A stretch of 64,000 nt of DNA. Source: Spongiactinospora sp. TRM90649. GTDB lineage: Bacteria > Actinomycetota > Actinomycetes > Streptosporangiales > Streptosporangiaceae. Location: positions 1 through 64,000 of the forward strand of contig NZ_JARLTC010000021.1 of NCBI RefSeq assembly GCF_029382225.1, in the 5' to 3' direction. Within the stretch, counting starts at the first letter, position 1. Each line of letters begins with the position of its first letter. Positions 1 through 64,000 of this stretch are shown in pieces. Under the pieces are notes generated by a model. The model was not told where the DNA came from. It was given only the letters and a program-made list of their open reading frames with translations, and ran no database searches. Position numbers and translations under genes: made by a program.

Positions 1-1068
1 CCGGGTCGCCGCGCGGCGGCGCCCCAGGCCCCGCGCCCGGCCGCCGCGGAGCAGGCCCCGCCGCCGCCCACGCCGCTGCCCTCCACCGGCGAGGCGCCCT
101 ACGTCACGCCGCTGGTCCGCAAGCTCGCGACCGAACACGGGGTCGACCTCGACTCGCTGAACGGCACGGGCGTCGGCGGCCGGATCCGCAAGCAGGACGT
201 GCTGGAGGCCGCGCGCAGCCGGCGTGAGCAGGCCTCGGCCGCCGCCGCGGCCCCGCAGCCCGCGCCGCAGGCGGCTCAGGCCGCCCCGCAGCAGGCCGCG
301 CCCGCGCCGGCTCCCGAGCCGGTGCAGGCTGACACCGCGCTGCGCGGCCGTACCGAGAAGATGTCCAGGCTGCGTCAGACCATCGCCAAGCGCACGGTCG
401 AGTCGCTGCAGACCTCGGCCCAGCTCACGACGGTCGTCGAGGTCGACGTCACCCGCATCGCGCGGCTGCGCGACCGCGCCAAGGCCGACTTCCTGCGCCG
501 CGAGGGCGTCAAGCTGTCGTTCCTGCCGTTCTTCGCGCTGGCCGCGGTCGAGGCGCTCAAGCAGCACCCGAAGCTCAACGCGGTGATCAACAGCGAGACC
601 AACGAGGTGACCTACCACGACGTCGAGCACCTCGGCATCGCGGTCGACGCCGAGAAGGGCCTCGCGGCGGTGACGGTGCGCGACGCCGGCGACCTGAACA
701 TGCCCGGCCTGGCGCGTAAGATCGCCGACCTGGCCGACCGGTTCCGCGCCAACAAGGTCAGCCCCGACGAGCTGGCCGGTGCCACGTTCACGCTCACCAA
801 CACCGGCAGCCGCGGCGCGCTGTTCGACACGCCGATCCTGTTCCAGCCGCAGGTCGGCATGCTGGGCACCGGCACGGTCGTCAAGCGGGCCGTCGTGGTG
901 GACGACCCCGACCTCGGCGAGGTCATCGCGGTCCGCTCGATGGTCTACCTGGCCCTGACCTACGACCACCGTCTGATCGACGGGGCCGACGCCGCCAGGT
1001 TCCTCACCACCATCAAGCGCCGCCTTGAGGAAGGCCGCTTCGAGAACCAGCTCGGCCTGCCCTCCTAG
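1..1068 (+). CDS. sucB: Dihydrolipoamide acyltransferase E2 of 2-oxoglutarate dehydrogenase (C-terminal part)
   Basis: The reading frame is already open at base 1, so the N-terminal lipoyl domain(s) lie outside the window. It starts inside an Ala/Pro-rich linker, followed by a peripheral subunit-binding domain (about bases 103-210, [10 protein letters not shown]...[11 protein letters not shown]) that docks E1/E3. A second Ala/Pro/Gln linker leads into the catalytic acyltransferase domain. The active-site motif [10 protein letters not shown] sits near the C-terminus and the protein ends in a typical GLPS tail. E2 transfers the succinyl group from lipoamide to CoA in the TCA cycle. The family is certain; the choice of 2-oxoglutarate over another 2-oxoacid dehydrogenase rests on general similarity and on the nearby lipoate genes lipB/lipA. 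Confidence 0.9.
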
Positions 1069-1105
1069 GGCCGCCCCGCCCCCGGGCGGGCGAACAGACC
1101 GGCTA

Positions 1106-1148
1106 GCGGAAGCCGGGTCCGATGGACGCCATCGGCCCCGGCTTCCGC
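1106..1148 (+). terminator. Strong hairpin terminator after sucB
   Basis: Two long GC-rich arms (1106-1125 and 1129-1148) pair almost perfectly around a 3-nt loop, 38 nt after the sucB stop. There is no long T-tract, as is usual in high-GC actinomycetes. Confidence 0.8.
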
Positions 1149-1166
1149 CGTTTCCACCGCAATTTC

Positions 1167-1196
1167 ACATGCAGCCTGTACGTACAGGCTGCATGT
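1167..1196. promoter_or_regulatory. 30-bp perfect palindrome, probable TetR operator
   Basis: Positions 1167-1181 are the exact reverse complement of 1182-1196 (half-site ACATGCAGCCTGTAC). It lies 16 bp before the ATG of the 1213 gene, which is followed by a TetR gene. Uninterrupted dyads of this size overlapping a promoter or leader are typical TetR-family operators, so autoregulation of the two-gene operon is inferred. Confidence 0.65.
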
Positions 1197-1212
1197 ATGT
1201 AATGCTGCCCTC

Positions 1213-1899
1213 ATGACCGACTTAACCGAACGCCCCTTCGCGCCCGATCTCACCCCGCGACAGGCCGTGGACGGCCTGCTGGACCAGTACGCGGCCTTCG
1301 CCGACCTCATCGGCGGCCTGTCCCGCGAGGAACTCGACGCCCCCACCCGCTGCGCCGCCTGGGCCGTGCGCGACGTGGCCGCGCACGTCCTCGGCGGAGC
1401 GGCCGACACCGTCGCGCTGACCATCGGCACCCGCAGCCCCGACGAGCAGGCCGCGGCCCTGCGCGACACCCCCGACCTCGCCGCCGCCCTGCGCGAGGCC
1501 GTCGCCGGCCTCAAGCCCCTGCTGGCCGGCGCGGAGGCGGCGTGGGAGCAGCCGATCCCGGCCGTCCGGCGCACGCTCGGCGACGGCGTGCGCGTCCTTT
1601 GGTACGACACCTACGTCCACGACGACGACGTACGCGTGGCGACGGGCCGCCCCAGCGACCGCGGCCCCGGCCTCACCGCCTCGGTCGCCTGGATGGACGG
1701 AGAGCTCCGCTCGCGCGGCTGGGGACCCGCCGTCCTCGACCTGCCCGGCTTCGGTCAGCGCCGCTACGGCGACCCCGCCCCCGGCGTCACGCCCGTGCGC
1801 GCCGACCCGTTGGAGTTCCTGCTCACCGCCGCCGGAAGACGGGACCCCGCGCTGCTCGGCCTGGACGAGAAGGTGAACATCCATCGCGCTGCGCGGTGA
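1213..1899 (+). CDS. DinB/maleylpyruvate isomerase-family mycothiol-dependent protein (TIGR03086-like)
   Basis: A 228-aa protein with the layout of actinobacterial mycothiol-dependent maleylpyruvate isomerase-like enzymes. It has an N-terminal DinB-like helical bundle (LLDQYAAFADLIGGLSREEL, then TRCAAWAVRDVAAHVLGG) and a C-terminal part with the GFGQRRYGDP segment. Family members bind a divalent metal through His residues and use mycothiol or act on xenobiotics; the substrate here is unknown. It starts 16 bp after a 30-bp palindrome and is followed after 16 bp by a TetR gene, so the pair probably forms a self-regulated operon. Family assignment is good; the reaction is not predictable. Confidence 0.75.
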   Translation: MTDLTERPFAPDLTPRQAVDGLLDQYAAFADLIGGLSREELDAPTRCAAWAVRDVAAHVLGGAADTVALTIGTRSPDEQAAALRDTPDLAAALREAVAGLKPLLAGAEAAWEQPIPAVRRTLGDGVRVLWYDTYVHDDDVRVATGRPSDRGPGLTASVAWMDGELRSRGWGPAVLDLPGFGQRRYGDPAPGVTPVRADPLEFLLTAAGRRDPALLGLDEKVNIHRAAR

Positions 1900-1915
1900 T
1901 CCCTACCATGGGTGC

Positions 1916-2518
1916 ATGCGCAACCGGAAGGTGGAACAGGGCGAGGCGACGCGCGGCGCGCTCGTGGACGCCGCGATCGCCCTCTTCACGGAGAAGGGAT
2001 ACGCCGACTCCTCCACCGGCGAGATCGTCACCCGGGCCAACGTCACCCGGGGCGCCCTCTATCACCACTTCGCGGACAAGGAGCAGGTCTTCCGCGCCGC
2101 GCTGAGCGCGATCGAGGCCGACATCCACGACCGGGTCCTCGCGGCCACGACCGCCGTCGGCGGCGACGCGGCGGCAGGCCTGCGCGCCGGGGTCGACGCC
2201 TTCCTCGACGCCTGCCTGGAGCCCGCCGTCCAGCGGATCCTGCTGCGCGAGGGCCCCTCCGTGCTCGGCTGGGCCGACCCGGCGTACCAGTCCCCCCGCT
2301 GCGCCCGCCACCTGCTCACCTCGGGCATCGAGAAGGCGGTCGAGACGGGCATGTTCGCGCCCCAGCCCGCCGGGCCCCTGTCGGAGCTGCTCTACGGCGG
2401 GCTGATGCGGGCGGGGCTGGTCATCGCCGAGGCAGACGACCCGGCCGCCGCGCGGGCCGCCCTGGGAGCCGCCACGCACCGCCTGCTCGACGCCCTGGCC
2501 GTCGCCCGCTGCACGTAG
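1916..2518 (+). CDS. TetR/AcrR-family transcriptional regulator
   Basis: A 200-aa regulator with an N-terminal TetR HTH: ALVDAAIALFTEKGYADSST, then EIVTRANVTRGALYHHFADKEQVF (residues ~12-60). A divergent helical ligand-binding domain follows. The C-terminal half resembles TetR_C domains with a QRILLREGPSVLGWADP-type segment. It is the second gene of an operon with the mycothiol-enzyme homologue 16 bp upstream. The perfect palindrome at 1167-1196 is the obvious candidate operator. The ligand is unknown. Confidence 0.88.
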   Translation: MRNRKVEQGEATRGALVDAAIALFTEKGYADSSTGEIVTRANVTRGALYHHFADKEQVFRAALSAIEADIHDRVLAATTAVGGDAAAGLRAGVDAFLDACLEPAVQRILLREGPSVLGWADPAYQSPRCARHLLTSGIEKAVETGMFAPQPAGPLSELLYGGLMRAGLVIAEADDPAAARAALGAATHRLLDALAVARCT

Positions 2519-2584
2519 CGGTCCCCCGCCCGGGAACTGCGTGCCTGCCGGACGATCACGGGGGCGAGGGCGTAGGTTGGCGGT

Positions 2585-3478
2585 ATGACGATCATCTTGA
2601 CGGGGGCGTCAGGTCTGCTCGGGTCCGCCCTGGGCGCCGCGCTGCGCGACGACGGGCACCGGGTCGTCCGCCTGGTGCGCAGGGCGGCGCAGGGCCAGGA
2701 CGAATCGTTCTGGAACCCGGCGGAGGGCCTGATCGACCCCGGCGCACTGGAGGGCGCGCGGGCGGTGGTCCACCTGGCGGGGGCGGGCATCGGCGACCGC
2801 CGCTGGACCGACGCCTACAAGCGGGAGATCGTGCGTAGCCGGGTCGAGGGCACCCGCACGCTGGTCGACGCGCTGAGCGGGCTGAACCGCAAGCCGGAGC
2901 GCCTGCTGTCGGCCTCGGGCATCCATTTCTACGGCGACACCGGCGACCGGATCGTGGACGAGTCCGATCCGGCGGGTCAGGGCTTCCTGCCCGACCTGGT
3001 GGTCCGCTGGGAGGCCGAGGCGCAGCGGGCCGCGGCGGCCGGGATCGGGGTGACCACCCTGCGCAGCGGGCTGGTGCTCAGCGCGTCGGGCGGTTCGCTG
3101 GCCCGGATGCTGCCCGTCTTCAAACTCGGACTGGGTGCGCCGATGGGGTCGGGCAGACAGTTCTGGTCGTGGGTGAGCCTCGAAGATTGGGTGGGCTCTG
3201 TCCGATACATCCTACAGAAACCCGAAATAACTGGGCCGGTCAATGTGACTTCCCCTAACCCGGTGAACAATGTAGATTTCACTCGGTCCCTGGCCAAGGC
3301 GCTGCGTCGTCCGACGCTGCCACTCGGCGTACCGCCGGTCGCGCTCCGCCTGGCATTGGGGGGCTTCGCCGACGAGGGCATCCTGGCGGGGCCCCGGGCC
3401 ATCCCGCGCAGACTGACGGAAAGCGGCTACCTATTTCGCCATAAGTCTATCAACGAAGCGTTCTCCGCAATACTCTAA
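2585..3478 (+). CDS. TIGR01777-family NAD(P)-dependent epimerase/oxidoreductase
   Basis: A 297-aa extended SDR-like protein. It has the N-terminal Rossmann glycine motif TGASGLLGSALG (residues ~5-16), VVHLAGAGIGDRRW at the second strand, and the family's SASGIHFYGDTGD segment. C-terminal features include FKLGLGAPMGSGRQFWSWVSLEDW and a GPVNVTSPNPVNN motif typical of TIGR01777/SulA-type cell-division-inhibitor homologues. The physiological substrate of the family is unknown. The last third (about 3180-3300 and 3420-3478) is noticeably less GC-rich than the front. It is a probable single gene, 66 bp after the TetR gene. Confidence 0.85.
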   Translation: MTIILTGASGLLGSALGAALRDDGHRVVRLVRRAAQGQDESFWNPAEGLIDPGALEGARAVVHLAGAGIGDRRWTDAYKREIVRSRVEGTRTLVDALSGLNRKPERLLSASGIHFYGDTGDRIVDESDPAGQGFLPDLVVRWEAEAQRAAAAGIGVTTLRSGLVLSASGGSLARMLPVFKLGLGAPMGSGRQFWSWVSLEDWVGSVRYILQKPEITGPVNVTSPNPVNNVDFTRSLAKALRRPTLPLGVPPVALRLALGGFADEGILAGPRAIPRRLTESGYLFRHKSINEAFSAIL

Positions 3479-3515
3479 TTCACTCATTCATATGTCACCC
3501 ATTATGGAGAGCCGT

Positions 3516-4253
3516 ATGAGCAGGGCCGGTCAATCCCATATCCTCGCCATCGGCGGTGGATCGTTCCGACAGATGCGCTGCTACGCGTTCTGGGAGCCAA
3601 GTCCCCTGATGAGGTACGCACTGGACCTCACCGGTCAGGACCGCCCGAAGCTCGGCCTGGTGGCGACCGCGGTCGGCGACGACACCGATGTGCTGGCGAA
3701 GATGTACGGCGCATTCCAGAAATTCGACGTCGAGCTCAGCCACCTGACGGTCTTCCCGATGCCCAACGTCGAAGATCCCCGGGAATGGATCCTCGAACAG
3801 GACGCCATCTACGTCACCGGCGGCAGCGTGGCCAACCTGGGGGCGCTGTGGCAGGCGCACGGGCTCAACGAGGCGTTCGCCGAGGCGTGGCGGGCCGGCG
3901 TGGTCCTCTCCGGGCAGAGCGCGGGGGCGCTGTGCTGGCACGTCGGCGGCAACACCGACTCCTTCGGCCCGGAACTGCGCCCGTGGGCGGAGGGGCTGGC
4001 CCTGCTCCCCTACTCCTGCGGCGTGCACTACAACTCCGAGCCGCAGCGGCGGCCCCTGCTGCACCAGTCGATCGCCTCGGGCGAGCTGCCGACCGGTTAC
4101 GCGGCCGACGAGGGCGTGGCGCTGCACTACGTGGGCACCGAGTTCGTGCAGGCGGTGACCATCGACCCGAACGGCTACGCCTACCGCGTCGAGGCGGACG
4201 GCACGGGCGGCGTCAAGGAGTTGCGCATCGAGCCGCGGTTGCTCACCTCCTGA
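3516..4253 (+). CDS. Peptidase E-like (family S51) serine hydrolase
   Basis: A type-1 glutamine-amidotransferase-fold protein of the S51 peptidase family, about 245 aa. The nucleophile elbow is LSGQSAGALCW and a catalytic-His candidate sits in GVHYNSEPQRR. The N-terminus reads LAIGGGSFRQMR with PKLGLVATAVGDD, as in peptidase E (Asp-X dipeptidase) homologues. Three in-frame ATGs exist (3492, 3504, 3516); GGAGAG directly upstream favours 3516. This actinobacterial subgroup has no established substrate. It sits alone before lipB. Confidence 0.82.
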   Translation: MSRAGQSHILAIGGGSFRQMRCYAFWEPSPLMRYALDLTGQDRPKLGLVATAVGDDTDVLAKMYGAFQKFDVELSHLTVFPMPNVEDPREWILEQDAIYVTGGSVANLGALWQAHGLNEAFAEAWRAGVVLSGQSAGALCWHVGGNTDSFGPELRPWAEGLALLPYSCGVHYNSEPQRRPLLHQSIASGELPTGYAADEGVALHYVGTEFVQAVTIDPNGYAYRVEADGTGGVKELRIEPRLLTS

Positions 4254-4293
4254 GTACTACCCTGGTGGCGTGAGGGAACGACACAATCGGCAC

Positions 4294-5013
4294 ATGCGCC
4301 CCACCTTGCCCGCCGTCCCCACCGTCGCGCCCCGCTCTCGCGGCGACGGCGGCTCGCTGGCGATCGTGCGCCTCGGTGTCGACGTCCCCTATGAGCAGGC
4401 GTGGGAGTTCCAGCGCCGCATCCACGCCGGAAGGGTGAGCGGCGCCGCCCCCGACGCCTGCATGATGCTCGAACACGCGCCGGTCTACACCGCGGGCCGG
4501 CGCACCGCCCCGCACGAGCGTCCCGCCGACGGCACCCCCGTGATCGACGTCGACCGGGGCGGGCGGATGACCTGGCACGGCCCGGGGCAACTGGTCGGCT
4601 ACCCGATCATCAAGCTGTCCTCCGCGCTCGGCGTCGACGGCTATGTCCGGCTGCTGGAAGACGTGCTCATCCAGGTGTGCGCCGACTTCGGCGTCGCCGT
4701 CCGGCGCGTGCCCGGCCGCAGCGGGGTCTGGGTCGGCGAGGGCGACGACGCCCGAGGCGTCGGGGCCATCGGGATCCGCTTCAGCCAGGGCGTCACCATG
4801 CACGGGTTCGCGCTCAACTGCGCGACCGACGTGAGCTGGTTCGACCGCATCGTGCCGTGCGGGATCGAGGGCGCGCGGGTGACCTCGCTCTCGGCCGAGA
4901 CCGGCCGCCGGATCGTGGTGGACGAGGTCGTCCCGTACGCGGAGAAGCGTCTCGCCGAGGCGCTGGGCGCCGAGCCGTACGACTTGCCGGAAGAAGACGT
5001 TCTGCGGCCATGA
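4294..5013 (+). CDS. lipB: Octanoyltransferase LipB with lysine-to-glycine change at the catalytic dyad
   Basis: LipB transfers octanoyl from acyl carrier protein to lipoyl domains, the first step of lipoate synthesis. The family hallmarks are present: VDRGGRMTWHGPGQLVGYPI, GVTMHGFALN and the VPCGI segment with the acyl-accepting Cys (codon 4858-4860). The catalytic lysine of LipB (K142 of M. tuberculosis, in RKVAAIG; K135 of E. coli) aligns with a glycine here (RGVGAIG, codon 4756-4758 = GGC). This could impair the enzyme or mean that another residue takes over. A GTG at 4270 is an alternative start; neither start has a clear ribosome-binding site. lipA is the second gene downstream. Family assignment is certain; activity is questionable. 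Confidence 0.9.
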   Translation: MRPTLPAVPTVAPRSRGDGGSLAIVRLGVDVPYEQAWEFQRRIHAGRVSGAAPDACMMLEHAPVYTAGRRTAPHERPADGTPVIDVDRGGRMTWHGPGQLVGYPIIKLSSALGVDGYVRLLEDVLIQVCADFGVAVRRVPGRSGVWVGEGDDARGVGAIGIRFSQGVTMHGFALNCATDVSWFDRIVPCGIEGARVTSLSAETGRRIVVDEVVPYAEKRLAEALGAEPYDLPEEDVLRP

Positions 5014-5052
5014 TCTCCTGACATCTCCTCTATCGGCTGTCATGCTGGTCGG

Positions 5053-6075
5053 ATGGCTGCCCCCAGGACCATGGCCTCTCCGGCGCCGTCCGCCGAAGCC
5101 GCCGACTGGGCACGGCGAATCGCCGCCTATCTGCTCGCCTCCATCGTGCATCTGAGCACGCTCGCCTTCCTGGCGACCGGCGTCTGGACGATCGTCCGCG
5201 CCCCGCAGTACCTCTTCTCCTGGCTGTTCGGCGGGCTGCTCACCGCCATCGGCGTCACCCTGCGCCCCAGGACGGCCCGCGCGGCCCGGGACGCCGAGCC
5301 GCTGGACCCGGCCGCGACCCCCCGCCTGCACGCCGCCGCCTCACGCGTGGCCGCCCGGATGGGCGTCCCCGAACCTGAGATGATCATGATCCGGGACCTC
5401 GCGGTCGGCGCGTCCTACGAGAGGATCGGGCTGCGGCGCAGGCGCGTGCTCACCATCGGGCTGCCGCTGTGGCTGGCGTTCGACCCCGGCCACCGGGTGG
5501 CCCTGCTGGCCAAGGCGTTCTCCAGGGGGAACGAGACCGACGACCTGGTCCTCGGCGGCGCCCTGGCGACGCTCGGCGAATGGCGCGGCGCGCTGCTGGC
5601 CAGCGCCCCGCTCACCTCGCGCGAGGAGGCCAACCGGCAGATGCAGATGACGCTCGGCGCGTTCGCCCCCGACACCTCCTACGAGGTCGCGGGGTTCTTC
5701 GGCCGGGTGCTCGGGCGGGTGCTGGGCGGGCCGGTGCTGCTGATCGAGCACGTGCTGCGGCGCATGGTGCGCGGCGGCGAGCGCCGCGCCACCGAGGAGG
5801 CGGCCCGGCGGGCGGCCCTGGCGGCCACGCCGGCCGCGCTCGCGGGTGTGGAGCAGGCCATGGCCGCGCCCGGGAGGCTGATCACCCCGCTGCACTCCGC
5901 CGCGCTGCGCGGCGAGAAGGCCCCCGTCGTACGGCAGGTCGCCCTGGAGCGCGCCGCGGACTCCCCCGGCACCGCCGCCGACGACCTGCTGACCGAGGGC
6001 GAGTCCGCCGCGGTGGACGACGAGCTGCTCCCCCACTACACCCGCGCCCTGCCCGGTCTCGGCCTGCTCGGCTGA
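5053..6075 (+). CDS. M48-like membrane protein lacking the HExxH zinc motif
   Basis: A 340-aa protein with two N-terminal hydrophobic segments (residues ~25-75), then a domain resembling actinobacterial M48 (HtpX/Ste24-like) metallopeptidases: VGASYERIGLRRRRVLTIGLPLWLAFDPGHRVALLA. Where active homologues carry HELGHxVNGD, this protein reads KAFSRGNET (residues 154-162), so all three motif residues are lost. No ExxxD-type third ligand is apparent in the later ERRATEEAARRA region. It is therefore best read as a catalytically dead M48 homologue (pseudoprotease), perhaps a scaffold or regulator. It lies between lipB and lipA, all on one strand with gaps of 39 and 74 bp. Confidence 0.7.
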   Translation: MAAPRTMASPAPSAEAADWARRIAAYLLASIVHLSTLAFLATGVWTIVRAPQYLFSWLFGGLLTAIGVTLRPRTARAARDAEPLDPAATPRLHAAASRVAARMGVPEPEMIMIRDLAVGASYERIGLRRRRVLTIGLPLWLAFDPGHRVALLAKAFSRGNETDDLVLGGALATLGEWRGALLASAPLTSREEANRQMQMTLGAFAPDTSYEVAGFFGRVLGRVLGGPVLLIEHVLRRMVRGGERRATEEAARRAALAATPAALAGVEQAMAAPGRLITPLHSAALRGEKAPVVRQVALERAADSPGTAADDLLTEGESAAVDDELLPHYTRALPGLGLLG

Positions 6076-6149
6076 CGCCCGCGACGCCCGAAAAGCGTAG
6101 GGGCAGGACCCCGTCGAGCCCGCGCCCGGCAGGGACATAAGCTGGATGC

Positions 6150-7085
6150 GTGACCGTTGCTCCTGATGGCCGAAAGCTCCTCCGCCTTGAGGTGCGAAAC
6201 AGCCAGACCCCGATCGAGCGCAAGCCCCCCTGGATCAAGACCAGGCTGAAGACGGGCCCCGAATACACCGCGCTGAAATCGCTGGTGCGGCGCGAGGGCC
6301 TGCACACGGTCTGTGAGGAAGCGGGCTGTCCCAACATCTACGAGTGCTGGGAGGATCGCGAGGCGACCTTCCTCATCGGCGGCGACCAGTGCACCCGGCG
6401 CTGCGACTTCTGCCTGATCGACACCGGCAAGCCCGCCGGCTACGACCGGGACGAGCCGCGCCGGGTGGCCGAGTCCGTCCAGCGGATGGGGCTGCGCTAC
6501 GCCACGGTGACCGGCGTCGCCCGCGACGACCTCCCCGACGGCGCGTCCTGGCTGTACGCCGAGACCGCCAGGCAGATCCACGCGGCGGTGCCCGGTTGCG
6601 GCGTCGAGCTGCTGGTGCCCGACTTCAACGGTGAGCGCGGGCTGCTGGAAGAGGTCTTCTCCAGCGCTCCCGAGGTGTTCGCGCACAACGTCGAGACCGT
6701 CCCGCGGATCTTCAAGCGGATCCGCCCCGGGTTCCGTTACGACCGTTCGCTGGGGGTGCTCACGATGGCCCGCGAGGCCGGGCTGGTCACCAAGTCGAAC
6801 CTCATCCTGGGGATGGGCGAGACCCGTGACGAGATCGTCGAGGCGATGCGCGACCTGCACGAGGCCGGTTGCGACCTGCTGACCCTCACCCAGTACCTGC
6901 GGCCCTCCCCGCGCCACCATCCGGTGGACCGCTGGGTCAAGCCGGAGGAGTTCGTCGAGCTGCAGGGCGAGGCCGAGCGGATCGGCTTCGCGGGCGTGCT
7001 GTCCGGCCCGTTGGTCCGCTCGTCCTACCGGGCGGGCAGACTTTACCAGCAGGCCGTCGAATCCCGCCAGACCACCACGGGCTAG
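6150..7085 (+). CDS. lipA: Lipoyl synthase, radical SAM
   Basis: A 311-aa lipoyl synthase that inserts two sulfurs into octanoyl-lipoyl domains. The radical SAM cluster motif CTRRCDFC gives C81, C85 and C88. The N-terminal auxiliary-cluster cysteines are in [13 protein letters not shown]. The conserved C-terminal RSSYRAG segment provides the Ser that ligates the auxiliary cluster. SNLILGMGE and [12 protein letters not shown] are also typical. It starts with GTG at 6150. Product consumers in this window include the E2 subunit SucB at the left edge. Confidence 0.96.
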
Positions 7086-7176
7086 AGGTTCGCGCCCACC
7101 GTTCCCGGTCCCCGGTCCCATCCGGAGGCCGGGTTCGTTTTCGCCTGCTGACCGTCCCGTTTGTATGCTTCGTTAC

Positions 7177-7881
7177 ATGGCGAAGAAGCCCTCAGACCCC
7201 GCGAACGCAGACCGCCCGGGGCGTATGAAGCAGCTCCGGATGATCGCGCAGATCATCAAACAGGCGAATCCCAAGTGGATGCCCATCGTCTACGCGTCCG
7301 CGCTGGGCACGTTCGCCCTGGCAGTGGTGATCGGTGTCGTCACCGGCTGGTTCTGGTACATGCTCGTGCTGGGCATCCCGCTGGCACTGATCGTCGGCCT
7401 GGTCATCTTCGGCCAGTTCGCGCAGCGCGCCCAGTACAGCCTGCTCGACGGCCAGCTCGGCGCCGCGGCGGCGATCCTGCAGAGCATGCGCGGCAAGTGG
7501 GACGTCACGCCCGCCGTGGCGGTCAACCGCGACCAGGACGTCATCCACCGCGTGGTCGGCTTCCCCGGCATCGTGCTGGTGTCGGAAGGCCCCGGCTCGC
7601 GCGTGCAGCGGATGCTCGTGGCGGAGAAGAAGCGCCTGCAGCGCGTCGCCATGGAGGTGCCCGTCTACGACGTGCAGTGCGGCGACGGCGAGGGCCAGAT
7701 CCCGCTGCCCAAGCTGCAGCGCCACCTGATGAAGCTGCCGCGCAACCTGAAGAAGCCCGCCGTGGAAGAGGTCAAGTCCCGGCTGCGGGCGCTGCCGCAG
7801 AACATCCCGGTGCCCAAGGGCCCGATGCCGCGCAACGCGCGGATGCCGCGCGGCGGCGGTCCCCGGCCCAAGATCCGTTGA
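7177..7881 (+). CDS. DUF4191 integral membrane protein
   Basis: A 234-aa protein with a basic N-terminus (MAKKPSDPANADRPGRMKQLRMI), two adjacent membrane helices (residues ~35-80) and a conserved cytosolic domain (LLDGQLGAAAAILQSMRGKW, then VSEGPGSRVQRMLVAEKKR). This matches the actinobacterial DUF4191 family, usually encoded immediately after lipA. Function is unknown. An ATG at 7165 is in frame, but 7177 gives the conserved start. The stop overlaps the TTG start of the next gene, implying coupling. Confidence 0.85.
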   Translation: MAKKPSDPANADRPGRMKQLRMIAQIIKQANPKWMPIVYASALGTFALAVVIGVVTGWFWYMLVLGIPLALIVGLVIFGQFAQRAQYSLLDGQLGAAAAILQSMRGKWDVTPAVAVNRDQDVIHRVVGFPGIVLVSEGPGSRVQRMLVAEKKRLQRVAMEVPVYDVQCGDGEGQIPLPKLQRHLMKLPRNLKKPAVEEVKSRLRALPQNIPVPKGPMPRNARMPRGGGPRPKIR

Positions 7882-8678
7882 CGCCCGAGACCTACGGCGT
7901 CGCCCGCCGCGAGGTCGGCGCGGAGATCACCGCCCGCGCCAACCGGGGCTGGTGGGACTCCGCCGCCGACTGGTACCAGGGTGAGCACGGCGAGTTCCTG
8001 CGCGACGTGGGCTTCGTGTGGTGCCCCGAGGGGCTCGACGAGGCCGACGCGCGCCTGCTGGGCGACGTCGCGGGCCGCCGGGTGCTGGAGGTGGGCTGCG
8101 GCGCGGGACAGGCCGGGCGCTGGCTGACCTCTCAGGGCGCCCAGGCGGCCGGTTTCGATCTGTCGGCCAGGCAGCTCGCGCACTCCCGGCGGATCGACGA
8201 GGAGACCTCGGTGGCGCTGCCGTCGGTGCAGGCCGACGCGCGGCGGATGCCGTTCGCGGCGGAGAGCTTCGACCTGGCGTGCTCGGCGTTCGGGGCGCTG
8301 CCGTTCGTGGCGGACGCGGGGGCGGTGCTCGGTGAGGTGCGGCGGGTGCTGCGGCCGGGCGGGCTGTTCGTGTTCGCGGTGAGCCATCCGGTGCGGTGGG
8401 CGTTCCCCGACGACCCGGGGGCGCCGGGGCTGACGGCCGACCGGTCGTACTTCGACCGCACGCCGTACGTGGAGGTCGGCGCCGACGGCACGCCCGCCTA
8501 CGTCGAGCACCACCGCACGATGGGCGACTGGATCGGGCTGATCGTGGCGGCCGGGATGCGCGTCACCCGCCTGCTCGAACCCGAGTGGCCGCGCGGCCAC
8601 GATCGGGAGTGGGGCGGCTGGAGCCCGTTGCGCGGCGCCCACCTCCCGGGCACCGCGATCTTCACCTGCGCGCGCTGA
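7878..8678 (+). CDS. Class I SAM-dependent methyltransferase
   Basis: A 266-aa methyltransferase. Motif I is VLEVGCGAGQAGRWL, followed by the acidic FDLS after strand 2, FDLACSAFGALPFV and LRRVLRPGGLFVF-type post-motifs. The TTG at 7878 overlaps the TGA of the DUF4191 gene and is the only plausible early start in this frame. The C-terminal FTCAR end and the YVEHHRTMGDWIGLI segment resemble actinobacterial methyltransferases found beside lipA/DUF4191. Substrate unknown. Confidence 0.85.
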   Translation: MTPETYGVARREVGAEITARANRGWWDSAADWYQGEHGEFLRDVGFVWCPEGLDEADARLLGDVAGRRVLEVGCGAGQAGRWLTSQGAQAAGFDLSARQLAHSRRIDEETSVALPSVQADARRMPFAAESFDLACSAFGALPFVADAGAVLGEVRRVLRPGGLFVFAVSHPVRWAFPDDPGAPGLTADRSYFDRTPYVEVGADGTPAYVEHHRTMGDWIGLIVAAGMRVTRLLEPEWPRGHDREWGGWSPLRGAHLPGTAIFTCAR

Positions 8679-8720
8679 GCCGTCTGTCGGCGGCGCGGGT
8701 CAGGCGCGGGTCACAGCGGA

Positions 8721-9200
8721 TCAGAGGTGGACGACGACGGTGCCCGCGGCGCGGTCGTGCAGGCCGCGCCGGTCGCGGTCCCACACCAGGGCGGGGATGG
8801 CCAGGCAGAGCAGCAGCGTGCGCAGCAGCACGGCCGGGACGGCGGGCCTGCCGCCGTCTGCCGAGGCCACCCGGATGCCGGTGAGCCGCATGCCGAGCGT
8901 CATGCCCATGGTGCCGACGAGCAGGATGTACTCGGCCGCGAGGATCGCGATCGGCACGAGCGGGTACTCGTTGGCGGGAACGCCGAAGATGCCCTGGGTG
9001 ATCGCCCAGGTGCAGATGAGCCAGTCGATCAGCAGTGCGCCGACCCGGCGCGGCCAGCTCGCCATCGAGCCGCTGCCCTCGCGGGGCAGCCCGAGGCGGG
9101 CCTCCGACTCACCGGAATCACCGGATTCGCCGGGCTTGTCGTCGCCCCGGATGCCGATCAGCAACGACTGCGTCCAGCGGGGGCCCTGCCTGCTGCTCAT
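8721..9200 (-). CDS. RDD-family membrane protein
   Basis: About 159 aa. The start (ATG at 9200, MSSRQGPRW) leads into a charged, Gly/Ser-rich N-terminus and then an RDD domain: WPRRVGALLIDWLICTW, a second helix LVPIAILAAEYILLVG, GMTLGMRLTGIRV, and a last helix ending in WDRDRRGLHDRAAGTVVV. Family roles are unclear (some members are Na+/H+ antiporters). It is transcribed divergently from glnA. In known actinobacteria an RDD gene commonly precedes glnA. Confidence 0.85.
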   Translation of the reverse strand: MSSRQGPRWTQSLLIGIRGDDKPGESGDSGESEARLGLPREGSGSMASWPRRVGALLIDWLICTWAITQGIFGVPANEYPLVPIAILAAEYILLVGTMGMTLGMRLTGIRVASADGGRPAVPAVLLRTLLLCLAIPALVWDRDRRGLHDRAAGTVVVHL

Positions 9201-9278
9201 ACACGTACCGTATCCGGCCGGGAGCGCGGTCCCGCACTTCACCCGCCCGCGACGCGCCCCCGAGCCGGGACGATCCGC

Positions 9279-9316
9279 TTAACACGTGCGAAACAAACGA
9301 GACACGGGTAGGAAAC
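9279..9316 (+). promoter_or_regulatory. Double GlnR operator upstream of glnA
   Basis: The sequence reads TTAAC-n6-GAAAC-n6-GACAC-n6-GAAAC (9279-9283, 9290-9294, 9301-9305, 9312-9316). This is the a-site/b-site pattern gTnAc-n6-GaAAc repeated with a 6-nt spacer, as established for Streptomyces GlnR boxes. It ends 52 bp before the glnA start, consistent with GlnR activation under nitrogen limitation. Confidence 0.85.
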
Positions 9317-9368
9317 GGCCCGCTCGTACGGTCGGCATTGCTAGCCCTTGCCCATGGGAGGTTCGAGA

Positions 9369-10793
9369 GTGTTCAACTCCGCAGACGAGGTCCTGACGTT
9401 CATCAGGAACGAAGAGGTGAAGTTCGTCGACGTCAGGTTCACGGACCTGCCGGGCACGACGCACCACTTCACCTTCCCCGTTGAGAACTTCGGCGCCGGC
9501 GTGTTCAGCGACGGCCTGATGTTCGATGGTTCGTCCATCCGTGGTTTCCAGGCGATCCACGAGTCGGACATGCTGCTCCTGCCGGACCCCACCACGGCGG
9601 TCCTCGACCCGTTCCGGGAGCACAAGACGCTCAACATCAACTTCTTCGTGCACGACCCGCTGACGGGCGAGGCGTACAGCCGCGACCCGCGCAACGTGGC
9701 ACGCAAGGCCGAGGAGTACCTCAAGGGCACCGGCATCGCCGACACCGCCTACTTCGGTCCCGAGGCCGAGTTCTACATCTTCGACGACGTGCGGTTCGAG
9801 ACCTCGGCGAACGCCGGTTACTACTACATCGACTCGATCGAGGGCGCCTGGAACACCGGCAAGGCCGCCGAGGGCGGCAACCTGGGCTACAAGCCGCGCT
9901 ACAAGGGCGGCTACTTCCCGGTGCCGCCGATGGACCACTTCACCGACCTGCGCTCGGAGATGGTCACCAAGCTCATGGAAGTCGGCATCGACGTCGAGAT
10001 GCAGCACCACGAGGTCGGCACCGCGGGCCAGGCGGAGATCAACTTCAGGTTCGGCCCGCTGATGAAGTCCGCCGACACCATGATGCTCTTCAAGTACGTC
10101 ATCAAGAGCACGGCGCTGGAGTACGGCCACACGGTCACCTTCATGCCCAAGCCGATCTTCGGTGACAACGGCTCGGGCATGCACTGCCACCAGTCGCTCT
10201 GGAAGGACGGCGAGCCGCTCTTCTACGACGAGGTCGGCTACGCGGGCCTGTCCGACACCGCCCGCTACTACATCGGCGGCCTGCTCAGGCACGCCCCGGC
10301 GCTGCTGGCCTTCACCAACCCGACGGTGAACTCCTACCACCGCCTGGTGCCGGGCTACGAGGCCCCGGTGAACCTGGTCTACTCCCAGCGCAACCGCTCG
10401 GCGTGCGTGCGCATCCCGATCACCGGCTCCAACCCGAAGGCCAAGCGCATCGAATTCCGGGTGCCCGACCCGTCGGCCAACCCGTACTTCGCCTTCGCCG
10501 CCATGCTGATGGCCGGCATCGACGGCATCCGCAACAAGATCGAGCCGCCGGAGCCGGTGGACAAGGACCTCTACGAGCTTCCCCCGGAGGAGGCCCGCAA
10601 CATCCCGCAGGTGCCCGGCTCGCTCACCGAGGTCCTCAACGCCCTGGAGGCCGACCACGACTTCCTCCTCGAAGGCGGCGTGTTCACTCCGGACCTGATC
10701 GAGACCTGGATCGCCTACAAGCGCGAGAACGAGGTCGACCCGATCCGCCTGCGCCCGCACCCGCACGAGTTCGAGCTGTACTACGACGTCTGA
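9369..10793 (+). CDS. glnA: Type I glutamine synthetase (GSI-beta)
   Basis: A 474-aa dodecameric glutamine synthetase: ATP + glutamate + NH3 to glutamine. Signatures are [33 protein letters not shown] and the [13 protein letters not shown] segment. The adenylylation site is present as [10 protein letters not shown] (Tyr402), so GlnE encoded at 12.5-15.5 kb can act on it. The GTG at 9369 (MFNSADEV) is chosen because GGGAGG lies 7 nt upstream and because homologues start MFQNADE-like; an ATG at 9354 overlaps that Shine-Dalgarno. Regulated by the GlnR boxes at 9279-9316. Confidence 0.96.
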
Positions 10794-10810
10794 TCAGCCG
10801 ATCACCCTTC

Positions 10811-10854
10811 AGGGGCCGTCCGTCGCCGCCGCGAGGCCGCGATCGACGGCCCCT
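10811..10854 (+). terminator. Hairpin terminator of glnA
   Basis: The 10-bp arms AGGGGCCGTC (10811-10820) and GACGGCCCCT (10845-10854) are exact complements, 17 nt after the glnA stop. Confidence 0.75.
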
Positions 10855-11350
10855 GGCGGTTTCCCCCGGACTCTTACTTTGAGCTTATCCATCGCGACTT
10901 AGCGTGGTTCTCGCCTGCTCTTGGAGGGGAGGTGGGTACGCGAAAGCCGCGAGTCCCTGATCGCATTTTCGCGTCGCGTGGCCGTACGGCGTAGGCAGGC
11001 GGGCCGGGCGGTGGGCGCCGCCGAGCACGGGAGCGCCCGGCGCACGGCCGGAGTCCGCGGTCGCGACGGCGAGAACGACCGGTTGCCGCGGTGGGCACGG
11101 AAGTGGCGCCGTGCCCACCGTCCCCGTCAAAGGGCTTCACGGCCGGTCGGCGGGCCGACGGGCCGCCGGTTGCGGGACGAGTTCGCCGGCGCGGGTTCGC
11201 CATGGACCTCGGCCCGGCCGGCCGGTTCGAGGCCGAGGGCCGAGCGCGGTCCCGCAACCGCCGCGGGCGGCGAGGCCGGAACCGTATCGTCACCTCCGGT
11301 TCCGGATCCACCGGCCGCGGACCGCGGACCTCGCTACGGACGCGAGGCGG
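10855..11350. other. Intergenic region without a recognisable gene
   Basis: About 500 bp between glnA and the convergent gene at 11351. Open frames here lack family features and convincing ribosome-binding sites. The only structure seen is an inverted repeat, ACGCGAAA (10938-10945) with TTTCGCGT (10967-10974). A small RNA cannot be excluded. Confidence 0.4.
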
Positions 11351-12442
11351 TCACTTACCGAACCGGCCGCGCATGCCGGTCATCCTGCGCAGGGCGTCCC
11401 ACCAGAACGGCGCGCCGAACAGCAGCGCGGCCAGTGAGATGAGGAACCCGGGCCAGTGCCCCGGTGTGATCAGCCTGGACGCCCACCCGCTGAAGTTCCA
11501 GGTGACGGCGGGGCTCCCCTCCGTGCCGTCGGGGGGCATGCGGATGCTGACCACGGAGTGCTCGAAGATCTGCGTCAGGGCGGGCGAGCTGAGCGTCTCG
11601 GTGACGCACGCGTACGGCTCGGCCGAGGCCCCCGTCGCGGTGCAGCGGTCCTTCAGGGCGGCCAGCCCTTCGGCCCCGCCGCCCGCGATCGACGACACCC
11701 CGGCGCGGAAGGCGTTGTCGCGCAGCAGCGCCTTGCCGTACTCCAGGGCGTCCATGCTGAACAGCAGCACGACGAGCAGCCCGATGGAGGCCACCACCCA
11801 GCGGACGTACCGCCGGTAGAGCAGGGTGAGCCGCTGCATCTCGCCGTCGAACCACTCCTCGGTGCCCTTGCGGAAGCGCTCCAGGTCGTTGGCCGCGCTC
11901 TTCCACACGCCGGACAGGTGGCCGTACAGCGGGCTGCCCGCGGCGTTGAGCCGGTCGAGCAGGCCGGGGACGCCCTTCGGCTCGGCCGAGACCAGTTCCA
12001 TGACGGCGAAGGCGAAGCGGGGCGGCGGGATGGTGGAGATGGCGGTGCGGCCGCGCTTGGGATGGTCGATCTCGCGTAGCCGCTCGTACAGGTTGAGGGT
12101 CAGGTCGGGCCGGGCATCGCCCCGCGCCTCGTCACCGGAGTCGCCGGAGGGGCCCGGGACGCCGGGGGCGCTCACCACGGCGGGGGCGGGCTCGGGTGTG
12201 TGCTCGGGCCGTGGGTCCTCGGCGAACGGCAGTTTGAAGAAGACGTCGCGGATCCGCTTCGGAATCCACGACTTGCCGTCCGGGGAGGGCCCGTCGAGCG
12301 TGTCGCGCAGGTACGCCCATAAGAACTTGCTGCGGATGGCGAGCAGCCGGACCACGCCCTCGTTGAGTCCGCTCACCAGCAGGGAGAGCAGCAGGAACGC
12401 GACGGCCAGGCCGATGGCCAGGTCAAGATAGACGGATATCAT
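11351..12442 (-). CDS. Uncharacterised membrane protein
   Basis: A 363-aa protein with one N-terminal hydrophobic helix (VYLDLAIGLAVAFLLLSLLV, residues ~4-23), a Pro-rich stretch with repeated SGDSGDEA-type residues (~85-110), a central domain and a helix at ~218-238 (VASIGLLVVLLFSMDAL). The C-terminus GFLISLAALLFGAPFWWDAL resembles a conserved ending of hypothetical bacterial membrane proteins (LGAPFWFDLL-like). A long extracytoplasmic segment with two Cys lies between the last two helices. No enzymatic motif was recognised. It sits 62 bp downstream of glnE on the same strand. Confidence 0.7.
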   Translation of the reverse strand: MISVYLDLAIGLAVAFLLLSLLVSGLNEGVVRLLAIRSKFLWAYLRDTLDGPSPDGKSWIPKRIRDVFFKLPFAEDPRPEHTPEPAPAVVSAPGVPGPSGDSGDEARGDARPDLTLNLYERLREIDHPKRGRTAISTIPPPRFAFAVMELVSAEPKGVPGLLDRLNAAGSPLYGHLSGVWKSAANDLERFRKGTEEWFDGEMQRLTLLYRRYVRWVVASIGLLVVLLFSMDALEYGKALLRDNAFRAGVSSIAGGGAEGLAALKDRCTATGASAEPYACVTETLSSPALTQIFEHSVVSIRMPPDGTEGSPAVTWNFSGWASRLITPGHWPGFLISLAALLFGAPFWWDALRRMTGMRGRFGK

Positions 12443-12504
12443 CGTTGATCACCCGCACTGTTGATACACGCCGCCCGCGCCGCCCGCAACGAATTCGACG
12501 AGAT

Positions 12505-15504
12505 TCAGCCGGTGTCCGAGCCGTAGAAGACGCGATCGACCACCTGGCGGGCGCGGCGGGTGGTCCGGCGGTAGTCGTCGAGCATGTCTTCTGAGGCGTC
12601 GGGGGCGTAGCCCAAGGCGCGGGAGAGCAGCACCCGCTCGCGCATGCCGCTCGGAATCGAGTCGCCCGCCCTGCCCTTGATCAGCATGATCGCGTCGCGG
12701 ATGCGCGAGGCGAAGCGCCACGCGGTGGACAGGGTCTCGGCGTCGGCGGCGGTGAGCAGCCCGGCGTCGGCGGCGGCGCGCAGCGCGTCGAGGGTGCGGG
12801 TGGTGCGCAGCTCGGGAACGTCGGCGGCGTGCTGGAGCTGGATGAGCTGGGCCACCCACTCGACGTCGGACAGCCCGCCGGGGCCGAGTTTGGTGTGCAT
12901 GGCGGGGTCGGCGCCCCTGGGCAGCCGCTCGGCCTCCATCCGGGCCTTGAGCCGCCGGATGTCACGGACCGCCGAATCGGACAGGCCGCCCTTGGGGTAT
13001 CGCATCGGGTCGATCAGCGCGGTGAAGCGCTCGCCGAGCCCGGGGTCGCCCGCCGAGAACCGGGCCCGCAGCAGCGCCTGCGCCTCCCAGGGGGCCGACC
13101 AGCGCGCGTAGTAGGCGGCGTAGGAGGCCAGGCTGCGCACCAACGGCCCCTGGCGGCCCTCTGGGCGCAGGTCGGGGTCGATGTGCAGCGGCGGGTCGGG
13201 GGCGGGCACGGCCAGCAGCCGCCGCAGCTCGCCCGCCACCGCGTAGGCGGCGTCGCTCGCCTCCTTCTCCCCCGCGCCCGGCAAGGGGTCGTGCACGAAC
13301 ATCACGTCGGCGTCGCTGGCGTAGGACGACTCGAACCCGCCGAGGCGTCCCATCGCGATCACGGTGAACCGGGTGGGTGACACGGCTCCCCGATCGGCCT
13401 CGGTCTTGCCGAGTGCGGCGTCGAGCGCCGCCTGGATGGTGACGTCGTTCAGTTCCGACAGTGCCATGCCCACCTGCTCGATGTCGCGCTCGCCGACGAG
13501 ATCGGCGACCGCCGTACGGAACAGTTCCCTGCGGCGCAGCGCGCGCGCCGCGACGACGGCGCTCTCGGCGTCGTCATGGCGTCCCACCGCCGCCGCGGCC
13601 TCGGCCGCCAGCGCCCGCGCCGGCCTGGCCGGCAGCTCGGCCTCGGAGCCGAGCATCGCGACGGCCTCGGGGGCGTGCAGAAGGAGCCCGGTCACATAAC
13701 GGCTGGTGCCCAGCAGCCTGGCCATCCGCGAGGCGACGGCGGTCTCGTCGCGCAGCAGGCGGAGATACCAGGGGGTGGTGCCGAGTTTGTCACTGACCTG
13801 GCGGAAGCCGAGCAGCCCGGCGTCGGGGTCGGGCGCGTCGGCGAACCAGCCGAGCATCACGGGCAGTAGCGTACGCTGGATCGCCGCGCGGCGGGACACC
13901 CCGGTGGTCAGCGCGGCGATGTGACGCAGCGCGCCCTCGGGGTCGGCGTAGCCGAGCGCCTCCAGCCTGGCCTTTGCGGCGGTCGTGGACAGCCGCGTCT
14001 CGTCGCCGGGCAGCCGCGCCACGGCCTGGAGCAGCGGCCGGTAGAACAGCTTCTCGTGCAGCCGCCTGGCCTCCATGGCGTGGCGTTTCCAGCGGGTGGT
14101 GAACTCGCCGACGGGGTCGGTGGTCATGCCCAGGGCGCGGCCGATCCGGCGCAGGTCGGTGACGTCGTGCGGCACCACGTGGGTGCGGCGCAGCCGGTGC
14201 AGTTGCAGCAGGTGCTCGACCTGGCGCAGGAAGGCGTACGCCTCGGCGAGGGTCTTGGCGTCGTCGCGGCCGACGTAGCCGCCCCTGGACAGCGCGGCCA
14301 GGGCGGGCAGGGTGGCGCGGCGGCGGAGCAGCGGGTCGTGCCTGCCGTGCACGAGTTGCAGGAGCTGGACCGCGAACTCGATGTCGCGCAGCCCGCCCGG
14401 CCCGAGTTTGAGCTGCCGGTCCTGTTCGTCGGCGCGGACGTGCGCCTCGACCCTGCGCCGCATGGCCTGCACGTCTTCGACGAAGTTCTCCCTGGTCGCG
14501 GCCTGCCACACCAGGTCGCCGACGGCGGCGGTGTAGGCCGCGCCCAGTTCGGCGTCGCCCGCGACGGGCCGGGCCTTCAGCAGCGCCTGGAACTCCCAGG
14601 TCTTGGCCCAGCGGCGGTAGTAGGCCAGGTGGCTGGCGAGGGTGCGGACCAGCGGGCCGGAGCGGCCCTCGGGGCGCAGCGCGGCGTCGACCTCCCACAG
14701 CGCGCCCTCGGGGGTGCTCATCGAGCAGGCGCGCATCATGCCCTGGGCCAGGCGGGTGGCCGCGCGCAGGGCCTTGGTCTCGTCCACGCCCTCGCGCGGC
14801 TCGGCGACGAAGACCACGTCGACGTCGCTGATGTAATTCAGCTCGCGGGCACCGCACTTGCCCATGCCGATCACGGCCAGGCGCGCGGCCCCGGCGTCGT
14901 CGGACGCGGCGGAGTCGGCCCTGGCGATCGCCAGACCGGCCTCCAGGGCGGCCCCGGCGAGGTCGGACAGCTCGGAGGTGACCTCGCCGAAGGTGGCCGA
15001 CCCGGTGACGTCGCGGGCGGCCAGGCACAGCAGGTGGCCCCGGTAGGCGACGCGCAGCGCGGCGGCGGTCTCCACGCCGCTCTCGCCCGCCCTGGGCTCC
15101 GGGTCGCCGGGATCGGCCCCGACGGCCCGCAGCAGGTCGGCACGCAGCTCCTCGCGGGAGGCCCGGCGGACGGCCGACGGATCTCCGAGCGGCCGCCAGT
15201 GCCCGGGATGGCGCACCACGTGCTCGCCCAGCGCCGCGCTCACCCCGAACACGCCGAGCAGCCGCTCACGCAGCCCCGGGTCGCCGCGCAGCGCGCCCAG
15301 CACGCTCGGGTCGCGCTCGGCCAGCCGGTTCAGCGACGTCAGCGCGAGGTCGGGGTCGGCCACGGCGACCAGATCGGACAGCAGGCCGAGGTCGCCCACC
15401 GCCTCCGGCCCGAGTTCGTCGAGCAGGCGCTCGGCCCGCGCGCCCTCGGCGAAGCCGAGCCGCGCCAGCCGCCCTGCCGTGGTCTCCATGCGGGGCACCG
15501 TCAT
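12505..15504 (-). CDS. glnE: Bifunctional glutamine synthetase adenylyltransferase/deadenylylase
   Basis: A 999-aa GlnE that adenylylates and deadenylylates GlnA at its conserved Tyr. Two nucleotidyltransferase domains are visible, each with its metal-binding acidic pair: GMGKCGARELNYISDVDVVF (residues ~211-230) and AMGRLGGFESSYASDADVMF (~717-736). Each is followed by LRPEGR-type and KLGPGGL segments and a helical GlnE domain. The start at 15504 (MTVPRMETT) is preceded by GGAAGGAA. A longer frame to 15615 exists but looks non-coding. Both catalytic sites appear intact, matching the retained Tyr402 of GlnA. Confidence 0.95.
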   Translation of the reverse strand: MTVPRMETTAGRLARLGFAEGARAERLLDELGPEAVGDLGLLSDLVAVADPDLALTSLNRLAERDPSVLGALRGDPGLRERLLGVFGVSAALGEHVVRHPGHWRPLGDPSAVRRASREELRADLLRAVGADPGDPEPRAGESGVETAAALRVAYRGHLLCLAARDVTGSATFGEVTSELSDLAGAALEAGLAIARADSAASDDAGAARLAVIGMGKCGARELNYISDVDVVFVAEPREGVDETKALRAATRLAQGMMRACSMSTPEGALWEVDAALRPEGRSGPLVRTLASHLAYYRRWAKTWEFQALLKARPVAGDAELGAAYTAAVGDLVWQAATRENFVEDVQAMRRRVEAHVRADEQDRQLKLGPGGLRDIEFAVQLLQLVHGRHDPLLRRRATLPALAALSRGGYVGRDDAKTLAEAYAFLRQVEHLLQLHRLRRTHVVPHDVTDLRRIGRALGMTTDPVGEFTTRWKRHAMEARRLHEKLFYRPLLQAVARLPGDETRLSTTAAKARLEALGYADPEGALRHIAALTTGVSRRAAIQRTLLPVMLGWFADAPDPDAGLLGFRQVSDKLGTTPWYLRLLRDETAVASRMARLLGTSRYVTGLLLHAPEAVAMLGSEAELPARPARALAAEAAAAVGRHDDAESAVVAARALRRRELFRTAVADLVGERDIEQVGMALSELNDVTIQAALDAALGKTEADRGAVSPTRFTVIAMGRLGGFESSYASDADVMFVHDPLPGAGEKEASDAAYAVAGELRRLLAVPAPDPPLHIDPDLRPEGRQGPLVRSLASYAAYYARWSAPWEAQALLRARFSAGDPGLGERFTALIDPMRYPKGGLSDSAVRDIRRLKARMEAERLPRGADPAMHTKLGPGGLSDVEWVAQLIQLQHAADVPELRTTRTLDALRAAADAGLLTAADAETLSTAWRFASRIRDAIMLIKGRAGDSIPSGMRERVLLSRALGYAPDASEDMLDDYRRTTRRARQVVDRVFYGSDTG

Positions 15505-15680
15505 CACCGTTCCTTCCCCGCGCGCGGCACGAGCGGCGCCGCCGGGCGGGGCGTTGGTCTCGGCTCGCGTGCGGCCCTCCTCGATCACGATCGGAGCACC
15601 ACACCGTCGGGGCATCGTCGCACACGGTAAACCTTAAGCCCCCGTGGCGTCCTCAGTGGTTTCCGTGCGTAATCTCGCGA

Positions 15681-16409
15681 TTACGAGCGAGAATCGCGAA
15701 CGGCCGGGGTTTCGCTCCGGCAGAAACCGGCGAATGTGCGGGCGACCGGCCCCCAGGTCGCGGCCAGCCGGTCTCTCGCCCGTTCCACCTGGGCGTTCAG
15801 GTCGGTCACCGACAGGCCCATGGCGCCCAGCGGCCCGGCGGTGGCGGCGGTCCAGGAGGCGAAGATCTCGTACGTGGCCTCCGGGTGGAACTGCACGGCC
15901 CAGGCCGTCTCGCCGAGCCGGTAGCCCTGGTTCGGGTAGACGTCGCCGGTGAGCAAGGGGACCGCGCCCGGCGGCAGGACGGTGACCGCGTCGTGGTGGT
16001 ATGTCACGGCGCAGGTCTCGGCGGTGAGTCCGAACAGGGGGTCGGTGGCGGCGGCCGGGAGGGAGACGATCGCGCCGAGGCCGATTTCGAGCCCGGCCGC
16101 GCCGTGCTCGACGGCCCCGCCGCAGGCGAGCGCCATGAGCTGGGCGCCCAGGCAGATGCCCAGGGTGGGCACGCCGTCCGCGACGCAGCGCGCGATCAGG
16201 TCCCTGGTGGCGGGCAGCCAGGGCTGGGCCTCGTCGTCCCAGGCGGATCCTTCGCCACCGAGGACGATCAGGCCGCCGGGCGCGGCGTCCGGCACCGGTT
16301 GGCCCAGGTACGGCCGGACCACCGCGATCTCGGCGCCCTCCCCGGACAGCCAGTCCCCGAACGCTCCGATGGGCGCGTCCGCGCCGTGCTCGATGACAGT
16401 TATCGCCAT
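15681..16409 (-). CDS. Type 1 glutamine amidotransferase domain protein
   Basis: A 242-aa class-I glutamine amidotransferase-like protein. It has the nucleophile motif LGICLGAQLMALACGG, an oxyanion-type LIVLGGEGSAWDDE, and the His/Glu pair in AVQFHPEATYEIF. Stand-alone members are often annotated as GMP-synthase-like amidotransferases; a partner or substrate is not evident. The start is MAITVIEHG at 16409, behind GGGG and an AT-rich leader. An upstream in-frame ATG at 16448 overlaps the stop of the kinase gene (TGATG) and could give a 13-residue longer, coupled product. Confidence 0.82.
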   Translation of the reverse strand: MAITVIEHGADAPIGAFGDWLSGEGAEIAVVRPYLGQPVPDAAPGGLIVLGGEGSAWDDEAQPWLPATRDLIARCVADGVPTLGICLGAQLMALACGGAVEHGAAGLEIGLGAIVSLPAAATDPLFGLTAETCAVTYHHDAVTVLPPGAVPLLTGDVYPNQGYRLGETAWAVQFHPEATYEIFASWTAATAGPLGAMGLSVTDLNAQVERARDRLAATWGPVARTFAGFCRSETPAVRDSRS

Positions 16410-16447
16410 AACCCCTATTATTAACAAATTTTCCCTAATTACCCCCA

Positions 16448-19400
16448 TCAGGGACAAGTCGCCCGATAGGGAATTTCGGGCACATACCGCGCCCACTCCG
16501 CCGGGGTCAGCCCGGCCGTCGCCCTGCGGCACACCTCCGCCGCCACGCGTGGCGGCGCGAGCGGGCGGTCGGTGATGGTCCCGTCCGCCCGGAGCACCCG
16601 CAGCGCCGCCCCCTTGTCCAAGAACGCGACGGCGAGCACCTCCCGGTCCTTCAGCGCGCCCTCCCCCGCCGGGAGCCCGTCCAGGCGCACCACTCCGCCG
16701 GCCGTGTCCCACAGGCCGATGTCGCCGCCACCCGAGCTGATCAGGAGCCCGCCGCCGGGCGCGTACGCGAGCAGGCTCGTCCTGCCCGGATGCGCCGGTA
16801 CGACCGGGCCGCGCGGGCGCAGGGTCGCCGGGTCGAAGAACTGCACGCCGCCGGCGGCGTCGCCGAGCACGAGCGTGCGGCCGTCGGGCGCGTAGGCGAG
16901 CGCGCGCACCTCGCCGCTCTTCGGGACGCCTCTCGCCTTCCCGCCGCCGGGTGGGATCAGCACCGAGGCGGTGTCGCCTCCGGCGAGCACGCCGCCCGAG
17001 GGGGCATAGGCCAGGGCCAGGACCTTCGCGGTCATCGGCACCCTCGGCCCGGTGGGCGTACGCGAAGGGATCCGCCACACCTGGACCCAGTGCAAGTCGT
17101 CCGTGCCCGTGAAGGTGGACGCCGCCACCGCAAGCCGCGCGCCGTCCGGAGTTAAGGCCAGCGCGGTGGCGGCGTAGCCCTTCCAGGTGATCTCACCGAG
17201 TTTGGTCCCGCGCTCGACGTCCCACAGATGCACGCGTGGAGAGTCGCCCTGCGCCACGGCCAGTGTCCGGCCGTCCGGGGTGAACACCGGCGTCGCGAAC
17301 CAGTTGCCGAAGGTCTCGCCCGCGGGCATGGCCATCCGGATACGGCGTACGCCGCGCGCCGCGTCCCATAACTCCCCCGACGGGCGCAGCGACGGACCGG
17401 TTCCGACGGCCGCCCACCTGCCGTCCGGGCTCAGGGCCCCGGACGCGCCGTCCGGATACGACACATGGTCGAGGGCCTTGCGCTTGGGGACCTGCCGCGC
17501 CGTCAGCTCGCCGGAGACGTCGAAGGTCATCACCGCGCCGGAGGGGCCGATGAGACGAAGGCTCCTCGCGTCGGGCGTCAGCCGAATCGTCTGCTCCTGG
17601 ATCTCCCCGGCCTTGAGCCGGTATGACAGCATGCGCACGCCGTCGGAGACCCTGATCACATCGACGGCGGTGTCACGCTGCACGATCAGCGCCCTGCCGT
17701 CCGGGGCGAACCACAGGTAGGCGTCGCCGCCGTAGGCCGGCAGGGTCTTCAGCCGCTTGCCGGTGACGGTCTCCGCGAGCACGATCCCGGTGTCCGACTG
17801 CATGGCCATGGTCTCACCGTCGGCGCTCAGCGCGACCCGATTGATCATCCCCATCTCGCCGGCGATGACCGGGACGCGCATCCGTTCGCGCGTGCGCAGG
17901 TCGTACAACCGCAGCCGGCCCTCCGGGGAGGAGGACGCGGTCGCGAAATACCGGCCTCCGCCGAGGGCGCGGTCCCACGCCTCGTCGGCGGGCACCGACA
18001 GCAGCTCGCGGCCGTCGCGCACGTCCCACACCAGGAACTCGTCCCCCTTGAAGGTCATCATGGTGGTGCCGTCGGCGCCGAAGGCGGCCTTCGTCCGCTC
18101 CTCTCCGAAGTTCCCTGGCCGCTCGCGTCCGGTGCGCAGGTCCCACAGCCGCTGCCCCCTCGGGGTGTCCACCAGGGCGTGGTCCTTGGTCGCGCCGAAG
18201 GCGATTCCGGACGCCTCCAGCCCCGGCGCCGCGACCCTGCGTACGAGCCGCCCGGTGACGGGATCGTGCAGCGTGATGGCGTCGGGCCCGGCCCCCACCA
18301 GCAGGGTGCCGTCCACGGACAGCGTGTAGTGGAAGTTCCAGGCGGGCGGGGTGATGACGGAGGTCTCCCGCTGGGTGAGGGAGTCGTGCAGCGCGCCGAC
18401 CGCCTCGCGCACCGGCGCGATCCGGTAGGCGGCCACGCTCAGGCGCATCGCGGACGCCGGGTCGCCCTGGCGCATCGCCGCGGCCTGCGCGGCGAGCCGC
18501 CGCGCCACGGCCTCGTTGAGCTGGACGGCGAGCCGCTCGCTCTGCCGGGTCACCGTCACCCGCCGCTGCTCGGCCAGCACGGTGGCGCCCAGCGCGACCA
18601 CCAGCAGCACGGCCAGCGTGGCGGCGATCAGCCTTCGGTTGCGCGCCCTGCGCCGGGTCAGGACGGTCGCCGCGTTGAGGAAGTCCGCCTCCAGCGGGGT
18701 CAGCGTGACGTGCCGCCTGCCGGTGGCGGCCCACGCCATCGCCTCCTCAAGGACGCTGCCCTGCGGCAGGTCGGAGTCCTTGCGCCCGCCGGACTCCCAC
18801 AGCGTGGCCGCCTCGGTGACCCGCCGCTGCACGGGCAGGCCGTCGCGCTCGCCGTTGGCCCACTCGCGCAGCCGGGTCCAGGCCATCAGCAGCCCGGGGC
18901 GCGACAACTGGACCACGGACCGCTCGCGGCGGCGTTCCTCGCGGATCAGGCCGGCCGAGACGAACTCGCGGAGCACCTGGGCGACGGCCTCGCTCTCGCC
19001 GAGTTCCGCGCGGGCGGCGGGGCGGGTGCCCAGCCTGCCGTCCTCGACGCTGACCAGCCGCAGCAGGATCTCCGGCACGACCTCCTGCCCGGCGGGCGGC
19101 AGCCGGGAGTACACGCCCTCGGCGAGCAGTCCGAGGGTCGGCGACGCGTCGCCGCGCAGGTCCTCTGCGACCTTGGCGCCCTCGGCGGGGTCGCTGTCGC
19201 CGAGCAGGGCCAGCAGCAGCCCGCTCGCGGTGGGGCGTTCCCCGGGCTTCTTGGACAGCGCGGCGGTGACGAGGGGCCGCAGCGACTCGGGCAGCGGCGA
19301 CACGTCGGGCCGTACGGCCAGCACCCGGTGCATCACCGCGCCCAGGTTGTCGGCGTGGAAGGGCTCGACCCCGGTCGCGGCGTACAGCATGATCGCGCCC

Positions 19401-19981
19401 CAGGCGAACACGTCGGCCGAGGGTTCGGCCCGGTCCCCGGTGATGATCTCGGGGGCCATGTAGGTGGGGGTGCCGGTGACCATGCCGGTGGCGGTCAGCC
19501 TGGTCTCGTCGGTGCGGGCGATGCCGAAGTCGATCAGGCGGGGGCCGTCCGGGCCGAGCAGCACGTTGTCCGGCTTGAGGTCGCGGTGCACGACGCCGGC
19601 GGCGTGGATCACGGTCAGCGCGGTCGCCATGGCGATGGCCAGGCGGTGCGTCCCGCCCGCGTCGAGCGGGCCGCCCTCGTTGATCGCGTCGCGCAGGCTC
19701 GGGCCGTCGATGAACTCGCTGACGATGTACGGCCGCGTGGCCTCCATGTCGGAGGCGAGCACCGAGGCGGTGCAGAACGGTGCGACCCGGGAAAGGGCGG
19801 ACAGTTCCCTGGCCATGCGTGCCCGGTCGGCCTCGGCGTGCAGCAATTTGATCGCCACCCGCCGCCCGGCCGGGTCGTAGGCGTCGAAGACGACGCCTTG
19901 TCCGCCCTCCCCCAGACGCCCGGCGAGCAGGTACCCGCCGATGCGCTCAGGGTCGCCGGGGCTCAGTGCTCTGGAAGTCAT
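16448..19981 (-). CDS. Ser/Thr protein kinase with nSTAND-like C-terminal module and WD40 repeats
   Basis: A 1177-aa multidomain protein. The Hanks-type kinase (residues ~15-270) has GEGGQGVVF, K45 in VAIKLL, HRDLKPDN (D134), DFG (D151) and the YMAPE activation-segment end, so it should be active. Residues ~280-445 resemble the winged-helix/linker region of nSTAND1 proteins. A single TM helix (451-470) follows, then the conserved MRLSVAAYRIAPVREAVGAL segment and a long beta-propeller with repeated FxPDGRTLA-type WD40 blades. The P-loop NTPase normally found in nSTAND1 proteins is absent and apparently replaced by the kinase. It is a likely membrane signalling hub; substrates are unknown. Confidence 0.88.
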   Translation of the reverse strand: MTSRALSPGDPERIGGYLLAGRLGEGGQGVVFDAYDPAGRRVAIKLLHAEADRARMARELSALSRVAPFCTASVLASDMEATRPYIVSEFIDGPSLRDAINEGGPLDAGGTHRLAIAMATALTVIHAAGVVHRDLKPDNVLLGPDGPRLIDFGIARTDETRLTATGMVTGTPTYMAPEIITGDRAEPSADVFAWGAIMLYAATGVEPFHADNLGAVMHRVLAVRPDVSPLPESLRPLVTAALSKKPGERPTASGLLLALLGDSDPAEGAKVAEDLRGDASPTLGLLAEGVYSRLPPAGQEVVPEILLRLVSVEDGRLGTRPAARAELGESEAVAQVLREFVSAGLIREERRRERSVVQLSRPGLLMAWTRLREWANGERDGLPVQRRVTEAATLWESGGRKDSDLPQGSVLEEAMAWAATGRRHVTLTPLEADFLNAATVLTRRRARNRRLIAATLAVLLVVALGATVLAEQRRVTVTRQSERLAVQLNEAVARRLAAQAAAMRQGDPASAMRLSVAAYRIAPVREAVGALHDSLTQRETSVITPPAWNFHYTLSVDGTLLVGAGPDAITLHDPVTGRLVRRVAAPGLEASGIAFGATKDHALVDTPRGQRLWDLRTGRERPGNFGEERTKAAFGADGTTMMTFKGDEFLVWDVRDGRELLSVPADEAWDRALGGGRYFATASSSPEGRLRLYDLRTRERMRVPVIAGEMGMINRVALSADGETMAMQSDTGIVLAETVTGKRLKTLPAYGGDAYLWFAPDGRALIVQRDTAVDVIRVSDGVRMLSYRLKAGEIQEQTIRLTPDARSLRLIGPSGAVMTFDVSGELTARQVPKRKALDHVSYPDGASGALSPDGRWAAVGTGPSLRPSGELWDAARGVRRIRMAMPAGETFGNWFATPVFTPDGRTLAVAQGDSPRVHLWDVERGTKLGEITWKGYAATALALTPDGARLAVAASTFTGTDDLHWVQVWRIPSRTPTGPRVPMTAKVLALAYAPSGGVLAGGDTASVLIPPGGGKARGVPKSGEVRALAYAPDGRTLVLGDAAGGVQFFDPATLRPRGPVVPAHPGRTSLLAYAPGGGLLISSGGGDIGLWDTAGGVVRLDGLPAGEGALKDREVLAVAFLDKGAALRVLRADGTITDRPLAPPRVAAEVCRRATAGLTPAEWARYVPEIPYRATCP

Positions 19982-20031
19982 CCACTGTTGGACGTCGCAT
20001 GAGCCCCATTAGTTCTCATTTGTTCAGCCGT

Positions 20032-20769
20032 TCAACGCGGAACGATCCAAATCGCCTTCGCGACGGCCACGAGCGTGCCGTCGCTCTCGTAGATGGCGCT
20101 CCGCGCGCCCAGTTTGCGGCCGTCCCGGCCCGCCGGGGCGCCCACCACCGAGTAGGTGCCGCCCGGGTAGACCCTGCGGTGGACCTGCGCGGTGAGCCTG
20201 CCAAGCAACGCGCGCTCCCCCTTGGGCATGACCGCCCAGCCGCCCACGCAGTCGAGGGCGGCCCAGATCACGGGGACCGGGACCACGCCGTCGTCGGTGA
20301 CGCTGGTCGGCACCCGCCATCCGGCGGCGTACAGGCCGTCCGAGCCCCGCACGGGGCCGGGGAAGATCCGCAGGCCGTCGCCGGGCTCGCGGGCGCCGCA
20401 CACGAAGCACTCGGGGAACGGGTGCCCGGTGAGGCCCGCGAATCCCGCCTCGGCCCTGGCGGCGTCGTTGAACGACACGAACCCCGGCTCGTCGAGCGGT
20501 TCGGCGACCGGGATGGCCTCGACGAGAGCCTGCTCGTCCCGGCACAACGTCACGGCGTTGCCGTGGTTGGCCAGGGCGAGATCGGTGTCCAGCGGCGTCG
20601 GTGCGTGCAGGGTCACCTCCACCGGGGAGCCGCTGGTGTCGCCCGGTTCTCCGTCGCCCAGTGCCCCGGCGACCACGGCGGCGATCCACCCGCCGTTCGC
20701 GGCTGTCTCCGGTCCACGGAAACGCGCCGGTACCGACACCACGGTCCGCAGCTCGGGCGGTGCCGTCAT
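20032..20769 (-). CDS. Hotdog-fold thioesterase-like protein
   Basis: A 245-aa protein that looks like two hotdog halves. The N-terminal motif FRGPETAANGGWIAAVVAGA resembles the substrate-binding NGG loop of acyl-CoA thioesterase-like proteins. A central Cys pair in FPECFVCG precedes a second half with PVIWAALDCVGGWAV and LLGRLTAQVHRRV. Related actinobacterial proteins are uncharacterised. It lies 50 bp upstream of the kinase gene on the same strand. No catalytic residue can be assigned with confidence. Confidence 0.62.
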   Translation of the reverse strand: MTAPPELRTVVSVPARFRGPETAANGGWIAAVVAGALGDGEPGDTSGSPVEVTLHAPTPLDTDLALANHGNAVTLCRDEQALVEAIPVAEPLDEPGFVSFNDAARAEAGFAGLTGHPFPECFVCGAREPGDGLRIFPGPVRGSDGLYAAGWRVPTSVTDDGVVPVPVIWAALDCVGGWAVMPKGERALLGRLTAQVHRRVYPGGTYSVVGAPAGRDGRKLGARSAIYESDGTLVAVAKAIWIVPR

Positions 20770-20900
20770 GCGCTACCCCCTAAATCACCTAGCCAGGTGA
20801 CTCGTTCGATATTTCGGTAAAGAGGACACCTTATCGAGTACCTGTCGCCACAGCTAAACAGACCCGGGTATCCGGCCCGTGAGCCCCGGGTTACGCACAC

Positions 20901-20934
20901 GTGTCCCCCCGCGACCGAGTTCGCGGGGGGACAC
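20901..20934 (-). terminator. Strong hairpin terminator of the ABC exporter operon
   Basis: The 13-nt arms GTGTCCCCCCGCG (20901-20913) and CGCGGGGGGACAC (20922-20934) are exact complements around an 8-nt loop, just past the stop of the permease gene. Confidence 0.85.
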
Positions 20935-20961
20935 ACCCGGGAGCGATGGTTCGCAGGCGGT

Positions 20962-23220
20962 TCAGTAGGCGGCGGTCGCGGCCTCCGCGGGCCGGGAGCG
21001 GGTGACCAGCCACGTCGGGACCCACGTCGCGGCGAGCGTCAGCGCGACGGCCACGCCGACGATGCCCAGGTAGATCACGATCGGCCCGGACGGCAGCGGC
21101 GAGCCCGCCACCGTGATGCTGAACGGCACCAGCGTGACCACCGAGGCGACCGTGCCCAGCACCACCCCGATCACCGCCACCATCAGCCCCTCGATGCCGG
21201 TCATCCGGAGCACCTGCGCCCTGGTGGAGCCGGTCAGCCGCTGCAGGCCGAACTCCCTGCGCCGCGCGGCGGTCACCATCACCTGGGTGTTGACCAGCGC
21301 GATCGCCGTGTAGATCATGATCAGGCCGACCATCAGGTAGTTCACCCACGCCTGCGTCTGCTGCTGCTCGCCGAACCCGGCGGCGGCCTGCTCGCGGTCC
21401 AGCACCCGCACGCCCGGCAGGGCCAGCGTCCCGGGATCGGTGCCGGGGGCGGTGGCGACCAGGATCTGGGCCGGAAGGCCCGAGGTGGTGTGGGGGGCGA
21501 GTATCCGGGCGGGCATCACGAACAGCTCGTCGCCGATGGGGGTGTCCAGCAGCGCGGCCACCCGCAGGCGTACCGCCTGGCCGTCGCCGAGGCGCATGGT
21601 CAGCTCGTCGCCGATGCCCACGCCGCCGCCGATGTTGCGGGCGTGCTCGGCCGACAGGGCCACCGTGTCGCCCTTCAGGCCGGCCAGGGATCCCTCGGTG
21701 ACGCTCAGGGCGGTGGTCTTGGCGGCGGCGTCGGCGGTGACGCCGCGCAGCGGCCAGCCGTCCTCGCGCTGCCAGTTGTCGTGCGGGCTCTCCACGAAGC
21801 CGGTGCTCAGCGCGTACTCCGAGGCCGCGGTGACCCCCGGCGTCGCGCGGACCTCGTCCAGCAGGCCGGGCGGGATGCCCCTGCCGTCCGCGCTCAGCAC
21901 GGCGTCGGCGCGCAGGCCCGCCACGTAGGCGGCCGTGGCGGCGTCGGACTGGGTGGTCTGCATGTACAGGTTGGCGGTGGCCATCCCGGTCGCCAGCATC
22001 ACCGGCGTGATCGCGGCGGCCATCCGGACCGCCCTGGCCCGCGCGTTGAGCACGGCCAGGTAGCCCGCCGGTCCCGACGCCGCCCGGATCGGGCCGGACA
22101 GCAGCCCGATCAGCGCCCTGGACAGCGGCGGCGCGAGCAGCGCCAGGCCGATCGCCCACACCAGCACGGCGGGGCCGGCCGTGCTGCCCGCCAGGGCCTT
22201 GGCCATCACCAGGATGGTGACGAAGGCCAGCGCGACACCGCCCAGCACGCACAGCAGCACGATCGCCAGCCGTCCCCGGCCGAGCCGCCACGCGGGCAGA
22301 GCGGCCTCGGCCAGAGCCTCTGCGGGCTTGGCGTTCGCCGCCCTGCGGGCCGCCGCCAGCGCGGCGACCAGCGTGGTCAGCAGCGAGATCGCGGCCGCGA
22401 CCAGCGCGGGCAGCAGCCCCTGGCGGAACTCCACGACGGGAGGCACCACGCCCGCGGAGACGAGCCGGTCGAACAGCCACCGGCCGAGCAGCGGTCCGGC
22501 GAGACAGCCGAGCAGGGTCGCGCCCGCCGCCACGATCAGGGCCTCGCCGGTGACCATCCTCCGGACCTGCCCCGGCGTGCTGCCGATCGCCCGCAGCAGC
22601 GCCATCTCGCGCAGCCGCTGCTGCACCGACAGGCTCAGCGTGCCGCCCACCACGAACATCGCGATCATGATGCCCAGCGCGCCGAAGACGGCGGACAGGA
22701 TGATCAGGTTCTCCCGGCTGGGCAGGGCCTCGGGGAACTCCGCCAGGCCGCGGTCGTCACCGGTCAGCGCCACGGCGGCGTGCCCCCGAAGCACCGTCGC
22801 CGTGATCCGCTGGGCCAGTTCCTCCGCGTCCTTCGCGTTCTTCGCGTCCTTCGCGCCGACCCCGATCGCGTCGAGCCGCCCGCCGGACGCGTCGTGGACC
22901 GGCTCGACCGACAGCACGCCGGGAACGGCGGCGACGGCCTTGACCAGGCGGGCGTCCAGCGGTACCCGCTCGGCGAAGGTGCCCCACTGGACGTCCTCCT
23001 CCTCGTCGCGCGGGTCGGCCTTGGGCAGGCTGTAGGTCTGGTCGCCGGTGACGACGACCGCCGCGCCCGCCAGCCGGTGCGGCGGGACGGCCAGCGTCAC
23101 CCCGGTGGCGAACAGGCCCCCGCACGCGGTGACGATCGCCGCGCCGATGAACATGGCCGCGAACGTCGCGGCGAAGGCGCTGCTCCGGTGGCGCAGGCTG
23201 CTCAGTGCCAGGCCCCACAT
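20962..23220 (-). CDS. MacB-type ABC transporter permease (two FtsX domains)
   Basis: A 752-aa permease with the duplicated FtsX-like layout: an N-terminal TM helix, an extracytoplasmic domain, three TM helices (residues ~185-330), more helices, a second periplasmic-type domain, and a final three-helix FtsX domain ending ...VTRSRPAEAATAAY. The LLRAIGSTPGQVRRMV and RREFGLQRLTGSTRAQVLRM loops are the characteristic coupling helices. Its ATG overlaps the TGA of the ATPase gene (TGATG), so the two are translationally coupled. The substrate may be a lipid or peptide; not determinable. Confidence 0.92.
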   Translation of the reverse strand: MWGLALSSLRHRSSAFAATFAAMFIGAAIVTACGGLFATGVTLAVPPHRLAGAAVVVTGDQTYSLPKADPRDEEEDVQWGTFAERVPLDARLVKAVAAVPGVLSVEPVHDASGGRLDAIGVGAKDAKNAKDAEELAQRITATVLRGHAAVALTGDDRGLAEFPEALPSRENLIILSAVFGALGIMIAMFVVGGTLSLSVQQRLREMALLRAIGSTPGQVRRMVTGEALIVAAGATLLGCLAGPLLGRWLFDRLVSAGVVPPVVEFRQGLLPALVAAAISLLTTLVAALAAARRAANAKPAEALAEAALPAWRLGRGRLAIVLLCVLGGVALAFVTILVMAKALAGSTAGPAVLVWAIGLALLAPPLSRALIGLLSGPIRAASGPAGYLAVLNARARAVRMAAAITPVMLATGMATANLYMQTTQSDAATAAYVAGLRADAVLSADGRGIPPGLLDEVRATPGVTAASEYALSTGFVESPHDNWQREDGWPLRGVTADAAAKTTALSVTEGSLAGLKGDTVALSAEHARNIGGGVGIGDELTMRLGDGQAVRLRVAALLDTPIGDELFVMPARILAPHTTSGLPAQILVATAPGTDPGTLALPGVRVLDREQAAAGFGEQQQTQAWVNYLMVGLIMIYTAIALVNTQVMVTAARRREFGLQRLTGSTRAQVLRMTGIEGLMVAVIGVVLGTVASVVTLVPFSITVAGSPLPSGPIVIYLGIVGVAVALTLAATWVPTWLVTRSRPAEAATAAY

Positions 23221-23975
23221 CAGATCTCACTCCCCCGGCGGTCCCACGCGCCCAGCTTGGTCATCCGCTCGGCCACCTCGTCGGCCGACGGGTTCCACAG
23301 CGTCCCGGCGAGCACGCCGTCGGCCAGGAACACCACCCGGTCGGCGTAGGAGGCGGCCACCGGGTCGTGGGTGACCATCACGATCGTCTGCCCCGAGGCG
23401 CGCACCGAGTCGCGCAGCAGCTCCAGCACCTCCAGCGCGGTCCGGGTGTCCAGCGCGCCGGTCGGCTCGTCGGCGAAGATCACCGCCGGGTTCGTGACCA
23501 GGGCGCGGGCGATGGCGACCCGCTGCTGCTGCCCGCCCGACAGCTCGGCGGGACGGTGCCCCACCCGCTGGGTCAGCCCGACCCGGTCGAGCACCCTGGC
23601 CACCTCCGCCTCGTCGGGCCGCCGGCCCGCCAGCTTCAGCGGCAGCGTCACGTTCTGCATGACGGTCAGCGCGGGCAGCAGGTTGAACGCCTGGAACACG
23701 AACCCCACCCGGTCCCGGCGTAACCGGGTCAGCGCCGCCTCACCCAGCCTGGTGATCTCGGTGCCGTCGAACTCCACCGAGCCCGAAGTCGGCCGGTCCA
23801 GCCCGGCCGCGCACTGCAGGAAGGTGCTCTTGCCGGATCCCGACGGCCCCATCACGGCCGTGAAGCTCCCCTTGGGAAAGTCGATGGTGATTCCGGCCAG
23901 CGCCTCGACCGCGCCCCCGCCACCGCCGTATGTCTTGCGCACGGCGTCCAGCCGTACCGCGTAGCCTGCGGTCAT
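23220..23975 (-). CDS. ABC transporter ATP-binding protein (MacB/LolD type)
   Basis: A 251-aa ATPase with Walker [11 protein letters not shown]-loop [14 protein letters not shown], signature [15 protein letters not shown], Walker [13 protein letters not shown] and H-loop VTHDP, all intact. LSGGQQQ and EPTGALD are typical of the macrolide/lipoprotein exporter subfamily that pairs with FtsX permeases. It starts at ATG 23975 (MTAGYAVRL); the frame extends upstream but without coding character. The permease follows with a 1-nt overlap. Confidence 0.95.
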
Positions 23976-24055
23976 TTCCGCTCCTCGGGTCGTTGTGCCG
24001 CAATGCTCCCGAGACAGGCTGACAAGCCACGCACAGCCCGCTGACCACCCGGACG

Positions 24056-24850
24056 TCAGCCCCGCCGCAGGCCCGTCCGCGACAGGTGGGAGTAGGCGGC
24101 TGTGAGGGCGATGGCGACGGTCAGGAGGGTGATGCTGCCGGCGATGTCGAGGACGTAGTGGTTTCCGCTGAGGAGGACGACGGCGGCCATGCCGAGGGGG
24201 AAGAGCCAGGCGAGCCAGGCGGCGCGGGGGTGGGTGGGGCGGAAGGCGGACCAGACGGCGTAGGCGCACCACAGGGACCAGGCGGTGTGCATGCTGGGCA
24301 TCGCCGAGTAGACGTTCTGGCCGCTCTCGATGCCCCGGGCGGCGTGGCCGCCCAGGATGTCGTGCTCGGCGATGATGTCGACGACGCCCGGCAGGGCGAA
24401 GCGCGGGGGCGACATGGGCAGCGCGAAGAAGACGGGCAGCACCAGGAAGCTCATGGCGACGAGGGTCCGGCGGACCCTGACGTAGGCGCCGGCGCGGCGG
24501 ATGAAGATCCACACCAGCACGCAGAGGACCACGAAGTAGTACAGGCGGTAGTACAGCACCACGGGCTGGATGAAGACCGGGTGCTCGGTCAGCCACCGGT
24601 TCGCGCCCAGGGCGATGTCGATGCGCAGGGCCCGCTCGATGGACTGCAGGACTCGCGCGTTGGCGGTGGCGACGGCGGCCTCGCCGGTGGCCGCGCCGTG
24701 CAGCCGGGTGAAGAGCAGGACCACCACCAGCAGAAGCACGATCTCGACGAGAGGAGCGGGCCGCCCCTCCCTCCGCCCGGCCGACACCACCGACCTGACC
24801 CGCGCGCCCAGGCACGCTAATCGCCCGGGGGCCGCCTCACGCGTGCTCAC
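24056..24850 (-). CDS. PAP2-superfamily / inositolphosphotransferase-like membrane protein
   Basis: About 264 aa with six predicted TM helices. The PAP2-like catalytic motifs are YSAMPSMHTAWSLW (C2-type, with His) and GNHYVLDIAGS (C3-type, His and Asp), as in the Aur1/Ipt1-like subfamily common in actinomycetes. Such proteins handle phospholipid or inositol phosphoryl groups in the membrane. The GTG at 24850 (VSTREAAPG) follows an AGGGTGG; GTGs at 24859 and 24877 are alternatives. It is 80 bp downstream of the exporter ATPase on the same strand but is probably separate. Confidence 0.8.
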   Translation of the reverse strand: MSTREAAPGRLACLGARVRSVVSAGRREGRPAPLVEIVLLLVVVLLFTRLHGAATGEAAVATANARVLQSIERALRIDIALGANRWLTEHPVFIQPVVLYYRLYYFVVLCVLVWIFIRRAGAYVRVRRTLVAMSFLVLPVFFALPMSPPRFALPGVVDIIAEHDILGGHAARGIESGQNVYSAMPSMHTAWSLWCAYAVWSAFRPTHPRAAWLAWLFPLGMAAVVLLSGNHYVLDIAGSITLLTVAIALTAAYSHLSRTGLRRG

Positions 24851-24913
24851 GCGGGCCACCCTAGCCGACCCGGCCACGTTTCAGCAGGTGAGCGCTCGCA
24901 CAGCACCGGCCTC

Positions 24914-26275
24914 TCACAGCACCGGAAGGTAGCGGCCCAGTTCGTATTCGGTGACCTGGCGGCGGTAGTCCTGCCATTCGCTGCGCTTGTTGCGCAGGAA
25001 GTAGTCGAAGACGTGTTCGCCGAGGGTTTCGGCGACGAGTTCGCTGCGTTCCATGGCGACGATGGCCTCATCGAGGGACTGGGGCAGGGGGGCGATGCCG
25101 AGGGCGCGGCGTTCGGCGCTGGTGAGGGCCCAGACGTCGTCTTCGGCGCCGGGGGGCATCTCGTAGCCCTCCTCGATGCCCTTCAGGCCGGCGGCCAGGA
25201 TGACCGCGAAGGCGAGGTAGGGGTTGCAGGCGGAGTCGAGGGAGCGGAACTCGATGCGGGTGGAGCCGCTCTTGTGCGGCTTGTACATGGGCACGCGGAC
25301 CAGGGCGGAGCGGTTGTTGTGGCCCCAGCTCACGTAGGCGGGGGCCTCGCCGCCGAGGCCGGCGATGGCCTCGGCGCCGCCCCACAGGCGCTTGTAGGAG
25401 TTGACCCACTGGTTGCAGACGGCGGTGATCTCGGCGGCGTGCCGCAGCAGCCCGCCGATGAAGGAGCGGCCGATCTTGGAGAGCTGGTAGTCGGCGCCCG
25501 GTTCGTAGAAGGCGTTGCGGTCGCCCTCGAACAGGGACATGTGGGTGTGCATGCCGGAGCCGGGGTGCTCGGTGAACGGCTTGGGCATGAAGCTCGCCCA
25601 GACCCCCTGCTCCAGCGCGACCTCCTTCATCACCAGCCGGAAGGTCATGATGTTGTCGGCCGTGGTGAGCGCGTCGGCGTAGCGCAGGTCGATCTCCTGC
25701 TGGCCGGGGGCGCCCTCGTGGTGGCTGAACTCCACCGAGATGCCCATCGACTCCAGCATCATGATCGCGTTGCGCCGGAAGTCGTGGCCGGAGCTGTGCG
25801 GGGTGTGGTCGAAGTAGCCGCCGTCGTCGATCGGCTGGGGCCGCACGCCGGCCTCGGGCCGCCCGCGCAGCAGGAAGAACTCCACCTCGGGGTGGGTGTA
25901 GAAGCTGAAGCCCATGTCGGACGCCTTGGCCAGGGTGCGCTTGAGCACCCAGCGCGGGTCGGCGTGGGACGGCGAGCCGTCGGGCATCAGGATGTCGCAG
26001 AAGATGCGGGCCGCGCCGGGGCTCTCACTGCGCCAGGGCAGGATCTGGAAGGTGGAGGGGTCGGGCTTGGCCAGCATGTCGGACTCGTAGACGCGGGCGA
26101 AGCCCTCGATGGCAGAGCCGTCGAAGCCGATGCCCTCCGCGAAGGCGCCCTCCAGTTCGGCGGGCGCGATGGCGACCGACTTGAGGAACCCCAGCACGTC
26201 GGTGAACCACAGCCGGATGAACCGGATGTCACGCTCTTCCAGGGTGCGAAGAACGAACTCCTGCTGGCGGTCCAA
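24914..26275 (-). CDS. glnA2: Glutamine synthetase-like enzyme, GlnA2 type (no adenylylation Tyr)
   Basis: A 453-aa GSI-alpha-like protein with IGFDGSAIEGFARVYESDM, KPFTEHPGSGMHTHMSLFEG and NPYLAFAVILAAG. It lacks the Tyr of the adenylylation loop (EDDVWALTSAERR in place of the NLYDLPPEE-type loop), so GlnE should not regulate it. Orthologues in M. tuberculosis and S. coelicolor are called GlnA2. In Streptomyces, GlnA2/GlnA3-type enzymes have been linked to gamma-glutamylation of polyamines rather than glutamine supply; that function is inferred here. A GlnR-like half box lies ~90 bp upstream. Confidence 0.9.
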   Translation of the reverse strand: MDRQQEFVLRTLEERDIRFIRLWFTDVLGFLKSVAIAPAELEGAFAEGIGFDGSAIEGFARVYESDMLAKPDPSTFQILPWRSESPGAARIFCDILMPDGSPSHADPRWVLKRTLAKASDMGFSFYTHPEVEFFLLRGRPEAGVRPQPIDDGGYFDHTPHSSGHDFRRNAIMMLESMGISVEFSHHEGAPGQQEIDLRYADALTTADNIMTFRLVMKEVALEQGVWASFMPKPFTEHPGSGMHTHMSLFEGDRNAFYEPGADYQLSKIGRSFIGGLLRHAAEITAVCNQWVNSYKRLWGGAEAIAGLGGEAPAYVSWGHNNRSALVRVPMYKPHKSGSTRIEFRSLDSACNPYLAFAVILAAGLKGIEEGYEMPPGAEDDVWALTSAERRALGIAPLPQSLDEAIVAMERSELVAETLGEHVFDYFLRNKRSEWQDYRRQVTEYELGRYLPVL

Positions 26276-26365
26276 GGCGTCTCCTATCGCTGCCGTGCCG
26301 TACGACCCACATGCCGTGATCAGCGGGAAGACATGTCCGGTCGCCTACCAGTCTGCCCGCTGCGT

Positions 26366-26381
26366 GTTTCGCACACGTTAC
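26366..26381 (-). promoter_or_regulatory. GlnR-like half operator upstream of glnA2
   Basis: Read on the minus strand the site is GTAAC-n6-GAAAC (GTAACGTGTGCGAAAC), a perfect match to one gTnAc-n6-GaAAc unit. It sits 91-106 bp before the glnA2 start. No second unit at 6-nt spacing was found, so binding may be weak. Confidence 0.5.
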
Positions 26382-26666
26382 GACCGGCGGCTGTGAGGCC
26401 CCGCTGACCAGCGGTCGGCGAGTGCCCCGAGTGACGTCTGACGCGCACCACGTTAGTGGCAAGGATGCCGGTAGCGGATGGAGCGCGGCAACCGTCCGAA
26501 AATGCCGTTGAACGACCGTTGATCCGATGGAGATCGGCCGCGCATAGCGTCCACTGCCATACGGGTACGGATCGTCGCGGTTCCGGTGGCCGCGTCCCCC
26601 ACGTCGCGGGGGATCGCGGGCGCCGGTTTCACCTCGCGCGTCCCCGCCCGGGGGAAAGGAGTGCAC
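26382..26666. other. Divergent intergenic region between glnA2 and the SARP locus
   Basis: No supported gene. It contains a small dyad, CCAC-GTTA-GTGG (26448-26459), and must hold the promoter for the rightward small ORF and regulator genes. Together with the half box at 26366 the gap from glnA2 is about 390 bp. Confidence 0.4.
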
Positions 26667-26816
26667 ATGAGAGACGGTGGAGCCACCCGTCGGGTCGGAA
26701 TCGCCGGAAGTGGCGCGATTCGGCGAACGGCCACTTGGAACGCTCCCCCCATGTGGGCAAAGCTGGTGGAAGTTGCCGTATCGATGACGCCCTACCGGGC
26801 TTACGCTAGCGGCTGA
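26667..26816 (+). CDS. Small ORF (49 aa) coupled to the SARP-receiver gene
   Basis: The ATG at 26667 is preceded by GGGGAAAGGAG with a good spacing. The frame encodes 49 residues (MRDGGATRRVGIAGSGAIRR...) and stops one base before the ATG of the regulator at 26818. The regulator itself has no visible Shine-Dalgarno, so translation of this ORF could feed ribosomes to it. No family is recognised. It may be a leader peptide rather than a stable protein. Confidence 0.45.
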   Translation: MRDGGATRRVGIAGSGAIRRTATWNAPPMWAKLVEVAVSMTPYRAYASG

Positions 26817-26817
26817 A

Positions 26818-28299
26818 ATGTTGACACTTCTTGCACTCGGCCCTTTTCGGGCATGCCACGGCGACACCGTCCTGGACCTCGGCGGTCAGCGGCAGATGGC
26901 CGTGCTGGCCAGGCTCCTGGTGGCGGGCGGTCGTGCCGTGCCCGTCGGCATGCTCATCGACGAGCTATGGCCGGGCGAGCCGCCCGCGCAGGCGCTCTCG
27001 ACGATCCAGGGGTATGTGTCGCGGCTGCGCCGCGCGCTGGAGCCGGACCGCGCGCCGCGCGAGGAGGCGGGCGTCCTGGTGTCCGCTCCCCCGGGCTACG
27101 CGCTGCGCGCCGAACCTCCGCAGGTGGATTCCTGGCGGTTCGAGTCGCTGGTGAAGAAGGTGGCGGACGGCGAGCGCGACCCGTCCGCCGAGTGGGACCT
27201 GATGGAGACCGCGCTCGGCCTGTGGCGCGGCCCCGCGCTCGCCGAGTTCGCCGACCTGCCGTGGGCGGCGACCGAGGCCGGACGCCTGGAGGAGCTGCGC
27301 CTGATCGCGGTCGAGCGCCGCGCCGCCGCCGGGGTCGCGCTCGGCCGCGCCGCGTCGCTGGTGCCCGACCTGGAGGCGCACGCGGCGGCCCATCCACTGC
27401 GCGAGGAGGCCTGGCGGGTGCTGGCGCTCGCGCTGTACCGCGCGGGCCGTCAGGGCGACGCCCTGGGCGCGATCCGCAGGGCCCGCGCGGTCTGGCGCGA
27501 CGAGCTGGGGCTGGACCTGTCGGCCGTGCTCTCGCGTCTGGAGGGCGACATGCTCGCCCAGGCCGCGCACCTGGACGCCGCCCCCGCCGCCAGGACCGCG
27601 CCGCCGCCCGCGCACGTCCCGGCCGCCGGCGACGGCGAGCGCCTGCGCGTCGTGGTCGCCGACGACCAGGCCCTGGTCAGGACCGGCCTTCGGGTAGTGC
27701 TGGACAGCGAGCCCGGCATGGAGCTGGCGGGCGAGGCCGAGGACGGCGAGCAGGCCATCGCCATGATCCGCCGCACCCGCCCCGACCTGGTCCTGATGGA
27801 CATCCAGATGCCCCGCCTGGACGGCCTGACCGCCGCCCGGCGCGTGCTGTCCGAGCCCGACCCGCCCAAGGTCGTCATGATGACCACCTTCGGCACCGAC
27901 GACAACCTCTACGCCGCGCTGCGCGCCGGGGTGAGCGGCTTCGTGCTGAAGACCTCCCCGCCCGAGCAGCTCGTGGCCGCGATGCGGGCCGCCGCCGCCG
28001 GGGACGCGTTGATCGACCCGGCCCTCACCACCAGGCTGATCGCCGCCTTCACCGGTCGCGCCGATCCCACCGCGCCGCCCGAGCTGGCCGGTCTGTCCGA
28101 CGCCCAGCTGGACCTGATCAGGCTGGTGGCGCGCGGCCTGACCAACCGGCAGATCGCCGCCACGCTTTCCATGCCGGAGAGCGCTGTCTCGGCCTCCGTC
28201 GCCGAGCTGCTGGAGCGCCTGGGGCTGTTCGACCGGGCCCAGATCGTGGTGGTGGCCTACGAGTCCGGCCTGGTGAACCGGATGGGCAGCGCCCGGTGA
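26818..28299 (+). CDS. SARP/BTAD - receiver - LuxR-HTH fusion regulator
   Basis: A 493-aa protein of unusual architecture. Residues ~1-95 form an OmpR-type winged helix as in SARPs (GPFRACHGDTVLDLGG, LWPGEPPAQALSTIQGYVSRLRR). Residues ~100-245 are a BTAD helical domain (SWRFESLV, DLPWAATEAGRLEELRL, HPLREEAWRVLALALYRAGRQGDAL). Residues ~276-395 are a NarL-type receiver with acidic pair DD, phospho-acceptor D328 in LVLMDIQMP, Thr in MMTTF and Lys in VLKTSPP. Residues ~420-488 are a LuxR-like HTH (ARGLTNRQIAATLSMPESAVS). Both ends could bind DNA. The stop overlaps the kinase start (GTGA), so they form a two-component pair. Confidence 0.85.
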   Translation: MLTLLALGPFRACHGDTVLDLGGQRQMAVLARLLVAGGRAVPVGMLIDELWPGEPPAQALSTIQGYVSRLRRALEPDRAPREEAGVLVSAPPGYALRAEPPQVDSWRFESLVKKVADGERDPSAEWDLMETALGLWRGPALAEFADLPWAATEAGRLEELRLIAVERRAAAGVALGRAASLVPDLEAHAAAHPLREEAWRVLALALYRAGRQGDALGAIRRARAVWRDELGLDLSAVLSRLEGDMLAQAAHLDAAPAARTAPPPAHVPAAGDGERLRVVVADDQALVRTGLRVVLDSEPGMELAGEAEDGEQAIAMIRRTRPDLVLMDIQMPRLDGLTAARRVLSEPDPPKVVMMTTFGTDDNLYAALRAGVSGFVLKTSPPEQLVAAMRAAAAGDALIDPALTTRLIAAFTGRADPTAPPELAGLSDAQLDLIRLVARGLTNRQIAATLSMPESAVSASVAELLERLGLFDRAQIVVVAYESGLVNRMGSAR

Positions 28300-30380
28300 G
28301 CGCGGACCGGGCGAACGAAGCGAGGGTCGCGGCCAGGGTCGCGCCGCTGCCCGTCTGGGCGCGCGGCCTGACGGTGACCGTGGCCGTGGCGGGGGCGGTC
28401 ATGACGACGGCGGCCGTGCTCATCGCCGCGCAGCTGCCGCTCGCGTGGAAGCCGCAGACGCCGCTGTTCCCCGACCACGCCGCCGGGCTGATGTTCCCGG
28501 CGGTGGGGGCGTTCGTGGTGGCGCACCGGCCGCGCCTGCTGATCGGCTGGCTGATGGCGGGGGGCGGCCTGGGCTGCGCCGTGAACGTGTTCTGCATGGC
28601 GCTCATGCTGTCGTCGGCCTCCAGCGGAGACTTGGAGAGCGCGGGGTACTACCGGATCGTCGGGGTGGTCGGCTGGGCGCTCGGCGGGGGCGTGCTGGCC
28701 GGGCTGGTGCCGCTCTACTCCCCCGACGGCCGGCTGCCGTCCCGCCGCTGGCGGCCGGTCGCCGCGTTCGCCCTTGCGGTGACCGTGACGGAGGGGATCC
28801 GCGCGGCCGTGCGGCCCACGCCGCCCCTCACGGGGTATCGGCTGCCCCAGGTGATCCCCAACCCGCTCGCGATCGAGGCGCTGGGCCCGTACAACCGCGC
28901 GATCCAGGACTTCACGATGACGGGCACGCTGGCGGCCGTGGTGGTGGCGCTGGCGTCCCTCGTGCTGCGCTTCCTGCTGGGCGATCCCACCACGCGCCGG
29001 CAGATCGCCTGGCCGCTGGCGGCGTTCGCGGGCTATGTGGTGTTCCTGCTGCTGGGCCAGGACTTCTGGCTGCCGGGCTCGCTGTGGACCGGGCTGCTGC
29101 CGATCGCCATCGCCTTCGCCGTGCTGCGCTACCGGCTGTACGGGATCGATACGGTGATCAGCCGCACGGTGGTGATCACCGGCGTGGTCGTGATCGTCGG
29201 GGCCGTCTACTTCGGGGTGGGCGGCCTGGCCGGGATGCTGGTGTCCGGTTACGACCGGGTCGCCGGGCTCGGCGCGGCGCTGTGCACCGGCGTGTTCTTC
29301 CAGCCGCTGGTGGCCCGGCTGCGCCGGCTGACCGACCTGATGATGTACGGCAGGCACGGCGACCCCCGCGACCTGGCCAGGCGGCTGGCCCGCGAGATCG
29401 GCGCGACCGACCCGCGCGGCGCGCTCGTCGCCGTCACCGAGGCGGTCCGCGACGCGCTCGGGGTGACCGGCGTCGCGGTCGAGCCGCGCGGCGTTCCCGG
29501 CGCCGAGGCCGGGCGGGTGGGGCCCTCCTTTCGCGAGGTGCCGCTGGTCTGGCACGGCGAGCCGGTGGGCCGCATGCTGCTCGGCCCGCCGGGGCCGCGC
29601 CGGTTCGCCTCCGCCTACAACGACCGGCTGATCAGGGTGCTCACGCCGTACGTGGCGGACGTGGGCCACGCCGTGCTCATGGCCGCCGACCTGCAGAGCT
29701 CCAGGGAGCGGATGCTGAACGCCCGCGAGGAGGAGCGCCGCAGGCTGCGCCGCGACCTGCACGACGGGCTCGGCCAAGCGCTGGCCAACATGTCGATGTC
29801 GATCACCGTGGCGCGGTCGTCGCTGCGCGGGTCGCCGGAGTCGGCCGACCGGCTGCTCATCGACCTGCGCAGCGGGATGGACTCGGTCAGCCAGGAGATC
29901 CGCGAGCTGGTCTACGGGCTGCGCCCGCCGTCGCTGGACGATCTGGGCCTGGCCGGGGCGGTGCGCGCGCTGGCCGGCGAGGCCGGTCTGCCCGTCACCG
30001 TGACGGCGGACGGCCTGCCCGAGTGCCTCCCGGCCGCGATGGAGGTGGCGGTCTACCGGATCGTCCAGGAGGCGCTGACCAACGTGCGCAAGCACTCCCG
30101 CGCGCGCACCGCCGCGGTGACGGTCCGGCACTCCCCCCGCCGGAACGCGCTGGTCATAACCGTCCGCGACGACGGGCGGGGGCTGCCGCCGGGACACCGT
30201 CCGGGCGTCGGGTTCTCCTCGATGCGGGAGCGGGCCGCCGAGCTGGGCGGAAGCTGCACGATCACCTCGCAGCGGCGCGGCGTCCAGGTGACGGCGGTGC
30301 TGCCGCTGCCCGGCGAGCAGGAGACCGCCCAGGCGGTGCTCGCCCGCGAAGGACCGCCGTCCAACGGAGGGTCCGCGTAG
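28296..30380 (+). CDS. NarL-type sensor histidine kinase, multi-pass membrane
   Basis: A 694-aa kinase starting at GTG 28296, overlapping the regulator stop by 4 nt. The N-terminal ~300 residues contain about eight TM helices (7TM-like sensor; first helix LTVTVAVAGAVMTTAAVLIAA). A GAF-like region follows at ~360-460, then HisKA_3 (EEERRRLRRDLHDGLGQAL, phospho-acceptor His489) and an HATPase with IVQEALTNVRKHSRA (N box) and VRDDGRGLPPG (G1). It is the cognate partner of the SARP-receiver fusion. The signal is unknown. Confidence 0.9.
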   Translation: MSADRANEARVAARVAPLPVWARGLTVTVAVAGAVMTTAAVLIAAQLPLAWKPQTPLFPDHAAGLMFPAVGAFVVAHRPRLLIGWLMAGGGLGCAVNVFCMALMLSSASSGDLESAGYYRIVGVVGWALGGGVLAGLVPLYSPDGRLPSRRWRPVAAFALAVTVTEGIRAAVRPTPPLTGYRLPQVIPNPLAIEALGPYNRAIQDFTMTGTLAAVVVALASLVLRFLLGDPTTRRQIAWPLAAFAGYVVFLLLGQDFWLPGSLWTGLLPIAIAFAVLRYRLYGIDTVISRTVVITGVVVIVGAVYFGVGGLAGMLVSGYDRVAGLGAALCTGVFFQPLVARLRRLTDLMMYGRHGDPRDLARRLAREIGATDPRGALVAVTEAVRDALGVTGVAVEPRGVPGAEAGRVGPSFREVPLVWHGEPVGRMLLGPPGPRRFASAYNDRLIRVLTPYVADVGHAVLMAADLQSSRERMLNAREEERRRLRRDLHDGLGQALANMSMSITVARSSLRGSPESADRLLIDLRSGMDSVSQEIRELVYGLRPPSLDDLGLAGAVRALAGEAGLPVTVTADGLPECLPAAMEVAVYRIVQEALTNVRKHSRARTAAVTVRHSPRRNALVITVRDDGRGLPPGHRPGVGFSSMRERAAELGGSCTITSQRRGVQVTAVLPLPGEQETAQAVLAREGPPSNGGSA

Positions 30381-30411
30381 GTTCGGAGATCGCCGGTAAT
30401 AGGCTGGTCAC

Positions 30412-32196
30412 GTGGTACACCTGCGCATCGCCCTGGCCCAGACCAATCCCACCGTCGGCGACCTGGCGGGGAACACCGGCAAGGTCGTGGACTGGACCCG
30501 CCGCGCCGCCGACCGAGGCGCGCACCTGGTGGTGTTCACCGAGATGGTCCTGACCGGCTATCCGGTGGAAGACCTGGTGCTGCGCACCTCCTTCGTGGAG
30601 GCGTCCATCGCCGCCCTGGAGTCGCTGGCCGGTCGCCTGGCCGCCGAGGGGCTGGGCGAGATCCCGGTCGTCGTCGGCTACGTCGGCCGGGCCGGGCTCG
30701 CGCCGCGCGTCGGCCAGCCCAAGGGCGCGCCGCTCGACGCCGCCGCGCTGCTGCACCGGGGGGCCGTGGTCACCCGCACGGCCAAGCACCATCTGCCCAA
30801 CTACGGCGTGTTCGACGAATACCGCTACTTCGTCAGGGGCGACCGGCTGCCGATCTTCCGGCTGAACGGGGCCGACGTCGCCGTCGCGGTGTGCGAGGAC
30901 CTCTGGCAGGACGGCGGGCCGGTCTCCGTGGTCTCGAAGGCGGGCGCGGGCCTGCTGGTGGTGCCCAACGCCTCGCCGTACGAGCGGGGCAAGGAGGACG
31001 TGCGGCTCGACCTGATCGCGCGCCGGGCGCGCGAGGCCGGGTGCGCGCTCGCCTACGCCAACCAGGTCGGCGGCCAGGACGAGCTGATCTTCGACGGCGA
31101 CTCGGTGGTCGTCGGCCCGGACGGCGAGGTGCTCGCCAGGGCCGCCAGGTTCGTCGAGGAGTTCCTCGTCACCGACCTTGAGGTCCCCGCCGCGGCGCCC
31201 GGCGCCGAGCCCGGCACGTTCCCGTTCGACGCGGGCGACGGCACCACCATCACCGTCGAGCGGATCCGCCTGCCCGAGGTGACCGCCCGCGAGGCCGAGC
31301 CCGCGCCGCCCCGGGTGGCCGAGCGGCTCGACGATCTGGCCGAGGTCTACACCGCGCTGGTGCTGGGCGTGCGCGACTACGCCGCCAAGAACGGCTTCAG
31401 TTCGGTGATCCTGGGCCTTTCCGGGGGCATCGACTCCGCGCTCACGGCCACCATCGCCGCCGACGCGATCGGTCCCGAGAACGTGCACGTGGTGCTCATG
31501 CCCTCCCGTCACTCCTCCGACCACTCCGTGGGCGACGCCCAGGACCTGGTGGACCGCCAGGGCCTGCGGCACCGGCTCGTGCCGATCGAGGGCATCGTGA
31601 ACGCCTTCGAGACGGAGATCAAGCTCAGCGGCCTGGCGGCGGAGAACCTCCAGGCGCGGGTGCGCGGCATGCTGCTGATGAGCCTGTCCAACGAGCACGG
31701 GCACCTGGTGCTGACCACCGGCAACAAGAGCGAGCTGGCCACCGGCTACTCCACGCTCTACGGCGACTCCGCGGGCGGCTACGCGCCGATCAAGGACGTG
31801 CCCAAGACGATGGTCTGGCAGCTCTCCCGGTGGCGCAACGCCCAGCGCGGGCCGGGCGAGTTCCTGCACGGCTTCGAGCGCCCGCCGATCCCGGAGAACT
31901 CGATCGAGAAGGAGCCCAGCGCGGAGCTGCGCCCCGGGCAGCTCGACACCGACTCGCTGCCCTCCTACGATCTGCTGGACCGTCTCCTCGACGACTACGT
32001 GGAGAAGGACATGGGCGCCACGGAGCTGATCGCGGCCGGGCACGACCCGGAGCTGGTGGCCAGGGTGATCCGGCTGGTGGACCTGGCGGAGTACAAGCGC
32101 AGGCAGTATCCGCCCGGTCCGAAGATCACGCCGAAGAACTTCGGCAGGGACCGCAGGCTGCCCATCACGAACCGCTGGCGCGAGCGGCCCTCGTGA
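30412..32196 (+). CDS. nadE: Glutamine-dependent NAD+ synthetase
   Basis: A 594-aa two-domain enzyme. The N-terminal nitrilase-like glutaminase has Glu in VFTEMVLTGYP, Lys in AKHHLPNYGVFDE and Cys in AVCEDLWQDG. The C-terminal NAD synthetase has P-loop LGLSGGIDSALTATIAADAI and the GNKSELATGYSTLYGDSAGGYAPIKDV segment. It amidates NaAD to NAD+ using Gln-derived ammonia. It starts with GTG at 30412 and lies 31 bp after the histidine kinase gene. Confidence 0.95.
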   Translation: MVHLRIALAQTNPTVGDLAGNTGKVVDWTRRAADRGAHLVVFTEMVLTGYPVEDLVLRTSFVEASIAALESLAGRLAAEGLGEIPVVVGYVGRAGLAPRVGQPKGAPLDAAALLHRGAVVTRTAKHHLPNYGVFDEYRYFVRGDRLPIFRLNGADVAVAVCEDLWQDGGPVSVVSKAGAGLLVVPNASPYERGKEDVRLDLIARRAREAGCALAYANQVGGQDELIFDGDSVVVGPDGEVLARAARFVEEFLVTDLEVPAAAPGAEPGTFPFDAGDGTTITVERIRLPEVTAREAEPAPPRVAERLDDLAEVYTALVLGVRDYAAKNGFSSVILGLSGGIDSALTATIAADAIGPENVHVVLMPSRHSSDHSVGDAQDLVDRQGLRHRLVPIEGIVNAFETEIKLSGLAAENLQARVRGMLLMSLSNEHGHLVLTTGNKSELATGYSTLYGDSAGGYAPIKDVPKTMVWQLSRWRNAQRGPGEFLHGFERPPIPENSIEKEPSAELRPGQLDTDSLPSYDLLDRLLDDYVEKDMGATELIAAGHDPELVARVIRLVDLAEYKRRQYPPGPKITPKNFGRDRRLPITNRWRERPS

Positions 32197-32199
32197 CGG

Positions 32200-32814
32200 T
32201 CAGGCGGCGCGCAGGCCGACGAGCAGTTCGTCGGTGACGGTCTCGGCGATGTCGTCGAGCGCGGCGTCCTGCTCGGTGAGCCACTTGGTGTACCACATCA
32301 TGGTGCCCACCACGCTCGCCATCGCGATCTCCAGGTGCAGGTCGGGCCGTAGCTCGCCGGTGGCCATGCCCCGGCTGAGCACCCCGCGCAGGACGGCCCG
32401 GCGCGGCTCGATGGTGACCTCGCGAACCCGCGCGGCCAGCCGGGGATGGCGGTCCGACTCGCTCATCGCGATGTTCATCACGCACCGGTTGCGGGGGTCG
32501 GCCGCCTCGCGCTGCACCGTGCGGAGGTAGACCACCAGGTCGTCGCGCACCGAGGTGCCCGGCAGCGGCGGGATGGGGGCCTTGAGCGTCGCCAGGGCGT
32601 CAACGACCAGGTCCTCCTTGTTGGACCAGCGCCGGTAGATCGTGGTCTTGCCCACCCCGGCGCGCGTCGCGATCGCCTCGATGGTCAGCTCGGACACGGT
32701 CATGCCCTCGCCCATGAGGTCGAGCGCGGCCTCGATGATGGCCCTCTCCGCTTTCGCGGAACGGGGACGGCCCGCCGTGCGGACCGTCCCTTCGGCCGTT
32801 CCATGCGTCGTCAT
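32200..32814 (-). CDS. TetR-family regulator of the adjacent MFS pump
   Basis: A 204-aa TetR protein with HTH AIIEAALDLMGEGMTVSELTIEAIATRAGVGKTTIYRRWSNKEDLV split over residues ~25-70, and a C-terminal TetR_C_11-like domain (VMNIAMSESDRHP). It is the second gene after the DHA2 MFS transporter (7-bp gap, same strand). It probably represses that operon through the repeated sites at 34413-34490. Confidence 0.88.
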   Translation of the reverse strand: MTTHGTAEGTVRTAGRPRSAKAERAIIEAALDLMGEGMTVSELTIEAIATRAGVGKTTIYRRWSNKEDLVVDALATLKAPIPPLPGTSVRDDLVVYLRTVQREAADPRNRCVMNIAMSESDRHPRLAARVREVTIEPRRAVLRGVLSRGMATGELRPDLHLEIAMASVVGTMMWYTKWLTEQDAALDDIAETVTDELLVGLRAA

Positions 32815-32821
32815 CAGACAC

Positions 32822-34384
32822 TCACACTACAGCCGGTTCCTTGTCGTGCTCCCGCTGTAGCGGAGGCTTCTGATCCTTGTCCTTGCCTGGCAGCCAGCGC
32901 AGCACGCCCAGCGCGCCGATCAGGGCGATCGCCGCCGCGGCCAGCGCGGTGACGTGCATGCCGTCGACGAAGGCGGCCTTGGCGGGCTCGATGAGCGCGA
33001 GGCCGCGCTCGCCCAGGCCGTGCGCGACCGCCATGGTGGCGGGCAGCGACTCCCCGGCGTCGTGCCGGGCGGCCTCGGGCAGGATGCCGAGCGCGGGCGC
33101 GATGCCGTCGCGGTAGGTGGCCGACAGCAGTGAGCCCAGGATCGCCACGCCAAGTGCCCCCGCGACCTGGCGTACCGTGTTGCTCATGGCCGAGCCGACG
33201 CCGGCCTTGTCCCTGGGCAGCGACTCCATGATGGCGGTGGTGGCGGGCGGCATGATGTTGGCCATCGCCGCGCCCTGCACGAAGAACACCACCTCGATCA
33301 GCAGGATCGGGGTGTTCGCGTCCATCAGCGCGTAAGAGGCCAGCATCAGGGCGACCACCACCATGCTCACCCCGGCCGACGCCTTGCCGCCGAACCGCGT
33401 CACCATCCGCTGGCTGAGCGGGGCGAAGATGAGCTGCGCCGCGGCGAAGGGGATCATCAGCGCGCCCGACTGCAGCGGGGTGAAGCCCAGCACCGTCTGC
33501 AGGTAGAAGATCAGGAAGAACATCGTGCCCATCATCGCGAAGAACGCGATGCCCACCATGCCGATGGCGGAGGAGAACCGGGGGTTGCGGAAGTAGGTGA
33601 CGTCGAAGGCGGGGTGGTCGATGCGCCGTTCGTACCAGATGAAGGCCGCCAGCACGGCGACGCCCAGCAGGCCGGGCACGAGCACCTGCGGGCTGGCGAT
33701 CGTGGCCAGCTCACCGCCGCGGATGATGCCGTAGGTCAGCGCGACCAGACCGATGATCGACAGGACCACGCCGACCGGGTCGAGCCTGGTGGGCTTGGGG
33801 TCGCGCGACTCGGGCACGACCAGCGAGATCAGCACGATGCCGACCAGCACCACCGGGACGTTGACCAGGAAGACCGAGCCCCACCAGAAGTGCTCGATCA
33901 GCAGGCCGCCGGTGATCGGCCCGATCGCGACGGCCAGGCCGACGCCGCCGGCCCAGACGCCGATCGCCCGCCCGCGCTCGTGCGGCGGGAAGACCACCGA
34001 GATGATCGCCAGGGTGGCCGGCATGATCGCCGCGCCGCCGACGCCCATGAAGGCCCTGGCCACGATGAGCTGCATCGGGTCCTGCGCGTAGGCGCTGGCC
34101 AGGGAGGCCAGGCCGAACAGCAGCATGCCGATGATCAGCATTCGCCTGCGGCCGGTGCGGTCGCCCACCACGCCGAAGGTGAACAGCAGACCGGCGAAGA
34201 CGAGGGTGTAGGAGTTGATCGCCCATTCGAGCTGGCTCTGCGTCGCGCCCAGCCCCTCCACGGGGTCGGCGATCGTCTTCAGCGCGACGTTGAGGATGGT
34301 GTTGTCGAGGACCACGGCGAGCAGGCTGAATACCAGCACACCGAGGATCGGCCACCGCCGTGGGTGACCCTGCTGTGCGTCCAA
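32822..34384 (-). CDS. DHA2-family MFS multidrug transporter (EmrB/QacA-like)
   Basis: About 520 aa with 14 TM helices. DHA2 motifs are LDNTILNVALKTI (motif D1 with Asp in TM1), GVVGDRTGRRRMLIIG (motif A) and GPITGGLLIEHFWWGSVFLVNVP (motif C region). Export of drugs or secondary metabolites by proton antiport is expected. The TTG at 34384 is favoured by GGGAG 8 nt upstream. An ATG at 34441 is in frame but lies inside the regulatory repeats. The TetR gene follows 7 bp later. Confidence 0.88.
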   Translation of the reverse strand: MDAQQGHPRRWPILGVLVFSLLAVVLDNTILNVALKTIADPVEGLGATQSQLEWAINSYTLVFAGLLFTFGVVGDRTGRRRMLIIGMLLFGLASLASAYAQDPMQLIVARAFMGVGGAAIMPATLAIISVVFPPHERGRAIGVWAGGVGLAVAIGPITGGLLIEHFWWGSVFLVNVPVVLVGIVLISLVVPESRDPKPTRLDPVGVVLSIIGLVALTYGIIRGGELATIASPQVLVPGLLGVAVLAAFIWYERRIDHPAFDVTYFRNPRFSSAIGMVGIAFFAMMGTMFFLIFYLQTVLGFTPLQSGALMIPFAAAQLIFAPLSQRMVTRFGGKASAGVSMVVVALMLASYALMDANTPILLIEVVFFVQGAAMANIMPPATTAIMESLPRDKAGVGSAMSNTVRQVAGALGVAILGSLLSATYRDGIAPALGILPEAARHDAGESLPATMAVAHGLGERGLALIEPAKAAFVDGMHVTALAAAAIALIGALGVLRWLPGKDKDQKPPLQREHDKEPAVV

Positions 34385-34412
34385 GGGGGAACTCCCGAGC
34401 GGGGTGCCTAGA

Positions 34413-34490
34413 TTTCGATACGCGCAAGTTTCGCAACGCAACCGTAGCGGATCTACTTTCCGATACGCAACCGTCCCGTTTCGAAATAGG
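34413..34490. promoter_or_regulatory. Repeated operator-like sites upstream of the MFS-TetR operon
   Basis: ACGCAACCGT occurs at 34436-34445 and 34465-34474, and CGATACGC at 34416-34423 and 34461-34468. TTTCGAAA (an 8-bp palindrome) lies near 34479-34486. The region overlaps the presumed promoter of the pump gene and is unusually rich in these repeats, so it is a plausible TetR target. Confidence 0.5.
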
Positions 34491-34513
34491 TGCCCCTACC
34501 CGGGTGAGACCCG

Positions 34514-35740
34514 TCACACCGCGACGGCGTCGGCCTCCTCCGCCTTGACCGCCCCCGGCTTGCGCCGCCAGAACGGCACGGCCGCGCCCACCAGCAACGC
34601 CCCGATCACCCCGGTCACCATGAACGCCCAGCCGGGTCCGTGGGCGTCGATGACCGCCCCGGCGACCGGCCCGGCCGCCGCCATCCCGATGGTCAGCGCG
34701 GTGGCGTGCAGGCCCATCGCCTCACCCCGGGCAGAGGCGGGGGCCACGTCCATGACGGCGTCCACCGACGCGGCCAGGGCCGGGGCGCACAGCATGCCCG
34801 CGGGCACCAGCGCCAGGCAGAGCCACCACCAGCCGCCGCCGACCAGGCCGAGCGGCGCGGTCAGCGCGCACACCCCGGCGATCAGCGTCAGCGGGGAGAT
34901 GGGGCGCGACAGCCCGCCGTACACGAAGCCGCCGATCAGGGAGTAGAAGCACCACAGGCCGATCACCAGGCCGGTCCAGGTGGCCGCGCCGTCCTCGCGC
35001 ACCGTGGCCACCAGGGACAGTTCGGTGGCGGTGAGCACGAACGTGAGCGCGGCGACCGTGCCGAGCAGGGTGATCAGCCTCGCGCCGAGCCACTGACGGC
35101 GGGGCGCCGCGGGCGCGCCCGCCGGGACGTCGTCCTCCGCGCGGATCGGCGGGTCGAGCACCAGCAGCGCCACGCCCGCCCCCACCTGCCCCAGGCCGAT
35201 CAGCGCCATGGCCCAGCCGCTGCCCAGGCCGGTCACCAGCCCGACGGCCGCCGCCGGGCCGATCATGTAGGACAGCTCGACCGCCATCGAGTCGAGGGCG
35301 ATCGCGGACCTGCGCCGGGCGGGGCCGACCATGGCGGCCAGGCACTGCCGGATCACGCTGAACAGCGGCAGGCTGAGCAGGCCCGACACCGCCGAGGCGG
35401 CCAGCAGCGCGTAGTACGGCAGCAGTGGGGCGGCGAACCAGAAGAGCAACTGGGCGACCGTGGTCACCACGATCACCGGGCGCAGCCCGCGCCGGTCGAT
35501 GAACCGCCCGGCCACCGGGGCCCCGACGGCCATTCCCACGGTGACGACCGCGCCCACCAGACCGGCCTGCGCGTAGCTCAGCCCCATGGTCTCGATCACA
35601 TGGAACGTGAGGGCCAGACCGGCGGCCGTGAGCGGGATCCGCGCGACGAGACCGACCAACATCAGCGAGCGTACGCCCGGTACCGCCATGACCCATTTGT
35701 AGGGCTTTAGATCCATCTCGTCGGATACCTCCGGATGCAT
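34514..35740 (-). CDS. MFS transporter (12 TM)
   Basis: A 408-aa major-facilitator protein. TM1 begins SLMLVGLVARIPLTAAGLAL, and the motif A-like loop is APVAGRFIDRRGLRPVIVV. Twelve hydrophobic segments are visible, and the C-terminus ends FWRRKPGAVKAEEADAVAV. Substrate unknown. Starts at 35740 (close to GGAG) or 35716 (GGAGG 11 nt upstream) are both possible. It is divergent from panB. Confidence 0.85.
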   Translation of the reverse strand: MHPEVSDEMDLKPYKWVMAVPGVRSLMLVGLVARIPLTAAGLALTFHVIETMGLSYAQAGLVGAVVTVGMAVGAPVAGRFIDRRGLRPVIVVTTVAQLLFWFAAPLLPYYALLAASAVSGLLSLPLFSVIRQCLAAMVGPARRRSAIALDSMAVELSYMIGPAAAVGLVTGLGSGWAMALIGLGQVGAGVALLVLDPPIRAEDDVPAGAPAAPRRQWLGARLITLLGTVAALTFVLTATELSLVATVREDGAATWTGLVIGLWCFYSLIGGFVYGGLSRPISPLTLIAGVCALTAPLGLVGGGWWWLCLALVPAGMLCAPALAASVDAVMDVAPASARGEAMGLHATALTIGMAAAGPVAGAVIDAHGPGWAFMVTGVIGALLVGAAVPFWRRKPGAVKAEEADAVAV

Positions 35741-35914
35741 TCTCCATGAGGCCCCTGACAGATTCCCACCGGGTCACCGCGCCCGGCCTTTTCCCCGGAT
35801 TACCACGACTGGGGGGAGCGTTGACAGCAGGGGTGTTACGGACATGCCCGGCATGCCATCATCGAAGGGTCCGGAGACGCCACAGGGGCGCTTCGAGACC
35901 AGGAGGGATCCACG

Positions 35915-36796
35915 ATGTCCTCTGCACTGTCAGCCGTCGCCCGACCCGCCACCGGTTCGACCCCGTCCGGCCCGCCGACCACGCTGTACGGCGGCCAGGC
36001 CGGCCGGAGAGTGACCGTCCGCGACATCGCCGCCGCCAAGGAACGCGGCGAGCGCTGGCCCATGGTGACCGCCTACGACGCGATGACCGCCCATGTTTTC
36101 GACCAGGCCGGAATTCCGGTCCTGCTGGTGGGCGACTCCGCCGCGATGGTCGTCTACGGGTACGACTCCACCATCCCCGTCTCGGTCGACGATCTCATCC
36201 CGCTCGCCGCCGCCGTGGTACGCGGCTCCTCGCGCGCGCTCGTGGTCGCCGACCTGCCGTTCGGCTCCTACCAAGCCTCTTCGCAGCAGGCCCTGGAGAC
36301 CGCCGCCCGCTTCATGAAGGAGACCGGCTCGCACGCCGTCAAGCTGGAGGGCGGGCGCCGGGTGCTCCCCCAGGTCGAGACGCTGGTCTCGGCCGGGGTC
36401 CCGGTGATGGCCCACCTGGGGCTCACCCCGCAGTCGGTCAACGCCTTCGGCGGCTACCGGGTGCAGGGCCGGGGCCAGGCCGGTGACGAGCTGATGGCCG
36501 ACGCCAAGGCGCTGGAGCACGCGGGCGCGTTCGCCGTCGTGCTGGAGTGCGTGCCCGCCGAGCTCGCCGAGCGGGTCACCACCTCGCTGTCCATTCCCAC
36601 CATCGGCATCGGCGCCGGGCCATCGTGCGACGCCCAGGTGCTCGTCTGGCAGGACCTGATGGGCCTGACCGAGCGCCCGGCGAAGTTCGTCAAGAAGTAC
36701 TTCGACCTGGCCGGGGCGATGGACAGCGCGGTCCGCAGCTTCGCCGACGAGGTCACCAGCGGCGTGTTCCCCGCCCCCGAGCACAGCTACCGCTAG
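35915..36796 (+). CDS. panB: 3-methyl-2-oxobutanoate hydroxymethyltransferase
   Basis: A 293-aa PanB that makes ketopantoate from 2-oxoisovalerate and methylene-THF in pantothenate/CoA synthesis. Conserved segments are [76 protein letters not shown] and [24 protein letters not shown]. The ribosome-binding site AGGAGGG sits 7 nt before the ATG. The N-terminal ~20 residues are variable. Confidence 0.96.
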
Positions 36797-36808
36797 TCAA
36801 GGGCCGTC

Positions 36809-36839
36809 CCGTCCGGCGTGCGCCCCGCGCGCCGGACGG
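36809..36839. terminator. Bidirectional hairpin terminator
   Basis: CCGTCCGGCG (36809-36818) pairs exactly with CGCCGGACGG (36830-36839). It lies between the convergent panB and dehydratase genes. Confidence 0.75.
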
Positions 36840-36846
36840 AGCACGC

Positions 36847-37782
36847 TCACTCCCCCCGGACGACGAGGTCCGCGGGGTCGGTGTTGGCCCCGCAGAGCAC
36901 CACCGCGACCCGCTCCCCCGGCCGGCGCCCGCCCGCGAGCAGCGCCGCGTAGGCGGCGGCCCCGGCGGGTTCCACCGCGATCCGGAACGACCGCCACAGC
37001 TCGCGCCGCGCCTCGGTGATCTCCTCGTCGCTCACCAGCACGCTACGCACCCGCGCCACCCGCTCCTCGGCCAGCAGGCGGTGGGCGATCGAGCCCAGGC
37101 GGGTGGCGCCCAGCGCGTCCGCCGCCACGCCGCCGACCTCCACGTCCACCGGACGGCCCGCCGTCAGGGCGTGCGCGAGCGTCGGGATGCGCTCCGGCTC
37201 CACGGCCACCACCTCCGCCGTGTCGCCCAGCGCCGCGGCGACTCCCGCGACCAGCCCGCCGCCGCCGACCGCGATCAGCACGGTGTCCAGGCCGGGGATC
37301 TGCTCGCGCAGCTCAAGCCCGAGCGTGCCCTGTCCGGCGACCACCTCCGGCTGGTCGTAGGCGTGGACGTCGAGCGCGCCGGTCTCCGCCGCCCGCTTGA
37401 GAGAGGCGGCGAACGCGTCCGAGTACACCGCGCCGGTCTGGTTGACCTCGGCCCCCAGCTCGCGCAGCCCGGCGACCTTCACCGGGGCGGTCACCTCCGG
37501 CACGAAGATCTCCGCGCGCACGCCCAGCGTGCGGGCGGCGTACGCGACGGCGAGCCCGTGGTTGCCGCCGCTCGCCGCGATCACCCCGGACGCGGGCGGC
37601 ACGCCCGCCTCGCGGGCGGTGAGGATCCGGTTGAAGGCCCCGCGCGGCTTGAAGGATCCGGCGTGCTGGAGGTACTCCAGCTTGAGGAAGACCCCCGGCT
37701 CAGCCTCGATCACCGGTGTCCGCCTGACATATCCGGCGATGCGCTCCGCCGCCCGCTCGACCTCGACGCGTGTCACATCCAT
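36847..37782 (-). CDS. PLP-dependent threonine/serine dehydratase-like enzyme
   Basis: A 311-aa fold-type II PLP enzyme. The PLP Lys is in GSFKPRGAFN, the Asn-binding loop is ASGGNHGLAVAYAA, and the phosphate-binding glycine loop is AVGGGGLVAGVAAAL. It has no C-terminal regulatory ACT domain, so it is closer to catabolic threonine/serine dehydratase or serine racemase-type proteins than to biosynthetic IlvA. The C-terminal CGANTDP motif is typical of this group. Convergent with panB. Confidence 0.85.
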   Translation of the reverse strand: MDVTRVEVERAAERIAGYVRRTPVIEAEPGVFLKLEYLQHAGSFKPRGAFNRILTAREAGVPPASGVIAASGGNHGLAVAYAARTLGVRAEIFVPEVTAPVKVAGLRELGAEVNQTGAVYSDAFAASLKRAAETGALDVHAYDQPEVVAGQGTLGLELREQIPGLDTVLIAVGGGGLVAGVAAALGDTAEVVAVEPERIPTLAHALTAGRPVDVEVGGVAADALGATRLGSIAHRLLAEERVARVRSVLVSDEEITEARRELWRSFRIAVEPAGAAAYAALLAGGRRPGERVAVVLCGANTDPADLVVRGE

Positions 37783-37904
37783 GGCCGCCCTCCGCCCCCG
37801 TGCACAACCGACGCTCCAAAGTAGCGAATTTCTGGCGTATCAGTGATTAGCCAAGGTTTCACCTGGCAGCCGACCTAACCCCCGATACCGGGTATTGGCC
37901 GGTC

Positions 37905-40900
37905 ATGCCACTGGGATCCGACCGCCTGCGCGCGTCGCTGCGCTGGGTCGCGGACGTCGCCACGACGCTCGCGGGCCCGTTCGCGGGCCGCCCCACGTGG
38001 TCGTATCCCGGCCGGGTCCACCTTGAGCTGCGCAGCCGCCCCGCCCCCGCAGCGGCCGTCGAGAGCGCGCTGGCGGCCGTGCCCGGGGTGCTCTGGGCGC
38101 GGGTCAACGAGCCGGCGGGCCGGGTGATCGTCGCGGTGGGCGACCCCGCGCCGCGCACCGCCGCGCTGGTCGCGGCGCTCGGCGAGGTCGAGCGCCGGAC
38201 CAAGGAGGAGACCGAGCACCCGCACCCCGAGGAGCCGCCGCCCGCGCTGATGCTGGCCGCCGACCTGGGCGGCATGGCGGTGACCGTGCTGGAGTGGGTG
38301 CTCGGCCGGACGCCGCTGCCCGCCGAGGCCGCCGGGCTGGTCGGGCTCGTGGACACCATGCCCAGGCTGCGCCAGGCCGCGGGCCGCGCCGCCCACGCCG
38401 ACGCGCTGAAGGCGTGGCTGCCGGTGCTGGGCGCCGCCGCGCAGGGGCTCGCGCCGGGGATCTCCGGGCTGCTCGTGGACACGGCGCACCGGATCGTGCA
38501 GGTGCGCGAGGCACTGGCGCTGGCCGGGGCGTGGCGGGCGGTGGAGCCGGAGCTGACCGGGACGCCCGAGCGGGCGGCGTCGTACCTGGCGCCCGCCGTA
38601 CGGCCGGCGCCTCTGCCACCGGGGCCCGCCGAGCGGTACGCGGACCTGCTGCTGACCGGAGCCCCGCTGGGCGGGGTCACCGGCGCGCTGGTGACCGGGG
38701 TGCCCCGGCGTGGCCTGCAGACCTCGATGATCTTCACGCCGAAGCCGGTCTTCGCCGGACGCGAGGCGTTCGCCTCCGAGCTGGGCACGGTGCTCGCCCG
38801 CCGGGGCATGGTGGTCGTGGACCGGCGCGCGCTGCGCCTTCTGGACCGGATCGACACGGTCGCGCTCGACGAGCGGGTGCTGGACGGCTCGCCGTACGCC
38901 GAGCCGATCGAGGCCGCCACCGGCGCGGCCGGGCTGCGCCTGATCACCCTCGACGAGTCCGGGGACCTGGCCGAACAGGTGCGCGACGCGCAGCGGCAGG
39001 GCGCCGGGGTGCTGGTGGTGTCCCGCGACGGCCCGGCGCTGGCCGCCGCCGACTGCGGGGTGGGCGTGCCCGCCGACGGCGGCCCGCCGCCCTGGGGCGC
39101 GCACGTGATCCTGCCCGGCGGCCCGTCCTCCGTCGTGCACCTGCTCGGCGCGACGGCGGCGGCCCGCCAGGTCAGCCGGGACGGCGTGCGGCTGGCCCGC
39201 GCGGGCACCGCCGTCGCCGCGATCCTCGCCCTCACCGGCCCCGAGGAGCGCTCCGCCAAGCAGGCGCTCACCGCCGTCGGCGCCACCACCTGCGTGACCA
39301 TCGGCTACGGAGCCTGGCGGGCCTGGCGCGCGGTCCGCGACCCCGTCCGTGAACCGGCCAGGCGCGTCGCCTGGCACTCCATGCCGGTCGAGGACGTGCT
39401 GACCGAACTCGGCGCGCACCCCGACGGCCTGCCGCGGGCGCCCGCCCCCCGCCGCCCGCGCGAACGCCCCACCGCCGAGAACCCGTCGCTGCTCGGCGGC
39501 GTGGCCGCCGAGCTGAACAATCCGTTCACGCCCGTGCTCGCCGCCGGGGCCGCCGGGTCGGCCGTGCTCGGCTCCATCGTGGACGCCGGTTTGGTCGTGG
39601 CCGTCATGGGAATGTCCGCGCTGGTCGGCGGCGCGCAGCGGACGGCCACCGCCAGGACGCTCGCCGCCCTCGCCCGCCACATCGAGGTCCCCGCGCGGGT
39701 GCTGCGCGAGGGCCGGGAGTGCGACGAGGACGCCGCCGCGCTGGTGCCCGGCGACATCGTGCTGCTGTCGGCGGGCCAGGTGGTGCCCGCCGACTGCCGG
39801 ATCATCGAGGCCGACGGGCTGGAGGCCGACGAGTCGGCGCTGACCGGCGAGTCGCTGCCGGTCCGCAAGGACCCCGCGCCGATCGACGCCCGCGAGGTCG
39901 CCGACCGGCGCAGCATGCTCTACGAGGGCACGTCCGTGGCCGCTGGTACGGCCAGGGCCGTGGTGGTCGCGGTGAGCGCGGACACCGAGGCCGGGCGCGC
40001 GATGGCCGCCGCCGGGGAGAAGGCGCGGACGAGCGGTGTGGCCGACCGGCTGGCCCAGATCACCAGGGCCACCACGCCCATCGCGCTCGGCTCGGCCGCC
40101 GCGGTGACGCTGTCCGGCCTGGCGCGCGGCCGCGCGCTGCGCGAGAGCCTGGCCGAGGGCGTCAACCTGGCCGTGGCTGCGGTACCCGAGGGGCTGCCGC
40201 TGCTGGTCAGCGCCGCTCAGCTCGCCGCCACCCGCAGGCTGTCCGGGCACGGTGTGCACGTGCGCGACCCGGCGATCATCGAGGCGCTGGGCCGGGTCGA
40301 GGTGCTGTGCTTCGACAAGACCGGCACGCTCACGGAGGGCGAGATCCGGCTCACCACGGTGGCCGACGCCCGCTCCCAGCGTCCCCTGGCGGAGCTGGAC
40401 GACGCACTCACCCGCGTCCTGGGCGCGGCGCTGCGCGCCACCCCGGAACGCGACGGCGACGGCGAGCACAGCCACCTGACCGACTCCGCCGTCGCCGAGG
40501 GCGGTGAGCGGGCGGGGGTGACCCGCGAGACCGGCGCGCGGGGCTGGCGGGAGGAGGCGGCGCTGCCGTTCGAGCCGTCGCGCGGCTTCCACGCCGCCGT
40601 GGGCCGCGCCGGGCAGACACGGCTGCTGAGCGTGAAGGGCGCGCCGGAGACGGTGCTGCCGCGCTGCGCGCGGATCCGGGTGAACGGGAAGAGCGTGCCG
40701 CTCTCCGCACGGGAACGACGGCGGGTGGACGAGGCGGTGGAGACGCTCGCGGCCTCCGGGCACCGGGTCCTGGCCGTCGCCGAACGCCGTCCCGCCGCGA
40801 CCGGCAGTGGCGGCGGTGGCGATCTCGGGGAGGACGACGTGACCGGCCTGGTGTTCGTGGGGCTGCTCGGCCTGGCCGACACCGTACGGCAGGCCGCCAC

Positions 40901-41942
40901 CCCGGCCGTGGCCCGCCTGCGCGCCGCCGGGGTGCAGATCGTGATGCTCACCGGCGACCACCCCAGCACCGCGAGCGCGATCGCCGCCACGCTGATCCCC
41001 GACGGCCGTCACCCGCGCGTGCTCACCGGGGCCGACCTGTCGGAGATGGACCCCGGCGAGCTGGACCGGCGGCTGCCCGGCGTGGACGTCGTGGCCCGCT
41101 GCACCCCCGCCCAGAAGGTCGAGGTGGTGCGCTGCTTCCAGCGGCTGGGCCGGACGATCGCGATGACCGGCGACGGCGCCAACGACGCGGCGGGCATCCG
41201 GCTGGCGGACGTGGGCATCGCGCTCGGCCGTACCGGCACCCCCGCCGCACGGGCCGCCGCCGACCTGGTGGTGGCCGACGACCGGCTGGAGACGATCGTG
41301 TCCGCGCTGGTCGAGGGCCGGGCGCTGTGGGCGTCGGTGCGCGAGGCACTGGCCATCCTGGTCGGCGGGAACCTCGGCGAGATCGCGTTCACCTTGCTCG
41401 GCGCGCTGGCCACCGGCCGCTCGCCGCTGACGGCCCGGCAGCTCCTGCTGGTCAACATGCTCACCGACCTGGCGCCCTCGCTGGCCATCGCGTTGCGCGC
41501 GCCGACCCGCGAGACCGCCGACGGCCTGCTCCAGGAGGGCCCGGAGTCCTCGCTCGGGCAGGTGCTCACCCACGACATCGTGCGGCGGGCGGTGATCACC
41601 GCCGGGGCCGCCGGAGCGGCCTGGCCCGCCGCCCGGCTCACCGGCTCACCCGCCCGCGCGCGGACGGTCGGGCTGCTGGCGCTGGTCGGCGCGCAGCTCG
41701 CCCAGACGCTCCAGGCCGGGGGCTGGGACCGCACGGTGCTGGTGAGCGCGCTGGGCTCGACGGCGGCCCTGGCCGCGGTGGTGCAGACGCCGGGGCTGAG
41801 TCACTTCTTCGGCTCGGTGCCGGTGGGCCCGGTGGGCTGGTCGATCGCCACCCTGGCGGTGGCGGGTGCGCTGGCGGTGGACCGCCTGGGCCTGCTCGAC
41901 CACCTGCTGCCCGGTCAGGGAACGCCGGGCGCGTCCGCCTAG
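37905..41942 (+). CDS. CtpI-type cation-translocating P-type ATPase with degenerate N-terminal half
   Basis: A 1345-aa P-ATPase. An HMA-like segment (~40-95) is followed by ~380 residues with a vestigial ATPase P-domain (DGPALAAADCGVGVP at ~375-390, lacking the phosphorylation site). The functional core then begins with TGES (647-650), the ion-site motif PEGLP, DKTGTLTEG (phosphorylated D804) and GDGANDAAGIRLADVGIALG (~1089). PEGLP resembles Ca/Mg-type rather than CPC heavy-metal pumps. The architecture is that of mycobacterial CtpH/CtpI; the ion is unknown. Its stop shares CTAG with the convergent gene. Confidence 0.87.
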   Translation: MPLGSDRLRASLRWVADVATTLAGPFAGRPTWSYPGRVHLELRSRPAPAAAVESALAAVPGVLWARVNEPAGRVIVAVGDPAPRTAALVAALGEVERRTKEETEHPHPEEPPPALMLAADLGGMAVTVLEWVLGRTPLPAEAAGLVGLVDTMPRLRQAAGRAAHADALKAWLPVLGAAAQGLAPGISGLLVDTAHRIVQVREALALAGAWRAVEPELTGTPERAASYLAPAVRPAPLPPGPAERYADLLLTGAPLGGVTGALVTGVPRRGLQTSMIFTPKPVFAGREAFASELGTVLARRGMVVVDRRALRLLDRIDTVALDERVLDGSPYAEPIEAATGAAGLRLITLDESGDLAEQVRDAQRQGAGVLVVSRDGPALAAADCGVGVPADGGPPPWGAHVILPGGPSSVVHLLGATAAARQVSRDGVRLARAGTAVAAILALTGPEERSAKQALTAVGATTCVTIGYGAWRAWRAVRDPVREPARRVAWHSMPVEDVLTELGAHPDGLPRAPAPRRPRERPTAENPSLLGGVAAELNNPFTPVLAAGAAGSAVLGSIVDAGLVVAVMGMSALVGGAQRTATARTLAALARHIEVPARVLREGRECDEDAAALVPGDIVLLSAGQVVPADCRIIEADGLEADESALTGESLPVRKDPAPIDAREVADRRSMLYEGTSVAAGTARAVVVAVSADTEAGRAMAAAGEKARTSGVADRLAQITRATTPIALGSAAAVTLSGLARGRALRESLAEGVNLAVAAVPEGLPLLVSAAQLAATRRLSGHGVHVRDPAIIEALGRVEVLCFDKTGTLTEGEIRLTTVADARSQRPLAELDDALTRVLGAALRATPERDGDGEHSHLTDSAVAEGGERAGVTRETGARGWREEAALPFEPSRGFHAAVGRAGQTRLLSVKGAPETVLPRCARIRVNGKSVPLSARERRRVDEAVETLAASGHRVLAVAERRPAATGSGGGGDLGEDDVTGLVFVGLLGLADTVRQAATPAVARLRAAGVQIVMLTGDHPSTASAIAATLIPDGRHPRVLTGADLSEMDPGELDRRLPGVDVVARCTPAQKVEVVRCFQRLGRTIAMTGDGANDAAGIRLADVGIALGRTGTPAARAAADLVVADDRLETIVSALVEGRALWASVREALAILVGGNLGEIAFTLLGALATGRSPLTARQLLLVNMLTDLAPSLAIALRAPTRETADGLLQEGPESSLGQVLTHDIVRRAVITAGAAGAAWPAARLTGSPARARTVGLLALVGAQLAQTLQAGGWDRTVLVSALGSTAALAAVVQTPGLSHFFGSVPVGPVGWSIATLAVAGALAVDRLGLLDHLLPGQGTPGASA

Positions 41943-43123
41943 GCGGTCGCGACGGCGAGCGCCTGCGCCAGGTCGGCCCACAGGTCCTCCACATGCTCGA
42001 CGCCGACGGCCACGCGGACCGTCCCCTCGCCGATGCCCTGCCGGGCCAGCTCCTCGGCGCTCAGCATCCGGTGGGAGGTCGTCGCCGGGTGCATGACAAG
42101 CGTCTCGACGCCGCCGAGTGAGGGGGCGAGCAGCGCCAGCCGCACGGCGGCCATGAAGCGCTCCCCCGCCGCGCGACCGCCCGCCAGGTCGAAGGAGAAC
42201 ACCCCGCCGAAGTCCGGCAGCAGGCGGACGGCCAGGGCGTGCGAGGGATGCGAGGGCAGGCCCGGCCAGTGCACGACGGTGACGGCCGGGTGGCCGTCCA
42301 GCCGCGTGGCCAGGGTCCGCGTGTTGTGGCAGTGGCGCTCCATCCGCAGGTGCAGGGTCTGCATGCCACGCAGGGTCAGCCAGGCCGCGAAGGGGTCGGC
42401 CGTGGCCCCCAGCTCGACGGCGAACGCCCACACCCTGCGGTACAGCTCGTCGGTGGCGAAGACCGCGACGCCGCCCAGCACGTCGGCGTGCCCGCTCAGG
42501 TACTTGGTGCTGGAGTGGACGACGACGTCGGCCCCGTGCTCCAGCGGACGGCACAGCAGCGGCGAGGCGAACGTGTTGTCCACGACGGTGAGCACCCCGG
42601 CCTCCCTGGCGACGGCGCACATCGCGGGCAGGTCGGCCACCTGGGTCGTGGGGTTGGCGATGGTCTCCAGGTACAGCAGCCGCGTCCGCGGCCCGATGGC
42701 GGCGCGCATGGCCTCGGGGTCGTCCTCGGCCACGTAGGTGACCTGAACGCCGAAGCGGGCGGTCAGCTCGGTGAGCGCGCCCGCCGTCCCGCCGTACAGG
42801 GCGCGCTGGGCGATCACGTGGTCGCCGGGGCCGAGCAGCGCGAGCAGCACCGTGTTGATCGCGCCCATGCCCGAGGCGGTGGCGATGGCCGCCGCGCCGC
42901 CTTCCAGGCCGCTCACCGCCTGCTCCAGCGACCGCACGGTGGGGTTGCTCAGCCGTCCGTAGACGAACGCGCCGTCCGGCCGCCCCATGCCGTCGGCGAA
43001 GACGGCCGGGTCGTCGAACGCGAAGCCGGAGGTCTGGTAGAGCGGCACGGCGATCGGCCGTCCGCCCTCGACCGGGGGCTGCGGATGGTGGACGACACGC
43101 GTCTCACGCCGTAGTTCGCTCAT
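41939..43123 (-). CDS. Cys/Met-metabolism PLP enzyme (cystathionine gamma-synthase / methionine gamma-lyase family)
   Basis: A 394-aa trans-sulfuration family enzyme. Signatures are YGRLSNPTVRSLEQAVSGLEGG, the ALYGG tyrosine region, YLETIANPTTQVADL, VVDNTFASPLL and the PLP-Lys motif SSTKYLSGHADVLGG. The C-terminus has SLGGVETLVMHPA. Whether it synthesises cystathionine or eliminates sulfur cannot be decided from sequence alone. It is divergent from the decayed ABC operon at 43192. Confidence 0.88.
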   Translation of the reverse strand: MSELRRETRVVHHPQPPVEGGRPIAVPLYQTSGFAFDDPAVFADGMGRPDGAFVYGRLSNPTVRSLEQAVSGLEGGAAAIATASGMGAINTVLLALLGPGDHVIAQRALYGGTAGALTELTARFGVQVTYVAEDDPEAMRAAIGPRTRLLYLETIANPTTQVADLPAMCAVAREAGVLTVVDNTFASPLLCRPLEHGADVVVHSSTKYLSGHADVLGGVAVFATDELYRRVWAFAVELGATADPFAAWLTLRGMQTLHLRMERHCHNTRTLATRLDGHPAVTVVHWPGLPSHPSHALAVRLLPDFGGVFSFDLAGGRAAGERFMAAVRLALLAPSLGGVETLVMHPATTSHRMLSAEELARQGIGEGTVRVAVGVEHVEDLWADLAQALAVATA

Positions 43124-43191
43124 GCCTCAAGCATCGCAAGTCGTGAATTTCTCACTGCCGCCGCCCGGGCCGTGTGCCCACAATCGAGCAT

Positions 43192-43869
43192 GTGACGAGC
43201 ACAGCAGCGATCACGGTGGACGGCCTGCGCAAGCGCTACGGCGACTATGAGGCCGTCAAGGACGTCTCCTTCCAGGTGGCCGAGGGCGAGATCTTCGCCC
43301 TGCTCGGCCGCAACGGCGCGGGCAAGACCACCACAGTGGAAATGCTGGCCGGTTTCCAGTTCCGGACGCCGGCACGATCAGGATCCTCGGTCTCGACCCG
43401 ATCCGCGACCGCGCGGAGACCCGCAGACGGACCGGAGTCATGTTGCAGGAGGCCGGGTTCTTCAACGAGCTGACGGTCCGGCAGACGATCTCCGCGTGGC
43501 GTGACTTCACCGCCGCGCCGCGCCCGCTCGACGAGGCGCTCGCGCTGGCCGGGCTGACCGCGCGCGCCGACACCAAGGTGCGTCAGCTCTCCGGCGGCGA
43601 ACGGCGAAGACTCGACCTGGCCATGGCCACGCTCGGCCGTCCCGACGTGCTGTTCCTGGACGAGCCTGATGCCCTCGGGCGTGCGGGCGGTCTTCCAGGT
43701 GCTGCCGACCGACCCCGTGGTCGAGGTCGCCCGCCTCGCCTACGCCCCGGGCACGCTCGCCGGAGACCTGGAGGCGGCGCTGTGGCCCCCGGTCAGACTA
43801 CTCGCGTGGGCGGCGCTCGCGATCTTCGTGATCGTCCGCTGGTTCCGGTGGGAGCCCCGGCGGTCATAA
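43192..43869 (+). pseudogene. Remnant of ABC ATPase fused to C-terminus of its permease
   Basis: GTG 43192 opens an ABC-2-type ATPase (LRKRYGDYEAVKDVSF, Walker A LLGRNGAGKTTTVEM). Coding moves from one frame to another near 43356-43365: the continuation DAGTIRILGLDPIRDRAETRRR lies in the second frame. That frame keeps the signature LSGGERRRLDLAMA and Walker B VLFLDEP, then ends abruptly. From about 43669, in a third frame, the sequence encodes the typical C-terminus of an ABC-2 permease (VRAVFQVLPTDPVVEVARLAYAPG plus one TM helix). The ATPase C-terminus and most of the permease are therefore deleted. The locus cannot make a transporter. Confidence 0.8.
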
Positions 43870-43877
43870 TCAGCGTC

Positions 43878-44395
43878 GTGTCTCCCCAACGTCTGGCCGT
43901 CGGTGTCGTCACAACGATCATGATCGGCTATCCACTGGTCGCGGTGATGATGATCGTGGCCCTGGCCACACCGGGTCAGATCGCGCTGATGGTGGCCTGC
44001 CTGGTCGCCTTCTACGTGCCCTGCGTGCGGCAGCTCCGGGCGGCGTTCCGGGGCGCGCCGCCCGGCGGGGTCACGATCGACCTGGTCGTGCTCGTGCTCG
44101 CCGTCTTCCTGCCGATGTTCGTCTTCGGCGGCTACTGGGCGAGCTTCCCGCACATGCTGGCGGCCGTCCGGAACTGGTGGCGTCCGCCATGGCGTACGGC
44201 GAAAGCCCGCTCACCGCGCGCGAGACCGCCATGCTCCGCGAGACCGCGCGCGGCGCCACGGCCGAGGAGATCGCCACTCGCCTCAACCTGTCGGCGGGGA
44301 CGGTCCGCAACTACCTGACCAGCGCGATCACCAAGACCGGTGCCCGCAACAAGATCGACGCCATCCGCATCGCCCAGGACGCGGGCCGGCTCTGA
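43878..44395 (+). pseudogene. Remnant of DesK-like kinase fused to C-terminus of its response regulator
   Basis: GTG 43878 opens a membrane N-terminus with about three TM helices (LAVGVVTTIMIGYPLVAVMMIVAL...), as in DesK-type kinases. Coding character ends near 44168. From about 44171, in another frame, there is a clear DesR-type LuxR HTH (ESPLTARETAMLRETARG, LNLSAGTVRNYLTSAITKTGARNKIDAIRIAQDAGRL). The kinase catalytic domains and the regulator's receiver are missing. This matches the ATPase-permease deletion just upstream and indicates decay of one ABC plus two-component operon. Confidence 0.75.
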
Positions 44396-44410
44396 CCGTC
44401 CGGGGGTGGA

Positions 44411-44764
44411 TCACCACCAGTGGTAGAGCAGGTCCACGCCCAGCGCGGCCACCGCCGTGCAGAAGAACAAGGCCCAGTTTCCAAGCTTTCTGGACCCCAC
44501 TCGCAGGTGCGCGAGAAGCGCGATGGCGAAATACACCACGAGGCTGTAGGCGGACAGAGTCCCCAGCAGTGGGATGACGAACCCGCCCAGCAACCCCAAG
44601 GCGCCCAAGGCCAGCATCATGCCCAGGACCGGCACCCACGATCGCGGCAGGCCCTTGATGTCCAGTTGGGCCTTCGGGAATTCGTGACCGATCAGGTAGA
44701 CGACCGCTGCGCTGCCGTACAGGAGTGCGCCGAAGATGGTGATCGTCGCGTAGGCGGCGAACAT
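44411..44764 (-). CDS. DoxX-like small membrane protein
   Basis: A 117-aa protein with four hydrophobic helices and the DoxX_2-like profile (YATITIFGALLYGSAAVVYLIG, then GLPRSWVPVLGMMLALGALGLLGG). GGAGG lies 4 nt before the ATG. Family members are quinone-associated or uncharacterised membrane proteins. Single gene. Confidence 0.7.
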   Translation of the reverse strand: MFAAYATITIFGALLYGSAAVVYLIGHEFPKAQLDIKGLPRSWVPVLGMMLALGALGLLGGFVIPLLGTLSAYSLVVYFAIALLAHLRVGSRKLGNWALFFCTAVAALGVDLLYHWW

Positions 44765-44912
44765 GGGTCCTCCATGGTGATCATCATTTGGTGCCCTGCG
44801 ATCCGGTTACCAGTCCAACGAAATAGCCGCTGGAAATGTGAGGCGACCGGAGCCGCGACATCCGCTGATCACTGCCTGAGGTCCACACCTGAACGTCAGC
44901 GGAGTGGCAGCC

Positions 44913-45713
44913 CTACCCGCCGTGAGCGGCGGCTCCTTCGCCGTCGGTGTTCTGGAAGGCGCGACCGGCGCCGAGCAGAGCGCCGCCGTCCACGGGGAGG
45001 GTGACGCCGGTGATCCATGCCGCGTCGTCGGAGGCCAGGAAGGCGACGGCGGCGGCGATGTCGGCGGGCCGTCCGATCCGGCCCAGCGGGATGGTCGGCT
45101 CGATCCGCTCCAGCGCGTCCGGCTGGTCGTCCCAGGCGCGGGTGCGGGTGGTGCCCGGTGTGACGACGTTGAAGCGCACGCCCCGCCTGGCGTAGCGGGC
45201 GGCGAGGTTCTGGGTGAGGTTGACCAGGCCCGCCTTGCCCGCCGAGTAGGCGAGCGAGCCGAACGGGGCCAGCCCGTTGATCGACCCGACGCTCACCACG
45301 GCCCCGCCGTACGGCGAGGCGGACAGGTGCGGCAGGGCGGCCTGGACGCAGTGGACCGCCCCCATCAGCGTGACGTCGAGCTGCCGGTGCCAATCTCCGG
45401 TGGTCAGTTCGTCGAAGTCGGGCAGGGACAGCCCGCCCCCGGCGTTGTTCACCAGCACGTCGGGGCGTCCCAGCCGTTCGACGACCTCGCCCACCGTCGC
45501 TGCGACGCTCTCTGGCGAGGTGACGTCGCACGTCACGGCGACGGCCTTGCGGCCCTCGCCGGTCAGTCGCTCCGCGACCGCGCGCCCGGCCTCGATGTCG
45601 AGGTCGGCCACGGCGACGGCGGCGCCCTCACTCGTCAGCCGTTCGACGATCCCGAGTCCGATGCCCCGCGCCGCCCCCGTGACCATCACGACCCTGCCGT
45701 CGAACCGCCGCAT
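44913..45713 (-). CDS. Short-chain dehydrogenase/reductase
   Basis: A 266-aa classical SDR with cofactor motif TGAARGIGLGI, the acidic residue ADLD after strand 2 (suggesting NAD(H) preference), NNAGGG, catalytic Ser in VSVGSINGL and YSAGKAG (the YxxxK motif as Tyr-Ser-Ala-Gly-Lys). The C-terminal ITGVTLPVDGGALLGAG is standard. GGAGG is 9 nt upstream of the ATG. Substrate unknown; convergent neighbours give no pathway hint. Confidence 0.9.
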   Translation of the reverse strand: MRRFDGRVVMVTGAARGIGLGIVERLTSEGAAVAVADLDIEAGRAVAERLTGEGRKAVAVTCDVTSPESVAATVGEVVERLGRPDVLVNNAGGGLSLPDFDELTTGDWHRQLDVTLMGAVHCVQAALPHLSASPYGGAVVSVGSINGLAPFGSLAYSAGKAGLVNLTQNLAARYARRGVRFNVVTPGTTRTRAWDDQPDALERIEPTIPLGRIGRPADIAAAVAFLASDDAAWITGVTLPVDGGALLGAGRAFQNTDGEGAAAHGG

Positions 45714-45732
45714 CGCCTGACACCTCCGTGAT

Positions 45733-47028
45733 TCACGTACGATCAGGCGTCACATTACGGCTCCCCACCGCGTTGGCATACGCCTCATGGAAGTCGCGGG
45801 CGACCCCCAGCCCGGGGTAGCGCCTGGTTAGAACGCGGTCGAGGTCGCGCGCCTTGGTGCGAACCGAACGGATCAGGCGGGGACAGGTCAGCGCCTGCTG
45901 CCCGAGCGCGGCGGCCTCGTCGGGCGTGCCCAGCTCGGCCAGGGCGATGCCCAGCTCCGCACGCGCTATCGCCTCCCTGGCCGCCGTGTTCACGCCCAGG
46001 GGCAGGGACTCCTGCGCACTCACCGCCGCCCTGGCGTAGCCCCGCGCCTTCTCGAAGTCGCCGAGCCAGGTCCAGGCCGATGCCGGGTAGCTCGTCAGCG
46101 AGAACTCGACTGTCGGCGCGGTGTCCGTCCCCAGGTGCCCAGGAGGACGGGACGGCAGCCGATCGTTCTCAGCGATGGCCTCGGCGAACAGCGCCTGGAA
46201 GTCGCCGGCCTCCCCGACCCGGGCGTGCGCGCGCGCCGCCTGCATGCGCAGCCGGATCTGCAACGGGTGTCGGGCGGGCGTCTTCGCGATGCCCCTGCGG
46301 GCGGCGGCGATCGCGTGGTCATTGCGACCGCCGTAGAACGCGATCGACGCCATGGCGTCGGTGGCCCACGCGCACAGCTCGTCGTGGCCCGCCTGATCCC
46401 CGTGCTCGAACGCGTCGACGGCCCATGCCTCGGCAGCGGGTGACGCCCCGAGATCGTGGGCCGCCCAGGCGAGCAGTTCCGACAACCACGACGCCTGAAC
46501 GTAGAGCTCACGCCCCTCCGCGAGGGTGTGCGCTCCTTGCAGGAGTTTCGCGACCTTCAACCGATAGGCGCGGGTGATCGCGAAGAGTTCGGCGGTGGTC
46601 TGATCGCCATAGCAATAAGCGGCATTGAGACTCGCTACAACAGACTCAAGGTGCTCAAGCGTGCCTTTTCCCACCACGCTCTCACCGCTCAGGCGGGTGA
46701 ACTCCATCGCCTCGGCGACGGAATCGCCCAGCACGCGATGCAGGACCTCGGGGACGACGGTGGCGGCCAGGCCCAGCCGCAACGCGTCACGGCGTTTCGT
46801 CGCGTCCACCTCCTCGGCGGAAGCCGGAGGCGGCACCGACGCCGCCACAGCGCCTTTCGCACCCAATACGTTATCAAGCCGCTGAGCCAGCGCAACGGAC
46901 GGCGGCTTTTGACCGTTGAGCACTTTACTCAGGTATCCGACGTCATAATTGATCGCCTTTGCCACGCCGCGCAATGAGAAGCCGCGCTCACGCATCAGCT
47001 CGCGAACCTTTTCCCCGAAAGCAGCCAC
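45733..47028 (-). CDS. XRE-family HTH regulator with TPR-like C-terminal domain
   Basis: About 431 aa. The N-terminal XRE HTH is VRELMRERGFSLRGVAKAI / NYDVGYLSKVLNGQKPPSVAL (residues ~5-50). A long helical, TPR-like sensor region follows, of the type found in actinomycete regulators paired with small neighbouring proteins. The start is GTG 47028, with AAAGGA 8 nt upstream. The frame extends to 47118 but that part is made of a tandem repeat. It is divergent from two small genes at 47191 and 47405; the palindrome at 47151-47165 lies in the shared promoter. Confidence 0.82.
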   Translation of the reverse strand: MAAFGEKVRELMRERGFSLRGVAKAINYDVGYLSKVLNGQKPPSVALAQRLDNVLGAKGAVAASVPPPASAEEVDATKRRDALRLGLAATVVPEVLHRVLGDSVAEAMEFTRLSGESVVGKGTLEHLESVVASLNAAYCYGDQTTAELFAITRAYRLKVAKLLQGAHTLAEGRELYVQASWLSELLAWAAHDLGASPAAEAWAVDAFEHGDQAGHDELCAWATDAMASIAFYGGRNDHAIAAARRGIAKTPARHPLQIRLRMQAARAHARVGEAGDFQALFAEAIAENDRLPSRPPGHLGTDTAPTVEFSLTSYPASAWTWLGDFEKARGYARAAVSAQESLPLGVNTAAREAIARAELGIALAELGTPDEAAALGQQALTCPRLIRSVRTKARDLDRVLTRRYPGLGVARDFHEAYANAVGSRNVTPDRT

Positions 47029-47054
47029 TCGACCGTCCTTTCCCGGGTGTTCCG

Positions 47055-47086
47055 CCTGTTGCCCTGTTGCCCAGTTGCCCTGTTGA
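47055..47086. repeat. Four-copy 8-bp tandem repeat upstream of the XRE gene
   Basis: CCTGTTGC (47055-47062), CCTGTTGC (47063-47070), CCAGTTGC (47071-47078) and CCTGTTGA (47079-47086) follow head to tail, 27 bp before the XRE start codon. A related CCGTTGCC follows. It lies in the 5' leader of the regulator and could vary by slippage. Confidence 0.75.
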
Positions 47087-47150
47087 CCGTTGCCCCGGCG
47101 CGGCAGGCCAACGGTCAACGTCTTCCCGGGCCGCCGCCGTCCACGATTCT

Positions 47151-47165
47151 ATTACGCTACGTAAT
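47151..47165. promoter_or_regulatory. Palindrome in the divergent XRE promoter region
   Basis: ATTACG-CTA-CGTAAT is a 6+3+6 dyad. On the minus strand a TAGAAT (-10-like, 47146-47151) adjoins it. Position and symmetry suggest an autoregulatory operator. Confidence 0.5.
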
Positions 47166-47190
47166 CGCAAAGTGACGGAAAGGTGCAACC

Positions 47191-47417
47191 GTGGACGCCG
47201 AGCAAGTACCCGATCTGGAGCGGCACCCGCTGGCGGTCTGGGAGGTCACCGGCCTCGGCAGGAGCGCCTCCGGCGCGCGCTTCACGACATCCCCGGCGGG
47301 CAGGGGCGGGTCCGTACGGCCCGCCTGCCGATCTGCGCGATCGGCTACGAGTACGGCGCGACCACCCTGGTCGCCCACCACGACGACACACGGTGCGGTG
47401 TGACATGGACGAACTGA
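47191..47417 (+). pseudogene. Frameshifted small gene next to the XRE regulator
   Basis: GTG 47191 (GGAAAGG 7 nt upstream) begins VDAEQVPDLERHPLAVWEVTG. Coding character then continues in the next frame from about 47266 as RLRRALHDIPGGQGRVRTARL, then PICAIGYEYGATTLVAHHDD, ending in WTN at 47417. Joining the two gives one ~75-aa protein with an even composition. A single-base indel around 47255-47270 explains the break; a sequencing error is possible. Function unknown; such small proteins often accompany actinomycete XRE genes. Confidence 0.5.
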
Positions 47418-47638
47418 CCCCGACCACGCGCAACCGCCTCGCCGCCCTGGAGCAGACCTTCCCCGGCTGGGAGATCACCCTGATCGACGGCGTCTGGACC
47501 GCCACTCGGCACGATCCGCCCGGCCTGGCGGAGCTGGCGCTCGGCATCCACCACAAGATCACCCGGCCCACCCCGGCCGAGCTGGCGCAGGCGCTGGCCG
47601 GGCAGCTCGCCATCCTGATGCGCACCGGCCGCACCTGA
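47405..47638 (+). CDS. Small hypothetical protein (77 aa)
   Basis: The ATG at 47405 overlaps the end of the preceding small gene by 13 nt. The product is [20 protein letters not shown]..., an acidic to neutral soluble protein with a [17 protein letters not shown] helix. It is not recognised beyond resemblance to small partners of XRE regulators. Codon usage is normal for the window. Confidence 0.6.
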
Positions 47639-47642
47639 CACC

Positions 47643-48632
47643 GTGCATCCTGGGAGGATGAAGGGCACCGGGACGACAGCGGACGACGACCTCGCGGCGG
47701 CGCGCGAAGGCGATCGCGACGCCTTCGGGCGGCTGGTCGATCCGCTGCTGGGCGCGCTGCACGCGCACTGCTACCGGATGCTCGGCTCCGCCCACGACGC
47801 CGACGACATGGTGCAGGAGACGCTGGTCCGGACCTGGCGGACGGTCGATCGGATCGAGGACGCGTCGGCGGTCCGGCCGCTCATCTACAAGATCGCCACC
47901 AACCGGTGTCTCACCGAGATCGAGCGCAGGGGCCGCAGGGAGCTGCCCACCGACCTCAGCCCGGGTACCGCGCCCGTGACCGAGACGGCGTGGGTCGAGC
48001 CGTACCCGGGCGGGCCGGAGGCCAGGCTCCTCGCCCGCGAAAGCGTCGAGCTGGCCTTCGTCGCCGCGGCGCAGCACCTGCCGGGACGCCAGCGGGCCGT
48101 CCTGCTGATGCGCGAGGTGCTGCGCTTCAGCGCAGCCGAGGTCGCCGACGCGCTGGGCACGAGCGTGGCCGCCGTCAACAGCGCGCTGCAACGGGCCAGG
48201 CGCACCCTCGACGGCCTACTCCCCGAGACCACCCAGCGGGCGACGCTGAGCGCGCTGGGCGAGCCCGCCGTCCGCGATCTCGCCCGGCGCTACGCCGACG
48301 CGTGGGAGGCCGGTGACGTCGAGGCCATCGTGGCGATGCTCACCAAGGACGCCAGGTACTCCATGCCGCCGCTGACCGCCTGGTACGAGGGCACGGACGG
48401 CATCGCCGCCTTCCTGCGCGAGGGCCCGCTGACGCGGCGGTGGCGGGTCGTGCGCGCGGCGGCGAACGGCCAACTGGCCTTCGGCACCTACATGTGGGAC
48501 GCCGGGGCCGGCCGCTTCGTGGCCGCCGGGCTCGACGTCGTCGCGCTGCGCGACGGGCTGATCAGCGAGGTGGTCTCGTTCCTGACGGCCGACCTCACGG
48601 CCTTCGGGCTACCCGCCGAGCTGAGCGGCTGA
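47643..48632 (+). CDS. ECF sigma-70 factor with C-terminal SnoaL-like domain (SigX5/SigJ type)
   Basis: A 329-aa sigma factor. Sigma region 2 is [41 protein letters not shown] and region 4 is [44 protein letters not shown], each broken by variable linkers. An NTF2/SnoaL-like domain (residues ~200-325, [21 protein letters not shown]) follows. That extension regulates DNA binding in related ECF factors. No dedicated anti-sigma gene is adjacent. GTG 47643 is used; an ATG at 47658 directly abuts GGGAGG and is less likely by spacing. Confidence 0.85.
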
Positions 48633-48716
48633 GAAAGAGATCCGGCGCGGAGCGATGAGTTCGCCGTCCGCCGGGGGTTGTAGTCGCGTACGACCCCACC
48701 GGAGAAGGGCAGACAC

Positions 48717-49553
48717 ATGGGCACCACCGAAGAGACGCGGATCAAGGAAATGATCGAGGAGTGGGCGCGGGCCGTCCACGCGGGCGACCTCGACGCCGTG
48801 CTCGCCGACCACGCCGACGACATCGTGATGTTCGACGTCCCGCCGCCGCACGACGGCGTGCGCGGCCTCGGCGAGTACCGCCGCACGTGGCCGCCGTTCT
48901 TCGAATGGCAGGCGTCCGGCGCGGTCTTCGAGATCACCTCCCTGGAGGTGACGGCGGGCGCGGACGTGGCCTTCGCCCATGCCCTGCTGCGCTGCGGCAC
49001 CCCCGCCGAGCTGGCCCGGCATCCCGAGCGACGGCTGCGCCTGACGATCGGCCTGCGCCGGGACGGCGACCGCTGGGTGGTCGCCCACGAACACCACTCC
49101 TTCGCCCACACCGGCGACCAGGACGACGCCGAGTCGGAGCACGAGATCCGGGCGATCCACCAGGACTGGTTCGAGGGCACCTCGGCCAGAGACCTCGACG
49201 GCATCATGGCGCACATCGCCGGCGACGTCGTCTCCTACGAGCACGAGACGCCGCTGCGCTACACCGGGGCTGCCGACGTCCGCGAGGTCTGCGACGCCGG
49301 GCTGCGCGCCGCGACCGGCCCCGTCGGCTGGGACGTGCCCGACCTGCGGATCCTGGTGCGCGGCGACCTGGCCGTGGCCTGGGGCCTCAACCGGATGACG
49401 GCTGGACGGCCCGGCGGGGAGATCGGCGAGAGCTGGTCCCGGGGCACCCGCGTGTTCCGCCGCTCGGCGGACGGCTGGTCGATGGTCCACCAGCACGTCT
49501 CCTACCCCTACGACCCCACGACGGGCCTGGCCCGAACAGATCTGACGCCATGA
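48717..49553 (+). CDS. Tandem NTF2/SnoaL-like domain protein
   Basis: A 278-aa protein with two NTF2-like modules. The first is residues ~5-135 (IKEMIEEWARAVHAGDLDAVLADHADDIVMFDVPPP) and the second ~140-270 (IRAIHQDWFEGTSARDLDGIMAHIAGDVVSYEH). Each ends in a WxMVHQHxS-like strand (WVVAHEHHS and WSMVHQHVS). Such SgcJ/DUF4440-type proteins can be enzymes or ligand sensors. GGAG lies ~10 nt before the ATG. It follows the sigma factor by 84 bp and may be co-regulated. Confidence 0.8.
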   Translation: MGTTEETRIKEMIEEWARAVHAGDLDAVLADHADDIVMFDVPPPHDGVRGLGEYRRTWPPFFEWQASGAVFEITSLEVTAGADVAFAHALLRCGTPAELARHPERRLRLTIGLRRDGDRWVVAHEHHSFAHTGDQDDAESEHEIRAIHQDWFEGTSARDLDGIMAHIAGDVVSYEHETPLRYTGAADVREVCDAGLRAATGPVGWDVPDLRILVRGDLAVAWGLNRMTAGRPGGEIGESWSRGTRVFRRSADGWSMVHQHVSYPYDPTTGLARTDLTP

Positions 49554-49799
49554 AGTCGCGCCGTCACCGTTCACAGACAGGGCGGCGAGGCGAACTCTGG
49601 GGGCATGGCGAGAGACCCCGATGGAGTGGTCGTCTACTGGCGGCCGATGCCGCACACCACGTAGAGCCCCACCAGCCCGCGACTCCGGTCCTCCCGGCGA
49701 CCAGCCCGGCGCCCTGGTGATCATCCGTTCACACTAGCGACGCCGGCGACCCCCGGCCAGGCCCATTCGGCCGCGTGGTACTCACGCGGGCCTGGGCCG

Positions 49800-50186
49800 T
49801 CAGGTACGGACGGCCTCGCGGGTGATCTGGTCGAACTGTGCGCCCATGGCCTCGGCGAGGGCATTGGCGCCCGACAGCGGGCGGACCATGACCGTGAGGT
49901 CGTCGATCAGGCCGTCGTCGTCGAAGTGCAGGAAGTCGCAGCCCTGGACCCGTTTGCCCGCCACGGTCGCCTCGAACATCAGCGCGTGGTCGCGGCCGTC
50001 CACGATCTCCCGGACGTACCGGAAGTCCTCGAACACGCGGACGGCGGCGCGGACGATGGCCGCAGTGAGCGCTTTGCCCGGATACGGCCGGAACACGACC
50101 GGACTGGTGAAGACGACGTCGTCGGCCAGCAGCGCCTCGATCGCCGCCAGGTCCCGAGCCTCGACGGCCTCGCGGAACGAAGACAT
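49800..50186 (-). CDS. NTF2/SnoaL-like single-domain protein
   Basis: A 128-aa NTF2-like protein (FREAVEARDLAAIEALLADDVVFTSPVVFRPYPGK, then GCDFLHFDDDGLIDDLTVMVRPL). This is the common SnoaL-like family of polyketide-cyclase or isomerase fold; no activity can be assigned. It is divergent from the PadR gene. The intergenic region has two TCAAC/GTTGA dyads, so PadR control is likely. Confidence 0.82.
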   Translation of the reverse strand: MSSFREAVEARDLAAIEALLADDVVFTSPVVFRPYPGKALTAAIVRAAVRVFEDFRYVREIVDGRDHALMFEATVAGKRVQGCDFLHFDDDGLIDDLTVMVRPLSGANALAEAMGAQFDQITREAVRT

Positions 50187-50199
50187 GTCCGCCCCCTAT

Positions 50200-50211
50200 T
50201 CAACTTGTTGA
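50200..50211. promoter_or_regulatory. PadR operator candidate 1
   Basis: TCAAC-TT-GTTGA dyad lying 14 bp upstream of the NTF2-like gene. Its flanks (CTATTCAAC and GTTGACTAT) recur in the second site at 50292. Confidence 0.5.
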
Positions 50212-50291
50212 CTATGTTGGCGAATCATGTGCGACGCTAGCCCGGCAGGTGGCGCGCGTCCAGGCGAGGCGTCCGTGGCGATAGTCACATT

Positions 50292-50305
50292 GTTGAATAG
50301 TCAAC
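50292..50305. promoter_or_regulatory. PadR operator candidate 2
   Basis: GTTGA-ATAG-TCAAC dyad 19 bp upstream of the PadR start. It shares GTTGACTAT/CTATTCAAC sequence with site 1 on the opposite strand. Confidence 0.5.
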
Positions 50306-50324
50306 TCGGCGATATGGTCGGGCC

Positions 50325-50888
50325 ATGTCGTTGCGCCACGCGGTGATGGCCGCGCTGCTCGAAGGCGAGGCGTCCGGATACGACCTGGCCAAGGGCTTCG
50401 ACGCGTCGGTGGCCAACTTCTGGATGGCCACGCCGCAGCAGCTCTACCGCGAGCTCGACCGGATGTTCGCCGAGGGCCTGGTCCAGGCGCGCGTCGTCCA
50501 GCAGGAGCGCCGCCCCGACAAGCGGCTGTTCTCCCTCACCGACGACGGCCTGCGCGCCCTGCGCGAGTTCACCGCCACGCCGCCCCGCCCGGGCGCGATG
50601 CGCGAGGAGCTGATGGTCCAGGTCCAGGCGGTGGACGCCGGTGACGCCGACGCCGTCCGCGCGGCGATCGAGGAGCGCAAGGCGTGGGCCGAGGCCAAGA
50701 TCGCCCGATACGAGCGCCTGCGCGGCCGGCTGCTCGGCGATCGCGACGAGGACGAGTTCCTCGCCGGGGCCGAACGGATCGGCCCCTATCTGACGCTGGC
50801 GCGCGGGCTGTCCTTCGAGCACGAGAACCGGCGCTGGTGCGAGTGGGCGCTCGCCGTACTGCGGCGGCGCTCGGCGGCGGCGAAGTGA
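50325..50888 (+). CDS. PadR-family transcriptional regulator
   Basis: A 187-aa regulator with winged-helix LRHAVMAALLEGEASGYDLAKGFD, then FWMATPQQLYRELDRMFAEGLV and RLFSLTDDGLRALREF. A Vir-type C-terminal dimerisation helix pair (AIEERKAWAEAKIARYERLRGRLL) follows. It is divergent from the NTF2-like gene, with two shared dyads between them. The ligand is unknown (other PadR proteins bind phenolics or drugs). Confidence 0.9.
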   Translation: MSLRHAVMAALLEGEASGYDLAKGFDASVANFWMATPQQLYRELDRMFAEGLVQARVVQQERRPDKRLFSLTDDGLRALREFTATPPRPGAMREELMVQVQAVDAGDADAVRAAIEERKAWAEAKIARYERLRGRLLGDRDEDEFLAGAERIGPYLTLARGLSFEHENRRWCEWALAVLRRRSAAAK

Positions 50889-50919
50889 CACCCGGCCGAT
50901 CACGAAGGCAGGCGGGGCG

Positions 50920-51687
50920 ATGGGATACCTGAGATACGTCGCGGTCGGCGACAGTCAGACCGAAGGGATGAACGACGGCGACGAGACGATCGGCTACCGG
51001 GGGTGGGCCGACCGGCTGGCCGAGTCGCTGGCGGCGGCCGAGCCCGGGTTCCGCTACGCCAACCTCGCGGTTCGCGGGCGGCTGGCCGCCCGCATCCGGG
51101 CCGAGCAGACCGCCCCGGCCCTCGCCCTGCGGCCCGACCTGGTGACCGTCATGGCGGGCATGAACGACATGCCCCGGCCGGGCTTCGACGCCGCCGCCGT
51201 CGCGGCCGAGGTGGAGGCAATGCTGGCCGCCTTCCGCGCCACCGGCGCCCAGGTGGTGACCTTCACCTTCCCCGACGTCGCCCGCATCGCCCCGCTGATG
51301 CGACGCCTGCGGCCGAGGGTCATCGACCTCAACGACCGCATCCGCGCGGCGGCCCATCGCCACGGCGCCCTGCTGGTGGACACCTTCCCGCACCCGGTCA
51401 CCACCGACCCCCGCCTGTGGAGCCCCGACCGCCTGCACGCCACCCCCCTCGGCCACGCCCGCATCGCGGCGGCGGTGGCGCACACCTTGCGACTCCCCGG
51501 CAGCGACGCCTCCTGGACCGAGCCCCTCTCCCCCCTTCCCCCGCCCGGCGCCTGGCGCCGCGCCCGCACCGAGGCGGTCTGGGCCACGACCTTCCTGGGC
51601 CCCTGGGCACTCCGCCGCCTGCGAGGTCGCTCATCCGGCGACGGCCGAACGGCGAAGCGGCCCGAACTGCGACCGCTGCGGGGATGA
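50920..51687 (+). CDS. SGNH/GDSL-family hydrolase
   Basis: A 255-aa SGNH hydrolase. Block I is VAVGDSQTEG (nucleophilic Ser), the block II Gly is in NLAVRGRLA, block III is MAGMNDM (Asn) and block V is LWSPDRLHATPLGH (Asp and His). No signal peptide, so it is probably cytoplasmic. Esterase or lipase activity is expected; substrate unknown. It follows padR by 31 bp and could share its transcript. Its end is 20 bp from the convergent end of the radical SAM gene. Confidence 0.88.
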   Translation: MGYLRYVAVGDSQTEGMNDGDETIGYRGWADRLAESLAAAEPGFRYANLAVRGRLAARIRAEQTAPALALRPDLVTVMAGMNDMPRPGFDAAAVAAEVEAMLAAFRATGAQVVTFTFPDVARIAPLMRRLRPRVIDLNDRIRAAAHRHGALLVDTFPHPVTTDPRLWSPDRLHATPLGHARIAAAVAHTLRLPGSDASWTEPLSPLPPPGAWRRARTEAVWATTFLGPWALRRLRGRSSGDGRTAKRPELRPLRG

Positions 51688-51707
51688 CCGGCCGGAGGCC
51701 CGTTCGG

Positions 51708-52577
51708 TCATCCAAGATCAATGATCGCTTCCGTGTCATGCCGCCGTTTCCAGATAGTTTCGAGTGCCGTCCTCGCCGAGACGCGCACCTCGGGGGCGAT
51801 TTGGAGCGTCTCATCGGTCACCCGGCCCATCACAAAGTCCTGATCCACCGTGCTCGACGGAAGGGTGAGCCGCCCCGAGTCGTCGAGCACGATGAACCAG
51901 TCGCGACGCGAGTAATCGTGTACTTTCATTCCTCCCGGCAGGCGATCCGCGCGGCCGGACAGCGTATCCCTCAGTTCGGCCAGGGCCTGCGGCGTGTCCC
52001 GAAGCCCGAACCTGGAGTCGACGTGTGCACGCCGGTTATAAATATAGGTCTGGAACAACACGTCGTTGAAGCCGTGCACGGCCACGTCGTCGAGAAAATC
52101 CCCGACATCGACCAGAGATTCCGCTGACAGCATGTAGTTGGCACCCACGATGACACCGTGGTCGGCGATGAGCCGCTTGGCCAGCGACAACTGCTGATCG
52201 TAGTTCCCACTCCCCATCAAGCGATCGTGGGAGGAACGCGATCCATAGAAAGAGAGTTTCACGTACTCGAACACCCCGATCCACTCGGGAATTCCGGTCA
52301 ACAGCCGATCACCGTTCGTCGTGACGAGCTGAATCATGCCCAGGACGCGCACATGACGCACCAGAGAGGCGATCAGCGGATACTCGAACGGCTCGCCACC
52401 GGAGTAGGAGATCTTTTCGACTCCCAGTTCCACCAGCCTATTCGCGATCATGAACGGATCGTGTTCGGGATGTTCGACGCGCGGGCCACTGGTGGACAGG
52501 CAGAATGGACATGCACGGTTGCAGTGGCGAGAAAGGCGCCAGCAGAGCATACAGTGAGTGCTGAAGTGGCGAGCCAT
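51708..52577 (-). CDS. Radical SAM enzyme of the four-gene nucleotide-type operon
   Basis: A 289-aa radical SAM protein. The cluster motif is CNRACPFC (C19, C23, C26), with an extra upstream pair C9 and C12 and no other cysteine in the protein, so no C-terminal auxiliary cluster. The SAM-binding GGEP motif appears as KISYSGGEPF, followed by LVTTNGDRLL and VKLSFYGS. A C-terminal segment (FIVLDDSGRLTLPSS, MGRVTDETLQ) recalls the end of MoaA/SPASM-like proteins without their cysteines. Substrate unknown; the deaminase and nucleotidyltransferase upstream hint at a nucleotide. It is the last gene of the operon, 16 bp after the previous stop. Confidence 0.85.
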   Translation of the reverse strand: MARHFSTHCMLCWRLSRHCNRACPFCLSTSGPRVEHPEHDPFMIANRLVELGVEKISYSGGEPFEYPLIASLVRHVRVLGMIQLVTTNGDRLLTGIPEWIGVFEYVKLSFYGSRSSHDRLMGSGNYDQQLSLAKRLIADHGVIVGANYMLSAESLVDVGDFLDDVAVHGFNDVLFQTYIYNRRAHVDSRFGLRDTPQALAELRDTLSGRADRLPGGMKVHDYSRRDWFIVLDDSGRLTLPSSTVDQDFVMGRVTDETLQIAPEVRVSARTALETIWKRRHDTEAIIDLG

Positions 52578-52593
52578 GAGCCCAGCGTGATCC

Positions 52594-53478
52594 CTACGCG
52601 TTGAAAGAGAGCTTGGAGATCCAGGGGCTCAGCCAGAGATCAGAGGCACCACTTACCAGAACATCCCTTAGCATCACCCTTGATCCGGCCATTCGCTCAA
52701 GCCCGCAGAGTATCCACGAGACATGATGGAGGTGCACTATCCGCGCGGTCGGGGTACGTATACGTATCCAGCGCGGCATACCGAAGCTCTGTCCAGAACC
52801 AGGCTCGATGACACCTTCGCAATCGGTCAGAATTACCTTTCCGGACCGCACGTCCGGAATTCTGCTGTTTCCGCTGCCCGCCAGGAAGAAGTCGGCCACC
52901 GCCCCGTCGACCCGCAGCGCGCACCAGCCTTTCCGTAGTATCCTGAGAACATCTTTCCTGCTGGTCGAGCCGAGTGTGTTGACCTCGTACGACGCAGCGA
53001 CACTTGAGATCTCCGGCCATCTGGGAAAAGCGTCCGGCCGGGCGTTGCAGCTTCGCAGAAGTTCGGCGAGATCGCCCCGGCACTCGACGATGAAGTCCCA
53101 GTCGGAGCCGGCCGAATTCCGGCCGAGCAGACGCGACCCGTAAAGGTACGCATGAGCCCCCCGGGAGTGCATCTCGGACACCAACCCCCGTAGCGCGGCG
53201 GGCTGGTCTCTCGCATAAGAGCCTGATGCGTCCACTGCCCGGGACCTCCACGGGGCCACGAGAGCGACCTCCTCCGCCCTGGCCAGCGCACAATCCCGGT
53301 CCAGCAGCAGGTGTCTTCGCCCCGGCAGGGCCGCCGCAGTCGACGGCGTCAGCTTCGCCCATGCACAGCCGGCACGCCGGTAGACGGGCCGGAAGGCCAC
53401 GTCTCCGCGTTCCGTGTAGGCACGGAACGACCCCAGAACGCCTCCCGAGATGGCAACGTAATCATAGGGCTCATACAT
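52594..53478 (-). CDS. Pol-beta-type nucleotidyltransferase, atypical
   Basis: A 294-aa protein. Residues 1-105 match nothing I recognise. Then a nucleotidyltransferase motif appears: AYLYGSRLLGRNSAGSDWDF (G114-S115 and acidic pair D126/D128). A possible third carboxylate lies in VDGAVADFF (D191 or D196). The C-terminus (IRIRTPTARIVHLHHVSWIL) is unfamiliar. It is larger than MNT antitoxins and does not look like a canonical CD-NTase. ATG 53478 lies 8 nt after the deaminase stop; GTG 53505 is an alternative that overlaps it. Nucleotide transfer to a protein, RNA or small molecule is inferred. Confidence 0.7.
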   Translation of the reverse strand: MYEPYDYVAISGGVLGSFRAYTERGDVAFRPVYRRAGCAWAKLTPSTAAALPGRRHLLLDRDCALARAEEVALVAPWRSRAVDASGSYARDQPAALRGLVSEMHSRGAHAYLYGSRLLGRNSAGSDWDFIVECRGDLAELLRSCNARPDAFPRWPEISSVAASYEVNTLGSTSRKDVLRILRKGWCALRVDGAVADFFLAGSGNSRIPDVRSGKVILTDCEGVIEPGSGQSFGMPRWIRIRTPTARIVHLHHVSWILCGLERMAGSRVMLRDVLVSGASDLWLSPWISKLSFNA

Positions 53479-53486
53479 GGAAGCAC

Positions 53487-53960
53487 TCAGACTAGTTTGA
53501 GGCACTCATCACGCATGAATCTCTCGTGAAGTGTGAGAACAGGCGCGCCCCGGGCCACCACATAGGACGACTTGATGTTTATCCGCCGCCACGAGTGATC
53601 CGACCCGGACCTGCCGGCGAAGTCGAAGGCATCCTCCAGGCTCGCCCCGTAGACGATTCCCTCGACCTTGGCCCATATCGCGGCGGACGTGCACATCGGA
53701 CACGGCTCCAAGGTCGTGTACAGGAAGTAGCCGGGCAGGTATCTGCTGTTCACGGCCTTGCACGCGCGCCGAAGGGCGAGTATCTCGGCATGCGCGGTCG
53801 GATCCGGCTGCGAGTGCAATTCGGTGAACCCCGCCCCGATGACCGTCATTCGGCCGCCTATGACGATGGAACCGACCGGATAGTTTCCCGACGACTCCGC
53901 GCCTTCAGCGATCTTTATCGCCTCCCCCATCGCCTGCTCACTGGGATGCATGTCATCCAT
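53487..53960 (-). CDS. CMP/dCMP-type nucleoside or base deaminase
   Basis: A 157-aa zinc deaminase with TAHAEILALR (zinc His57, catalytic Glu59) and LEPCPMCTSAAIWA (C87 and C90), the complete active site of the cytidine/guanine/tRNA-adenosine deaminase superfamily. Length and the motif spacing resemble guanine deaminase or TadA-like nucleoside deaminases. Substrate not deducible. Its ATG lies inside the end of the membrane-protein gene (8-nt overlap), showing tight coupling in the operon. Confidence 0.85.
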   Translation of the reverse strand: MDDMHPSEQAMGEAIKIAEGAESSGNYPVGSIVIGGRMTVIGAGFTELHSQPDPTAHAEILALRRACKAVNSRYLPGYFLYTTLEPCPMCTSAAIWAKVEGIVYGASLEDAFDFAGRSGSDHSWRRINIKSSYVVARGAPVLTLHERFMRDECLKLV

Positions 53961-54774
53961 GCCCGGCCGCCCTCTTCTCCTCTTCCGTCTCCAGCACCTT
54001 GAGGCGGACTATGACGTCCGTCACGCCGACCGCCAGACCCTGAAACGTTCTGCGAACGGCCGCCTCCGCCAGCACCCTCTTGTTTCCAAACGCACACAGG
54101 ACGCCCGCCGGCGTCTCGTTCTCACGGTGCATGGGCAACGCCAGCACCCATGTGATCTGCGGGTCCACCTTATTTTTGATTCGCGCGTTGTACCGCTCCG
54201 GGTGCGTCACCGGAAGCTCTTCGTAAATTATCTCATCGCCCCTGTAGGAGTCACATATGACCAGCTCGTCAACGTCGGGGTACGCTATGTCAAGGGAATG
54301 GTTGAGCGGCAGGTCCTCACATTCATAGTAGACAAGACGATCTTTACGAAGCACCGTCCGACCGTCTACACCGTCCGCATAGAAGAGATGCACGTTGACG
54401 TTTCCGCGTCGCGGGCTCCTGCCTATCAACTGTAAGAGCGATAAGATTATCTGACGATTGCTCTCCTTCAGCCGCTTCAGGGATTCCAAGTGTGCCTTCC
54501 GTTCGGCGGCCGCGGCGGCACGCTGCGTCAATATATCGTTTATAAGGTCAAAAATGAGCAAGGCAACTCCTATGGGCAGTAGGAGATTCCACCAGCCGAG
54601 GCGACCCGGCACCGATGCCAGTCTTTGCCCGTCAGAGACGCTATTGGCTACCAAGTTGGCAAAAAATCCCAGCGTGGTGGGTACGGATAGCTTTATCAAG
54701 ACACGCAGGGCGACGATGTTCCGCGCGTTACGCCATCGCAGTGCGGCACCCGACGCTCTCGATGCAGTCATCAT
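53953..54774 (-). CDS. Two-TM, coiled-coil, GAF-like membrane protein (first gene of the operon)
   Basis: A 273-aa protein. Two membrane helices (residues ~22-45 and 61-79) are followed by a charged coiled coil (~84-118, AAAAERKAHLESLKRLKESNRQ) and a C-terminal domain (~122-262). That domain has GAF-like features: the WVLALPMHRENETPAGVLCAFG strand-turn-strand, then AVRRTFQGLAVGVTDVI as the closing helix. GAF domains often bind small ligands or nucleotides. The layout suggests a membrane sensor or effector for the product of the downstream enzymes, which is inference. ATG 54774 has GGAAAG upstream; TTG 54783 is in frame. GC content is clearly lower than in flanking genes. Confidence 0.72.
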   Translation of the reverse strand: MMTASRASGAALRWRNARNIVALRVLIKLSVPTTLGFFANLVANSVSDGQRLASVPGRLGWWNLLLPIGVALLIFDLINDILTQRAAAAAERKAHLESLKRLKESNRQIILSLLQLIGRSPRRGNVNVHLFYADGVDGRTVLRKDRLVYYECEDLPLNHSLDIAYPDVDELVICDSYRGDEIIYEELPVTHPERYNARIKNKVDPQITWVLALPMHRENETPAGVLCAFGNKRVLAEAAVRRTFQGLAVGVTDVIVRLKVLETEEEKRAAGHG

Positions 54775-55102
54775 CCGGCTCAACTTTCCGGCTACGCCAA
54801 TAGACGTGCGGGGTCACAGGAAGAGGATCAGCATTCATCTCGACTTGTATCATGTTTACGGGTGATCTTCAAATGATTGGCATGCGGTGATCGCACTGAC
54901 CATGTTCGGCGATCTCAAGTTGGTACGTTCCACAGCAATTGCAGACCTATGCACGATCCAGGGGCCCAATGGGCGAGTCAGGCGAAAATGGGCTGAGTGT
55001 GACAGCAGGTAAGGGAATGACCAGGCATCCCTCCCCGTACGAGATCTAAAGATCGGCCGGAACGGCTGAGCCACCTGAGTGCGCGGCTACAGGACTCCCG
55101 GT
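54775..55102. other. Promoter region of the four-gene operon
   Basis: About 330 bp without a convincing gene, AT-richer than the surroundings. It should hold the leftward promoter for the 2TM-GAF operon and the end of the leftward DUF6461-like gene. No clear dyad or terminator was found. Confidence 0.4.
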
Positions 55103-55720
55103 TCATCGCGGGGTCACGTCCGCCGGGGAGATGTCGGCTAAGGTGCAGATCTCGGTCGATATGACGAAGCGAGAGTGTTCCGTGTGCAGCCACCGGACGG
55201 TCATGTGGGTGTCGCTCAGCCGGGTGGCGAGGGCGAAGGCGGAGTTCAACCATTGATCGTCGGGAGTGGTCGGGAAGGGCAGGCCGGCGATATGCGGGGC
55301 GACCACGCCTTGGATGGCGGCGGGCCACTCGGTGACGGGGGATCTGGGTACTGCTGCGATGAAGCACCCTTGTGCCGCGTAGTTGAACTCGGTGTGCACC
55401 GGGCCGTTCCAGTAGAGGCCGAACGCCCGGCCGGCCGTGGAGAGCGCGGTCAGGACACCGGTGGAGCGTGCTTCGCCGCCGTTCGGTTCGATGGCCAGGG
55501 TCCAGCCGTCGAGTGAACCGACCAGGACGGTCTGCCAGGCTTCGTCGTAGTGCTCCATCTCGGCGTCCAGGAGTGTCATCGGCGTGGCGCTCTCCGGCTC
55601 CGCGCCGAAGCAATGAGCGACCTGTTCGACGTCGAGGCCGGAACACCAGGTGACGCAGGCCGAATCGGGCAGCCATCGGGTGACCGGGCGGCGGTGGTCG
55701 GCGATATAGAGATCTGACAT
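55103..55720 (-). CDS. DUF6461-like hypothetical protein
   Basis: A 205-aa soluble protein (MSDLYIADHRRPVTRWLPDS) with the conserved-looking VLVGSLDGWTLAIEPNGGEARS core. It resembles actinobacterial DUF6461 proteins, which occur in accessory regions and have no known function. GGGAGG lies 5 nt before the ATG. It is divergent from the TPR gene by 35 bp and upstream of, and parallel to, the four-gene operon. Confidence 0.65.
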   Translation of the reverse strand: MSDLYIADHRRPVTRWLPDSACVTWCSGLDVEQVAHCFGAEPESATPMTLLDAEMEHYDEAWQTVLVGSLDGWTLAIEPNGGEARSTGVLTALSTAGRAFGLYWNGPVHTEFNYAAQGCFIAAVPRSPVTEWPAAIQGVVAPHIAGLPFPTTPDDQWLNSAFALATRLSDTHMTVRWLHTEHSRFVISTEICTLADISPADVTPR

Positions 55721-55755
55721 AAGATCCTCCCGAGCGTGAGGGCATACTGATCTTC

Positions 55756-56181
55756 ATGGGTGATGAGGAACTCCGGAAGCGACTGGCCGATCTGCTGACT
55801 CGGGACCAGGGCGACCCAGAGGTCCTTCGGCAGCTCGCGTATGCCAACGACGCGCTGGGAAACGAGCACGAGGCGCTGCCCTATTACGAAAGGGCGCTGG
55901 CCGCGGGCGCGAGCGACCGACTCGGCATGTGGACCGGCTACGGCAGCACGCTGCGCGTGTGCGGGCGTTATGAGGAGGCGTTGGCGGCCTTCGACGAAGG
56001 GCTGACGGAGTTTCCCGGCGATCGGGGGCTGCGCGCGTTCCGGGCGATGGCCCTGCACAATCTAGGGAAGCACCAGGAGGCCGTCCAGGATCTGCTGCGA
56101 CTCCTCGCCGAGGGCAGGCAGGTCGGCGGATATGAGCGGGCGGTGGAGTTCTACGCACGAGACCTCGGATTCACGGTCTGA
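55756..56181 (+). CDS. TPR-repeat protein
   Basis: A 141-aa helical protein with about three tetratricopeptide repeats: VLRQLAYANDALGNEHEALPYYERAL, the WTGYGSTLRVCGRYEEALAAFDEGL block and the LRAFRAMALHNLGKHQEAVQDLL block. TPRs mediate protein-protein binding; the partner is unknown. This type of short TPR protein is common in actinobacteria. It is divergent from the DUF6461-like gene. Confidence 0.82.
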   Translation: MGDEELRKRLADLLTRDQGDPEVLRQLAYANDALGNEHEALPYYERALAAGASDRLGMWTGYGSTLRVCGRYEEALAAFDEGLTEFPGDRGLRAFRAMALHNLGKHQEAVQDLLRLLAEGRQVGGYERAVEFYARDLGFTV

Positions 56182-56194
56182 GCCGGGCCGCCCG

Positions 56195-56353
56195 TCAACT
56201 CCGCCGCTGCGCGACCGCGAGGACGAGAGCGGCGACGAGTCCGTTACGGACGACGGTGGCGGTGTCGGCGCCGTAGGCAAAGGAACGGTAGATCGCGTGG
56301 CCGAGCGCGATCACCGGAATCAGCAACAATAGAAAGCTCAAGCTGTCGTGCAT
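56195..56353 (-). CDS. Small membrane protein (52 aa)
   Basis: MHDSLSFLLLLIPVIALGHA and VVRNGLVAALVLAVAQ form two hydrophobic helices separated by a short polar loop, ending in RRS. No strong ribosome-binding site precedes the ATG. Function unknown; the even hydrophobic pattern suggests a genuine gene. Confidence 0.42.
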   Translation of the reverse strand: MHDSLSFLLLLIPVIALGHAIYRSFAYGADTATVVRNGLVAALVLAVAQRRS

Positions 56354-56581
56354 AACGGCCGATCTTATGCCGGACACGGGGCCCAGACGGAAAATCCATC
56401 ATTCCCGGGAGACGGTCCGCCGATCGCGTGGGACGCCGTTTCAAGGGGGTGGGCTTCGCGGCGAATGAGGGATCGCCACGACTCCGGTGCCCTGGAAGCC
56501 GGTGCCGTGACGGCGAGACGTGACGCGCCCGGTGAGCGCCGGTGACCGGGCGGCGGTGGGCGGGACGTCGGCTGGAAGGGC

Positions 56582-56803
56582 TTGCCGTACGAGCCGGTCC
56601 TGTTCATGCTTCCGCTGATCGCCATGAAGCTCGCCCCGGACCCCGTAGGAAACGGCGAGCACGTGAACGCGGGCTTCATGGCACTGGCGCGCTGCTGGGG
56701 CGCCAGCTCTCTCGTTTTCGGTGCCGGCATCCTCAGGATCGTGGTGCGCAACGGCATGCGAACGACCGGCCGCACCCCCCGCCCGCCTTCGCCGACGATA
56801 TGA
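56582..56803 (+). CDS. Possible small membrane protein or gene remnant
   Basis: A 73-codon frame opening at TTG 56582 (GGAAGG upstream but very close). It encodes PYEPVLFMLPLIAMKLAPDP and MALARCWGASSLVFGAGILRIV, two amphipathic to hydrophobic segments, then an Arg/Pro-rich tail. It could be a degraded end of a larger gene. Weak support only. Confidence 0.28.
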   Translation: MPYEPVLFMLPLIAMKLAPDPVGNGEHVNAGFMALARCWGASSLVFGAGILRIVVRNGMRTTGRTPRPPSPTI

Positions 56804-56861
56804 CCACCGCGCCGTACGACAAGGTGCCCGTACGGCGCGGCGGCGCTGTGACCGCGATCGG

Positions 56862-57530
56862 TCAGACGTCGGTGACGCGGATGCCCGCGTGGGACTTGTA
56901 GCGGCGGTTGACGGAGATCAGGTTGGCGGTGAGGGCCTCGATCTGGTGGGCGTTGCGCAGTCGGCCGCCGTAGATGCCGCGCATGCCCGGGATCCGGGAG
57001 GCGAGGGCCTGGACGGTGTCCGTGGCCTCGCGGTCGTCGCCGAGTACGAAGACGTCCAGGTCGATCTCCGGCACCTCGGGGTCGAGCAGGATGACCGCCG
57101 AGACGTGGTGGAAGGCCGCCACGACACGGCTGTCGGTCAGGACGGCGGCGGCCTGCTCAGCCGCGCTGCCCTCCTCGACCGGCAGAGCGTAGGAACCGCG
57201 CTTGTCGAACCCGAGCGGGTTGACGCAGTCGACCACGATCTTGCCCGCGAGCTGCTCGCGCAGCGACTCCAGCGTGGCCTTGTGGCCGTCCCACGGCACG
57301 GCGATGATCACGATGTCGCTCTCGGTGGCGACGGCGGCGTTCTCTCCGCCCGCCACGCCGTGGCCGATCGACTCGGCCGCCTGCTGGGCGCGTTCCGCGT
57401 TCCTGGACCCGATCAGCACCTTGTGCCCGGCCAGCGCGAAGCGCCGGGCAAGGCCCTTGCCCTGGTCGCCCGTGCCGCCGAGGATTCCCAATGAGAGCCC
57501 GCTGACGTCGGGAATCGCACTGTCCGCCAC
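56862..57530 (-). CDS. npdG: NADPH-dependent F420 reductase
   Basis: About 222 aa. The N-terminal Rossmann motif is LGILGGTGDQGKGLARRFALAGH, then IGSRNAERA (NADPH phosphate-binding Arg) and DIVIIAVPWDGH. The C-terminal part has VDCVNPLGFDKRG and a GIYGGRLRNAHQIEALTANLISVNRRYK segment typical of F420:NADP oxidoreductases. It transfers hydride between NADPH and cofactor F420. GTG 57530 is preferred since AAGGAG is 8 nt upstream; ATG 57536 is too close to it. Divergent from the 57613 gene. Confidence 0.9.
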   Translation of the reverse strand: MADSAIPDVSGLSLGILGGTGDQGKGLARRFALAGHKVLIGSRNAERAQQAAESIGHGVAGGENAAVATESDIVIIAVPWDGHKATLESLREQLAGKIVVDCVNPLGFDKRGSYALPVEEGSAAEQAAAVLTDSRVVAAFHHVSAVILLDPEVPEIDLDVFVLGDDREATDTVQALASRIPGMRGIYGGRLRNAHQIEALTANLISVNRRYKSHAGIRVTDV

Positions 57531-57612
57531 AATCATCACTCCTTCAATCACCGTAAGCCCAGATCATGCCAGGAGGTGAATAGCCCGGCGCCTCCGGGGT
57601 CGCTGAGGCAGC

Positions 57613-58200
57613 ATGAAGGACATGGACGCGTCGTCGGTCGAATTCCTGCGCGAGGCGCTGGCTCCTACCGGATGGGTGGAGCGCACGCGCGAGTTCGCGC
57701 TCGGGCTGCGCGCGACCCGTTCCCCAGGCGGGCTGCTGGTGGTGGGCACTCCGGCGGAGGAGCCGTGGCACGTCGCCGCGCATCTGGACGACGAGGCCCG
57801 GCTGGCGGGCATGCCGCAGCTCGCGCCGACGCTGGTGCGCTGGTCGGTCCCGGTGGGGGCGCCGCCGCATCTGCGGGTCGGGCTGGAGCGGCTGCGCGCG
57901 ACGCGGCGCGGCGAGACGCTGTTCGTGGTGACCGAGCACGGGGCCTCCGTCCCGCTGCTGGAACGGCTGGACGACGCGCGCCGCACCGGGGCGACGATCC
58001 TCGCGCTCGACGGCGACGAAGGCGATCCGGAACTGAGCGGCCTGGCGCACGACGCGCTGACGGTCCCCGCCGACGCCCCGCTGTCGTTCGACGCGGCCCA
58101 GCACCTGGTCAGCATGGCCGCGGCCGAACGTCGCGGCGGCGGCCTCCGCGACCGCCTGGCCCGCCTGCTCGAACGCGTGAGCGGCCCCCAGATCGACTGA
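57613..58200 (+). CDS. Conserved hypothetical protein
   Basis: A 195-aa protein with an alpha/beta pattern (LLVVGTPAEEPWHVAAHLDDEARLAG, then GETLFVVTEHGAS and GATILALDGDEGDPELSGLAHDALTV). The GDP..LAHDALTVPAD part is vaguely reminiscent of SIS-type sugar-binding domains, but no motif is decisive. It appears to be a conserved actinobacterial protein encoded next to npdG. Function unknown. Confidence 0.65.
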   Translation: MKDMDASSVEFLREALAPTGWVERTREFALGLRATRSPGGLLVVGTPAEEPWHVAAHLDDEARLAGMPQLAPTLVRWSVPVGAPPHLRVGLERLRATRRGETLFVVTEHGASVPLLERLDDARRTGATILALDGDEGDPELSGLAHDALTVPADAPLSFDAAQHLVSMAAAERRGGGLRDRLARLLERVSGPQID

Positions 58201-58254
58201 CCCGCCAGACCCCGGCCCGCCCCCGCCCACCGGCAGCACCGCCACCTGCGGCAT

Positions 58255-58881
58255 TCAGCCGGGAGGGGGGTTGAGGGCCACCGAGAGGGCGGACAAGGTT
58301 CGGATGACCTGTTGGGCGTCTGGGGCGTTGTCCGGGTCGATGAGCCATTGCAGGATCAGGCCGTCCTGCAGGGCGATGACCACCGTGACGAAGACCTCCG
58401 GGTCGAACGGTGGCTCGACGCCCGCCTCGGCCGCCGCGCGGCGGACCATGGCCACGCCCGCGGCGCGGGTTTCGGCGTAGGTGGCCGCGAGTTTGGCGCG
58501 GAGGGTCTCGGAGCGGGCGGCCGGGGGGAACGCCTCGATGAAGGAGACCAGCATCGGGCGGGATTCCCTGAACACCTCGAACAGCACCGACAGGGCGCGG
58601 GACAGCGCCCCGGCCAGGCCCTCGTCCGTGATGTCGCGGTCGAAGAGCGCCTTTTCCACGCGTGAGACCCACTGGCCGAAGCAGTCGGCCAGGGCTTCGT
58701 GCAGCAGCGCCTCCTTGCCGCCGAAGTGGTAGCCGATCGAGGCCATGTTGGTGCCGGAAACGGCGACGAGGTCGCGGACCGTGGTCCCGGCGTAGCCCTT
58801 CTCCCGCAGGCACAGCATGGCCCCGGCGAGGAGTCTTTCCCGGTGTCCGCCCACCGGCTGTTCACGTGACACAGAGGACAT
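58255..58881 (-). CDS. TetR-family regulator divergent from a P450
   Basis: A 208-aa TetR protein with HTH ERLLAGAMLCLREKGYAGTTVRDLVAVSGTNMASIGYHFGGKEALL split over residues ~13-60 and a TetR_C domain. It is divergent from the P450 gene; an ATCTATTC/GAATAGAT inverted repeat lies in the 62-bp intergenic region. It probably represses itself and the P450. Confidence 0.88.
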   Translation of the reverse strand: MSSVSREQPVGGHRERLLAGAMLCLREKGYAGTTVRDLVAVSGTNMASIGYHFGGKEALLHEALADCFGQWVSRVEKALFDRDITDEGLAGALSRALSVLFEVFRESRPMLVSFIEAFPPAARSETLRAKLAATYAETRAAGVAMVRRAAAEAGVEPPFDPEVFVTVVIALQDGLILQWLIDPDNAPDAQQVIRTLSALSVALNPPPG

Positions 58882-58888
58882 GATACAA

Positions 58889-58925
58889 ATCTATTCAAAT
58901 GCATAGGGCGTACGATCGAATAGAT
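58889..58925. promoter_or_regulatory. Inverted repeat between TetR and P450 genes
   Basis: ATCTATTC (58889-58896) is the reverse complement of GAATAGAT (58918-58925), with 21 bp between arms. It is the only clear dyad in the divergent promoter. Confidence 0.55.
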
Positions 58926-58943
58926 CAGACGAGAGGACACACG

Positions 58944-60323
58944 ATGCCTTCACCACCGCCCGGCCCCCGTAAGTCGGTCTTCCGCCAGACCTACCGGTTC
59001 CTGCGCGACCCGATGGGGCTCTTCGGCGAGACCGCCCGCCGCCACGGCCCGATCTTCACGCTCAGGTACCTCGGCTTCCCGCCGGAGGTTTACATCACCA
59101 CCGCAGAGCTGGCCGAGCGCGTCTACGCCCTCGACGGCGACGGCGGCGGCCGGGCCGGGCAGGTGCGCAAGGACTTCATGGAGCCGGTCGTCGGCCGGCA
59201 CTCGCTGCTCAGCCTGGACGGCGAGCCCTGGCGGCGGCACCGCAAGCTGCTCAGCCCGCCCCTGCACGGCCGGGCGATCTCCGGCTACCGCGACGAGATC
59301 ACCCGGATCACCCTCCGCGCGCTCGACACCTGGCCCACGGACGAGCCGTTCCGGCTCCGCGACCGGATGCAGGAGATCACCCTGGAGGTGATCATCCGGC
59401 TGGTGTTCGGGATCAACGACGCGGCGCGGTTCGGGCGGCTGCGGACGCTGCTCCCCCGGCTCATCGACGAGAGCGGATCGTCCCAGTTCATGATGCTGCC
59501 CGTCGGGCTGCGGGAGCGGATGACCGCCTCGCCGCTGCTGCGGCGCGTGCCGTATCTGGCCACCACCCGCGTGGCGGTGCTGCGCGAGGCCGTGGACGCG
59601 CTGCTGCACGACGAGATCTCGCAGCGGCGCGCCGCGCCCGTCGAGGGCGCGACCGACGTGCTGTCCCGGCTGCTGGCAGCCCGTGACGCCGACGGCGAGC
59701 CGATGACGGACCAGGAGATCCGCGACGAGCTGATCACCATGCTGCTGGCCGGGCACGAGACCACCGCCACCGGCCTGGCCTGGACGTTCGAGCGGCTGGT
59801 GCGCGACTCCCGGGTGCTGGACCGGCTCCGAGCCGACCTCGCGGCGGGCGGGGACGAGTACCTCGACGCCGTGATCAAGGAGGCGCTGCGTTCGCGCCCG
59901 GTCGTCTACGAGGCTCCGCGCCTGCTCGACCGTCCGCTCGCGATCGGCGGGCACGAGATCCCGGCGGGGTGGTACGTCGCGCCGCTGATCGCGCTCATCC
60001 ACCGCGACCCCACGGCCTTCCCCGATCCGGACGAGTTCCGGCCGGAGCGCTTCCTCCCCGCCGGCGAGGGCCGGGACGAGGAGGCCGCCGAGCGCGCCCG
60101 CCGTTCGTGGATGCCGTTCGGGGGCGGGCGCCGCTACTGCGTGGGCGCGCAGCTCGCGCTGCTGGAGATGCGCGTCATCATCCGCGAGGTGCTGAACCGC
60201 TTCGACCTTGAGGCCCCTGCGGGCGCCGGTCCGGAGGCGGTGCTGCTGAAGAGCGTCACGCTCATGCCCGGCGACCGCGCAAGGGTCATCGCCCGGGCGC
60301 GGACGGCGGTGCCCGCCCGCTGA
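58944..60323 (+). CDS. Cytochrome P450
   Basis: A 459-aa P450. The I-helix oxygen-binding motif is [11 protein letters not shown], the ExxR motif is KEALRSRP, and the heme-binding loop is [18 protein letters not shown] with the Cys ligand. No N-terminal membrane anchor. The Pro-rich N-terminus ([20 protein letters not shown]) resembles mycobacterial CYP136/138-like enzymes. It starts at ATG 58944 with AGAGGA upstream. No ferredoxin gene is adjacent. Regulated by the divergent TetR. Substrate unknown. Confidence 0.93.
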
Positions 60324-60376
60324 TCCCCGGGTGGCTCATCGTGCTGGGACGGCGCGCGAGCCGCGCACGCGCGCGC

Positions 60377-60556
60377 TCAGTCGCCGTCCCACTCCTTGTC
60401 GGCCTTCCGCCACGCCTCGTTGCGCTCGGCCGCCGTCTGTAGCGCGCGCGCCGCGGCCTCGCGGGTTTCGTACGGGCCCATGCGGTCCTTGTCGGGACAG
60501 CCTTCGTCGGGCTCGACCTGCATATGCGTCAGACAGAACCACCATTTGCCGCTCAC
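60377..60556 (-). CDS. Small conserved actinobacterial protein (59 aa)
   Basis: GTG 60556 gives [29 protein letters not shown] and a charged C-terminal helix ([18 protein letters not shown]). Two cysteines and the W/YCL..V..GCP.KDR.GPY pattern recur in small actinobacterial proteins that I recognise only as hypothetical. It is divergent from map. Confidence 0.7.
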
Positions 60557-60600
60557 GTGATGAATCCTGCCCGGTCCAGGGCCCAACTAGACTTGCGCCC

Positions 60601-61449
60601 ATGACGACAATGCTCCGGCCCGGGCGGATCTCGCCCATGCGCAAAGTGCCCGCCCACATCCAGCGGCCGGAATACGTCGGCAAAAAGGCGCCGAAGACCG
60701 GTGAGCCCGACGTGAAGTCCGCCGAGATCATCGAGCGGATGCGCGTGGCGGGCAAGCTGGCGGGCCAGGCCCTCGAAGAGGTCGGCAAGCACGTCGCGCC
60801 GGGTGTGAACACCGACGAGCTCGACCGGATCGGCCACGAGTTCCTCTGCGATCACGGGGCCTACCCGAGCACGCTCGGCTACCGCGGCTACCCCAAGTCG
60901 CTGTGCACGTCGATCAACGAGGTCATCTGCCACGGCATCCCCGACGACACCGTGCTACGCGACGGCGACATCGTCAACGTCGACATCACCGCGTTCATCG
61001 GCGGCGTGCACGGCGACACCGACGCCACCTACCTGGTCGGCGAGGTCGACGAGGAGTCCAGGCTGCTGGTCGAGCGCACCCGGGAGGCCACCGAGCGGGC
61101 GATCCGGGCGGTGGCCCCGGGCCGGCAGCTCAACGTGGTGGGCCGGGTCATCGAGGCGTACGCGAAGCGGTTCGGCTACGGCGTGGTGCGCGACTTCACC
61201 GGGCACGGCATCGGCACCACCTTCCACTCGGGGCTGATCGTGCCGCACTACGACGACCCGTCGCTGACCACCACTCTGGTCCCGGGCATGACGTTCACCA
61301 TCGAGCCGATGCTCACCCTGGGCACCATCGACTACGACATCTGGCCCGACGGCTGGACCGCCGTCACCAAGGACCGCCGCCGCACCGCGCAGTTCGAGCA
61401 CACCGTGCTGGTCACCGACTCCGGCCGGGAGATCCTCACCCTCCCCTGA
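60601..61449 (+). CDS. map: Type I methionine aminopeptidase
   Basis: A 282-aa MetAP with all five metal ligands visible: Asp in VNVDITAF, Asp in GDTDATY, His in GHGIGTTFH, Glu in TIEPM and Glu in QFEHTVL. The first ~40 residues ([13 protein letters not shown]) are the N-terminal extension with a PxxP-like motif typical of actinobacterial MetAP (MapB type). It removes the initiator Met from nascent proteins. The frame extends upstream to 60331 but 60601 is the conserved start. Confidence 0.95.
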
Positions 61450-61455
61450 CCCGCC

Positions 61456-61869
61456 TCAGCGGGTGGGTATGACGCCGGTGACGGTCGTGCCCTCCCCGGG
61501 CACGCCGCCGATCGTGAGCGAGCCGCCCAGTTCGGCGAAGGCGGCGCGCATCATCGCGGTGCCGCGCCCGCCCCGCGGCGCGGTGAAGCCGATGCCGTCG
61601 TCGCTGACCGTCATGCGCAGCCCGGACGCGCCGAGGGTGACCGCGACCGACACGGTCGTGGCCCTGCTGTGCTGTTCGACGTTGGCCAGCGCCTCGCGGA
61701 AGGCGACCAGCACGGCGCGTGACACGCGCGGCTCGACGTCGCCCTCCGGCAGCGCCCACGTCTCGACCGTGACGCCCGTACGGCGGGACCAGCGGTCAAG
61801 GTGGTCTTCCAGGGCCTCGGCCAGCCCCGGACTGCCCCCGCGCATGCGCGTTTCTTCGGTCACTGCCAT
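61456..61869 (-). CDS. Stand-alone HATPase (histidine-kinase-like ATP-binding protein)
   Basis: A 137-aa protein consisting only of an HATPase_c domain: N box AFREALANVEQHSRA, G1 VSDDGIGFTAP and G2-like GRGTAMMRAAFAELGGSL. No sensor, HisKA_3 or phospho-acceptor His is present. It resembles the C-terminus of NarL-type kinases. It may be an anti-sigma-like or orphan partner kinase fragment. ATG 61869 has AGAGGA upstream. Convergent with map (6-bp gap). Confidence 0.78.
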   Translation of the reverse strand: MAVTEETRMRGGSPGLAEALEDHLDRWSRRTGVTVETWALPEGDVEPRVSRAVLVAFREALANVEQHSRATTVSVAVTLGASGLRMTVSDDGIGFTAPRGGRGTAMMRAAFAELGGSLTIGGVPGEGTTVTGVIPTR

Positions 61870-62101
61870 GCGTCCTCTCGCACGGGGGCACCTCGCGCGC
61901 TCCGCGTGGACGCTCACCCGCGCCGGCTCGGCGAAGAACGCGAGACGGCGCGTGTCGTGGTGTGATGCGCGTCTCCCCCCGGCTCAAAGGCTACCGGCCA
62001 GGTGAGAGATGTCGCTGGTGAGGATACAAGGGCGTGGCCTCGCCGCTACTCCACGCGGCCCCGCCCTCACACCGCGCGGCGGGAGGTGCCCGGAGCGCGC
62101 G

Positions 62102-64000
62102 TCACTCGGCGCGGTCGCGCTTCTCCAGTTCGGCGAGGTAGGCGTTGTAGGCGTCGAGCTCGGCGTCGCCGCTGCCGCCGGTGCGCGCCGCGACTGCGTC
62201 CGCTCTGCGGTCGGCGTGCCGGGCCTTGCGGTCGTCGTCGCGCCACCACTGGATGGCCAGCGCGATGAGCACGATCAGGGTCGGGATCTCGCCGAACCCC
62301 CACGCGATCCCGCCGCCGGTCTGCTGGTCGACCACGGCCGAGGTGCCCCACGTGCGGCCGAGCTGGTCGTAGTAGGTCGGCGCGAGCGGGGTGGTCATCA
62401 TCATCAGCGCGATGCCGAAGAACGCGTGGAACGGCATCGTCACGAACAGCGTGAGCAGCCTGCCCACGTGCGGCAGCGAGTGCGGGGCCGGGTCGACGCC
62501 GATGATCACCCAGAAGAACAGCGTGCCGCTGGCCAGGAAGTGCACCGACATCGCGATGTGGCCGAGATGGCTCTCCATCGCGGAGGCGAACAGCGGCGTG
62601 AAGTACAGCGCGTAGGTGGAGACGATGAAGATCGTGGTGGCGATCGCCGGATGGGCCAGGAACCGGGCCGCCCTGCTGTGCAGGATGACCGTGATCCACT
62701 CACGCGGCCCCCGGTCGCCCCGGCGGACGGCGGGCTTGAGCGCCCGCAGCGCCAGCGTCACCGGCGCGCCGAGCACCAGGAAGATCGGCACCAGCATGGA
62801 GATGACCATGTGCTCGGCCATGTGCGCGCTGAACAGCACCTTGGCGTAGCGGCCGACACCGCTCTGGGTGACCAGCAGCAGGATCAGGACGCCGACGACC
62901 CAGGCCGCGGTGCGGCCCCACGGCCAGTGGTCGCCGCGCCGCCGCAGACGGATCACCCCGGCCGCGTAGAGGCCGCCGAGCAGCGCCGTGACGACGGCGA
63001 AGAACAGGTCGAACCACCACAGGGAGACCAGGTTGCCCAGCGAGATCTCCGGCGGCACCGGGAAGCCGAGCAGTTCGAAGGCGCGGTCGATCGGCACCGG
63101 CGCGGGCGGCGGCGGGGTGCGGCCCAGCCCCATGGCCAGGCCGACCGTGGCGAGCATGAGCACGGTCTCGCCGGTGGCGAGCCGGATGTAGGAGCGGGGC
63201 TCGCCCTTGGCCAGGCGGGGCAGCGTGCGCTCGCGGTGCAGGTAGCCCAGCACGCCGAGGACGCAGAACGCGGTCGTCTTGGCCACGATGAGCAGGCCGT
63301 AGCTGGAGGTGAACAGGTCGGACAGGGTGGTGAGCTGGGCCAGGGTGATGAACACCCCGGACAGGCCCATGCCGACGAAGCACCACAGCGCCATCCGGGA
63401 GAACCGGGCGGCGGCGATCGGCAGGTGCGGGCCGCCGCGCATGGCGTGCACGGTGAGCACGACCAGCCCGCCCACCCACAGGGCCAGGGCGATCAGGTGG
63501 AAGGCGATGCCGCTGGTGGCCATCGAGTGGTTGGGCGAGGAGGAGGAGTGGCCGGTCAGCGCGGGCGGCAGCAGCGTGGCCACGGCCAGGACCAGCAGCC
63601 CGCCGGACGCGCCCGTGGTGATCGCGCCCCGGGAGAACAGGGCGATGGCGACGGCGAAGAGCACCACCAGGGTGAGCGCAACGCCCTGGGAGCTCTGGCT
63701 GGCGAAGCTGAGCAGCTCGTTGCCGTTCAGCACCTGGGAGACCGGCGCGCCCCAGATCTCCGAGACGGTGAACAGCATCGTGGCGGCGGTGGCCCCGGCC
63801 CAGGCCAGGGCCAGCCAGGAGGCGGCCTTGACGTATTCCGGGGCGGGCCTGGCCAGCAGCCCCTTGTCGCTGGGCAGCAGCATGGTCGAGACCAGCAGCG
63901 CGCCGACGGTGAGCACGCCGGAGGCGTTCATCACCAGCTTGGACAGCGGCAGGCCCCACCTGGTGAGCATGCCCTCGTCGGGCAGGCCGGGGATGATGCG
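62102..64000 (-). CDS. CopD-CtaG fusion membrane protein (5' end beyond window)
   Basis: The frame is open to base 64000 (RIIPGLPDEGMLTRWGLPLSK...), so the true start lies outside; an internal Met at 63970 is not necessarily the start. The N-terminal half is CopD-like, with about eight TM helices and a HSMATSGIAFHLIALALWVGGLVVL segment. The C-terminal half is a caa3-oxidase assembly CtaG-type domain: LFSAHMAEHMVISMLVPIFLVLGAP and MPFHAFFGIALMMM, with His residues for copper. A role in copper uptake or delivery to cytochrome oxidase is known for the family. The C-terminal tail is charged. Confidence 0.88.
   Translation of the reverse strand, partial: RIIPGLPDEGMLTRWGLPLSKLVMNASGVLTVGALLVSTMLLPSDKGLLARPAPEYVKAASWLALAWAGATAATMLFTVSEIWGAPVSQVLNGNELLSFASQSSQGVALTLVVLFAVAIALFSRGAITTGASGGLLVLAVATLLPPALTGHSSSSPNHSMATSGIAFHLIALALWVGGLVVLTVHAMRGGPHLPIAAARFSRMALWCFVGMGLSGVFITLAQLTTLSDLFTSSYGLLIVAKTTAFCVLGVLGYLHRERTLPRLAKGEPRSYIRLATGETVLMLATVGLAMGLGRTPPPPAPVPIDRAFELLGFPVPPEISLGNLVSLWWFDLFFAVVTALLGGLYAAGVIRLRRRGDHWPWGRTAAWVVGVLILLLVTQSGVGRYAKVLFSAHMAEHMVISMLVPIFLVLGAPVTLALRALKPAVRRGDRGPREWITVILHSRAARFLAHPAIATTIFIVSTYALYFTPLFASAMESHLGHIAMSVHFLASGTLFFWVIIGVDPAPHSLPHVGRLLTLFVTMPFHAFFGIALMMMTTPLAPTYYDQLGRTWGTSAVVDQQTGGGIAWGFGEIPTLIVLIALAIQWWRDDDRKARHADRRADAVAARTGGSGDAELDAYNAYLAELEKRDRAE

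Follow-up and report, generated by a model that had tools for sequence, protein, structure and literature searches.

CBASS and Pycsar loci combine a nucleotidyltransferase-type enzyme or a cyclase with an effector, and neither system is known to include a deaminase or a radical SAM enzyme among its partners. Among radical SAM proteins, MoaA carries the cysteines of a second cluster. Prokaryotic viperins (pVip / SAND; NF038283) are reported to convert CTP or UTP into didehydro analogues (PMC9642334). A survey of prokaryotic conflict systems lists GAF among their nucleotide-binding domains, and it proposes that a radical SAM domain found in some of these systems modifies a peptide effector (PMC7159879).

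The locus described here lies in a stretch of 64,000 nucleotides from Spongiactinospora sp. TRM90649, referred to as the window. The original prediction concerned a single gene in it and described the encoded protein correctly, but missed the linked unit of four genes to which that gene belongs. This gene, here called gene 4, is the last in the order 1-2-3-4, with all four genes on the same strand, and the informative part of the finding is this unit, beyond gene 4 itself. Each part comes from a known superfamily, and the combination of the four genes appears new; no description of it was found in the titles and abstract openings listed by literature searches. The features of the locus are:

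51708..52577, minus strand: gene 4, compact radical SAM enzyme, 289 aa (PF04055 above cut-off)
52594..53478, minus strand: gene 3, polymerase-beta-type nucleotidyltransferase (start placed by homology at the ATG at 53478; the reading frame opens at the GTG at 53505)
53487..53960, minus strand: gene 2, zinc deaminase of the TadA / guanine deaminase superfamily, 157 aa (PF00383 75.3 bits, cut-off 25)
53953..54783, minus strand: gene 1, membrane protein with hydrophobic segment(s) and a weak GAF-like C-terminal domain, 276 aa from a TTG start, N-terminus uncertain (homology, hydropathy, GAF_2 below cut-off)
54842..54852, minus strand: element TGRTACAAGTC, promoter-like by eye, its first base lying 69 bases upstream of the gene 1 TTG

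The compact radical SAM protein

The reading frame of gene 4 was confirmed on the minus strand, with its only five cysteines (C9, C12, C19, C23 and C26) all within the first 26 residues. Given that three orthologues exist (73-76% identity to the window protein) and that differences among the four copies are dominated by third codon positions (substitution by position 0.193/0.133/0.390), the reading frame is more than a product of chance. The protein belongs to the radical SAM superfamily, as it contains the C19-x3-C23-x2-C26 motif and scores above the gathering threshold of Pfam Radical_SAM (PF04055, 38.3 bits, cut-off 29.5). In none of the four copies does a cysteine occur beyond residue 26, consistent with the predicted lack of an auxiliary cluster, and the PF04055 score and the cysteine pattern together support a compact radical SAM enzyme that lacks a second iron-sulphur cluster.

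This part of the original prediction stood, but the extra CxxC that it had noted in the C9/C12 pair did not hold up as a feature. While C12, together with C19, C23 and C26, is conserved in all four copies of gene 4, C9 is replaced by arginine in each of the three orthologues. Across the 56 aligned radical SAM rows, a cysteine at -10 from the first cluster cysteine (the C9 position) occurs in the window row only, and a cysteine at -7 (the C12 position) occurs in eight, namely the four cassette copies, L064 from Paraburkholderia, and L006, L007 and L008. C9 is private to the window copy among the sequences compared, and C12 is a recurring residue that is found in other compact radical SAM proteins too. 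Since C9 is private to one of the four copies, a functional extra CxxC is unsupported, and the pair was rejected as a second metal site because C9 is not conserved. L006, L007 and L008, which also have the cysteine at -7, represent a further compact radical SAM family, present in 3 of 3 genomes of the genus; the C-terminal halves of L007 and L008 are, by eye, without cysteine.

Gene 4 resembles prokaryotic viperins in its compact radical SAM format (about 250-280 aa), in a similar GGEP segment (KISYSGGEPF, residues 55-64) and in a possible nucleotide context. However, it scores far below the family cut-off (36.8 bits, cut-off 180) and lacks downstream blocks that viperins share. The best PDB matches of gene 4 are viperins (E 7.2e-7), over residues 12-74 only, and local alignments with viperins are limited to roughly the N-terminal half; the pVip models of PADLOC give 44.9 and 44.1 bits. 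The blocks LGRGNG, KxNTVV and RWK of four aligned plasmid viperins, which we take to bind the triphosphate in viperin, correspond to MGSGNY, VGANYM and FNDVLF in the window protein, and the R position is occupied by S, R, A and K in the four gene 4 copies. When the viperin model was run as a control on 198 genomes of the phylum Actinomycetota, 187 of them contained a match at E<=1e-8, as did all 14 named control genomes, with no match over the cut-off in either set; another radical SAM protein in the window's own genome reached 78.8 bits. Because the model matches in 187 of the 198 genomes, the viperin similarity of gene 4 is attributed to a background common to many radical SAM enzymes. Membership in NF038283 was thus rejected on the score and on the missing downstream blocks, and the viperin likeness is superficial, just as the original prediction had put it. 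The partners differ as well: five plasmid viperin matches were obtained and four neighbourhoods viewed, three of which place the viperin beside a deoxynucleoside kinase gene and the fourth not, whereas the partners of gene 4 include a deaminase and a nucleotidyltransferase.

The best NCBIfam scores of gene 4 are 50.8 bits for NirJ, 46.2 for StsB and 36.8 for viperin, with cut-offs of 515, 625 and 180, respectively. MoaA scores 24.1 bits (cut-off 284.05), and gene 4 has no C-terminal cysteines. A further match, to cytosylglucuronate decarboxylase (PDB 7vob), has an E value of 1.5e-5 over residues 11-149. SPASM/twitch enzymes (NirJ, PqqE, MftC) and BlsE are alike in that they give the best profile scores, over the core, but gene 4 has neither their auxiliary-cluster cysteines nor a SPASM match. 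In particular, the SPASM-like tail that had been proposed was not recovered: no SPASM model matched at E<=10 when the last 120 residues of each copy were searched, with HMMER filters dropping most matches above about 0.1, and a single unrelated weak match was obtained in two of the four copies. With no cysteine after residue 26 in any copy and no SPASM match, gene 4 is not supported as a SPASM/twitch enzyme.

In a tree of 56 rows, which are the loci retrieved in this analysis, the four gene 4 copies group together (100/99) at the end of a long branch with no supported sister; the backbone did not resolve, and gene 4 did not group with viperins. Forcing gene 4 and the viperins into one clade lowers the log-likelihood by 12.45 units, which does not reject that clade (p-AU 0.136), and a clade of gene 4 with L064 gives a log-likelihood 1.5 above the free tree (p-AU 0.594), which is no proof of kinship, in a tree where many long branches meet and the MoaA row is without its last residues. 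Placement against the MoaA, viperin and SPASM families, which had been suggested as a check, therefore assigns gene 4 to no family of known function and leaves its clade isolated.

A rare cassette of four linked genes

The four genes are found in identical order in all four carriers, each a member of the Streptosporangiaceae, at different sites: the window genome, Thermocatellispora tengchongensis (L017, G030:C42), Nonomuraea candida (L018, G233:C12) and G156 (L025/L031). The catalytic motifs of the cassette enzymes are invariant in the four copies, and in each of the four genes most differences fall at third codon positions. Open stretches of at least 90 codons were compared between 24 kb of the window and 16, 19 and 20 kb around the other copies, with L032 ending about 870 bases downstream of the cassette, and at blastp E<=1e-8 the cassette was the only region common to the four; no further shared gene of at least 90 codons was found at the cassette edges, and about 500 bases on each side contain only short DNA matches between loci. 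The lipase adjoining the window cassette has its closest matches (65-66%) in G156, about 290 kb away, and in G233, on another contig, and since these relatives lie far off or on another contig, the surroundings of the cassette differ. In two of the four loci (window 55103-55720 and L018:2875-3483), a DUF6461 gene adjoins the cassette on its upstream side; the two genes are on opposite relative strands, have diverged and are not joined at blastp E<=1e-8. In G156 (L031:3462-8717), genes for a JmjC_2 protein and an MFS transporter, with arginase-like and oxygenase-like ORFs (by eye), converge on the cassette, a cluster that is not common to the other carriers.

In 297 family genomes, gene 1 (at E<=1e-5) and, in a separate search, gene 4 (at E<=1e-20) each matched the four carriers only, and gene 3 (E<=1e-3) gave three matches in 200 genomes of the order, all of them carriers. 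Class-wide, the window genome was the only match both for gene 1 (394 genomes) and for gene 4 (296 genomes, E<=1e-17), with no further carrier. Gene 3 matched in 2 of 296 genomes of the class, the second being a match over 65 positions (E 2.7e-4) at G490:C1:283025-283231 (L036), in another family of the class. A contig scan with exact peptide patterns of the window protein, which finds near relatives only, gave two near and five distant loci. Gene 4 matched 22 plasmid records, all below 60% identity, and among the matches listed the one with the widest cover (86%) is 28.7% identical. No relative was found in plasmids searched with genes 3 and 1, in viral contigs searched with genes 4, 3 and 1 and the Paraburkholderia enzyme, or in phages searched with gene 4. 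The search with gene 2 alone covered plasmids, and a deaminase with 33.6% identity over 95% of gene 2 is present in three Pseudomonas plasmids. The cassette is absent around two of these plasmid deaminases, whose neighbourhoods were inspected, as well as around a radical SAM gene of Paenibacillus (by annotation) and one of Streptomyces clavuligerus (ORFs by eye).

The window cassette is AT-rich, with per-gene GC of 0.575-0.629 and GC3 of 0.69-0.785, compared with GC3 of 0.90-0.95 in seven flanking genes and intermediate values (0.80-0.84) in the two genes directly upstream. Cassette/flank values in the other three loci are 0.647/0.712, 0.574/0.713 and 0.68/0.699, and the GC argument for transfer is weak in Nonomuraea candida. 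The listed contamination of the window genome is 7.5%; given that independent carriers exist, contamination is unlikely to be the source of the cassette. We regard the cassette as a rare unit that moves horizontally among a few actinobacteria of soil type, with four instances in one family.

In gene 2, the zinc and catalytic motif (H57-A-E59, C87-x2-C90) is invariant in the four copies. TadA (E 6.9e-21) and guanine deaminase (3.4e-19) are about equally close in the PDB, and gene 2 falls below the cut-off of the TadA model (NF008113; 78.7 bits, cut-off 150) with its zinc and catalytic motif intact. Because the plasmid relative sits among ABC transporter and isochorismatase-family genes in the two Pseudomonas plasmids inspected, a free base is a possible substrate of gene 2. 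Gene 3 scores 18.1 bits with PF01909, below the cut-off of 21, and contains the superfamily motif of the polymerase-beta type, GS-x(n)-DxD plus a third carboxylate, in the form of G123-S124, D135, D137 and D205, which are invariant in all four copies, the possible role of D205 being assigned by position. Its sole PDB match is the MNT antitoxin (E 1.7), and its N- and C-terminal regions (pieces from the window and L017) gave no Pfam family match.

The gene 1 product is 77-81% identical to its three orthologues. A segment at about residues 65-85 exceeds a hydropathy of 1.6 in all four copies, and a first segment (23-42) does so in two only. GAF_2 matches the C-terminal halves of three of the four copies below the cut-off (E 0.0009, 0.015 and 0.038; best 19.9 bits, cut-off 28.6), and the window copy gives no match. 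AlphaFold models of genes 1 and 3, both built from three-row alignments, have mean pLDDT values of 47.2 and 36.7, respectively, too poor to use. Upstream of gene 1, TGRTACAAGTC is present in three of the four loci, about 47-83 bases before the presumed start, and occurs once in the 64 kb window when both strands are counted. It is not among the promoter scan predictions for the area, and the promoter and terminator scan returned no more predictions than shuffled sequence.

A putative nucleotide product and the rival explanations

From the domain content of the cassette we tentatively propose that the three soluble enzymes produce or modify a nucleotide-like molecule that is read by the membrane protein, perhaps in phage defence, a reading that we hold to be quite possible and still short of probable. 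The deaminase, the nucleotidyltransferase and the radical SAM enzyme would act on a nucleotide or nucleoside-like substrate: the first would deaminate the base, the radical SAM enzyme would perform radical chemistry on base or sugar, and the nucleotidyltransferase would transfer a nucleotidyl group. The membrane protein would then bind the product via its GAF-like domain and respond at the membrane. That a nucleotide is involved is suggested by the fact that two of the three enzymes fall into nucleotide-handling superfamilies, together with the possible GAF domain of the membrane protein, and the rarity of the cassette and its differing sites would fit a defence or other conflict role. The pattern may be one of a nucleotide system used for signalling or against viruses, by analogy of layout with Pycsar and CBASS and not by homology. 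As in those systems, there is a nucleotidyltransferase-type enzyme and a membrane protein with a possible nucleotide-binding domain; in contrast to them, the cassette adds deaminase and radical SAM partners. PADLOC includes CD-NTase and cyclase models, and the cassette proteins match none of them, gene 3 matching only PDC-S09 there. With no recognised CD-NTase or cyclase, the cassette is not identified as CBASS or Pycsar.

A bolder version would have the three enzymes jointly build an altered nucleotide signal, which the membrane effector would sense through its GAF domain and so halt phage infection, making the cassette a new class of nucleotide-based immunity that is mobile among rare actinobacteria; as a whole, this is doubtful. 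Against a defence role, the cassette proteins match defence models only weakly or at background level: PDC-S09 for gene 3 (E 0.04, and 0.053 in L031), a dCTPase model for gene 2 (E 4.8e-4 over 48 residues), PprDinG for gene 1 (E 0.0065 over 27 residues), and pVip for gene 4, which is background. Against a role for GAF, the GAF call is below the cut-off and absent from the window copy. The tight linkage of a deaminase, a nucleotidyltransferase, a radical SAM enzyme and a membrane sensor-like protein makes the cassette a small, fully testable mobile unit, and if an altered nucleotide is made, radical chemistry would be added to the bacterial routes to immune signals and antiviral nucleotides outside the viperin family.

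The main alternative is that the same enzymes form a minimal biosynthetic pathway leading to a nucleoside-type specialised metabolite, in which the membrane protein would be a regulator or tolerance factor. Such a pathway would suit the actinobacterial hosts, the match of gene 4 to cytosylglucuronate decarboxylase, a free-base substrate as hinted by the transporter and isochorismatase-family genes around the plasmid relative of gene 2, and, in G156, the adjoining gene cluster that encodes a JmjC_2 protein and an MFS transporter. However, the 7vob match lies in the generic radical SAM core, and no glycosyltransferase, transporter or tailoring gene is common to the four loci (in L032, only about 870 bases lie downstream of the cassette before the contig end), and we consider the pathway unlikely, if a serious candidate. 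Distinctly less plausible is a module for RNA (e.g. tRNA) modification or repair, in which the deaminase and the radical SAM enzyme would edit and the nucleotidyltransferase would add nucleotides. Although TadA provides both the best NCBIfam match and the best PDB match of gene 2, its score is far below the cut-off, guanine deaminase matches nearly as well, and no RNA-binding domain was recognised in the cassette proteins.

The radical SAM enzyme might also modify a peptide or a cassette protein, as SPASM-type maturases do, which would accord with its best profile matches, NirJ and the sactipeptide maturase StsB (both far below their cut-offs), and with the survey proposal of a radical SAM domain acting on a peptide effector (PMC7159879). 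We judge this improbable, given that auxiliary-cluster cysteines and a SPASM match are missing and that a DNA comparison of the roughly 500 bases on either side of the cassette gave short matches only. That gene 4 is a divergent viperin (SAND) making a didehydro nucleotide is highly improbable: its top PDB matches, the two pVip scores and the p-AU value of the joint clade are compatible with it, but the viperin score itself, the sub-threshold matches of the same model in nearly all control genomes, the missing LGRGNG, KxNTVV and RWK blocks and the likelihood cost of the joint clade all argue against it.

Related radical SAM loci

The radical SAM protein L064, encoded on a Paraburkholderia plasmid, shares with gene 4 the cysteine at -7 and 29% identity over residues 10-258, including the tail, but it has further cysteines and its gene adjoins an exonuclease-model gene. 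By eye, no deaminase or nucleotidyltransferase was noticed among the ORFs listed near it. In the stretch L064:4319-5783 of this plasmid, from Paraburkholderia sp. PGU19, the radical SAM gene directly follows a match to the PADLOC exonuclease effector model PDLC00753 (101.5 bits), with a toprim-like ORF upstream and a transposase-like ORF downstream, both by eye. A PDLC00753 exonuclease gene (149.1 bits) also occurs in Nonomuraea candida, about 5.3 kb downstream of the cassette (L018:12163-12831). On a plasmid of Indioceanicola profundi (L065:174-6534), a group of three radical SAM genes and one for a PqqD-like chaperone is adjacent to TIR-domain and SIR2-family genes, a stretch that is possibly a peptide-modification unit in a defence-like neighbourhood.
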